Assembly (NCBI GenBank): GCA_028824295.1
Contig: JAPPED010000025.1
Span: 1 to 37,398 of the forward strand
Source of the DNA: Rhodospirillales bacterium
GTDB lineage: Bacteria > Pseudomonadota > Alphaproteobacteria > TMED109
DNA: 37,398 nt
Direction: 5' to 3'
Shown: one piece after another, positions 1-37,398 of the stretch
Layout: every line of letters begins with the position of its first letter
Position numbering within the stretch: the stretch's first letter is position 1
Position numbers and translations under genes: made by a program
The notes under the pieces: generated by a model
Database searches by the model: none
Seen by the model: the letters and a program-made list of their open reading frames with translations, nothing else
Told to the model about the DNA's origin: nothing

Positions 1-1
1 C

Positions 2-1654
2 CTGCTCGGCCAGGAAGTGCTGGTTCGCACGTTGACCAACGCGTTCGAGCAGGGGCGAATCGCGCACGCATTCCTCTTTGTCGGGGTGCGTGGTGTCGGC
101 AAGACCACCACTGCGCGTATCATCGCCCGCGGCCTGAACTGTTTGAGCAGCGATAACCCGACGGTTCGCCCGTGCGGCGAATGCGCCTCCTGCACGGAGG
201 CGCTGGCGGAACGGCACTTGGACATTCTCGAAATCGACGGTGCGAGTCACACCGGCGTCGATGACGTGCGGGAACTGACCGACGCCGCGCATTACCGCCC
301 GACGACGGGGCGCTACAAGGTGTACATCGTGGACGAGGTCCACATGTTGTCGCAACAGGCGTTCAACGCGCTTCTCAAGACACTGGAAGAGCCGCCGGCG
401 CACGTCGTGTTCATCTTTTGCACGACGGAGGTGCGGCGCGTTCCGGTGACCGTGCTGTCGCGCTGCCAACGGTTTGATTTGCTGCGGGTTCCGCAGGAAC
501 TTCTTGTGGAGCACTTTCGCCGGATTGTGGAGCTGGAGGCAGCGCAAATCGACGATGAGGCGCTGCGGCTGATTGCCCGGGCTGCCGACGGGTCGGTTCG
601 GGACGGGTTGTCCATCCTCGACCAAGCCATCAGCCATCAGGGCGGCGTCATCGAGGCGCCCGCAACGCGGGACATGCTGGGGTTTGCGGATCGCACCCTA
701 GTGTTCGACCTGTTCGAGCGAATCATGGCCGGCGAGGCGGCGGTCGCCCTGGAGCAGCTCACCAGCCTGTATGCCGCCGGGGCCGAGCCGCGCGTCGTTC
801 TGGAAGACATGCTGGGGCTTACCCATTGGCTTTCCCGCATATGCGTGGCGCCGGAAAGCGCGGAGGCGCCCGAGGTGCCCGAACACGAACGGATGCGCGG
901 CCGGGAACTGGCGGAGAAACTGTCCGTGCCGGTATTGGCGCGAACCTGGCAGATGATCCTGCGTGCCCTTGAAGAGGCCGGTTCCGCCCCGGATTCGCGT
1001 AGCGCGATCGAGATGGCCGTCATTCGCCTGTGCTTCGTGGCCGACCTGCCGGATCCCGGCGCGTTGGTGCGGCGCCTTGGCACCGAAAGCACGGCAACGG
1101 AGGCCGATCCGGCGCCGGCCGCCGCACCGGCACCGGCGCCGTCGCCGGGTGGGCAAGGCCGCGCCGTGGCGGCGCTTCCCGGCGGCTCGCAGGCGGTCGC
1201 CGAGCCGGCCAGCGCGCCGCCGCCGCCCCAGGGGTCGGCGGCTCCCGCCACGTTCGAGGATCTCATCGATCGGTTGCGCGACCGCAAGCATGTGCGCCTG
1301 GTTTACGGGCTCGAGAATTACGTTCATCTCGTCAGATACGATCCCCACCAGCGGCAACTCGAATACCGGGCGTCGGAGGGGACACCGCAGGGGTTTGTCG
1401 AGTCGCTCGCAAAGAACCTCGAACGCACCACCGGGTTTCGCTGGTTACTGGTGCTCGTACAATCCGGTGGACAGGAAACCGTGCGCGAGCAGCGCGTGAA
1501 GCAGCACGAGGTGCGTATACGCCATGCCGAAGCCCAATCCATCGTCAAGACAGCGCGCCGGCGGGTTCGCAACCTGCCCGACGGGATGCGGGTAGGCGAG
1601 CCGACTGTCAACGAAGTGAGGAAACGGTCGGTGGCCAAGGAGGACCAAGCATGA
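2..1654 (+). CDS. dnaX: DNA polymerase III subunit gamma/tau (5' end outside window)
   Basis: DnaX is the AAA+ clamp-loader subunit of the replicative polymerase; it loads the beta sliding clamp and tethers the polymerase cores. The reading frame is open from base 2, so the true start lies upstream. Visible motifs are the Walker A loop GVRGVGKTTTAR, a four-cysteine zinc module (C-x8 spacing, then CGECASC), Walker B DEVHML, and the SRC sensor in VLSRCQRF. A proline/alanine-rich linker follows, then a tau-like C-terminal domain. The stop codon overlaps the ATG of the next gene, so dnaX and ybaB are translationally coupled. Identity is essentially certain. Confidence 0.97.
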   Translation: MLGQEVLVRTLTNAFEQGRIAHAFLFVGVRGVGKTTTARIIARGLNCLSSDNPTVRPCGECASCTEALAERHLDILEIDGASHTGVDDVRELTDAAHYRPTTGRYKVYIVDEVHMLSQQAFNALLKTLEEPPAHVVFIFCTTEVRRVPVTVLSRCQRFDLLRVPQELLVEHFRRIVELEAAQIDDEALRLIARAADGSVRDGLSILDQAISHQGGVIEAPATRDMLGFADRTLVFDLFERIMAGEAAVALEQLTSLYAAGAEPRVVLEDMLGLTHWLSRICVAPESAEAPEVPEHERMRGRELAEKLSVPVLARTWQMILRALEEAGSAPDSRSAIEMAVIRLCFVADLPDPGALVRRLGTESTATEADPAPAAAPAPAPSPGGQGRAVAALPGGSQAVAEPASAPPPPQGSAAPATFEDLIDRLRDRKHVRLVYGLENYVHLVRYDPHQRQLEYRASEGTPQGFVESLAKNLERTTGFRWLLVLVQSGGQETVREQRVKQHEVRIRHAEAQSIVKTARRRVRNLPDGMRVGEPTVNEVRKRSVAKEDQA

Positions 1655-1968
1655 GTTTTGCCGACCTGCTCGAGAGCATGGGGAGTCTTAAGGAAGGTCT
1701 CGCGGACCTGCAGGGAAAATTGCGCGGCCTTGAGTTCACCGGCGAAGGCGGCGCCGGGTTGGTGAGGGTTACCGTCAACGGGGTGGGAGACTGCGTTCGG
1801 GTCGAAATCGATCCGTCGCTGACTTCCGATTTGCCGATGCTGCAAGATCTCGTGGTGGCTGCTCAGAATCAGGCGAGAGCACGGATGGAACAGAAGGTGC
1901 AGGAAGAAGTGAAGACGACGATGGGCTCGATTCTGCCGATTCCGCCCTGGTTGCTGTCACGGCTCTAA
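1651..1968 (+). CDS. ybaB: YbaB/EbfC family nucleoid-associated protein
   Basis: A 105-residue protein of the YbaB/EbfC family, small dimeric DNA-binding proteins that sit on the nucleoid. It starts at the ATG overlapping the dnaX stop (ATGA). An N-terminal helical part (MSFADLLESMGSLKEGLADLQ) leads into the family core with GGAGLVRVTVNG and the VEIDPSL strand, followed by a C-terminal helix and a short proline-containing tail. Its position between dnaX and recR is the classical arrangement for the family. Length and motifs fit; its exact cellular role remains poorly defined in the family at large. Confidence 0.93.
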   Translation: MSFADLLESMGSLKEGLADLQGKLRGLEFTGEGGAGLVRVTVNGVGDCVRVEIDPSLTSDLPMLQDLVVAAQNQARARMEQKVQEEVKTTMGSILPIPPWLLSRL

Positions 1969-1977
1969 CCGTTCCGG

Positions 1978-2595
1978 ATGACCGACCAGACTGAGCCGAT
2001 TCAGGTACTGGTGGACCGCCTGGCGCGTCTGCCGGGTCTGGGTCCTCGATCGGCGCGACGAATCACGCTCCACCTTCTCAAGCGCCGCAATGCCACCATG
2101 CGAGAGGTGATCGAGGCATTGCGGACGGCTGCCGAAGCGGTTCGTCCATGCAGTGTCTGCGGAAGCCTGGATACCAGGGACCCGTGCGGAATATGTCAGG
2201 ACCCGAAGCGCGATATGCGAGCTCTTTGCGTGGTCGAGGACGTTGCCGACGTGTGGGCACTCGAGCGCGCGCGCGCGTTCTCCGGTCGGTACCACGTGTT
2301 GGGCGGTACGCTCAATGCGCTTGACGGCGTGGGGCCCGAGGACTTGACGGTGGAATCCCTGGTGCAGCGAGCGACCGAGCACGGGGTGCAGGAGGTGATT
2401 CTGGCACTTTCAGCCACGGTCGACGGACAGGTTACTGCCCACTACGTGGCTGAACGGCTGGGCGGAATCAACGTCCGCGTCACCCGCCTTGCGCAGGGAG
2501 TTCCCGTCGGCGGCGAGCTCGACTACCTGGACGAAGGAACGTTGGGTGCCGCGCTGGCTGCCCGGCGTGCATTTGACAGCGCGGACCCGCTCTGA
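1978..2595 (+). CDS. recR: Recombination mediator RecR
   Basis: RecR works with RecO and RecF to load RecA onto SSB-coated gaps. The 205-residue protein has the expected order: a helix-hairpin-helix region ([15 protein letters not shown]), a four-cysteine zinc finger (CSVCGSLD then CGICQD), a Toprim domain beginning [15 protein letters not shown], and the C-terminal segment with [20 protein letters not shown]. It begins 9 nt after the ybaB stop and completes the dnaX-ybaB-recR operon. Length is normal and no defect is visible. Confidence 0.97.
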
Positions 2596-2605
2596 GGTCC
2601 TGGCG

Positions 2606-3661
2606 CTACCGGTCGCCCGCAGGCGGCGTACCCTGAACCGCCGTTGACCCTGCAATTGCCTCCGCGTCGCTGCCGACCTCGACCTCGCGGATCTTTTCTG
2701 CCCGGCTCTGAATCTTGCGGCTGGACGTCTCGATGTCCCGCAGGTCCTTGTCCGCCTGTGCGAAGTGCCGCTGGAGGTTGCTTACGCGGGTGTCCAGCCG
2801 GTTCAAATCCTGCATCAGATGGCCCAGTTCAACCTGAATCAGGTTGGCGTTCGTCCGAAAGTCGGCGTCGCGGAGTACGCCCCGAATCGTATTGAGAAGT
2901 GCCATGGTGGTCGATGGTGAAGCTATCCCGATTCGCGACTCGAACGCGTACTCGACGGTTTTCGGAAAGCTCGCGTGCAGTTCGGCGAACAGCGATTCGC
3001 TGGGCAGGAACATCACCGCCCAGTCGGACGTTTCGCCCGGCACGATGTAGCGATCCCGGATGTCGGAAATGTGCTTCTTGACGGCCGCTTCAAGATTCCG
3101 CCGAGCGTCCCGCTCCTCCGCGGTGCCGCGAGCCTCAAGGAAGGCACGGAAGCTCGTGATCGGGAATTTCGAATCGATCGCGATGGGCCCCGGCGGGTGC
3201 GGCAGCATGACCAGGCAGTCAACCCGATTCCGGTTGGAGAGGGTCCGCTGGAACGCATACGCCCTCGGCGGCAGTGCCTGGTGTACGAGGTTCTCGAGCT
3301 GTACTTCGCCGAAGGCGCCGGCGGCCTGCTTGTTGGCCAGCAGGTTCTGCAACTCGATGACATGCGTGTCGAGCTTTTCAATCCGCTTGTGAGCTTCGCG
3401 GATTTCACCTATCCGCTCGCGAAGCCCGGCCAGCGTCTGGTTCGTTTCGCTGGCTTGTCGGTCGGACGCCTCGTCAATTGTCTTCCAGCGAAGTTCGAGG
3501 GTTTCGACGAATGATTGGATCTTGCCCTCCGTCCGATTGATCGAGTCCCGCAGGGTGACTAGGTCGCCGTCGGGTCGCCGGGGCCGCAGCAGCAGGCCGA
3601 CGACCAAACAAAGGACGCCGACCGCCGTGCCGATCAGCAGCTCGAGTCCGCTCACATCCAT
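2606..3661 (-). CDS. rmuC: DNA recombination protein RmuC
   Basis: RmuC is a membrane-anchored, coiled-coil protein with a nuclease-like domain that limits DNA inversions at short inverted repeats. I placed the start at the ATG at 3661 because a hydrophobic anchor (LELLIGTAVGVLCLVVGLLL) follows directly. An upstream ATG at 3706 is possible but would overlap the preceding gene by 29 nt. After the anchor come a long helical region, the conserved GAFGEVQLENL block, and the IAIDSKFP motif of the RmuC core. It converges on recR with a 10-nt gap and is probably co-transcribed with the upstream dehydrogenase gene. Confidence 0.92.
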   Translation of the reverse strand: MDVSGLELLIGTAVGVLCLVVGLLLRPRRPDGDLVTLRDSINRTEGKIQSFVETLELRWKTIDEASDRQASETNQTLAGLRERIGEIREAHKRIEKLDTHVIELQNLLANKQAAGAFGEVQLENLVHQALPPRAYAFQRTLSNRNRVDCLVMLPHPPGPIAIDSKFPITSFRAFLEARGTAEERDARRNLEAAVKKHISDIRDRYIVPGETSDWAVMFLPSESLFAELHASFPKTVEYAFESRIGIASPSTTMALLNTIRGVLRDADFRTNANLIQVELGHLMQDLNRLDTRVSNLQRHFAQADKDLRDIETSSRKIQSRAEKIREVEVGSDAEAIAGSTAVQGTPPAGDR

Positions 3662-3677
3662 GGTCGGCACAGGAAAA

Positions 3678-4472
3678 TCAGATGTAGTTGCGGACGATTC
3701 CGCCATCGACGCGCAACGAGGCCCCGTTGGTTGCTGTCGACGCAGGGCTGCAGACGTAGCAGATCAGGTTCGCCACCTCTTCCGGCGTCGAGTACCGGCC
3801 GAGCAGGGAAGAGGTCTTACGAACCGTGAAGGTCTCTCGTTTCAGCTCATCCACCGTGCGCCGCTCGGCCTGCGCCAATCGCTGCAGGCGATCGGACTGG
3901 GTCTCGACCCAGGTGGGTCCAGGTAGCACCGAATTGACCGTTACGCCGGTACCGCCCGTTGTTTCGGCCAGCCCGCGCCCGATCGCGAGTTGGGCCGCCT
4001 TGCTGAAACCGTACGGGATCATGTCCGGCGGGATGTGAACGCCCGATTCGCTCGAAACGAACACGATTCGGCCCCAGTCCTTCTGCAGCATTGCCGGGAG
4101 ATAGTGTCGGGCCAGCCGCACGCCGCTCATCACATTCACCTGAAAGTACTCCTGCCATTCCGAGTCATCGAACTCGGCGAACGGGCGCATATGGTAAATG
4201 CCGAGATTGTTGACGAGGACATCGACAACCGGCACCGCAGTGGTGATGGCGTGGCAGCCTTCGGCGGTGCCGAGATCGCCCGCAACGGTTCGTATCGATG
4301 CACCTGGCCGCCCGGCGCGAAACTTGTCGTCCGCCTGCGCGACACTGTCCGGTGTACGCCCGTGCAGCACCACCCGGGCCCCCATGTCCGCCAGTCCGCA
4401 GAGCGTGGCGTAGCCAATGCCCCGGGTCGAACCCGTGACCAGCGCGACGCGGCCGGTGAGATCAAGATCCAT
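3678..4472 (-). CDS. SDR family NAD(P)-dependent oxidoreductase
   Basis: A classical short-chain dehydrogenase/reductase of 264 residues counted from the ATG at 4472, where the family-typical start MDLDLTGRVALVTGS begins. The cofactor loop is TGSTRGIG, the structural motif is NNLG, and the catalytic S/Y/K set is seen in SSESG...YGFSK. The end of the protein, GASLRVDGGIVRNYI, is also family-typical. Loop residues do not reveal the substrate. It precedes rmuC on the same strand, but a functional link is not evident. It could equally be annotated as a 3-oxoacyl-ACP-reductase-like protein; no fatty-acid genes lie nearby to support that. Confidence 0.88.
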   Translation of the reverse strand: MDLDLTGRVALVTGSTRGIGYATLCGLADMGARVVLHGRTPDSVAQADDKFRAGRPGASIRTVAGDLGTAEGCHAITTAVPVVDVLVNNLGIYHMRPFAEFDDSEWQEYFQVNVMSGVRLARHYLPAMLQKDWGRIVFVSSESGVHIPPDMIPYGFSKAAQLAIGRGLAETTGGTGVTVNSVLPGPTWVETQSDRLQRLAQAERRTVDELKRETFTVRKTSSLLGRYSTPEEVANLICYVCSPASTATNGASLRVDGGIVRNYI

Positions 4473-4594
4473 GGCTGCTGAACCCGGTTCGCTTGGAAGG
4501 GGCGAGCACGGAAACGTCGCGGGCGCGCCCCGGTGCGACCACCGTCGCGGCGCGCGGTAGAATGGGCGTCCCACGAGCTCCCGGAATCAGGTTC

Positions 4595-5239
4595 ATGTCT
4601 TCCAACCCCGCTGCTTCCCCTCAGACCTCAACGCTGGCTGCAGAGTTGCTGCCGGCGCCTGCGCTGCCGCGACTGATGCGGGACGCCATGCTGGTGCTCG
4701 CGGGATCCGCCATCGTGGCCGCATCAGCGCGCCTGACGATTCCGCTGGAGCCGGTGCCGGTTACGGGGCAGACGTTCGGAGTGTTGGTGGTCGCCATGGC
4801 GCTGGGTTCACGACTCGGTACGTTGGCGCTCGCAGCCTACCTGATCGAGGGTCTGGCCGGCCTTCCGGTGTTCGCCGGCGGAGCCTCCGGACCGGGTGCG
4901 ATTGCGGGCCCGAGCGGCGGGTACCTGATCGGCTACTTGCCGGCAGCCTGGCTGATTGGGCGCTTGGCGGAGCTGGGCTGGGATCGTACCGTGACCCGCA
5001 CAGCGCTGGCCATGCTGGCAGGCAACATCGCGCTCTACGTGCCTGGGCTGCTGTGGCTCGGGTGGCACGTTTCGGGGTTGCCGGCAGAGGAACTAGGCGG
5101 TCAGTCGCTCGTGATGGTGGTCCTGTGGGGCGGCCTGATCCCCTTCATTCCGGGGGACGCCATCAAGCTGGCGCTGGCGGCAGTGGTCATGCCGCTGGGC
5201 TGGAAGCTGGCGCGGTGGAAGAGCGGCCAACCGCTCTGA
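4595..5239 (+). CDS. bioY: Biotin transporter BioY (ECF substrate-binding component)
   Basis: BioY is the membrane substrate-capture protein for biotin uptake, either with the ECF energising module or alone. The ATG at 4595 gives 214 residues, close to the usual size. The sequence is strongly hydrophobic with five to six predicted membrane segments and carries the family blocks PLEPVPVTGQTFGVLV, GLAGLPVFAGGASGPG, GPSGGYLIGYLPAAWLIG and PFIPGDAIKLALA. It stands alone on the plus strand with no bioMN genes beside it, so energising subunits, if used, must be elsewhere. An in-frame start further upstream (near 4493) would add a non-conserved, arginine-rich leader and was not chosen. Confidence 0.93.
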   Translation: MSSNPAASPQTSTLAAELLPAPALPRLMRDAMLVLAGSAIVAASARLTIPLEPVPVTGQTFGVLVVAMALGSRLGTLALAAYLIEGLAGLPVFAGGASGPGAIAGPSGGYLIGYLPAAWLIGRLAELGWDRTVTRTALAMLAGNIALYVPGLLWLGWHVSGLPAEELGGQSLVMVVLWGGLIPFIPGDAIKLALAAVVMPLGWKLARWKSGQPL

Positions 5240-5291
5240 GTCCCTATTCTATCCGGGGCGGCCATGCCGACGCCGGCTGCCCCGGTCCCGA

Positions 5292-6368
5292 TCAGGCCGA
5301 CATATCGGCCGTTTTTCCCGCTTCCTGGGCTTCCGCGATCGGTCGCAAGCCTTCCGCCTCGCGAATGGCGGCTTCGATGAGATCCGCCACGTCGGGATGT
5401 TCGCGAAGGTAGACCTTCGCGTTCTCACGACCCTGACCGATCCGTTCGCTGTCATAGGAGTACCAAGACCCGGCTTTCTCGATCACGCTGTGCTTCACGC
5501 CAAGGTCCAGCATCTCGCCCAGTTTGGAAATGCCCTCCCCGTACATGATGTCGAACTCTACGGTCTTGAAGGGAGGGGCCATCTTGTTCTTGACGACGCG
5601 GACACGCGTCTGATTGCCGACGACGTCCGCCCCGTTCTTGATCTGCCCGATTCTCCGGATGTCTAGACGCACAGACGCATAGAATTTCAGCGCGTTACCA
5701 CCGGAGGTGGTCTCGGGACTGCCGTACATCACTCCCACCTTCATCCGGATCTGGTTGATGAAAATCACGATCGTCCGGGATTTGGAGATGGAGCCGGTCA
5801 GCTTGCGCAACGCCTGACTCATGAGTCGGGCCTGCAGGCCGACATGGGTGTCCCCCATCTCGCCCTCGAGTTCCGCCCGCGGGACCAGGGCCGCCACACT
5901 GTCGATCACCAGGACGTCGATCGCGCCTGACCGCACGAGGCTGTCCGCGATTTCCAGAGCCTGCTCCCCTGCGTCCGGCTGGGACAACAGAAGGTCCTCG
6001 ACGTTTACTCCGAGCCTCTGCGCGTACATGGGATCCAGCGCGTGCTCGGCGTCGACAAAGGCGCAGATCCCCCCGGTTTTCTGTGCTTCGGCGACCGTAT
6101 GCAGCGCCAGCGTGGTCTTCCCTGAACTCTCGGGACCATAGATTTCGATGACCCTGCCGCGTGGAAGACCGCCGATGCCAAGCGCCACATCGAGGCCAAC
6201 CGAACCCGTGGAGACGGCCTCCACCTCAATCGCACGGTCCGTTCCCAGACGCATGATCGAACCTGCGCCGAAATTCCGTTCAATGTCTTTCAGTGCGGCA
6301 TCAAGATTGCGTTGCCGATCGTCGGTTGGGGTGTTCACATCGATCACCTTGAGGTGGTTTGCAGCCAT
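5292..6368 (-). CDS. recA: Recombinase RecA
   Basis: RecA forms the ATP-dependent strand-exchange filament and triggers LexA self-cleavage. The start at 6368 is supported by a purine-rich AAGGAAGA site a few bases upstream and gives 358 residues, a normal bacterial length. Seen in order: the N-terminal polymerisation helix, Walker [10 protein letters not shown], the [17 protein letters not shown] segment, the L2 loop region with [17 protein letters not shown], and the C-terminal domain ([16 protein letters not shown]). It is monocistronic and convergent with bioY. A promoter candidate lies upstream; I did not find a convincing alphaproteobacterial LexA box (GAAC-N7-GAAC or its complement). 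Confidence 0.98.
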
Positions 6369-6431
6369 TCTAGTCTTCCTTTGTCTCGACACGAGACTCA
6401 CCGAGAGCCAAATTCGTGTTTTCTAAGGCTG

Positions 6432-6460
6432 AGAATACAAAGGAAACATGAAGGCATCAA
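6432..6460 (-). promoter_or_regulatory. Putative sigma70-type promoter of recA
   Basis: On the minus strand the hexamers TTGATG (6455-6460) and TATTCT (6432-6437) are separated by exactly 17 bp and lie about 65 bp upstream of the recA ATG. Each matches four of six consensus positions. The assignment is by eye and untested. Confidence 0.4.
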
Positions 6461-6779
6461 GAGGGGAAATATTGTAGTCCTTGTTGCAGAATCTCCGGTC
6501 CGCGTGCAACGACGATGCGACCGACCCAAGCGAACGAACGTCGCCAACCCCGAGGACCCGATGCCCGCAGCAATGTTCGCGGTTCGTCCATCTCAAGCCC
6601 GCCTGATCGCCGGTTGCGGCAGCCGAGGACGAACTGGGATCGCCGGCCTGCACCAGGAGGCCGCGGGGATGAGGGGGTTTGATCGAGGCTTCCGGGCGGT
6701 GTATCGCTGTGCCGGCCGGCTGACGGCTATCCGGGCTCGAGGTTGCGGACCCGGAAGCGGACACAAGCAGGTTCTGACT
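6461..6779. other. Intergenic stretch, nothing recognised
   Basis: About 320 bp between the recA promoter and the hydrolase start. Open frames cross it, but I see no domain, RNA fold or repeat. The long in-frame extension of the hydrolase through this stretch is not protein-like. Confidence 0.5.
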
Positions 6780-7661
6780 GTGGGCCATCCCCTCCAGCAC
6801 CGGACGGCTGCACTGAAGCAAGTCGCAATGCACTATGTCGCCGCCGCAGGTGCCGGCGAGACGATTGTGCTGCTGCACGGTTGGCCGCAGACCTGGTATG
6901 CGTGGCGGATGGTCATACCGCACCTTGCCCGGGCAGGCTTTGCCGTGATTGCCCCGGACCTGCGCGGCCTGGGAGACACCTCCCGACCTGCCGATGGCTA
7001 TGACAGCGGGTCGGTGGCCGGCGACGTGACGGAGCTGCTGCAGAGCCACCTCGCGATCCCGCGCTTTCACCTGGTCGGCCATGACTGGGGAGGTGCGACC
7101 GCATTTGCCGTGGCCGCCGCGGCCCCGGCCGCCGTGCGGTCGCTCACGGTTGTCGACGTGACGGTGCCGGGCCTTGGGCCGGACCTGTCGCAGGGCGGGC
7201 GTCGCTGGCATCACGCATTTCACATGACCCCGGATCTGCCGGAGGCGCTCACCGAGGGTCGCGAGCGCGTGTATCTCAGCTGGTTCTACCGCGCGTTTTC
7301 GCAGCGGCCGGACGCCATCGACACGGCGGCGATCGATGAGTACCTGCGCAGCTACGGCCGTCCCGGTGCGCTCGGTGCAAGCTTCGCCTACTACCGCAGC
7401 ATCCCAGACACCGTCGCCGCCAACCAGGCGCTGGCGAAGCGCGGTTTTCGTCTCGCGATGCCGGTGCTCGCGGTGGGCGGCGGGTGCACGGCGGCCCGCG
7501 GCCGTGCCCGGGAGCCGGCGATTTCGCTGCGGACGATTGCGGACGACGTGACGGAGGCTGTGATCGCCGATTCCGGTCATTTCGTGCCCGAAGAGCAGCC
7601 TGCGGCCTTCGCGGACGTCCTGCTTTCATTTCTGGGCGGGCTCCGCAGCACCGGCCCGTGA
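6780..7661 (+). CDS. Alpha/beta hydrolase, epoxide hydrolase-like
   Basis: A 293-residue alpha/beta-hydrolase of the epoxide-hydrolase/haloalkane-dehalogenase branch. I chose the GTG at 6780 because it starts directly before the family's usual N-terminus (HPLQHRTAALKQVAMHY); an AGG lies about 8 nt upstream. Seen: the oxyanion-hole HGWP motif (residues 33-36), GHDWGG with the nucleophilic Asp at residue 102, aromatic cap-domain residues around YLSWFYRAF, and the terminal histidine in SGHFVPEE. The Asp nucleophile and HGWP fit soluble epoxide hydrolases; the substrate is unknown. It faces the convergent dehalogenase gene, and both could act on xenobiotics, though that is only inference. Confidence 0.85.
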   Translation: MGHPLQHRTAALKQVAMHYVAAAGAGETIVLLHGWPQTWYAWRMVIPHLARAGFAVIAPDLRGLGDTSRPADGYDSGSVAGDVTELLQSHLAIPRFHLVGHDWGGATAFAVAAAAPAAVRSLTVVDVTVPGLGPDLSQGGRRWHHAFHMTPDLPEALTEGRERVYLSWFYRAFSQRPDAIDTAAIDEYLRSYGRPGALGASFAYYRSIPDTVAANQALAKRGFRLAMPVLAVGGGCTAARGRAREPAISLRTIADDVTEAVIADSGHFVPEEQPAAFADVLLSFLGGLRSTGP

Positions 7662-7752
7662 GCCGGCCGAAGTCCCCGTCTCGGGTCCCCGGCGTCTTCC
7701 GGCGCCTATCTCCCTGCGAGCCGCGCCGGCAACCGCGCCTCGAGGGCTCCCG

Positions 7753-8481
7753 TCAACAGCCGAGCTGAGCGGCCAGATCGAGGAAGTCGCTTGCCGCGAC
7801 GTCCCAGGCCTCGTCCGGTTCCAGGTCCACCGTCTGTCGAGGTCCGTACTCGGTGGGCCGCGCGACGAACGCCGTGCGCATGCCGCGTCCGCGCGCGGCG
7901 CGCAAGTCGTCATTGTGGGCCGCGACCATCATGGTCTCCTGCGGTAGGAGCCCGAGCATCCGGATCGTGGTGTCGTAGACCTCGGCGCGCGGTTTGTACT
8001 GGCAGGCCATTTCGGCACCCAGTGGCGCATCCCACGGCAGCCCGGCGTGACGCGCCATGTTGACGATCAGCGCGACGTGTCCATTCGAGAGCGCGGCAAG
8101 CAGGAACCGCTCGCGGAGTCGGCGCATACCCTCGGCTGCATCGGGCCAGCCGTCCAGCCGGTGCCACACCCGGTTGAGGTGGCGGCGTTCCTCATCGTTC
8201 AGACCGGAGAGTCCGAAACGGGGCAACAAGCCGTCGAGAATCTCTCGGTGCAGGACGTCAAGATGCACGTACTCGCGGACGTTCTCCCGCACCGGCGCCA
8301 TCGCAGGCTGGTAGCCGGCCCGCCAGGCGTCGGCAAATCCCTCGCAGTCGACCTGGAGGCCCTTCGTGGCGCTCAGGGCCTCGCATTCGCGGATTACCGA
8401 CCCGCGCCAGTCCACTACGGTGCCGAATACGTCGAAACACAGTGCCTTGACTGCAGCAGGGGAGTCATTGCGATCGTTCAT
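7753..8481 (-). CDS. Haloacid dehalogenase type II (HAD superfamily)
   Basis: A 242-residue HAD-superfamily hydrolase of the (S)-2-haloacid dehalogenase type, predicted to replace halogen by hydroxyl on short 2-haloalkanoates using an aspartyl-enzyme intermediate. Motif I is CFDVFGTVVDWR with Asp17 as nucleophile, motif II is ALSNGH, the motif III lysine is in CQYKPRAEVY, and motif IV is AAHNDDLRAARGRGM. The arginine and tyrosine expected in type II enzymes are present in the right regions. Length is typical. The physiological substrate is not revealed by context; many genomic homologues are annotated by similarity only. Confidence 0.88.
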   Translation of the reverse strand: MNDRNDSPAAVKALCFDVFGTVVDWRGSVIRECEALSATKGLQVDCEGFADAWRAGYQPAMAPVRENVREYVHLDVLHREILDGLLPRFGLSGLNDEERRHLNRVWHRLDGWPDAAEGMRRLRERFLLAALSNGHVALIVNMARHAGLPWDAPLGAEMACQYKPRAEVYDTTIRMLGLLPQETMMVAAHNDDLRAARGRGMRTAFVARPTEYGPRQTVDLEPDEAWDVAASDFLDLAAQLGC

Positions 8482-8771
8482 GGGTTCGTCTCCGGCACGT
8501 GACGGGCCCGGACGCTACAGCACCTGCGTCGAGGCTGCGCGCAGAATGCAGCGGCCCGTTTGCTGGGAGCAGCGGCGGCGTGGGATTGTCAGCTGTTCGT
8601 CGACTAAGATGACGGCCCAGTTTGGCTGCTCTTCCTGCGATTGGATGCGCTAGGGGAAGGAACGTCGGTTTCTCGACCCTCCCGGCGGCAGGACTTGGAA
8701 GAAAGCCACACTATGAGACACGGAACTGCCTACGATGCGCCGCCGGTGTGAAACAGCGGAGCCTGCGGGCG

Positions 8772-9542
8772 ATGAGCGGTGAGATGCGACTCGACGACTT
8801 GCGTGCTGAAATCGACGGCGTGGACGATCGCATCCACGACCTGCTGATGCGTCGGGCAGAGATCGCATCCATGGTCGGGGAGTCCAAGCGGAAGCAGGCC
8901 GGGGACGGGCCGCCGCGGCTGTTTCGGCCGGCTCGGGAGGCCCGGGTGCTTCGCCGGCTCTTGGCCCGGCATCGCGGACCGCTGCCTCGCGCCGTGGTGC
9001 AGGATGTCTGGCGCGCGATCATCGCTGGCAACCTCCTGCTGCAGGGGAACATGGCGGTAGCCGTGACGCCCGGCGCCCACGTCCGCTTCGCCCGCGATCA
9101 CTTCGGATCATGCGTCGACCTTCGGGAAACGCCGGCTGCGGAGGAGGCACTGGCCGCCGTCGCGCAGCACCGGGCCGCAGTTGCCGTGCTGCCGTTTCCG
9201 GGTCAACCCGCCGATCACGATCCCGTCTGGTGGCCGGCGATGTTGCAGCATCCAAGTCTCCACATTGTCGGGCAGATCCCGGTGCTTCGATCGCCATCTG
9301 CCCCGACCGCCGCTCTCGTCGCCGAACAGGTCCCGGAGGCATCGGACGCGGACGTGACACTCGTAATCACATCTGCGGCGACGGTTCCCGCCGGCGCCGA
9401 TGCCCCCAGCGTGCTGGCCACGGCCGTCGGCAGCACCGGCACGCTCCGCCTGCTCTCGCTCGAAGGCCATGTGCCGGAGCCGCCCGACTGGGCCGGGCCG
9501 GGCGCACGCGTTGCCGGCGTCGTGGCGGCCGGTCTGACATGA
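8772..9542 (+). CDS. Chorismate mutase with C-terminal extension
   Basis: Predicted to rearrange chorismate to prephenate, the first step towards tyrosine and phenylalanine. The ATG at 8772 gives 256 residues. Residues 5-95 form an AroQ-type helical mutase domain (LDDLRAEIDGVDDRIHDLL, then the ESKRKQ active-site helix and FRPAREARVLRRLL). The remaining 160 residues (from NMAVAVTPGAHVRF) form a second domain found in related alphaproteobacterial proteins and resembling a ligand-binding or dehydratase-like fold; its role is not established. The stop overlaps the start of the downstream prephenate dehydrogenase gene, so the two are coupled. The aminotransferase gene (hisC) often placed between them in relatives is absent here. 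Confidence 0.88.
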   Translation: MSGEMRLDDLRAEIDGVDDRIHDLLMRRAEIASMVGESKRKQAGDGPPRLFRPAREARVLRRLLARHRGPLPRAVVQDVWRAIIAGNLLLQGNMAVAVTPGAHVRFARDHFGSCVDLRETPAAEEALAAVAQHRAAVAVLPFPGQPADHDPVWWPAMLQHPSLHIVGQIPVLRSPSAPTAALVAEQVPEASDADVTLVITSAATVPAGADAPSVLATAVGSTGTLRLLSLEGHVPEPPDWAGPGARVAGVVAAGLT

Positions 9543-10429
9543 GCCGGCCTGAGCCCCTGTTCTCCCGGGTCGCCTACATCGGCTGCGGACTGATCAACAG
9601 CTCGCTGGCCAGAGCGCTGACGGCCAGCCGCGTGGCGGGACACCAGGTAGCGTTCGCGCGGACCCGGGCGACGCGGGACCGCGTGCGCGAACTCGGGATC
9701 GTGGACACGGTGGCCGACGCGCCGGATGCGGCCGTCGAGGGTGCCGACCTCGTCGTGATCGGCACTCCGGTGTCGGCGTACGGCGAGGTCGCCGCCGCGA
9801 TCGCGCCGGCGCTCCGGCCCGGTGCCGTCGTTACCGATGTCGGGTCGGTAAAGACTTCGGTGATCCGGGTGGTGGAGCCGCACCTTCCGGACGGGGTCCA
9901 CTTCGTGCCGGGCCATCCCATCGCCGGGACCGAGAATTCCGGCCCGGACGCGGGCTTCGCGGAGCTCTTCCGCAGCCGGTGGTGCGTCCTGACGCCGACC
10001 CCCGAGACCGACGGCTCGGCGGTCGCAAAGGTGCGGCGCATGTGGGAAGCCGTCGGCATGCACGTGGACGAGATGGACCCCGAGCACCATGACCGGGTCC
10101 TCGCGATCACGTCGCACGTACCGCACCTGATCGCCTTCTCGATCGTGGGGACGGTCACCCTCCTGGAGGAGCACCTCCAGGCCGAGGTCATGAAGTACGC
10201 GGCGGGCGGCTTCCGCGACTTCACGCGGATCGCGGCCAGCGATCCGCAGATGTGGCGCGACATCTTTCTCAGCAACAAGGACGCCGTGCTGGAAATGGTC
10301 GCGCGGGCGACTGAGGATCTCGCGAGTCTGCAGCGGCTCATCCGTCACGAGGACGGTGAAGCACTCATCAAGCTGATTACCCGGACCCGCGAAATTCGCC
10401 AGGGTGTGATCGCCTTCGAACAGGATTAG
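9539..10429 (+). CDS. tyrC: Prephenate/arogenate dehydrogenase
   Basis: Oxidatively decarboxylates prephenate or arogenate in tyrosine synthesis. The ATG at 9539 overlaps the chorismate mutase stop by 4 nt (ATGA). The 296-residue protein has an N-terminal NAD(P) fold (AYIGCGLINSSLARAL), TDVGSVK, the active-site motif GHPIAGTENSG, SHVPHLIAFSIV and the C-terminal block FRDFTRIAASDPQMW. All are diagnostic for the family. No ACT domain follows, so feedback by tyrosine may act differently or be absent. Its 3' end overlaps the convergent DUF2125 gene by 53 bp. Choice between prephenate and arogenate cannot be made from sequence alone. Confidence 0.94.
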   Translation: MSRPEPLFSRVAYIGCGLINSSLARALTASRVAGHQVAFARTRATRDRVRELGIVDTVADAPDAAVEGADLVVIGTPVSAYGEVAAAIAPALRPGAVVTDVGSVKTSVIRVVEPHLPDGVHFVPGHPIAGTENSGPDAGFAELFRSRWCVLTPTPETDGSAVAKVRRMWEAVGMHVDEMDPEHHDRVLAITSHVPHLIAFSIVGTVTLLEEHLQAEVMKYAAGGFRDFTRIAASDPQMWRDIFLSNKDAVLEMVARATEDLASLQRLIRHEDGEALIKLITRTREIRQGVIAFEQD

Positions 10430-11399
10430 GCGCGGGCGCCGGGATCAGAGGCGGGAGCTGCAGGAGCGGCACGCCCGCGACGGTCAGCTCGCCATCCTGC
10501 ACGGTAACCGGAATCGAGGTTTCCGCTGTGTGGCGCCCGGCTTCGACCGTCGCCGCCTCCGCGGCGCGGGCGGCGGCGGACGGTGTCCATCCTTGGTCCT
10601 CAAGAAATCGGATCGCGGCCGGGAAGTTCCCGGTGCTCAGCGTGAATGCACCGAGTGGCCGGCCCGCGCCGTCGAGGGTAACCGTTCCCTGTGCGTCACC
10701 CTGGAGCGAACCCCAGGCGATGGTGAACCGGGAAATCTCGAGGATTCCGCCGGCTTGCGCCCAACCCGCCGGATCGGCCAGCGCCCGAAGGCCGGGCGTG
10801 GGTGCGAGTGTGCCCTCGAGCAGCGCATACTCGATGGTCGGCTGGGTCGCGGCGCCGCGGGCCACGGAATGACCGCCCTCCAGCTTGCCCGCGGTCTCGA
10901 AACCGTCGGGGGTGCGGCGGGCATGCAGTTCCATTCGCTCCAACGACCAGTCCGGTGCCGAAAGGCCGGTCGCCTCGATCGAGATTCGCTCCAGGGCTCC
11001 GTCCCGACCGTGGACCAGGCTGGCGCGAAAGACGTCCGAAGCCAGCGCTGTGCCGCCGGGCTCCCGGCCCCACCGGTGGGCGGTGCCCGCCAGCACCACC
11101 AGGTGTCGCAGGTTCCAGGGCTGGGCAAAGACCTGAACCCGTTCCGGCGCCCAGCGCCAGTTGTGACCTGTCGCGACCGGCCCCTGCAGGGCCAGTTCCA
11201 CCCGGTAGGGGAAGCCGCCGACTTCGGCCGTGCCGGGATCCACGACGATGCCCGCTTCGGCGCAGGCGGCGACCACGAGGGTGACGCGCGCGCTCACCGC
11301 GTCCGCGACGGCGTGCCACCACAGCGTGTAGCCGCCGGCGGCCAGGAGCAGGCCGGCCGCCGGCAGGAGGATGCGGAGCTTGGCCGCCAGTGCCGGCAT
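10377..11399 (-). CDS. DUF2125 domain-containing protein
   Basis: A 340-residue protein with one N-terminal hydrophobic segment (LRILLPAAGLLLAAGGYTLWW) that should act as a signal anchor, leaving a large periplasmic domain. The body (GGFPYRVELALQGP, YALLEGTLAPTPGL, DAQGTVTLDGAGRPLGAF) matches the alphaproteobacterial DUF2125 pattern, a beta-rich domain of unknown function. It lies tail-to-tail with tyrC, as in some relatives, with an overlap of 53 bp on opposite strands. The function is not known; an envelope-associated role is only inferred from the anchor and fold pattern. Confidence 0.82.
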   Translation of the reverse strand: MPALAAKLRILLPAAGLLLAAGGYTLWWHAVADAVSARVTLVVAACAEAGIVVDPGTAEVGGFPYRVELALQGPVATGHNWRWAPERVQVFAQPWNLRHLVVLAGTAHRWGREPGGTALASDVFRASLVHGRDGALERISIEATGLSAPDWSLERMELHARRTPDGFETAGKLEGGHSVARGAATQPTIEYALLEGTLAPTPGLRALADPAGWAQAGGILEISRFTIAWGSLQGDAQGTVTLDGAGRPLGAFTLSTGNFPAAIRFLEDQGWTPSAAARAAEAATVEAGRHTAETSIPVTVQDGELTVAGVPLLQLPPLIPAPAPNPVRRRSHPGEFRGSG

Positions 11400-11414
11400 G
11401 CTGCCCGGCCTTGC

Positions 11415-12398
11415 TCAGCCGTCGACGTAGTCCCGGATATACGTCTGGATGATATCGTCCACGTTGCGGTCGTTGGGAAGGCCGAGCTGCGCGGAACGGC
11501 GGTTGTCCGTGTCCCGCGGCCAGCCGGACGTGACCTTGGCGACCAGCGGGTCCGCGTCGATCGTGACCTCGCCCAGCGATCGGTCGCCCGCCACCCGGTG
11601 CAGGGCCTCCAGCATTTCCGTGACGCTCGCCGAGAGTCCCGGCACGTTGACGGTGCGATCGGGGCCGATCTCGTCGCCGTCCAGCTCGGCCATCCGGATC
11701 AAACACCCGACGCAGGTTTCGTACCCGATCATCGGCATGCTGGTCTCGGCCGACACCGGACACACGTAGTCGATTCCCGCGAGCGGCTCGCGGATGACCG
11801 CGCTCGCGTAGCTGGACAGCGCCATGTTGGGCTTGCCCGCGCGAACGATCACGGTCGCGAGTCGGGCGGCCCGAGCGTCGACGAACCCTTTTCGCGCGTA
11901 GTCGTTGACCAGCAGCTCGCCGATCGACTTGCTGACGCCGTAGGTGGTCTGCGGGCTCTGCTTGGTGAAGTCGCCCACGGGCTCGCGAACGTAGTCGCCG
12001 CCGAAGGCACCCATGGTCGACGTGAAGACCAGACGCGGCGCCGACCCGACAGCCCGCGCTGCCTCCAGGACGTTGCGAGTGCCCTCGACGTTGACCTGCC
12101 AGGCCCCGTCGAAGTCTTCCTCGCAGCCACCGCTGACCATGGCGCCGAGGTGAAAGATGCCGATGTCAGGCCGGTTGATGGCGCCTGCCACCGACGCCGG
12201 GTCCGACAGGTCGCCCTTGACGACAGTCGCATCGGGGGCTTCCGGCACCGGTCCCTCGGGCGCCACCGCATCGAACAGCACGATTTCGTCGATGGACTGG
12301 CGGGAGCCGCCGGGTCCGGCGAGCTCGCCGCGGGCGGCAAGCGCCCGCGCGAGGCGACGGCCGACGAAGCCGGTGCCGCCCGTGATCACGACCTTCAT
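11415..12398 (-). CDS. denD: NAD-dependent epimerase/dehydratase family, D-erythronate dehydrogenase-like
   Basis: A 327-residue extended SDR. The Rossmann loop is TGGTGFVGRRLA, and the catalytic pair is in TYGVSKSIGELL. The start MKVVITGGTGFVG, the region IDEIVLFDAVAPEG and the C-terminal NRRSAQLGLPNDRNVDDIIQTYIRDYVDG resemble DenD, the enzyme that oxidises D-erythronate to 2-oxo-tetronate. The kinase, isomerase or transporter partners of that pathway are not beside it, so the symbol is tentative and the protein may act on another sugar acid. A FAH-family enzyme typical of sugar-acid breakdown lies 3 kb away. The start is fixed by the family N-terminus. Confidence 0.78.
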   Translation of the reverse strand: MKVVITGGTGFVGRRLARALAARGELAGPGGSRQSIDEIVLFDAVAPEGPVPEAPDATVVKGDLSDPASVAGAINRPDIGIFHLGAMVSGGCEEDFDGAWQVNVEGTRNVLEAARAVGSAPRLVFTSTMGAFGGDYVREPVGDFTKQSPQTTYGVSKSIGELLVNDYARKGFVDARAARLATVIVRAGKPNMALSSYASAVIREPLAGIDYVCPVSAETSMPMIGYETCVGCLIRMAELDGDEIGPDRTVNVPGLSASVTEMLEALHRVAGDRSLGEVTIDADPLVAKVTSGWPRDTDNRRSAQLGLPNDRNVDDIIQTYIRDYVDG

Positions 12399-12481
12399 GG
12401 ATGATCTCCTGACATTGTCTGTGGTCGATTGTACAGACGCCTATAGAATTGCCGGTATCGCCGCCTCCCCGGAGATCACCA

Positions 12482-12793
12482 ATGCGTTACCTCGTGCTCG
12501 CCTGGGACGGGGACGATCCCGATGCGCCCGCCCGCCGCCAGAAGGCGCGTGCTGCGCACATCGCGTGCGCCTCGCGTCTGCAGGCCGAAGGCCATCTCCT
12601 TGTCGGCGGCGCCCTGCTCGACGACGACGGCAACATGATCGGCACGGCGGCGATCGCCGACTTCGCAACCCGCGACGAGCTCGACCAATGGATCGCCACC
12701 GATCCCTACACGACCGAGGGTGTCTGGAAGAAGGTCTCGGTGACGCCCTACCGGGTCGCCGAGCACTACACGCACCTGTATCAGCCCGACTAA
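12482..12793 (+). CDS. YciI family protein
   Basis: A 103-residue single-domain YciI-like protein (ferredoxin-like dimeric alpha/beta barrel). The start at 12482 matches the family opening MRYLVLAWDG. The conserved arginine/histidine region (RRQKARAAHIACASRLQAEG), the HLLVGGALLDDDG turn and the ATDPYTTEGVWKKV region are clear. The biochemical role of most YciI proteins is unsettled; some act as small lyases or halide-related enzymes. It is divergent from the denD-like gene with an 83-bp intergenic region. Confidence 0.86.
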   Translation: MRYLVLAWDGDDPDAPARRQKARAAHIACASRLQAEGHLLVGGALLDDDGNMIGTAAIADFATRDELDQWIATDPYTTEGVWKKVSVTPYRVAEHYTHLYQPD

Positions 12794-12895
12794 GGCCGGA
12801 CCGGTCGGCCCACGCGTCCGGGCAACGCGGGATGGCGTCCACGGCGGGGGCGTGCCGCCGGACGTCCACCACCCCACGCCGGGAAGGTGATAGCG

Positions 12896-15370
12896 GTGGA
12901 TAGGTACGCCGAAGGGGCGCGGCTGAGGGTAGTGCTCGGGCCTACCAATACCGGCAAGACGCACCTGGCCGTCGACCGGATGCTGGGCCACGCCAGCGGG
13001 CTGATCGGATGCCCGTTGCGCCTGCTGGCGCGCGAGATCTATGACCGCATCGTCCGGGTCCGTGGCCGACAGGCAGCGGCGCTGATCACCGGGGAGGAGC
13101 GGATTGTTCCGCGCGGTGCGCGCTACTACGCGGCCACCACGGAGGCCATCCCGAGCGATCTCGACGTCGAGTTCCTGGCCGTGGACGAGGTCCAGCTGGC
13201 CGCGGACCCGGAACGCGGGCACGTGTTCACGGACCGCCTCCTGCACGCGCGCGGACAGGCGGAAACCATGTTCCTGGGATCCGCGACTGTACGTCCGATT
13301 CTCAGGCGCATCCTGCCGGGCGCCGAAATCGAGGAGCGGCCCCGGTTTTCGACCTTGCGCTGGAGCGGCGAGCGCAAGCTGACCCGCCTGCCGCGGCGCA
13401 CTGCTGTCGTCGCCTTTTCCGCCCATGATGTCTACGGGATCGCCGAGCAGATGCGCAGGCGGCACGGCGGTGCGGCAGTCGTGCTCGGCGCCCTCAGCCC
13501 GCGCACCCGCAACGCTCAGGTCGCGCTGTACGAAGCCGGCGAGGTCGACCACCTGGTGGCCACCGACGCCATCGGCATGGGGCTGAACATGGACATCACC
13601 CATGTCGCCTTTGCCGGCCGGCGGAAGTTCGACGGCCGCGAGCATCGTGACCTGCTGCCGGCCGAACTCGGCCAGATCGCCGGTCGGGCAGGACGGCACA
13701 TTCAGGATGGCACGTTCGGGACCACGGCCGGCTGCCCGCCGTTCGATGCGGCCCTGGTCGAGGCGCTGGAAGAGCACCGGTTCGATCCCGTGCGACGCCT
13801 CATGTGGCGCAGCCGCGATCTCGATTATTCATCGACCCGGGCGTTCGAGCGAAGCCTGGAGGCACCACCGCCCGACCCATTGTTCGTGCGCGTGCGGGAG
13901 GCCGACGATGAACGGTCGTTCAAGGTGCTGGCCAGGGATCCGGGGGTGGCGACCCGCGCGACCAGCCCGGCGCGGATCCGGGTTCTCTGGGACGTCGCCT
14001 CGACGCCGGACTTCCGGAAGAACCTGGATGACAGCCACACGAACCTGCTGGCCGACATCTACCTGCGGCTGACCGACGGGCACGGGACGCTGCCGTCGTC
14101 ATGGACCCATCCGCAGGTGGCCGCGCTCGATCGCGTGGACGGCAGCCTCGACCTGCTGGTCGCCCGCCTGGACCATGTCCGGGTCTGGCGCTACGTCGCC
14201 CACCGCGGGCACTGGGTCGAGGATGCCGGCGGCCTGCAGGACCACACCCGCGACGTCGAGGACCGGTTGTCCGACGCGCTGCACGCGGCGCTGACCCGCC
14301 GCTTCGTGGACCGCCGGATGGCCACCTTGATGCGGCGCCTGCAGGATTCGGGCGAGCTCGTGGGGGCGGTTCGCCGGGACGGCGAGGTGGTGGTTGAAGG
14401 ACAGTACGTCGGAACCCTCGCCGGCTTCCGGTTCACGCCCGATGCCGCCCGGGACGAATGGGATGCCCGGCCCGTCCGGACGGCCGCGCGAAAGGCGATC
14501 GCAGAGGCGGTGAGGAGCCGCGCGGACCGGTTGGTGGCCGCGGCGGACGACGATGTCCGACTCACGGCGGACGGGCAGCTGTGCTGGGAGGGGGCGCCGG
14601 TCGCGAAACTCCTCCGTGGCCAGTCGTGGTGGCGTCCCGAGGTGAAACTGGACGCCGACGACCTGCTCGACGGGACCGTCCGGCGGCGGGTCGAGCAGCG
14701 TCTGCGGGCGTGGCTCAGGGGACATGTCGATGGGGTCCTGTCGCCGCTGGTGGCGCTTGCGGACCGCTCGCTGCCCGCTTCGGTGCGGGGTCTCGCCTGG
14801 CGGCTTCGGGAGGAGGCCGGGGTACTGGCCCGCCGCGAGGTGCAGGCCGCGCTTACCACGCTGACGCGCGCGGATCGCGCCTGTCTCCGCCGGCTCGGTG
14901 TCCGGGTGGGCCGGGAAAGCCTCGATCTTCCCGCCCTCCGGCAGGGAGAGCGCGGGGCGATGGTGTGGATGCTCAAGGCACTGAGCGTCGACCAGGCCTG
15001 CCTGCCGCCGGAGGTGCCGTGGTGCGATGCCACCACCTGCCCGCCCGCGCTGTGGACCGCCGCCGGGTACGTGGCGGTCGGTCGGGTGGCGGGCCGCGTC
15101 GAGGTCGTGGAGAAGCTCTCGGGTCGACTGGCGCGCCGCGCCAGGAGCGGTCCGTTCGCCTTCGATCCGCTGGCCGAGACCGGGTTACCCGCGGACCCGG
15201 CCGCCCGGCTGATGGGGAGCCTGGGGTACCAGCGGACCGGAGTTCAGGAAGGGCAAACGCTCTGGGTGCGCCGGCGCAACGGCAAGCGGGGCCGGAAGGG
15301 GCAACCCGCTAGGCCGTCCGCGGACCGTCCCTTCGCCGTCTTGGCCGAACTCAAGGCCCCGGCGCGCTGA
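12896..15370 (+). CDS. SUV3/MgpS-like ATP-dependent RNA helicase
   Basis: A superfamily 2 helicase of about 824 residues related to mitochondrial SUV3, predicted to unwind structured RNA using ATP. With the alternative GTG at 12887 as residue 1, Walker A GPTNTGKT is at 18-25 and motif II is DEVQ at 100-103 in place of DEAD/DEXH. GSATVRP is motif III, and DAIGMGLNMDI and QIAGRAGRH are the C-terminal RecA-lobe motifs. A long alphaproteobacterial C-terminal region follows. I prefer the GTG at 12896, since GGGAAGG then lies at ribosome-binding distance; the upstream GTG overlaps that site. The RNA substrate is unknown. Confidence 0.87.
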   Translation: MDRYAEGARLRVVLGPTNTGKTHLAVDRMLGHASGLIGCPLRLLAREIYDRIVRVRGRQAAALITGEERIVPRGARYYAATTEAIPSDLDVEFLAVDEVQLAADPERGHVFTDRLLHARGQAETMFLGSATVRPILRRILPGAEIEERPRFSTLRWSGERKLTRLPRRTAVVAFSAHDVYGIAEQMRRRHGGAAVVLGALSPRTRNAQVALYEAGEVDHLVATDAIGMGLNMDITHVAFAGRRKFDGREHRDLLPAELGQIAGRAGRHIQDGTFGTTAGCPPFDAALVEALEEHRFDPVRRLMWRSRDLDYSSTRAFERSLEAPPPDPLFVRVREADDERSFKVLARDPGVATRATSPARIRVLWDVASTPDFRKNLDDSHTNLLADIYLRLTDGHGTLPSSWTHPQVAALDRVDGSLDLLVARLDHVRVWRYVAHRGHWVEDAGGLQDHTRDVEDRLSDALHAALTRRFVDRRMATLMRRLQDSGELVGAVRRDGEVVVEGQYVGTLAGFRFTPDAARDEWDARPVRTAARKAIAEAVRSRADRLVAAADDDVRLTADGQLCWEGAPVAKLLRGQSWWRPEVKLDADDLLDGTVRRRVEQRLRAWLRGHVDGVLSPLVALADRSLPASVRGLAWRLREEAGVLARREVQAALTTLTRADRACLRRLGVRVGRESLDLPALRQGERGAMVWMLKALSVDQACLPPEVPWCDATTCPPALWTAAGYVAVGRVAGRVEVVEKLSGRLARRARSGPFAFDPLAETGLPADPAARLMGSLGYQRTGVQEGQTLWVRRRNGKRGRKGQPARPSADRPFAVLAELKAPAR

Positions 15371-15395
15371 TCGCAGCGCCGCTGCTGGCCGGCGC

Positions 15396-16568
15396 CTAGG
15401 CCTGCAGGAGACCCCGGGCCGCGAGGTTCGCCATCAACGCCCGGCTGCCGAACTCCCATGGCGGGCACTGGTCCGTCGGGAGGACCCGGTTGATCAGGCC
15501 ACCGAACTGCGGGGAGCGGATCCTGACGACATCGTGTGCATGGTGCGTGAAGCCGGAGCCGGGCGTGCCGCGATCCTGGGTCGGGGCAAACATGGTGCCG
15601 AGAAACAGCACCGCGCCGTCGGGAAACGGGTGGTGGCGATTCACCAGCTGCCCGGCGAGATCAGCGGGAGTCCGCGAGATCAACGTCATGGAGATGGTGT
15701 CGTCCAGCCGGAAGCCGTCGGTGCCGTCGACTTCAAGCCGGACTTCCACGGCACCTGCGTCGTCGAGCCCGAAGTTCTCGTCGAAGAGCCGGATGAACGG
15801 CCCGATTGCGCAGCTCGCGTTGTTGTCCTTGGCGCGCCCGAGCAGCAGCGCGGAGCGACCCTCGAAGTCCCGGAGGTTGACGTCGTTGCCGAGCGTGGCG
15901 CCCTGCACCCTGCCGTCGGAGGCGATGACCAGGACCACTTCCGGTTCGGGGTTGTTCCAAGCTGAATCCGGGTGCACGCCGATGTCCGCGCCAGTGCCCA
16001 CCGCGGCCATCGGCTGCGCCTTCGTGAACAGTTCCGCGTCCGGGCCTAGTCCGACCTCGAGATACGGCGACCAGAGATTGCGGGCGCTCAGATGCTGCTT
16101 GAGCTCGGCGGCTTCCGGGCTTCCGGGGCGGACCTCGGCGATGCTGGACCCGAGAATGCCGGTCATCTCGGCCCGCGCGGTCTCGGCCCGGGAGGGATCT
16201 CCCTGGGCATGCTCTTCGATCACGCGTTCGAGCATGCTCCGGACGAAGGTCACGCCGGAAGCCTTGATCGCCTGGAGGTCGACCGGCGCCAGCAGTCTGG
16301 GCCGGTCATCGCTGCCGCTTGCGGTCGCGGCGAGGCAGTCCTCGAGGTCGGCGATCCGCGCGCCCGACGCAGCCCGCAGCGCCGCGGCCGGATCCGGTTC
16401 CTCGATCAAGTCGCGCATGGTGGCCCAGCTGCCGGTCACGTCGACCACGCCGCCGGGGTCTAGGCGGACCACGCTCGGTCCCGCTACATCGGGTCGCCAG
16501 ACGCGGCCTGCGAACGTCCCTTCTCCGAAGTCCTCCGGGAGGACGTCAGCGGCCGCGAAGAGAGTCAT
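15396..16568 (-). CDS. Fumarylacetoacetate hydrolase (FAH) family protein
   Basis: A 390-residue FAH-superfamily enzyme of the longer type that includes 2-keto-3-deoxy sugar-acid dehydratases. Diagnostic blocks are LLAPVDLQAIKASGVTF, WSPYLEVGLGPDAELFTK, SAWNNPEPEVVLV with the metal-binding acidic residues, GNDVNLRDFEGRSALLLG, AKDNNASCAIGPFI, and VLFLGTMFAP. The pattern fits an enzyme of pentonate or deoxy-sugar-acid breakdown, but this is inferred from family resemblance. Its ATG shares one base with the upstream msrA stop (TGATG), so the two are coupled. Nothing is missing from the conserved core. Confidence 0.83.
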   Translation of the reverse strand: MTLFAAADVLPEDFGEGTFAGRVWRPDVAGPSVVRLDPGGVVDVTGSWATMRDLIEEPDPAAALRAASGARIADLEDCLAATASGSDDRPRLLAPVDLQAIKASGVTFVRSMLERVIEEHAQGDPSRAETARAEMTGILGSSIAEVRPGSPEAAELKQHLSARNLWSPYLEVGLGPDAELFTKAQPMAAVGTGADIGVHPDSAWNNPEPEVVLVIASDGRVQGATLGNDVNLRDFEGRSALLLGRAKDNNASCAIGPFIRLFDENFGLDDAGAVEVRLEVDGTDGFRLDDTISMTLISRTPADLAGQLVNRHHPFPDGAVLFLGTMFAPTQDRGTPGSGFTHHAHDVVRIRSPQFGGLINRVLPTDQCPPWEFGSRALMANLAARGLLQA

Positions 16569-17032
16569 CAGACTCTCGTTCCGTGCCGTTTTTCCTCGTA
16601 CTGCTGGTGGTAGTCCTCGGCCAGCCAGAAATGTCCCGCGTCGACGATGTCGGTGGTCACCGGTCGGGCAAATCGAGCCTCCCGCGTGACCCGCTCGCGA
16701 GACGCGCTGGCGAGCATCGTCTGGCCGAAGTCGACGGGAAAGAGCACCGAACGGTACTGCGTACCGACGTCCGGGCCCTGCCGGTCGCCCTGGGTCGGGT
16801 CATGGATCTTCCAGAACATTTCCAGCAGGTCCTCGTAGCCGACGGCAGCCGGATCAAACTCGACCCGCACGGTTTCGGCATGCCCGGTCGTGCCCGTGCA
16901 GACATCTTCGTACGTGGGATCGGCCTGGGTGCCGCCCATGTACCCCACGGAGGTCGAACGCACGCCGTCGACCTTCCGGAAGGCGGTTTCGACACCCCAA
17001 AAGCATCCAGCGGCGAAGTATGCAACGGCCAT
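16568..17032 (-). CDS. msrA: Peptide-methionine (S)-S-oxide reductase MsrA
   Basis: Repairs methionine-S-sulfoxide in proteins. The start at 17032 is favoured because AAGGAG lies 6 nt upstream and the family N-terminus (AVAYFAAGCFWGVE) begins at once; this gives 154 residues. The catalytic cysteine is Cys10 in GCFWG. Other MsrA blocks are VGYMGGTQADPTYEDVC, GHAETVRVEFDP, FWKIHDPTQGDRQGPDVGTQYRS and the C-terminal AEDYHQQY. An ATG at 17053 in the same frame is a weaker alternative. It is divergent from the symporter gene and coupled to the FAH-family gene downstream. Confidence 0.96.
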   Translation of the reverse strand: MAVAYFAAGCFWGVETAFRKVDGVRSTSVGYMGGTQADPTYEDVCTGTTGHAETVRVEFDPAAVGYEDLLEMFWKIHDPTQGDRQGPDVGTQYRSVLFPVDFGQTMLASASRERVTREARFARPVTTDIVDAGHFWLAEDYHQQYEEKRHGTRV

Positions 17033-17187
17033 AGCAGTCTCCTTGTGCGCCATCCTTGCCCCCCGTTCCCATTTCGTCAATCACCCGACGGCCCGGAAAT
17101 CGCCCCCATCCGGTTTGCGGCGCCGTGCCGGTTATGGAAGAGTCCGAGTTGATCCGGAACGGGATCGCACCGCTGGGAGGCTCAGCC

Positions 17188-19176
17188 ATGGACTCCATTG
17201 CACAGGCGCTGGCAAGCCCAAAGATGATTTGGCTTGCCATCTTCGTCGTTCTGTACTGGGGATACTGCATCTTCTGGGGGGTCAAGGGCGCGATCGCGTC
17301 CCGTACCGCGTCGGACTACTTCATCGCCGGTCGGCGGATTTCCATCCTGGTCTTTGTGCTCGCCGCCACCGCGACTTCCTTCTCGGGCTGGACGTTCATG
17401 GGGCATCCCGGCCTGATCTATCGGGACGGATTTCCCTACGCGTACGCGTCGTTCTACGCCATCACGATCCCGTTCACCGGCGTGCTGTTCCTCAAACGGC
17501 AGTGGATGATCGGCAAGCGTTTCGGGTTCGTGACGCCCGGCGAGATGCTGTCCACGTACTTCCGCTCGGACGCGATCCGCGTCCTCGTGGTCATCGTGGC
17601 GCTGGTGTTCTCGATTCCGTACCTGGGCGTGCAGCTGCGCGCGTCAGGTTTCCTGTTCAACGTGCTGACCGACGGCCTGCTCAACGTCGAAGTCGGCATG
17701 TGGCTGCTGTCGCTGGTGGTGCTGATCTACGTGGCGTCGGGCGGGCTGCGCGCCGTTGCGTACGTCGACACGCTCCAGTGCATCCTGCTGGCGGGCGGGA
17801 TCGTGATCATCGGGATCGTGACACTTGCCTACGTCGGCGGCATCGGCAACCTGGTGGACGGCATCAAGGTGCTCGCCGAACATGACACCAAGCTCACCCC
17901 CGACGGCTACAGCCACTATGTCGCGATTCCGGGGGTGATCCAGTTCGTGGAGGCCGGTCCGTCCGCGGTTGGCGGCGCTTGGACCGGCATCATGGTGCTC
18001 ACCTACATGTTCGCGCTGATGGGCATCCAGGCAGCGCCCGCCTTCACGATGTGGGCGTACTCGAACCGCGACCCGAAGCCGTTCGCGCCGCAGCAGGTCT
18101 GGGCATCGTCCTTCGGAATCGGCTTGATCCTGTTCACGTTCACCGCCATCCAGGGCATGGGTGGACACCTCCTGGGCGCCGATGCGGCGTTCCTGGCGTC
18201 GGCCCCGGAGGCCGTGACCAATGTCATCGGCCCCGGCCTCGCCACCGGCGACCTCATGACCGAGGCCGGCAAGCAGGGGATGCTGGTGCCACAGCTCATC
18301 AACCTGCTGGAGGGAACCGCCCCGTGGCTGCTGGCGCTGCTATCGGTGTGCGCGCTGGCCGCCATGCAGTCGACCGGCGCCGCCTACATGTCGACGGCCG
18401 GCGGCATGCTGACCCGCGACCTGATCAAGCATTACCTGATCCCGGACGCCAGCCACACCGCCCAGAAGGCCTACGGCCGGATCGGCGTCGCGTTCATCGT
18501 GATCGCCGCGCTGGTGGTGGCGACCGTCTCGAGTGACGCGCTCGTGCTGCTGGGCGGCCTTGCCGTTGCCTACGGTTTCCAGATGTGGCCGTCGTTGATC
18601 GCGGTGTGCTGGTGGCCGTGGCTGACCCGCGCCGGGGTGGTCTTCGGGCTGATCGCCGGCCTTGTCGCGGTCACGCTGACCGAAAATCTCGGTCGGGACT
18701 GGTTCGGAATCGAAGCCTGGGGTCGATGGCCGCTGACCATCCATTCCGCCGGTTGGGGGATCATCTTCAACCTCGGCATCGCCGTGATCGTGTCATACTT
18801 CACGCAGGACGAGACGGAGACACGGCACCGGATGACGTTCCACTCGTTCCTGCGCGAGCATGCCGCGCTGCCGGAGGAGAAACGGTCCCTGGTGCCGATC
18901 GCGTGGATCATCACGCTGGCGTGGTTCTTCTTCGGAATCGGGCCCGGCGCCGTCATCGGCAACTGGATCTTCGGCGATCCGAACATGCCGAGCGAATGGA
19001 TCTTCGGCATTCCGTCGATCTGGGCATGGCAGATCCTGTTCTGGGCGATCGGCGTCTACATGATGTGGATGCTGGCCTACCGGATGGAACTTTCCACGCC
19101 ACCCAGGACGGCGGTGCAGCCGATCACGGAGGACATCGGCGACCAGCCGGCGCCCGCCACCAGCACGGCGTCGTAG
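17188..19176 (+). CDS. Sodium:solute symporter family protein
   Basis: A 662-residue SSS-family transporter with about thirteen hydrophobic segments. GGGAGG lies 7 nt before the ATG at 17188. It shows SSS hallmarks: SDYFIAGRRIS, ATATSFSGWTFMG, GFVTPGEMLSTYFRS, YVASGGLRAVAYVDTLQ and the AAMQSTGAAYMSTAGGMLTRD segment with sodium-site residues. The substrate is not evident; organic acids or amino acids are typical for the family. It precedes a 75-residue membrane protein and a TPR protein, an arrangement recalling symporters that need a small partner subunit. The regions between about 590 and 640 are long and extend past the classical 13-helix core. Confidence 0.88.
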   Translation: MDSIAQALASPKMIWLAIFVVLYWGYCIFWGVKGAIASRTASDYFIAGRRISILVFVLAATATSFSGWTFMGHPGLIYRDGFPYAYASFYAITIPFTGVLFLKRQWMIGKRFGFVTPGEMLSTYFRSDAIRVLVVIVALVFSIPYLGVQLRASGFLFNVLTDGLLNVEVGMWLLSLVVLIYVASGGLRAVAYVDTLQCILLAGGIVIIGIVTLAYVGGIGNLVDGIKVLAEHDTKLTPDGYSHYVAIPGVIQFVEAGPSAVGGAWTGIMVLTYMFALMGIQAAPAFTMWAYSNRDPKPFAPQQVWASSFGIGLILFTFTAIQGMGGHLLGADAAFLASAPEAVTNVIGPGLATGDLMTEAGKQGMLVPQLINLLEGTAPWLLALLSVCALAAMQSTGAAYMSTAGGMLTRDLIKHYLIPDASHTAQKAYGRIGVAFIVIAALVVATVSSDALVLLGGLAVAYGFQMWPSLIAVCWWPWLTRAGVVFGLIAGLVAVTLTENLGRDWFGIEAWGRWPLTIHSAGWGIIFNLGIAVIVSYFTQDETETRHRMTFHSFLREHAALPEEKRSLVPIAWIITLAWFFFGIGPGAVIGNWIFGDPNMPSEWIFGIPSIWAWQILFWAIGVYMMWMLAYRMELSTPPRTAVQPITEDIGDQPAPATSTAS

Positions 19177-19182
19177 CGCTGT

Positions 19183-19211
19183 GACGGGGGCGCGCCTGGC
19201 GCGCCCCCGTC
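19183..19211 (+). promoter_or_regulatory. Perfect GC-rich inverted repeat between symporter and small partner gene
   Basis: The two 14-nt arms are exact complements (left arm GACGGGGGCGCGCC) around a single central base, placed 6 nt after the symporter stop and 17 nt before the next ATG. No T-run follows, so a plain intrinsic terminator is unlikely; an RNA hairpin that sets relative expression or protects the mRNA 3' end is more plausible. Confidence 0.55.
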
Positions 19212-19227
19212 CCGCGGGAGGCTCGGC

Positions 19228-19455
19228 ATGGCGTGGTTCGTGCTGACCACCGGACTGCTCGCGGCCGCATTGTGGATACCGGTGTCGCGACTGGTCTGGA
19301 CCCTCAGTGTCCGGCGCCTCGAGCGGCGCGCCAAGCGCCGTCTCGACGCCGCGGAAATTGCCGGCCAGAAGCGCCGGGCCGGTTTCATCGCGTTTCTGGT
19401 CGTGGTGCCGTTCGCGTTGCTGTTCAACTTCTGGCTGCTGTTGCCCGATGCCTGA
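19228..19455 (+). CDS. Small two-helix membrane protein, putative symporter partner
   Basis: A 75-residue protein with GGGAGG six to seven bases before its ATG. Two hydrophobic segments (residues about 3-20 and 52-72) flank an arginine-rich cytoplasmic loop (RRLERRAKRRLDAAEIAGQKRRAG). The topology and position directly behind an SSS-family gene suggest an accessory subunit, as known for some acetate- or amino-acid-type symporters. This is inferred from context; no defined family is recognised. Its last 8 nt overlap the TPR gene, so the three genes form one unit. Confidence 0.72.
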   Translation: MAWFVLTTGLLAAALWIPVSRLVWTLSVRRLERRAKRRLDAAEIAGQKRRAGFIAFLVVVPFALLFNFWLLLPDA

Positions 19456-20029
19456 CCGCCGGTACCGGGTGCTGTACTGGATCGCGATCGCGATGGCGGC
19501 GTTTACGGTCGTCTGGATGCTGGCGGAGTATCTGGATGTCGCCGGCAAGTATCCCGGCCGCATCGCCTACCGCGAAGGAAACCGGGCGTTCCTGGACGGG
19601 CGGTACGAGGAGGCGCTGCAAAAGTACGGGGCCGCGTTGTCCGAGGACGCGCGCAATGTGTACGCGGCGGAAGGCATCGCCCGCAGCCTGCAACGGCTCC
19701 AACGGCACGACGCTGCCCTTGCCGCCTTCGACGACGCCCTCGCGATCGACCCGGAGTTCGCGGCCGGGATCGCCAATCGCGGCATTCTGCTGGACACGAT
19801 GGGGCGCCATGCGGACGCGCTCAAGGCGTACCAGGCGGCGCTGGCAATCGACCCGGACCTGTCGGACGGCATGCACTGGATCGACCGGCTCCTATACAAC
19901 GTGCAAGTGCGGCCGCCGACCATCGAGGATCGCATGCGCTACCTCGAGGAGCAGTTGGCCCTGCCGGCACATCGTCGGGTGCTGGTCCGGCCGCTCGAAG
20001 ACCTGCTGCAGCGTCCGTACGAACGCTGA
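19448..20029 (+). CDS. Membrane-anchored TPR protein
   Basis: A 193-residue protein with an N-terminal membrane anchor (VLYWIAIAMAAFTVVWMLA) followed by about three tetratricopeptide repeats: AYREGNRAFLDGRYEEAL, EGIARSLQRLQRHDAALAAF, and ANRGILLDTMGRHADALKAY. Each has the small residues expected at TPR helix contacts and ends near AIDP. TPR domains serve as protein-binding scaffolds. Translation starts inside the preceding small membrane gene (8-nt overlap), so it belongs to the symporter operon; the partner protein is unknown. Confidence 0.82.
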   Translation: MPDRRYRVLYWIAIAMAAFTVVWMLAEYLDVAGKYPGRIAYREGNRAFLDGRYEEALQKYGAALSEDARNVYAAEGIARSLQRLQRHDAALAAFDDALAIDPEFAAGIANRGILLDTMGRHADALKAYQAALAIDPDLSDGMHWIDRLLYNVQVRPPTIEDRMRYLEEQLALPAHRRVLVRPLEDLLQRPYER

Positions 20030-20050
20030 CGGAGCGACAGCGCGTGCGGC

Positions 20051-20233
20051 CTATCCGAAAACGGGAAGGCCCAGGATATCGACCGCCAGCACCCGGAGCG
20101 CGAAGATCAGGGCAATACAACCGAAGAGGAGCCGCACCCAGTCGCGCTCGCCCTCCTCGTCCCGGAAGGTAATCCCGTGCCAGGCAATCGCGCCGGTCGC
20201 GGCGAGGAAGACCCAGTCGAGCAGCGCATCCAT
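20051..20233 (-). CDS. Small membrane protein, hypothetical
   Basis: A 60-residue frame with two hydrophobic segments (LLDWVFLAATGAIAW and LLFGCIALIFALRVLAVDIL) joined by an acidic loop (FRDEEGERDW). It sits 25 nt behind another small membrane gene on the same strand and converges with the TPR gene. I recognise no family. Composition is protein-like and the start codon is plausible, but such a short frame could be spurious. Confidence 0.5.
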   Translation of the reverse strand: MDALLDWVFLAATGAIAWHGITFRDEEGERDWVRLLFGCIALIFALRVLAVDILGLPVFG

Positions 20234-20258
20234 GGCGGCGGTCGGACGGTTTCCGGGG

Positions 20259-20657
20259 TCAGTAGCAGGGCGGGAAGAAACAGCCTTCGGGCGGGTTGCC
20301 AGCAGCGGCCAGCGCGACTACGAGCGCGACGACTCCGAGGACCAGCCCGCCGGCAATGACGCCTTGGCGCGGCGACGGAGTGGGCGGAGCAACGGCATCC
20401 GCCAGCGCTTGCGGGGGCACCCCTCGCCGCAGCGTCAGCCGGGCATAATGGCGGACCCACACCGGCACGACCTTGCCCACGAGGTAGGCAGTGAACGCCC
20501 GCTCCACGGCCGCGGGATCGAGATCGCCAAACCAGTTCCGATGCGCCAGCGCGAACACCTGGTACTCCGCGATGTCGAGCTGCTGCGCCGCGCCGAGCAC
20601 GAGGTCTAGGTCTTGGCGGCCTGGGGTGCCAGGAATTCCTAGCCGCTTCGAATGCAT
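20259..20657 (-). CDS. Hypothetical protein with C-terminal membrane helix
   Basis: A 132-residue protein. The first 75 residues look like a soluble helical domain (LDLVLGAAQQLDIAEYQVFALAHRNWFG, then AVERAFTAYLVGKVVPVWVRHY). A proline-rich linker follows, then one hydrophobic helix (VIAGGLVLGVVALVVALAAAG) and a short cysteine-containing tail. No named family comes to mind. It is probably co-transcribed with the 60-residue membrane gene downstream. Confidence 0.6.
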   Translation of the reverse strand: MHSKRLGIPGTPGRQDLDLVLGAAQQLDIAEYQVFALAHRNWFGDLDPAAVERAFTAYLVGKVVPVWVRHYARLTLRRGVPPQALADAVAPPTPSPRQGVIAGGLVLGVVALVVALAAAGNPPEGCFFPPCY

Positions 20658-20916
20658 CTTCCCGGTCCCGTAAGCGCGGTGTCAGTGTCAGAATACCCAT
20701 GAACTAGGTCTTCCGGCGGCCGTACCCCGTCGCGGGCGCGGCAAATGTGCCGGCCGTGGGCAGTCGGGGTGCACCCTGTTCCGGGGCCGCCGCCTCCTCC
20801 GGATCTCTGCCCGGGCGGGCCGGCTGGCGGGTGCGGGTACGCGCTGGGCGCGAAATGCCCCGCGATTTGGGCTATTTCAAGCTTGCATATGGTGGGGGGC
20901 CACACCGGGGAACACG

Positions 20917-22305
20917 ATGGGTCAGGACGGCGACAAGCCCGGTGGGGAGGCGGTTGACGCCCGGGTCGGCGGGCAGGCGCGGCGGCATGCCCGCCTCGGC
21001 TTGGAAGCCGGCCGGGTGGCCGCTCGCTACGTCGGAAGGCGGGCCAGTGGCCGCCAAGACGACGGCGTATCCGGGGCATCTGAATTAGTCCGAGCGCTGG
21101 GGGGTCTCAAGGGGCCCATCATGAAAGTCGCCCAGTTGCTGGCGGCGGTCCCCGACCTGCTGCCGCCGGAGTACGCCAAGCAGCTGAGCACCCTCCAGGC
21201 CGATGCTCCCCCGATGGGATGGCTGTTCGTGCGCCGGCGCATGGCGTCGGAACTCGGCCCCCGCTGGCAGGATCACTTCGAGGAATTCGGACGAACGGCG
21301 GCGCATGCGGCATCACTCGGGCAGGTCCATCGTGCCCGCGCCGGCGGACGCTACCTGGCACTCAAGCTGCAGTACCCCGACATGGTCTCGACGGTGCAGG
21401 CCGATCTCAAGCAGCTCCGGTTCTTCCTCCGTTTGTACGGTCGCTACGATCGCGCGATCCACACGAGCGAGATCTACGCGGAACTGGCTGCGCGGCTGCA
21501 GGAGGAACTCGACTACGAGCGCGAGCGGCGGACGATGCGGATGTTCGCGAACATGCTGGCCTCGACGGACGGTGTCCGGGTTCCTGAGCCGGTCGAGACG
21601 CTTTGTACCGACCGGCTGCTCACCATGAGCTGGCTGGAAGGCCGGCGCCTCAACGAATTCGCGGACGCCCCGCAGGAGGTGCGGGACCAGGCAGCGCTCC
21701 GGCTGTTCCACGCGTGGTACCAGCCGTTCTACTGGTACGGCGTGATTCATGGCGACCCGCACCCCGGCAATTATTCACTGGCAGAGGATGGAGCCCTCAA
21801 CCTCCTCGACTTCGGATGCGTGCGCAGCTTCGAGGCACGATTTGTCGAAGGTGTGATCAATCTCTATCGGGCCAAACGCGATCTCGACAGGGAACTGGCT
21901 GTCGCTGCCTACGAATCATGGGGTTTCACCGGCCTCTCGCGCGAGATGCTGGATGTACTCGACCTTTGGGCCGATTACCTTTATGCGCCGCTGCTTGATG
22001 ACCAGACCCGCCCGATACAGGAAGGCACCACGGAAGGTCGCCGGGTCGTCGTGCATGTCCATCGGGAACTGCGGCGCTTGGGCGGCGTGAAACCCCCACG
22101 GGAATTCGTGCTGGTCGACCGGGCCGCGATCGGCTTGGGGTCGGTCTTCACCACCCTCGGTGCCCAGCTCAACTGGCATCGGCTGATCGAGGAGATCATG
22201 GGCGGCTTTTCCGTGGAGGCGCTCACCCGCAACCAGAAGCGCGCCTTGCAACAGGCGGGTCTCGAGCCGGTCAATGCCGGGTCGGAAGAACCTGCGACCG
22301 GATGA
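20917..22305 (+). CDS. AarF/ABC1/UbiB family kinase-like protein
   Basis: A 462-residue atypical protein-kinase-like protein of the ABC1/ADCK/UbiB family, often linked to ubiquinone metabolism. Seen: the N-terminal motif GPIMKVAQLLA (where many members have KxGQ), the family's alanine-rich loop AASLGQVHRA, the LKLQYP lysine strand, the catalytic loop HGDPHPGNY and the metal-binding LLDFG. These suggest nucleotide binding; true kinase activity in this family is debated. The start at 20917 follows a purine stretch. There are no ubi genes nearby. The Gly-to-Ala change in KxGQ resembles a subfamily feature rather than decay, since the rest is intact. Confidence 0.88.
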   Translation: MGQDGDKPGGEAVDARVGGQARRHARLGLEAGRVAARYVGRRASGRQDDGVSGASELVRALGGLKGPIMKVAQLLAAVPDLLPPEYAKQLSTLQADAPPMGWLFVRRRMASELGPRWQDHFEEFGRTAAHAASLGQVHRARAGGRYLALKLQYPDMVSTVQADLKQLRFFLRLYGRYDRAIHTSEIYAELAARLQEELDYERERRTMRMFANMLASTDGVRVPEPVETLCTDRLLTMSWLEGRRLNEFADAPQEVRDQAALRLFHAWYQPFYWYGVIHGDPHPGNYSLAEDGALNLLDFGCVRSFEARFVEGVINLYRAKRDLDRELAVAAYESWGFTGLSREMLDVLDLWADYLYAPLLDDQTRPIQEGTTEGRRVVVHVHRELRRLGGVKPPREFVLVDRAAIGLGSVFTTLGAQLNWHRLIEEIMGGFSVEALTRNQKRALQQAGLEPVNAGSEEPATG

Positions 22306-22421
22306 ACCAGACGGCCGGCGCCGGCCGGACCCCTGGGATCGAACTCACTCCTCGCTGGTTTCGACCGGCCAGGCCATTCGCCACCGTGCCCCGAAGGGCT
22401 TGCTCCAACCTACGCCGGCGG

Positions 22422-22450
22422 TTGGCTGGGGCGGAACGCGTGCCTATAGT
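22422..22450 (+). promoter_or_regulatory. Promoter of tRNA-Val
   Basis: TTGGCT (22422-22427) and TATAGT (22445-22450) are separated by exactly 17 bp. The tRNA begins 17 bp after the -10 hexamer, as expected for a stable-RNA promoter. Confidence 0.6.
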
Positions 22451-22467
22451 CGGAAGCCGCATTCAGC

Positions 22468-22542
22468 GGGCGCGTAGCTCAGCGGGAGAGCACTACGTTG
22501 ACATCGTAGGGGTCGCTGGTTCAATCCCAGCCGCGCCCACCA
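22468..22542 (+). tRNA. tRNA-Val (anticodon GAC)
   Basis: A full cloverleaf can be drawn: acceptor GGGCGCG pairs with CGCGCCC, D-stem GCTC/GAGC, anticodon stem CTACG/CGTAG with loop TTGACAT (anticodon GAC), five-base variable loop, and T-stem GCTGG/CCAGC with loop TTCAATC. The CCA end is encoded. The gene is intact. An accessory island begins seven bases after it. Confidence 0.96.
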
Positions 22543-22544
22543 CC

Positions 22545-22549
22545 ATTTG
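22545..22549. repeat. Left 5-bp flanking repeat ATTTG (putative target duplication)
   Basis: ATTTG immediately precedes the left transposon end and is repeated at 34600-34604 directly after the right end. Five-base duplications are the rule for Tn7- and Tn5053-type insertions. Confidence 0.6.
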
Positions 22550-22620
22550 TGTCGGTATCGGCATAACTTGGCCGTTTGGCCACGTTATGAGGGGTCAGCG
22601 GTATTGGCCACGTTATGAGG
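22550..22620 (+). repeat. Left transposon end with three terminal repeats
   Basis: The tip TGTCGGTAT is followed after nine bases by TTGGCCG. Two further repeats, TTTGGCCACGTTATGAG (from 22575) and TATTGGCCACGTTATGAG (from 22602), lie inside. Such repeats are normally transposase-binding sites. The tniQ stop codon falls within the last repeat. Confidence 0.68.
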
Positions 22621-23295
22621 TGTCCATTCGCCGCGCCCAGCACCTGAGCTCCCGGACCCGCCCGGGCAGGCGTTTCCGCAGCGAATTCACCCTGACGCCA
22701 AGCGTTCTGGCCGCCTTGCGCAAACTCACCGTCTCCGGGTCTCGAAGCATCGCTTCGAAACGTGCGTCGATCTGGTCCCAGTCGATGGTGGAGCGCCGCC
22801 GCTGGCCGGGTGGTGCCCGAACCTCCCTTGGCCCGACCGGCAGGTCACCGCCGCGAAGCAGGAAGTGGATCGGGCGCACGCCAAGCTGCATGCATAGCCG
22901 CAATAGCGATTCAATGCTGACGGTGCCACTTGCCATCCATCTGGATGGCGAGTGAACCGAAACCCCCACCCGCCGCGCGAATGCCGACCGATTGCCGTCG
23001 TCCAGCGTGTCCACGAGATGCCGGACCACGCGCGAGAAGTCGCTGGGCGTCGCCGTGCGCGCGAGGGATGCTTCGCCATTGCCTCCAGGGCGGCGCAGAG
23101 GTCCGCGCACACGCGGGCCATCCAGATCTGGCGTGGCGGGAGGGTTCCCCGACCCGCTGCAGGCTGTGCTGCGGCCAGATCCGCGGCACATTCGGCGCAC
23201 CATCCCACGGCCGTGTCGTGCGGCAGCCAGGGCTGGACCACGCCGCACCCGGGGCAGCGCATCGCCAGTGCGCAACCTAGACCATCGGCTGCCAA
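22613..23295 (-). pseudogene. tniQ: TniQ family protein, truncated and frameshifted
   Basis: Two overlapping minus-strand frames together give the C-terminal part of a TniQ/TnsD-like target-selection protein. The upstream frame holds a zinc ribbon (CPGCGVVQPWLP then WCAECAADL). From roughly 23090-23050 the similarity continues in the other frame with SRVVRHLVDTLDDGNRSAF, a helix-turn-helix-like stretch (ARRVGVSVHSPSRWMASG) and the end segment LRKAARTLGVRVNSLRKRLP. The N-terminal TniQ domain is missing and the frame changes once, so the gene is judged inactive. TniQ proteins direct transposition to a chosen site, here plausibly the neighbouring tRNA gene. Confidence 0.68.
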
Positions 23296-23419
23296 GTGAC
23301 TTGTCGTTGAACGTGGGCGAAGGGTGACTCGGCCCCGTCTGGGAACCAGGCTCCTCGTATCTGAGCCATCTCCCGGAAATTGTTACATTGCGCTCTTGTC
23401 GCGGCATCGGAGGCACGCG

Positions 23420-24970
23420 ATGGGCGCTTTGCGGGGCGGGCATGCGGGCACGGGCGATCTGCCCTTCCCGAACGCCGGCACTCCCAACTGGGCGAACCAG
23501 ACGATCTGGACCGGCGACAACCTTGACATCATGCGTGGCATGAACAGCGAGTCGGTCGACCTGATCTACCTGGACCCGCCGTTCAACTCGAAGGCCAACT
23601 ACGCTGCGCCCATCGGCTCGCAGGCGGCCGGGGCTGCGTTCAAGGATACGTGGGGCCTTGACGACGTAAACCTCGCTTGGCATGGCGAGATCAAGCACGA
23701 GTATCCGGGCCTCTACGACCTGCTGAACGCCACCCGCCGGATCCACAACGATTCCATGATGAGCTACCTGATCTACATGGCGATCAGGATCATGGAGATG
23801 CGGCGCCTGCTCAAGCCGACCGGGAGCATCTACCTGCACTGCGACCCGACTGCGGGGCACTATCTGAAGTTGCTGATGGACTCGATCTTTGGCGCAGAGC
23901 GGTTCCGCTCGGAGATCGCTTGGAAGCGGAGCAGCGCCCACAGCGACACCAAGCAGGGACGTCGGCAGCACGGCCGAATCCACGATGTGCTGCTCTATTA
24001 CACGAAGGGCGACTCTTGGACCTGGAACCCGGTCTATACCGAGTATGACGCGGAATACGTCAGCAGGTTTTATCGCCACGTCGAAGCCGGGACTGGCCGA
24101 CGGTACCGAAAGGGGGATCTGACCGGGGCGAAGCCAGGGGGCGACACCCGCTACGAGTGGCGCGTGAAGCGGCCGGCCAAGGGCGATTGGGAAGCCGATC
24201 TCGGGGACGAGTGGAGGACAGGGCCCCGGCAGGGATGGGAATATCGGGGCGTGCTGCCTTACAAGGGGCGCTACTGGGCCTACGCTAGGGAGCGCATGCG
24301 CCAGTTTTCAGAGCGGGGCCGGCTCGTCTATGCGCGCTCGGGGATGCCCAACTACAAGCGCTATCTGGACGAGATGCTGGGGGTGCCTCTCCAGGACCTA
24401 TGGACCGATATCGGCCCCATCGCGCCGAGAACCCGCGAGCGCACCGGATACCCCACGCAAAAACCGCTGGCGCTGGTGGAGCGCGTCATCGCCGCCAGCT
24501 CCAACGAGGGCGACGTCGTTCTTGATTCGTTCTGCGGGTGCGCTACGGCCTGCATCGCTGCGGAGCGGCTGCAACGCCAGTGGGTCGGAATCGACATTTC
24601 GCCAAAGGCGGCCGACCTCGTGAAGTCCCGCATGCAGGAAGAACTCGGCCTGTTTTTCAATGGGGCGCACCGTTCCGACATTCCTCAGCGAACCGATGTT
24701 GGGGTCGTGCTTCGCTACAACGACGAGCGCAACCGTCGGTACCTCTACGGCCAGCAGGTCGGCTACTGCGCCGGCTGCGAAAACCACTTCGAGCTTCGCA
24801 ACATGGAGGTGGACCACATAATCGCGCGCTCAAAGGGCGGCACCGACCACATCAGCAATCTGCAGCTGCTTTGCGGCGCCTGCAACCGGACGAAAGGGAC
24901 CAAGTCGCAGGAACAACTGCTGGTGCTCCTGACCAACAAGGGGTGGCTCAAGCAGCGCCACGCAGCCTAG
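23420..24970 (+). CDS. Site-specific DNA methyltransferase fused to HNH endonuclease
   Basis: A 516-residue fusion. GGAGG lies 6 nt before the ATG at 23420. The N-terminal part is an amino-methyltransferase of the beta order: catalytic DPPF at residues 52-55 comes before the AdoMet-binding motif FCGCAT at 371-376, with target-recognition sequence between. This order is usual for N6-adenine or N4-cytosine enzymes. Residues 449-490 form an HNH nuclease with zinc cysteines 450, 453, 485 and 488 and the active-site VDHI around His466. The two activities in one chain suggest a compact restriction-modification or strand-nicking system. The gene seems intact and lies beside the tniQ remnant as cargo. 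Recognition sequence unknown. Confidence 0.85.
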   Translation: MGALRGGHAGTGDLPFPNAGTPNWANQTIWTGDNLDIMRGMNSESVDLIYLDPPFNSKANYAAPIGSQAAGAAFKDTWGLDDVNLAWHGEIKHEYPGLYDLLNATRRIHNDSMMSYLIYMAIRIMEMRRLLKPTGSIYLHCDPTAGHYLKLLMDSIFGAERFRSEIAWKRSSAHSDTKQGRRQHGRIHDVLLYYTKGDSWTWNPVYTEYDAEYVSRFYRHVEAGTGRRYRKGDLTGAKPGGDTRYEWRVKRPAKGDWEADLGDEWRTGPRQGWEYRGVLPYKGRYWAYARERMRQFSERGRLVYARSGMPNYKRYLDEMLGVPLQDLWTDIGPIAPRTRERTGYPTQKPLALVERVIAASSNEGDVVLDSFCGCATACIAAERLQRQWVGIDISPKAADLVKSRMQEELGLFFNGAHRSDIPQRTDVGVVLRYNDERNRRYLYGQQVGYCAGCENHFELRNMEVDHIIARSKGGTDHISNLQLLCGACNRTKGTKSQEQLLVLLTNKGWLKQRHAA

Positions 24971-25123
24971 CGTGGCTGCTCCCCCGGGCCAAATTTGGCT
25001 GACGACAGCGATGCGTAGCCCGTCGCTTTGCCTCTCGCACCGAGCTGTCGGGTACGAATCTGCATTCGAGTCAAGACGTTGTATCGACTCGCATTTTGTT
25101 CCCGAAATGGGCTATAATGCGAA

Positions 25124-25153
25124 AAGCCCCCAGGACCGGAATCCTGGGGGCTT
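25124..25153 (-). terminator. Strong hairpin, likely terminator
   Basis: A perfect 12-bp stem (arms beginning AAGCCCCCAGGA) around a six-base loop. On the minus strand the stem is followed by TTTT, as in an intrinsic terminator; on the plus strand no T-run follows. It could end minus-strand transcripts from the HEMAH-protein gene or limit read-through after the methyltransferase gene. Confidence 0.5.
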
Positions 25154-25261
25154 AACGATGTAACCCGCGGAGGCCAAGCCGCAGGGAACGATGCATGCGC
25201 CTGATTGGTAGCAGCCTCGGACTCTGCGGTCAAGCCTCGGCACACTCACTGGAGTTGGCCA

Positions 25262-25438
25262 ATGGCTTACTACAAGCTCAAGAAATCCTCGGACGGGCAG
25301 TTTTATTTCAACCTGCACGCCGCTAACCACGAGGTGATCGCGACGTCTGAGCGTTACACGACGAAGCAATCAGCCGAAAACGGTATTCGGTCCGTGCGTG
25401 ACAACGCCGGAACCCAGGACGTCAGGGACGAAACCTGA
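25262..25438 (+). CDS. DUF1508 (YegP-like) domain protein
   Basis: A 58-residue protein consisting of one DUF1508 unit: YYKLKKSSDGQFYFNLHAAN, then EVIATSERYTTKQSAENGIRSV. The ATG at 25262 has GGAG upstream. YegP-like proteins are small, often dimeric and of unknown function. It overlaps the convergent gene by 17 bp at its 3' end. Confidence 0.8.
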   Translation: MAYYKLKKSSDGQFYFNLHAANHEVIATSERYTTKQSAENGIRSVRDNAGTQDVRDET

Positions 25439-25874
25439 CCCCGCCCGACGGATAACCGGGTATGGCCCGCTCGATGCGGCGGGCCATGCTCGCAAGCTCC
25501 TCCCTACTGGCGATGCAGCTGCCAACTTCTCCAAGGTCGAGATGATGGGCCATCTCATGAATGAGGCCCGTGTCTCCCAGAATCTCCTCGACGCCACGCA
25601 CGCCCGATTTCAGCGCGAGAAACCCGACGAAGCAAGCGCGGTGCATCGTCTCCGGCGTGACCCCGTGCTCCTCAACCTGTTCGGCAAGTGAGGCAGCGTC
25701 CTCTGGCGAGAGCCGGCGGAACGGACGGCTGTCGATGTAATCCGTCTCGCCCAAATTCCTAGCCCGGACGACCGCCTCGATGCTTGTGGGTGAAGCCTTG
25801 ATGACCGTGGCAAACCGCCGCCGTTGACCATCGGGATTTGGTAGCGAGTATGTCGCGCTGTAGTAGCAGTCCAT
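25422..25874 (-). CDS. Hypothetical protein with HEMAH motif
   Basis: A 150-residue protein counted from the ATG at 25874 (MDCYYSATYSLPNPDG). No family is recognised. Residues around 110-125 read GLIHEMAHHLDLGEVG, which contains HExxH, the zinc-binding motif of many metallopeptidases; no third ligand or signal peptide is obvious, so peptidase function is only a possibility. The N-terminal part looks like a small beta domain. It lies in the island between a DUF1508 gene and a palindromic element. Confidence 0.55.
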   Translation of the reverse strand: MDCYYSATYSLPNPDGQRRRFATVIKASPTSIEAVVRARNLGETDYIDSRPFRRLSPEDAASLAEQVEEHGVTPETMHRACFVGFLALKSGVRGVEEILGDTGLIHEMAHHLDLGEVGSCIASREELASMARRIERAIPGYPSGGVRFRP

Positions 25875-25967
25875 TGGGCACCCTCCGATTACTGCCGCAT
25901 GATGGCTTCTTGCGCGACAAAAAGCCTGCCGCATGTTCGCTAGTCGGAAATTGATACGTGGTCTGCG

Positions 25968-26049
25968 TGACCTGCTCCCCGAAAGTTGGACCACGCAAAA
26001 CGAGAAAATTCTCAGTCTTGGAGCTGCCTAGGTCCCGGGGAGCAGGTCA
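25968..26049. mobile_element. 82-bp palindromic element with IS3-like ends (MITE-like)
   Basis: Begins TGACCTGCTCCCCG and ends with the exact reverse complement, giving 14-bp perfect terminal inverted repeats. The inner sequence GAAAGTTGGACCACG resembles the ends of IS3-family elements. No gene fits inside. I see no clear target duplication. Related copies occur at 36113-36245. Confidence 0.65.
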
Positions 26050-26289
26050 AAAGTGAAGCCATCGGAAGTCGAGAGTTGGATGTAATCCTTCCTGACACCC
26101 GTTCCTTCCGCCAGTGACATCTCTGAAACGGACGGCGTCTGCGTTGCTTCCAGCGCATTTGGGACGAACGGGCGCTACAACAGGGCTGGTTGCGGATAGG
26201 GGCGACCAGGCACATTGACCAGGACAATTCCGCGTCGCTTCCGCCGCCTGCCCACGCCCCGGCCGACGTGGCCACGACAGGAGGTCGCA
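26050..26289. other. Intergenic stretch before the PLP-enzyme gene
   Basis: About 240 bp without a supported gene; with the flanking palindromic element the gene-free interval is about 415 bp. A 30-codon minus-strand frame (ending about 26024) looks weakly protein-like and runs into the palindrome, perhaps the tail of a lost gene. Confidence 0.4.
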
Positions 26290-27582
26290 ATGTCAGGAGC
26301 AAAGTCCTTTCGGCGTACCCGCATCGGCGATCGTACGCTGCACCCCGCCACGCAGATGATGTCGTACGGATATGACCCGTCCATGTCCGAGGGAGCCGTC
26401 AAGCCTCCGGTGTTTCTGACCTCGACGTTCGCCTTCCAGTCGGCGGAAGAAGGGGCCGACTTCTTCGACGTGGTCGCGGGACGCAAGGCGGCACCGCAGG
26501 ACGGTGGCGCCGGCGGTCTGGTGTACAGCCGCTTCAACCACCCCAACACGGAAATAGTCGAGGACCGACTGGCGCTGCTGGACGGGGCCGAAAGCGCCTT
26601 GCTGACCGCCTCGGGCATGGCCGCGATCGGGGCGTTGTTCCTGACCATGGCCCGTCCGGGCGACGCCGTCGTCCACTACACGCCGCTCTACGGCGGCACG
26701 GAAACCCTGCTGACCAAGGTCATGCCTGCCTTGGGGGTGCATTCGGTTCCGTTCACCGATGGGTTGTCGGAGACCGCGCTCCTCCACGCGCTCGACACTG
26801 CGGCGCGCCTGGGCCCGGTAAAGATGCTGTACTTGGAAACCCCGGCGAACCCCACCAACGCCGTCATTGATCTGGCCATGACGCGGCAGGTGATTGACCA
26901 GTGGTCGCGGACGGACGCCGAGCGCCCGATCATCGTCTGCGACAACACCATGTTGGGGCCGGTGTTCCAGAAGCCCATCGCACTTGGCACCGATATCTGC
27001 GTTTACTCGCTGACCAAGTACATCGGTGGGCACAGCGACTTGATCGCGGGCGGCATCACCGGTTCGCGCGAACTCCTGAACCCCATCCGCCTGACCCGTA
27101 GCGCCTTCGGCTTTCAACTCGATCCGCACTCTTCCTGGATGCTCTCCAGATCGCTGGAGACCCTGTCCCTGCGGATGGAACGGGCCGCCCAGTCTGGGTC
27201 GCAAGTTGCAGCCTGGCTGGCTCAGAACACCATCGTTCCCTGCCGGGTGCTGCACCCGGAGCATGCGGATGACCCGAAGGCGGCCGAGGTATTTTCGGCG
27301 CAGTGCAGCGGACCCGGGTCAACCTTCTCCTTCGCGGTCGACGACGACCGCTCGCTTGCGTTTCGGATCCTGAATGAACTGAGCCTGTTCAAGCTGGCCG
27401 TGAGTCTGGGCGGTACCGAGTCGCTGGCCTGTCACCCGGCTTCCACGACCCATTCGGGCGTGCCGCCGGAAACTCGCCGCGCCGCCGGCGTGACAGACGG
27501 CCTCATCCGGCTTTCCGTCGGACTGGAGCATCCCGAAGACCTCATCGAGGATTTGCGACAGGCCTTTACCAGGGCGGTGTAG
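26290..27582 (+). CDS. Cystathionine gamma-synthase/methionine gamma-lyase family PLP enzyme
   Basis: A 430-residue PLP-dependent transsulfuration-family enzyme with a perfect AGGAGGT site before the ATG at 26290. Seen: YSRFNHPNTEIVEDRLALLDGAE, the SGMAAI phosphate-cup region, YLETPANPTN, CDNTM with the cofactor-binding Asp, and SLTKYIGGHSDLIAGG holding the Schiff-base lysine. Length and motifs are intact. It could perform gamma-elimination or gamma-replacement on methionine, cystathionine or homoserine esters; sequence alone does not decide. It looks like a normal chromosomal metabolic gene, yet it lies inside the bounds of the transposon, unlike the other cargo. Confidence 0.88.
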   Translation: MSGAKSFRRTRIGDRTLHPATQMMSYGYDPSMSEGAVKPPVFLTSTFAFQSAEEGADFFDVVAGRKAAPQDGGAGGLVYSRFNHPNTEIVEDRLALLDGAESALLTASGMAAIGALFLTMARPGDAVVHYTPLYGGTETLLTKVMPALGVHSVPFTDGLSETALLHALDTAARLGPVKMLYLETPANPTNAVIDLAMTRQVIDQWSRTDAERPIIVCDNTMLGPVFQKPIALGTDICVYSLTKYIGGHSDLIAGGITGSRELLNPIRLTRSAFGFQLDPHSSWMLSRSLETLSLRMERAAQSGSQVAAWLAQNTIVPCRVLHPEHADDPKAAEVFSAQCSGPGSTFSFAVDDDRSLAFRILNELSLFKLAVSLGGTESLACHPASTTHSGVPPETRRAAGVTDGLIRLSVGLEHPEDLIEDLRQAFTRAV

Positions 27583-27713
27583 GGCGAGTGGTCCTAGGCG
27601 AGCCAAGCCCTGCAAGACAGGTCGAAAGGTGGCGCACCTCTCTTGCTGCCGGCTCGGACGTCAGGCAATCACGGCAGGTCGGTGGGAATCGCTACATTAT
27701 GTGACAAGATTCA

Positions 27714-27843
27714 CGGTATTGGCCAAGTTAATGTTCCAATGCCCGTCGGCAGCTGTGCGATGAACGCCCTGATGTGACCCAAACCGGGCGACCTACGGCC
27801 ACATAGTGGTGTTGCCTGTGGCCAACAATTCGGGACTTGTCCG
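27714..27843 (-). repeat. Degraded internal right transposon end
   Basis: The stretch from CGGTATTGGCCAAGTTAATG (27714-27733) to GGCCAACAATT (27820-27830) matches the order and spacing of the right end at 34471-34599, including GCCCTGAT in the middle. The outer tip is altered and no TGTCGG tip or 5-bp repeat is left. It marks an older insertion in the same orientation. No gene is seen in the rest of the 27583-27902 interval. Confidence 0.55.
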
Positions 27844-27902
27844 TACGCCGCCGTGTTGGCACCTAGCGTTCGAGCGAAAAGGCACTGCCCAAAGAACTTA
27901 CT

Positions 27903-28907
27903 CTACGAACGGTTGTTCGCCGACTTAACCGTTCGCAGCTGCATCATCAATTCCTCACCCCTCTTCGTCAATTCCCAAAATAGAGCCATCCCGCCCTTGG
28001 ATGTTCTTGTGTAATTGGTGCGGATTAGTCCCAAGGCTGTTAACTGTAAGCGAATAGTCTGAAAATCTTGGTGATCAACGCGAACTTGTTGAGGTTCACC
28101 CGCAAAATTCTTGCGCCAGATCGCAACACCCAAGGCCGCATCGACTGTCCCGTCACTTGGATGCTTTTGCAAGTCAGGGGAAATCCACCCAAATAGCTCG
28201 TTCCAGCTTACGGAGACCTCCCTTGTCCTATTTCCCTGCGGGAAAGACTCGTAGTAGTTCAATCGCAGAGTAATGGCTTCCTCCATAGGAGCTAAGTCCG
28301 TATTCTTCGCAGAGGCTCGTGATTCCAATTCGGACACACTGGCTTGCAGTTGGACATTCTCTTTGCGCAATATGTTTAGATCTTCCAGCAATTCTCCGCT
28401 GACCACATTGGTGGCACGAACCCAGCCAACCGCCGGATAAACCTTAATCGTTTTCGACAAACTTAGTGCTACCAGCCCTGGTAATTCGGCAGCGTCGCTC
28501 CACATCTTCACTAATCTGTTTGTTCTGACTTTCTCACGAAATGTTTCCAATTTGCTCCTTAATTCTGGGGCAATATCAGATTTTCCTACAGGAATTTCGT
28601 CTGGTCGTTCGTGCAAGAACGCGAGGACTTTGAGCCCACGGGCAATAGCATAATCATATTCTTTCTCCGTATAACTCATTCCTTCTTCTGTTAATGATCC
28701 ATAGCGGCCACCAATGATCACAATGTAGTAATCACAGTCATCTATCACGCGTTGAATGAATTTCCACTGCTCCTCGTCTGTAGCAGGAAAAAGCTCCATC
28801 CCGGCCGGAATGCAATCCAATTCCATGACAGTTTGTATTACCTTCTGACGTTCTTCCTTTAGGTCTGCGTAGGTCGAACTAACGAAGATCTGATAACGTT
28901 TTTCCAT
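27903..28907 (-). CDS. DUF4062 domain-containing protein, last gene of the TIR operon
   Basis: A 334-residue protein. The N-terminal domain is DUF4062: [18 protein letters not shown], then [13 protein letters not shown] and [13 protein letters not shown]. The domain is often found at the front of STAND-type immune or signalling proteins; its biochemical role is unproven. A central coiled coil ([19 protein letters not shown]) joins it to a C-terminal winged-helix-like region ([20 protein letters not shown], ending with a LTKRGEELM helix). Base composition is visibly more AT-rich than the core genes, a sign of transfer. It begins 9 nt after the upstream membrane-protein gene, so the pair is one transcription unit. 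Confidence 0.82.
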
Positions 28908-28916
28908 TTCCTGAAC

Positions 28917-29765
28917 CTACGGTGTCTTGCGGACTGGTGTCTGACCACCCGAACCGCGGAGATTCGCTACTTTGCCTAGCAGATCAAACCAGAACGGCGC
29001 CCCTAGACTCACGGCAGCAGTAGTAATGATCCACCCCAACAACGTCTTGAGCCAGTCCAAGGCACTGCTAGGAGCGGCGCTCCAGCCGATGGGAAAAGCT
29101 TCTAGGTCGTCTAAGCTGCTGGCCTCGAGTCCCGAGACCTCGCCGGTTTGCGCCGCTACCTGAGCCTGTGCTGCGATCTGTGTCCGCAGCGCGTCGTTGC
29201 GCCAAAATTCTTCAGCCATATGAATGGAACTGGCATTGGTCGCCAATGTAACGGAGCCTGCGATCGCAAAGATCATCACCTTGGCTTGACGCTTGTACCA
29301 GCCAGCCACCCTTGACATACCTTCGTCAAACCAGCCAGCAAGTCTATCTTTCAGGGCAGTGGCAGCATCGTCTCCATCGTCGATGAGTGCCGCGAGGACT
29401 TCCTTCAGCGGATGATCCGAACTTATGCTGCTGACCAGGGCCTTGGCTTCTTCGGCTGAATGGGCCACGTAGGACTTGCCATTGCTTTCCTTGGCGATCA
29501 CTTCCAAGACGACCCCGCTGAGCGTGTCAGGGTTAATGTAGGACGGCAGTTTCTTGTCTTTTGACAAATTCTTGATGAGCGGATGCTCGTACACTTTTTC
29601 TGCATAAGTGCCGCCTAGCAGGTTCTGGACGCCCTTGCGCAAGTTCTTCGAACGCAATGCGCACAGGCTGGCTATCCACTCCTGGACAGCTGACGCTACT
29701 AGGCTAAGCACGACATAGAAGAAGATCAGTCCAAGACCAACATCAATTATCGGATGGTCCAACAT
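28917..29765 (-). CDS. Membrane protein of unknown function, TIR operon
   Basis: A 282-residue protein. An N-terminal membrane segment (GLGLIFFYVVLSLVASAVQ) is followed by a soluble helical domain. A second hydrophobic stretch comes at about 165-182 (VMIFAIAGSVTLATNASS) and a third near the end (LLGWIITTAAVSLGAPFWFDLL) before a short tail (VANLRGSGGQ). The PFWFDLL-xx-xxNLRG ending recurs in uncharacterised bacterial membrane proteins, but I know no assigned function. In an immune operon a multi-pass protein could be a membrane-damaging effector; this is inference from context only. A GAGG lies upstream of the ATG. Confidence 0.7.
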   Translation of the reverse strand: MLDHPIIDVGLGLIFFYVVLSLVASAVQEWIASLCALRSKNLRKGVQNLLGGTYAEKVYEHPLIKNLSKDKKLPSYINPDTLSGVVLEVIAKESNGKSYVAHSAEEAKALVSSISSDHPLKEVLAALIDDGDDAATALKDRLAGWFDEGMSRVAGWYKRQAKVMIFAIAGSVTLATNASSIHMAEEFWRNDALRTQIAAQAQVAAQTGEVSGLEASSLDDLEAFPIGWSAAPSSALDWLKTLLGWIITTAAVSLGAPFWFDLLGKVANLRGSGGQTPVRKTP

Positions 29766-29893
29766 TGCAATTGTTACCCCTCAGTTTGCTACAGGTATCC
29801 CTGCTTGCCGATTCCGGTGAACATGTTGCGTCTGCGCACGATTGAATTTCCTTAGGCGCAAACACCAAGTAGATCTCTCCGTCGAGGCCTCAT

Positions 29894-30058
29894 CTATTCC
29901 CATCCCCGACGGATGTCGGTTCGATTGCACTGCGGGCAGTGGACCGGCACCGACGGTTGATTGCGCCTCTCCGCTTCTAGCCGCTCGCGCCCGCTCAGTA
30001 CCTGAGTCTCGAAACGGTGTCCGCAATTGTTGCACCGAAAACGAACCAGATCAGTCAC
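29894..30058 (-). CDS. 54-residue zinc-ribbon protein (GTG start)
   Basis: A short frame starting at GTG 30058 and overlapping the end of the TIR gene by 8 nt. The protein begins with a strand and knuckle (VRFRCNNCGHRFETQ) and ends HCPQCNRTDIRRGWE, so two CxxC knuckles are spaced as in a zinc ribbon. Small zinc ribbons act as adaptors or nucleic-acid binders. The overlap implies translational coupling to the TIR protein. It is easily missed because of its length and start codon. A gap of 128 nt separates it from the next operon gene. Confidence 0.68.
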   Translation of the reverse strand: MTDLVRFRCNNCGHRFETQVLSGRERLEAERRNQPSVPVHCPQCNRTDIRRGWE

Positions 30059-30992
30059 TGGTTACTCCTGCTCGTTCCAGAAAATCCTCCCACAGTCGTT
30101 CGGCAGCTGCCTCCGGAGTCAGCCGTTCTTGGTCCCCTCCAAACCCCATTGCTGAGCTCAGGTAGAGCTCATATTCGTCGGCATTGACCGTAAACATGCC
30201 GTTTGCCGTGTTGGGCGGGGCGCTTTCGGCGAACGAATACGAAATGTCGCCGAGCGCTGTATTCCCACTACGCCCATGGACAGTGATGTGTGCCGTACCG
30301 TGTTCACGCGCTCGGTTGACGATCGTGCAGGTGAAAGAGGCGGGGGAAAGCAACTTTATGCGCCCTCTCAGGTCCTCTATCGCGTCAATTTCCGCAACCG
30401 CACGCTCGAAGTAGCCTCGGATCGCGCCAAAGGCTGCCTCGCGAAAATCGCTGCGGTCGATCTCGTCGAAATCCCGCTTCACACGATAGCGGCGGACTCC
30501 CGGCTGAACAGGCGCTGCCGGAATTGTCGCCTCGCCCCGCTCCGTGCTACTCGGCGCCCCTTCGGCGTCCAGTATCCGCCTCAGTTCCCGTACGACATCA
30601 ACGAAGGCATGGTTCTCGTTGGTCCATTCGCTGACCGGCTTGCCGTCTCGAGGAAGTGCCTTGAGATCTCGGAGGGGAGTGGAGGGCCAATCACAGGGCT
30701 CCAAGATTATGGGAACCACTCTGGCGTGGCCCGACCGATGGCGTTCGAGGGCTCGGTCCATTTCTCTTTCCACGCAATAGTCCGAGGCAAGAAAATCTGG
30801 ACTGACCAGCAGCAGGAATAACCGGGAGGCTTCCAGCCGTTCGGCGATCTCGGCGTCGATTGCCCCGCCTGCGAGGATTTCTCGATCAAACCATTCATCG
30901 ATGCGCCGATCCCGGCGAAGCACAGCCAAATGGGTGTGCAGCCGATCGAGAGCTGCTTCGTCCTTGTGTGAATAAGAGATAAATACCTTCAT
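30051..30992 (-). CDS. TIR domain-containing protein, candidate immune effector
   Basis: A 313-residue protein with an N-terminal TIR domain: VFISYSHKDEAALDRL (residues 3-18), LLVSPDFLASDYCVEREM with a candidate catalytic glutamate at 75-77, and RVVPIILEPCDW. Bacterial TIR domains commonly cleave NAD+ or make cyclic ADP-ribose-type signals during phage defence. After a linker, residues 165-313 form a separate domain (SDFREAAFGAIRGYFERAVAEI, then a beta-rich part ITVHGRSGNTALGDISYSF) that I do not recognise and that may sense or bind. It lies 30 nt behind the DUF2188 gene in the minus-strand operon. Confidence 0.88.
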   Translation of the reverse strand: MKVFISYSHKDEAALDRLHTHLAVLRRDRRIDEWFDREILAGGAIDAEIAERLEASRLFLLLVSPDFLASDYCVEREMDRALERHRSGHARVVPIILEPCDWPSTPLRDLKALPRDGKPVSEWTNENHAFVDVVRELRRILDAEGAPSSTERGEATIPAAPVQPGVRRYRVKRDFDEIDRSDFREAAFGAIRGYFERAVAEIDAIEDLRGRIKLLSPASFTCTIVNRAREHGTAHITVHGRSGNTALGDISYSFAESAPPNTANGMFTVNADEYELYLSSAMGFGGDQERLTPEAAAERLWEDFLERAGVTSD

Positions 30993-31022
30993 CTTCAGCG
31001 CTTTTCCCGGAGTTGGTCCTGA

Positions 31023-31259
31023 CTAGTGCTTTCGGTCACGTGGCGGGTTGGGATCGTTTCCAGGCGGCACCGTGTCGGAGTCCCGCCATCGGCCATCCCG
31101 TCCCTGGATGCGAACTTCGCCCCCTCCCAGATTGGCGACCGTCTGTTTGGCTGCCTGCTCAGCCTTGCGCTGAGTCCCGTGCACGCTGCTTGCCCGTTTG
31201 CCACCCGGGGCCTTCACGGCCCAGCCTTTTGGATGCTTGGTCACATAGCGATCCGCCAT
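31023..31259 (-). CDS. DUF2188 domain-containing protein, first gene of the TIR operon
   Basis: A 78-residue protein starting at ATG 31259 with the usual DUF2188 opening RYVTKHPKGWAVKAPGGKR. The helix KAEQAAKQTVANLGGGEVRI and the RDGRWRDSDT turn follow; the tail is proline-rich. The function of DUF2188 is unknown. It heads the minus-strand operon and faces the WYL-family regulator across a 92-bp intergenic region holding a palindrome. An extended start at 31334 would swallow that region and was rejected. Confidence 0.82.
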   Translation of the reverse strand: MADRYVTKHPKGWAVKAPGGKRASSVHGTQRKAEQAAKQTVANLGGGEVRIQGRDGRWRDSDTVPPGNDPNPPRDRKH

Positions 31260-31277
31260 CAACATTTTCCTTTCCGG

Positions 31278-31307
31278 TTGACCTCGGGACCTCGAAGGAG
31301 GTATATC
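31278..31307 (+). promoter_or_regulatory. Putative promoter of the WYL regulator gene
   Basis: TTGACC (31278-31283) and TATATC (31302-31307) are separated by 18 bp on the plus strand. The predicted start of transcription falls just before the palindrome at 31320-31343. Confidence 0.4.
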
Positions 31308-31319
31308 GTAGATCCATAA

Positions 31320-31343
31320 AGTTTCTTTGTCCATATAGAAACT
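31320..31343. promoter_or_regulatory. Putative operator palindrome AGTTTCT-N10-AGAAACT
   Basis: Two perfect 7-bp arms separated by 10 bp lie 8 bp before the regulator ATG. They also overlap a minus-strand promoter candidate (TGGACA, 17 bp, TACGAT). A dimeric regulator bound here could repress both the operon and itself, as BrxR/CapW proteins do. Confidence 0.5.
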
Positions 31344-31351
31344 AGACGCGT

Positions 31352-32215
31352 ATGAGTGCAGGAGTATCGGAACTGAGGTGGGGCATCGAGCGTCGCCTCG
31401 AATTCATAGAATTCCGGCTGTACTGGGAGGGAGGGATCAACCGCAGTGACATCGTGGAACAGTTCGGCGTGTCGGTACCTCAGGCCTCCAAGGACCTCAG
31501 CCGGTACCAGGAGCTCGCGCCAGACAACATGGCGTACGACAAGAGCGAGAAACGATACTTCCCGGCTCCTCACTTCGTGCCCCGGTTTTATCGACCGGAT
31601 CCAGACGAGCACCTTGCTCAGCTCAATGCCGTGGCCACGCTTGCCGTGCCACCCCAGGAAACCTGGTTGTCAAGAACTCCGAACGTTGACTCACTGCCAG
31701 CGCTACAACGCAAAGTTGAACCCGAGGTCCTGCGCGCACTACTAGATGCAGTAAAGGACGAACGGGCCTTGGAAATTCTGTATCAGTCGATGAACCCCGT
31801 GCGCCCCGAGCCCGTGTGGCGGGGAATCAGCCCGCACGCCTTCGCCAACGACGGCTACCGCTGGCACGTTCGCGCTTTCTGCCACATCGACAGCTCCTTC
31901 AAGGATTTCCTGCTCTCTCGTTGTCTCGACTATCGTCCTGCCGGCCGCGCACTAGGGAAGCCATCAGACGATCGAGACTGGACACAAGTCTTGGATGTAG
32001 AGCTTAGACCCAATCCAAAATTGTCCAAGTCTCAACAACTCGTAATTTCTGACGATTATGGAATGGAGAACGGCAAGCTTAAGGTTTCCATCAGGAAATC
32101 ACTCTTCTTCTACTTCGAACGCCACCACCGACTTGATTTGGCGGAAGCCGTTCACAGGCCACAGGAAGCACCTGTTGTCATTGAACGTCGAATACGTGCA
32201 ACCTCCCAAACGTGA
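31352..32215 (+). CDS. WYL domain transcriptional regulator (BrxR/CapW-like)
   Basis: A 287-residue regulator. The N-terminus is a winged helix-turn-helix (LEFIEFRLYWEGGINRSDIVEQFGVSVPQASKDLSRY). A WYL domain follows at about 135-200 (ALEILYQSMNPVRP...PHAFANDGYRWHVRAFC), and then a C-terminal extension. This order and opening are typical of the BrxR/CapW family that controls BREX, CBASS and other defence loci, sensing an unknown ligand and releasing repression. Here it is divergent from the DUF2188-TIR operon across a palindrome. The gene is intact. The ligand is unknown and control of the operon is inferred from layout. Confidence 0.87.
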   Translation: MSAGVSELRWGIERRLEFIEFRLYWEGGINRSDIVEQFGVSVPQASKDLSRYQELAPDNMAYDKSEKRYFPAPHFVPRFYRPDPDEHLAQLNAVATLAVPPQETWLSRTPNVDSLPALQRKVEPEVLRALLDAVKDERALEILYQSMNPVRPEPVWRGISPHAFANDGYRWHVRAFCHIDSSFKDFLLSRCLDYRPAGRALGKPSDDRDWTQVLDVELRPNPKLSKSQQLVISDDYGMENGKLKVSIRKSLFFYFERHHRLDLAEAVHRPQEAPVVIERRIRATSQT

Positions 32216-32404
32216 CAGCAATCGCGGGCACGTCTCGACTCTTCACAACGCGGGGCCGACGACGAAGGCGCCTCCATGCCGACTGGACCCGAGACGCGCC
32301 CGGGTACCGCAATGTGAAGGACGTTTTCGGACACGCGACGAGGCGACGGATATCTGATCGAACGACAAGGCCCTACGGTTCGCCCCAACCACATGGAGGC
32401 ACTT

Positions 32405-32668
32405 ATGCCGCCAAGGAAGCCGCGGAGGACCGTCCATCTGGAAGCCAGCGTTTGGTAAAACGAGCAGGACGACAAAATTCACAATGCTGCGAAGGGAGAT
32501 CACGGCTTCATCACGACCGTGAACTGGGATCCTGCCAGCCTGCGCGGACACCCAAACCTGTTTCGAAAGCTCGCCCAGCACCTGCGAGACCATGGTGCCT
32601 TCCCCCGGGATGAGGGCCCAATACCTGAGCGTCTATTGAGCGGGCAACCGGTGCCTGTCGCCTCGTAG
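32405..32668 (+). pseudogene. Small island-type protein gene with one in-frame stop
   Basis: From ATG 32405 (GGAGG five bases upstream) the frame reads PPRKPRRTVHLEASVW, then TAA at 32456-32458, then continues protein-like for 69 codons (GFITTVNWDPASLRGHPNLF, RKLAQHLRDHGAF) to TAG at 32666. It resembles a family of small basic proteins common on mobile islands. The single nonsense codon at codon 18 suggests a recent pseudogene; a sequencing error is also possible. Function unknown. Confidence 0.55.
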
Positions 32669-33183
32669 GCGGATTGACCTAATGAGCGGGACACGCTCGG
32701 ATCCGAGAATTTGCTGGCTGTCCGCGGTCCAAACTCAGAGGAACAGGTCTAGCACGTGCGCCAACATTACGACTGGATCAGCCGATCCAGGCTGACCGCA
32801 TAGGCTGCTACAGGCTCAAAATGCACACACCGGTCCTGTGGAGGCAACCCGATCTGCTCAGGGAGAGCCGGTCCACATCATCATGCCGACGCCGACGGTC
32901 ACAACGCGCCCAGTGACAACACTGACACGGCGAAGTAACTGCCGAGCTAATTGGGCTGGCGAGCCGACGCGTTCGACGCGGGTCCGGCTGCACTCCAACT
33001 GCTGCGAATGCTCAGGAGCGAGGCCCCGGGGGCAGCGCAGGCATTGAAGACGGTGGCGGTCAACGGGCGGTTCGATCAGCGCAGAAGGCTATCAATCAGT
33101 TGTCGGGAAGACTTAGCCGAGCGATTGCGGTATAGCCCCGATAGCCAACGCCGCACTCGACGGCAGACGGACAGGGGACGAAA
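32669..33183. other. Non-coding or decayed stretch, nothing recognised
   Basis: About 515 bp before the AbiJ-like gene. Only short frames without conserved features are open. It may hold decayed island genes. The interval 32216-32404, upstream of the broken small gene, likewise shows no recognised gene. Confidence 0.45.
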
Positions 33184-34128
33184 TTGGCCGTAATCGACCT
33201 ATTTTCCCATCAGAAGCAAGTTGCCGAAGGCGGCACGCCTGATGTCTTCACCTATGACTCGCTGCCCGAACGGCTCTTGGTTCAAGTTATCCACATCTGG
33301 AAAGACGCCATTGGCCCGTATTACCAGGCCCAAGGTTACGAGTTGGAAGAGCCGCCCCATAACAATGTCGGATGGCAGTACATTCATGACACGATTGCCC
33401 GAGAACACGGGGTATTCCAGCTGGGCCGCATCGACCGCATCGACGAGCGTTGCCAGACCTACCTTCGAAAAAGCCCCTCGGTTGACGCGTCGCTCGACCT
33501 GATCGAAATGAGCTTCAGGTACGTCGACCGGCATGTGCGACAATGTAGCCAGTACGAGCGAGAAGACCTTGGCATCGCGGTTACGGCAGACGCTGCAATC
33601 GAAGAACTGAACGAGCGATTCCGGCGCGCCGGCGTCGGTTACCGGTTTGAGGGCGGAATGCTCATCCGCGTGGATTCAGAGCTGGTCCACTCCGAAGTAG
33701 TCCTGCCAGCATTGCACTTTCTCCAACACAAGGGCTTCGAAGGCCCGCGTGGCGAGTTCCTGAAGGCGCATGCTCACTTCCGTGCCGGCGAAACCAAGGC
33801 CGCCGTCATCGAGGCGAACAACGCTTTCGAAAGTACATTGAAGACGATTTGCGACCAAAGAGGTTGGTCGTATCCGGAACGGCCCCGGGCATCAGATCTG
33901 CTTAAGGTGGTGCGGGAGAAAGGCCTCCTACCCAACTACCTCGACCAGTCGTTTGATCAATTGACCGCCACGCTGAAGTCTGGTCTGCCGAAAGTCAGAG
34001 GAGAAGAAGGCGGCCATGGGCAAGGATCGATCGCGCGTCCCACGCCGCAGTATGTGGCAGCATATGCGCTACATCTCGCGGCGGCACAGATTCTCTTCCT
34101 GGCCGAGGTGCATAGAACCGAGGGCTAG
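33184..34128 (+). CDS. STM4504/CBY_0614 family protein, AbiJ-like
   Basis: A 314-residue protein starting at TTG 33184, preceded by AGGGGA. The N-terminal domain (AVIDLFSHQKQ, VIHIWKDAIGPYY, LIEMSFRYVDRHVRQ) matches the AbiJ-NTD4 type. The C-terminal half (FLKAHAHFRAGETKAAVIEANNAFE, ICDQRGWSYPERPRASDLL, GGHGQGS) matches the abortive-infection C-terminal (Abi_C) pattern seen in STM4504/CBY_0614 proteins. Family membership suggests phage-triggered growth arrest, possibly through RNA cleavage, but direct evidence for this subgroup is limited. It stands alone on the plus strand within the island. Confidence 0.84.
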   Translation: MAVIDLFSHQKQVAEGGTPDVFTYDSLPERLLVQVIHIWKDAIGPYYQAQGYELEEPPHNNVGWQYIHDTIAREHGVFQLGRIDRIDERCQTYLRKSPSVDASLDLIEMSFRYVDRHVRQCSQYEREDLGIAVTADAAIEELNERFRRAGVGYRFEGGMLIRVDSELVHSEVVLPALHFLQHKGFEGPRGEFLKAHAHFRAGETKAAVIEANNAFESTLKTICDQRGWSYPERPRASDLLKVVREKGLLPNYLDQSFDQLTATLKSGLPKVRGEEGGHGQGSIARPTPQYVAAYALHLAAAQILFLAEVHRTEG

Positions 34129-34161
34129 TAAGCCGCCAAGCCGGCCCTGCTGTGGGATCAG

Positions 34162-34341
34162 TGACTTGCTCCCTGGTGGGATCACCCATTGCGAGAACAA
34201 TCTCGGATAGGATTTCGTGGCCCGATCGGGGAAGAGGCCATAAAGCGGTCGAAGTTCAGTGAGCAGCAGATCACGTTCATCCTGCGCCAGGCGAAGGAAG
34301 GGACGCAGGTCGAGGAGGTGCGCCGGCAGGCGGGGACTTCT
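34162..34341 (+). pseudogene. IS3-family element remnant (left end and orfA start)
   Basis: The end-like TGACTTGCTCCCTGG at 34162 is followed 78 bp later by the start of an OrfA-type transposase: KRSKFSEQQITFILRQAKEG then TQVEEVRRQAGTS. The expected ATG reads ATA. Similarity ends after about 34 codons at 34341, so only the helix-turn-helix head remains. It lies just inside the right end of the larger transposon. Confidence 0.66.
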
Positions 34342-34438
34342 GTGCAGAGGTATCCTTGTGAAGGCCCCACCGGTCAGGCGGCCAGTGCTACAGACCGTGC
34401 TGCGCGCGCAGCTTGACACGAGCTTCCTCACAAGAGCT

Positions 34439-34599
34439 GCGGTATTGGCCAAGTTATGCCCCATAGTTCGCGGTATTGGCCAAGTGTTGGTCCCGCGGCT
34501 CCCCACTACAGTGCTAGAAGCGCCCTGATTCGGGCTTGATCGCGCGATTCCCGGCCAACTTATGGGTTCAGGTGCGGCCAACAATTGGGAATACCGACA
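34439..34599 (-). repeat. Right transposon end with four terminal repeats
   Basis: Repeats begin at 34439 (GCGGTATTGGCCAAGTTATG), 34470 (GCGGTATTGGCCAAGTGTTG), 34553 (GGCCAACTTATG) and 34576 (GGCCAACAATTG). The outer tip ends CCGACA at 34599. Read inwards the tip is TGTCGGTAT-N9-TTGGCCG, the same layout as the left end. Confidence 0.68.
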
Positions 34600-34604
34600 A
34601 TTTG
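34600..34604. repeat. Right 5-bp flanking repeat ATTTG
   Basis: Matches ATTTG at 22545-22549. It is squeezed between ACA of one element and TGT of the next, so the same five bases serve as junction for two ends. Confidence 0.6.
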
Positions 34605-34735
34605 TGTCGGGAATTTCATAATTTGGCCGAACGGCCACGTAATGAGCCCCAGACGGGAACGGCCAGGTAATGAGCCCTCTCTTTCAGGGCACGCCGACGC
34701 AGTTCTTCGACCTCCGCGGGCAGGCGTTGGTGACC
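34605..34735. mobile_element. tniQ: Second left transposon end with tniQ remnant
   Basis: TGTCGGGAA-N9-TTGGCCG starts directly after ATTTG. Inner repeats follow (GGCCACGTAATGAG, GGCCAGGTAATGAG). The minus strand from about 34735 to 34680 encodes RLPAEVEELRRRALKE, matching the C-terminus of the TniQ pseudogene at 22613-23295. The copy is cut off near 34731 by an IS3-like end. Confidence 0.58.
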
Positions 34736-34761
34736 TGCCCCCACTGAATTGGTCCACCGTG
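34731..34761 (+). repeat. Solitary IS3-like terminal sequence
   Basis: TGACCTGCCCCC followed by ACTGAATTGGTCCACC resembles an IS3-family end. It truncates the second left transposon end; no transposase follows. Confidence 0.5.
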
Positions 34762-34812
34762 AAGGTGAGTGAACGGAGGCCTTGGACTTGGTGCCGGGGA
34801 GTTAGGCTCGGA

Positions 34813-35613
34813 CTACGCCGCTAGGTAGCCGTCATCGCACATGATGGTGTGGCCGGTCACCAGTTCGGACGCATCGCTCGCGAGGAAGATTGCAGCCCCG
34901 ATCAGATCGCGCGGCAAGCCCACCCGCGGCCGGAGCATACGCGCCTTGATGAAATCGGCAGTGAGCGAGGTCGTCTGGGCGGCCTTTTGGGTCATGGGGG
35001 ATTCCATCAGAGTGGGTCCGATGCCATTGACGCGCACACCTCTCTCGCGCCACTCCAACGCCAAGACCTTGGTCACTTGGGCGACGCCGCCCTTCGACGC
35101 GATGTAGGCGCTCGACAACGGATAGGCGATAAAGGAGCCGATCGACGCCATGTTGATGATGCTGCCCTTGCCCTGCTCCAGCATGACAGTGCCGAACGCC
35201 TGACAGCACAGATACGTGCCCTTTAGGTTGAGATCAATGATGTGGTCGAAGCGCTCCTCGGGGAACTCCTCGGCGGGGCTTCGGTGCGCAGCGCCCGCGC
35301 TGTTGACGAGGATGTCGATGCGTCCGTGCTCGCGCCGCACCGCTCCCGCAACCTCGACGCACTGGCTCCGCTTCGTCACGTCAAGCGGCACCGCGACGGC
35401 GGTCCCGCCCTGCTCGTCGATGACCGCCTTGGTCTCGGTCGCGCCCTCCTCGTTTATGTCGGCGACGACAACCGTGACGCCGCATTGCGCGTAGCCGATG
35501 GCGATGGCCCGACCGAGTCCGCTTCCGCCGCCGGCGATCACGGACACGCGGCCGGTCAGGTCGAAGATATCGCGCGCGTAGCCGAGCGGAACGCTGCTTT
35601 CATCCGATGACAT
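34813..35613 (-). CDS. SDR family oxidoreductase
   Basis: A 266-residue classical short-chain dehydrogenase. ATG 35613 has GGAG at the right distance; an upstream ATG at 35685 adds an unconserved leader. Seen: the cofactor loop AGGGSGLGRAIA, DINEEG after the second strand (suggesting NAD preference), NSAG, catalytic residues in MASIGS...SSAYIASK, and a typical C-terminus with VTGHTIMCDDGYLAA. It resembles gluconate 5-dehydrogenase-type SDRs, but the substrate is not determined by these motifs. It lies just outside the island and appears intact. Confidence 0.87.
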   Translation of the reverse strand: MSSDESSVPLGYARDIFDLTGRVSVIAGGGSGLGRAIAIGYAQCGVTVVVADINEEGATETKAVIDEQGGTAVAVPLDVTKRSQCVEVAGAVRREHGRIDILVNSAGAAHRSPAEEFPEERFDHIIDLNLKGTYLCCQAFGTVMLEQGKGSIINMASIGSFIAYPLSSAYIASKGGVAQVTKVLALEWRERGVRVNGIGPTLMESPMTQKAAQTTSLTADFIKARMLRPRVGLPRDLIGAAIFLASDASELVTGHTIMCDDGYLAA

Positions 35614-36112
35614 GGACACTCCGGAGGGTGTGTGGAATGGGGTGACCGACGTGGGCGCCGCCGTGATACTCAGATCTGCCCCCACAGCCGCTTGGTAGCT
35701 GGCACCGTCTCGGCAGGAATTGATCGGGGCTGATCACCACAAGAGTGTCATCGAGTGTCAAGGCTGACGATCCTTCCCTGATTGGTGACATCTGATTCGG
35801 TTGAAACAAGCCAGGTATGGACCTGTGCCGGGCCGTAACGATACCGTCTAGAGAGGCTGGCGACGGGCGCGGAAGTAGGCTTGGGCGGCATTGCGCAACA
35901 GCATTTGGATGCCGTGGGTCCGGAATTCTCTCACATTGCGAGTCTTGGTCGAAGCCAAGTGCAATCCGGGAATGCGCAAGATGGAAGCCTCCAAATACCT
36001 CGCCGATGTATTTGTACCAGAGTAGCCGGACCCTGCCGTCGCAACGCTGGAGCGTGATCGATGCGCCCTGTGGGATTGTTCGCGTTGCCGGATCATCGGG
36101 CGCGGTCGTTGA
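35614..36112. other. Intergenic stretch, no supported gene
   Basis: About 500 bp upstream of the dehydrogenase gene. Overlapping short frames exist on both strands, but none shows a domain. A minus-strand frame ending near 35848 looks weakly protein-like; I could not identify it. Confidence 0.4.
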
Positions 36113-36165
36113 TGACCTGCTCCCCGGAAGTTAGACCACGTAAAACGAGAAGCTTCTCGGCTTTA
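36113..36165. mobile_element. Half copy of the palindromic IS3-like element
   Basis: Starts TGACCTGCTCCCCGG and continues like the left half of the element at 25968, including AAAACGAGAA, then stops where a second copy begins. Confidence 0.55.
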
Positions 36166-36245
36166 TGACCTGCTCCCTCGAAGTCGGACCATCCAATACG
36201 AGAATTTTCCCGTTATCCGTGGTCCAACTTCCAGGGAGCAGATCA
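36166..36245. mobile_element. 80-bp palindromic element with IS3-like ends
   Basis: Starts TGACCTGCTCCC and ends GGGAGCAGATCA. The two halves are nearly complementary through the full length, centred on GAATTTTCC, so the single strand would fold into one long hairpin. It directly follows the half copy in the same orientation. Confidence 0.62.
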
Positions 36246-36617
36246 GTCGCTCGCCTGCAAAGGTCTTCATTGCGGCGACTGGTGAAATCAGGATCACAGC
36301 TTTTCGCGCCACAAGGCGGCACCGTCTATCCCACACAAGCATTGGGTGACAGGTGTAACTGAGCCTGACACGAAATCGAGGCCAGCCAGCTTTGCCCTAG
36401 AAACGACGCGTTCGCTGTCCAGCCCCGTTATGTCGTTTGGCTAGCTCGTCTCTGCAGCTGCGCCAAGAATGCTCTCGCCCCGACTCCGGACGCCTGTAGA
36501 GGGATGTTTCACGCGCGGGAGACCTTCCAGACTAAGCAATAGTTGGGTTGCCGTTCCGCGACCGAGATGCGGCCCAGCGCCCATCGCTCAATGCTCTCCA
36601 TCCGGCGGCAATCTGCC
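36246..36617. other. Intergenic stretch, nothing recognised
   Basis: About 370 bp after the palindromic elements. Frames are short and without features I can interpret. Confidence 0.4.
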
Positions 36618-36767
36618 ATGCGCCCCATTGCCAAGCCCGTCATCGCCCTGATGATCTCGCAGTCGCTCACTGCATGCGGGGGCGGAAGCTCTCCCACGTT
36701 CGCCGGCCAGCAGGTCGACGAGATCACCAACGACCCGAGTTCCTCGGGAAGAGCCATGAACCCGTGA
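36618..36767 (+). CDS. Possible small lipoprotein
   Basis: A 49-residue frame with a lipoprotein signal: basic start MRPIAK, short hydrophobic stretch, and the lipobox LTAC followed by GGGSS. Only about 30 residues remain after the cysteine. It precedes the larger lipoprotein gene by 53 nt and shares the LTACG signature, so it could be a truncated relative or a small partner. It may also be a chance frame. Confidence 0.35.
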   Translation: MRPIAKPVIALMISQSLTACGGGSSPTFAGQQVDEITNDPSSSGRAMNP

Positions 36768-36820
36768 TTGGCGTGTTGTACCGAGATGATCTGACGGCGG
36801 CCTTCGGAGACGACCGATAG

Positions 36821-37398
36821 TGCGCACAGCCAACTACGTACTGATACTCGCCTGCACCTGTCTACTCACGGCCTGCGGCAGTTCGAGCCCTGGATCGACG
36901 GCTAGTGGCCTGACCCTTGACCCGGAAAGGGTCGCGGTCGGCCTGCAGGGAGGTTTCCAGCTAAGGACCGGAGGCGCGGCCGGCCGCCTTGCCAATGCCA
37001 GCTACGAAGTCTTTGACGAGTGGGAGATGCCCGTTGTCGCCGGCTTCCCCGTTTCGGTCGGTCGCCATCACGTCGATGGCACGGACAACGTCAAGGCGAC
37101 GTATAGCAACAAGACCGAGCGCGAGTACTTCTTTGGGCAGGGCGGGCTCGAGTTCGGGTACTACATACGGTTTCTGGACGATGCACTGATCGTCTATCCC
37201 TACGCGCATTCCAATTTTCCCTTTGGCACTGTCGAAAGGGTTGCCGGCAGTGCCGGCTATTCGGGCGCAATGGTTGGGCTTTACGAGCACCGCGGCGAAT
37301 CCATCCTTCGCGCTGGTCCGTTCGCTGCAGACGCAGCCTTCGAGGTCGATTTCGATGCCGACACTTTGACCGGGACGATTACCGGCTTCAGGGACGGC
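36821..37398 (+). CDS. Transferrin-binding-protein-B-like lipoprotein (3' end outside window)
   Basis: An open frame from GTG 36821 to the window end, 192 codons visible, with GGAG upstream. The signal peptide ends with the lipobox LTAC followed by GSSSPGS. The rest is beta-rich, and the visible end (GYSGAMVGLYEHRGES, FAADAAFEVDFDADTLTGTI) matches the eight-stranded barrel domain of TbpB-like solute-binding lipoproteins. Such proteins sit on the outer surface and bind host or environmental ligands; the ligand here is unknown. Without the C-terminus the fold assignment remains a strong suggestion. Confidence 0.72.

Follow-up and report, generated by a model that had tools for sequence, protein, structure and literature searches.

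Why should two left ends of Tn7-like elements stand one behind the other beside a single tRNA gene, each preceded by the same five bases? The question is raised by the window analyzed here, the whole of contig C25 (37,398 nt) from an alphaproteobacterial genome of 3.0 Mb labelled G000, for which repeated use of one insertion site had been proposed from the sequence alone. We compared the locus among seven genomes of the genus (G000 and G022 to G027). With a probability of about 0.9, we read the tRNA-Val(GAC) site as the place to which a fused-TnsAB, Tn7-like family homes; the family is related to type I-B2 and apparently CRISPR-less, and successive elements have reused the site, stacking at one base. 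The ends, the 5-mers, their order and orientation, the sister alleles and an independent second stack can be read directly from these genomes.

Ends and junctions in the window

On the tRNA side, the CCA of tRNA-Val is followed by CC, a first ATTTG and the TGTCGG that opens the left end of the inner element (LE1; Table 1). At the far side, the right end of the inner element (...GGGAATACCGACA, with CCGACA as its last bases) stops at 34599, a second ATTTG follows, and the left end of an older outer element (LE2) begins with TGTCGGGAATTTC... from 34605. The back-to-back ends that had been described, ACA-ATTTG-TGT with LE2 starting right after ATTTG, are thus borne out at 34594-34605. TGTCGG/CCGACA termini and subterminal repeats (GGCCACGTTATGAG / GGCCAAGTTATG) are those of Tn7-like ends, and ATTTG is identical on both sides of the inner unit, where chance agreement would be 1/1024. 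In an ungapped comparison, LE1 agrees with LE2 at 50 of 75 positions; the next-best site in the window (both strands) stays below 42/75, about 20,000 randomly placed 75-mers reach a top score of 35, and a 24-base probe of LE2 has 0 matches in shuffled sequence. LE2 as a chance similarity is ruled out by the shuffles and the 75-mer controls.

The second left end was also said to have its own TniQ C-terminal remnant in the same orientation, and this holds, though the remnant is very short (about 14 codons). It reads QRLPAEVEELRRRA, as against KRLPEKVEELRQRAR at the C-terminus of the complete TniQ of G025, and breaks off at 34730/34731, where an IS-like end, TGACCTGCCCCC, interrupts it. The TniQ piece behind LE1 is far longer. 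Short IS-like termini (TGACCTGCTCCCC...) without a full IS are found in the window at 25968-26052, 34730-34757 and 36113-36245, one of which truncates LE2.

Table 1. Features of the stacked locus beside tRNA-Val, in window coordinates.
Feature	Position	Strand	Basis
tRNA-Val (GAC), attachment gene, intact	22468..22542	+	ARAGORN; conserved in 7/7 genus genomes
Left ATTTG copy of the 5-bp duplication	22545..22549	+	Ancestral 5-mer of sister genomes is GTCTT/GTCTA
LE1, left end of inner element, repeats GGCCACGTTATGAG	22550..22624	+	nhmmer E 2.9e-22; 91% identical to tRNA-proximal LE of G026
C-terminal half of TniQ/TnsD, frame-shifted remnant	22643..23274	-	tblastn 60% identity, E 9.5e-43
Inner element unit, 12,050 bp, without transposase genes, defence-type cargo; may equal two fused elements	22550..34599	+	Ends and matching 5-mers
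Degenerate internal right end, RE'	27686..27843	+	nhmmer E 1.1e-24; groups with outer RE and C29 RE
Right end of inner element	34427..34599	+	nhmmer E 7.5e-52
Right ATTTG copy, between both elements	34600..34604	+	Read from sequence
LE2, left end of older outer element	34605..34678	+	nhmmer E 1.5e-18; 62 nt identical to G022
TniQ C-terminal remnant of outer element (QRLPAEVEELRRRA)	34688..34729	-	Compared with C-terminus of G025 TniQ
Outer element, decayed, continuing on contig C19 to RE at C19:902, about 3.6 kb in total	34605..37398	+	55-nt contig overlap; G022:C79 colinear

The inner unit carries defence-type cargo at 27903-34128, including a gene for a ThsB-like TIR protein (PADLOC E 4e-71), which has a DUF4062 gene and a 282-aa gene without any match as neighbours; no canonical ThsA was seen near the TIR gene in this cargo. 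A WYL regulator, an AbiJ_NTD4-DUF7014 protein and a DUF2188/PDC-S16 protein are encoded in the same stretch. At 23324-24970 of the window lies a gene for a 548-aa protein in which an N6/N4 DNA methylase is fused to a C-terminal HNH nuclease domain.

The older insertion and use of the site across the genus

The outer element can be followed past the contig end, where contig C19 of the same genome overlaps by 55 nt and a colinear contig of G022 (C79) crosses the junction. Its right end finishes at C19:902 and is followed by GACAT and then by a native flank conserved in all seven genomes. The element has decayed: it contains IS remnants but no transposition genes, and its flanking 5-mers are now unequal (ATTTG or GTCTT on the left, GACAT on the right). 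G000 and G022, which are 95.5% identical upstream, have the right end (96% identical), GACAT and the native flank in common, so the outer insertion is older than their separation.

It had been reasoned that, with the inner element removed, the older left end would lie at exactly the same distance from the tRNA. Such an allele is real: in G022, tRNA-Val-CC-GTCTT runs into LE2 with no inner element between, the 5 nt being GTCTT, not ATTTG, and LE2 is identical over 62 nt, where the G022 contig ends. The inner element was found in G000 only, with just short matches (77% identical) in G022, so that it was added nearer the tRNA in the lineage of the window (unless G022 has lost it exactly). An outer insertion common to G000 and G022 and an inner one in G000 alone support the claim of two independent insertions at one base.

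Strong site specificity, a further part of the original prediction, is supported by the genus as a whole. A recognisable left end faces tRNA-Val in six of the seven genomes and is the proximal end wherever it can be read (that of G023 is truncated); its spacing from CCA is 7 bp where the junction is intact, and 6 in G026, where a base has dropped out. As to whether stacks beside this gene are common and always in one orientation, junctions of the form RE-5 bp-LE are present in four genomes, every one in the same orientation. The clearest is that of G024, which reads tRNA-CC-GTCTT-(1.3 kb)-GTCTT-(outer)-GTCTT-native, one 5-mer in three copies. Its outer element also occurs in G027 (right end 94% identical, interior 93-95%), where the inner element is missing, and the G024 stack is a second one, independent of that in G000. 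Decayed stacks are seen in G026 (RE-GTGGT-LE, the second left end being reduced to 27 nt, E 0.002) and in G023 (RE-GTCGT-TGTCGG). In G025, an apparently complete element adjoins the tRNA, and an older element, common to G026, is found on a different contig, adjoining the native flank; the assembly does not span the gap between these two contigs. A search for right and left ends beside the native flank in G023, G025 and G026 gave no significant right end.

Some copies of the family are also located away from tRNA-Val. One of them, in the same genome as the window (G000:C29:15426-21645; L021 5427-11646), has intact ends and carries TniQ remnants together with LpxR-like and EcsC-like genes. In addition, a miniature element of 591 bp was observed in G022 (G022:C58; L029 17929-18519). 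Target duplications of 5 bp are found as ATTTG/ATTTG in the window, as the three copies of GTCTT in G024, and as CCAGC, TCAAC and CGAGG at G000:C29, G022:C58 (the miniature element) and G023:C12, respectively. A left-end scan of 85,000 genomes gave matches in this genus alone.

Alternative origins of the stack

Could the second left end be a duplicate or rearrangement of the first element rather than the trace of an earlier insertion, an outcome that the original prediction itself had named as fatal? LE1 and LE2 do belong to one family, lie in one orientation and are both accompanied by TniQ C-terminal sequence. However, they are just 67% identical, whereas LE1 is 91% identical to an end in another species (G026); LE2 alone adjoins the tRNA in G022; and at the native flank the outer element finishes in a diverged right end of its own. 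The right ends stacked in G000 are 58% identical, and the corresponding values for G024 are 61% (left ends) and 82% (right ends). Because stacked ends have diverged to this extent, each with its own partner end, duplication or rearrangement is ruled out here, save for a very small residual chance. Weak target immunity between the variants, which had also been proposed, is plausible and fits the diverged ends; the picture would be the same if the outer element had decayed or if escape occurred at low frequency. A stronger version holds that immunity was irrelevant, the inner element having met an outer one that was already dead, with degraded or partly deleted ends. The decay of the outer element, with its IS remnants and lack of transposition genes, and the reduction of the second left end to stubs in G026 and G023 speak for this, but LE2 keeps its terminal TGTCGG and recognisable repeats in both the window and G022, and the outer element of G024 has both ends intact by profile search, so we consider it rather unlikely. 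A simple two-wave model, with all inner elements of one subtype and all outer elements of the other, was dropped: in G025 the GTAATGAG type is found nearest the tRNA and the other type in the older, G026-shared element, and support for the left-end tree is weak.

The inner unit itself may have a composite history. RE', the degenerate right end in its interior, is 59% identical to the right end at 34599 and groups with the right ends of the outer element and of the C29 copy instead. The unit could therefore represent two successive insertions fused by a deletion (one from 22550 to about 27843, the other from an unplaced start to 34599), and the window would then hold three stacked remains. Matching ATTTG on both sides is no proof of a single element, since in a stack all 5-mers are copies of one. 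On the other side, the sequence beside 27843 yielded neither a left-end remnant nor a third 5-mer, and capture of cargo between two right ends of one element would also be possible; we regard the fusion as a tentative option, less probable than its absence. The 5-mer poses a separate question, as the window has ATTTG where G022 has GTCTT despite the common outer insertion. Three of the five bases differ with length kept, and the probability of three such changes in five bases by neutral divergence at 4.5% is about 0.001; the 5-mer of G025, CGGTC, likewise departs from GTCTT. The change from GTCTT to ATTTG must precede the inner insertion; our guess for its source is an element that had inserted at this spot before and was lost again. 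The departure of ATTTG from the ancestral GTCTT at an insertion common to G022 would also suit arrival of the inner element by homologous recombination with the ATTTG stack of a related strain, not by transposition in this lineage. This is improbable in our view: the flanks are identical to G022 on both sides (105 nt on the left, 62 nt on the right), and recombination merely shifts the stacking event to another lineage. Equally speculative, and doubtful at present, is a ratchet in which CRISPR-less I-B2-like variants would diversify their end repeats (GTTATGAG vs GTAATGAG), escape mutual immunity and build a layered island, with repeated insertion and loss rewriting the 5-bp spacer (GTCTT to ATTTG) at unchanged length. 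Successive insertion at one base by a homing family remains our preferred reading.

Transposition machinery, proposed mechanism and known systems

The core genes were found in a relative of the window's elements, the element beside the tRNA in G025 (contig C29 of that genome), which encodes a TniQ with an HTH, TnsC, a TnsA+rve+Mu_C fusion (fused TnsAB) and a second TniQ; the two elements of the window retain TniQ remnants only. Among PDB entries, the closest to these proteins are 9bw1 for TnsAB (E 3e-147), 8v32/9bw1 for the TnsD-like TniQ (E 4e-33) and 8fcu for TnsC (E 1.5e-36; also in 8v32/9bw1). We take these entries to be structures of PmcCAST, a type I-B2 CAST. Neither Cas genes nor a CRISPR array came to light on G025:C29 10300-27969 (17.6 kb, the right end of the element lying beyond the assembly), and CAST identity is therefore not supported for the part seen. 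TnsAB of this family is absent from the genome of the window, where C8 holds the sole match, a distant one; of 385 sampled genomes of the class, none contained a close TnsAB relative. Both window elements are now non-autonomous because their own genome is without TnsAB of the family and they keep TniQ remnants only. The same genome contains a second, unrelated Tn7-like element (G000:C8:78000-92000; L119) with its own TniQ and a TnsB-like gene (about 30% identical).

A mechanism can be proposed from these homologies. TnsD-protein-guided targeting of tRNA-Val is suggested by the similarity to the TnsD of PmcCAST: a TnsD-like TniQ would bind the tRNA gene, TnsC and TnsAB would then be recruited, and the element would be inserted by cut-and-paste, its left end (the TniQ side) toward the tRNA, 7 bp past the CCA, with duplication of 5 bp. 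The recognised sequence inside the tRNA gene would survive the insertion, so the same spot would be usable again. Each newer element would displace the older one outward, giving tRNA-5-(new)-5-(old)-5-native and copying the 5-mer, and diverged end sets may have provided the escape from target immunity.

This scheme is in line with published work on related systems. According to a review, I-B2 and I-D CASTs derive from fused-TnsAB Tn7-like elements with a tRNA-targeting TnsD, a subfamily in which the recognised site is kept after insertion and whose non-CRISPR members are unstudied (PMC11406308). The type I-B2 CAST PmcCAST (Tn7744) resembles the family described here in its fused TnsAB, TnsC and TnsD-like TniQ, as represented by G025 and entries 9bw1/8v32/8fcu, and the PmcCAST target plasmid carries tRNA-Val (PMC10293859), which would be the homing target in both. 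In contrast, the family of this genus showed no Cas genes and no CRISPR array along 17.6 kb of contig in G025, its host is an alphaproteobacterial (Rhodospirillales) MAG genus, and it inserts 7 bp past the tRNA, whereas the I-D CAST CyCAST inserts about 30-33 nt past it (PMC10293859). Target immunity normally limits tandem insertion; orthogonal ends are invisible to other transposases, relieve this limit and make it possible for insertions to follow one another at a single site (PMC11702153). Laboratory tandem insertions of CASTs are alike in that the target is kept, which makes tandem insertion in one place possible (PMC11702153). Unlike them, the stacks in this genus are natural, evolutionary ones of diverged elements, with no evidence for tandem copies of one element.

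Genomic islands of Tn7 were reportedly described by Parks and Peters in 2007. In general terms, one source (PMC8649781, citing Peters 2014) describes elements transposing into or beside an existing one so that multiple ends result, and islands of Tn7 or other heteromeric-transposase elements with several left and right ends are to that extent similar to the present case. The accumulation of Tn7-like elements at one attachment site is thus known behaviour, to which this locus adds a new and well-resolved case from a CRISPR-less, I-B2-like branch that has been little studied, and one that links this fused-TnsAB branch to tRNA-Val homing. The matched pairs of diverged ends are on offer for testing target immunity between natural variants. 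The attachment gene is tRNA-Val here and glmS in Tn7 islands; and, unlike those islands, the present system has left an unusually clean natural record within one genus, in which the inner-free allele that precedes the stack, the stacked allele, an independent second stack and apparently complete machinery are all seen, the first and third of these in sister species.
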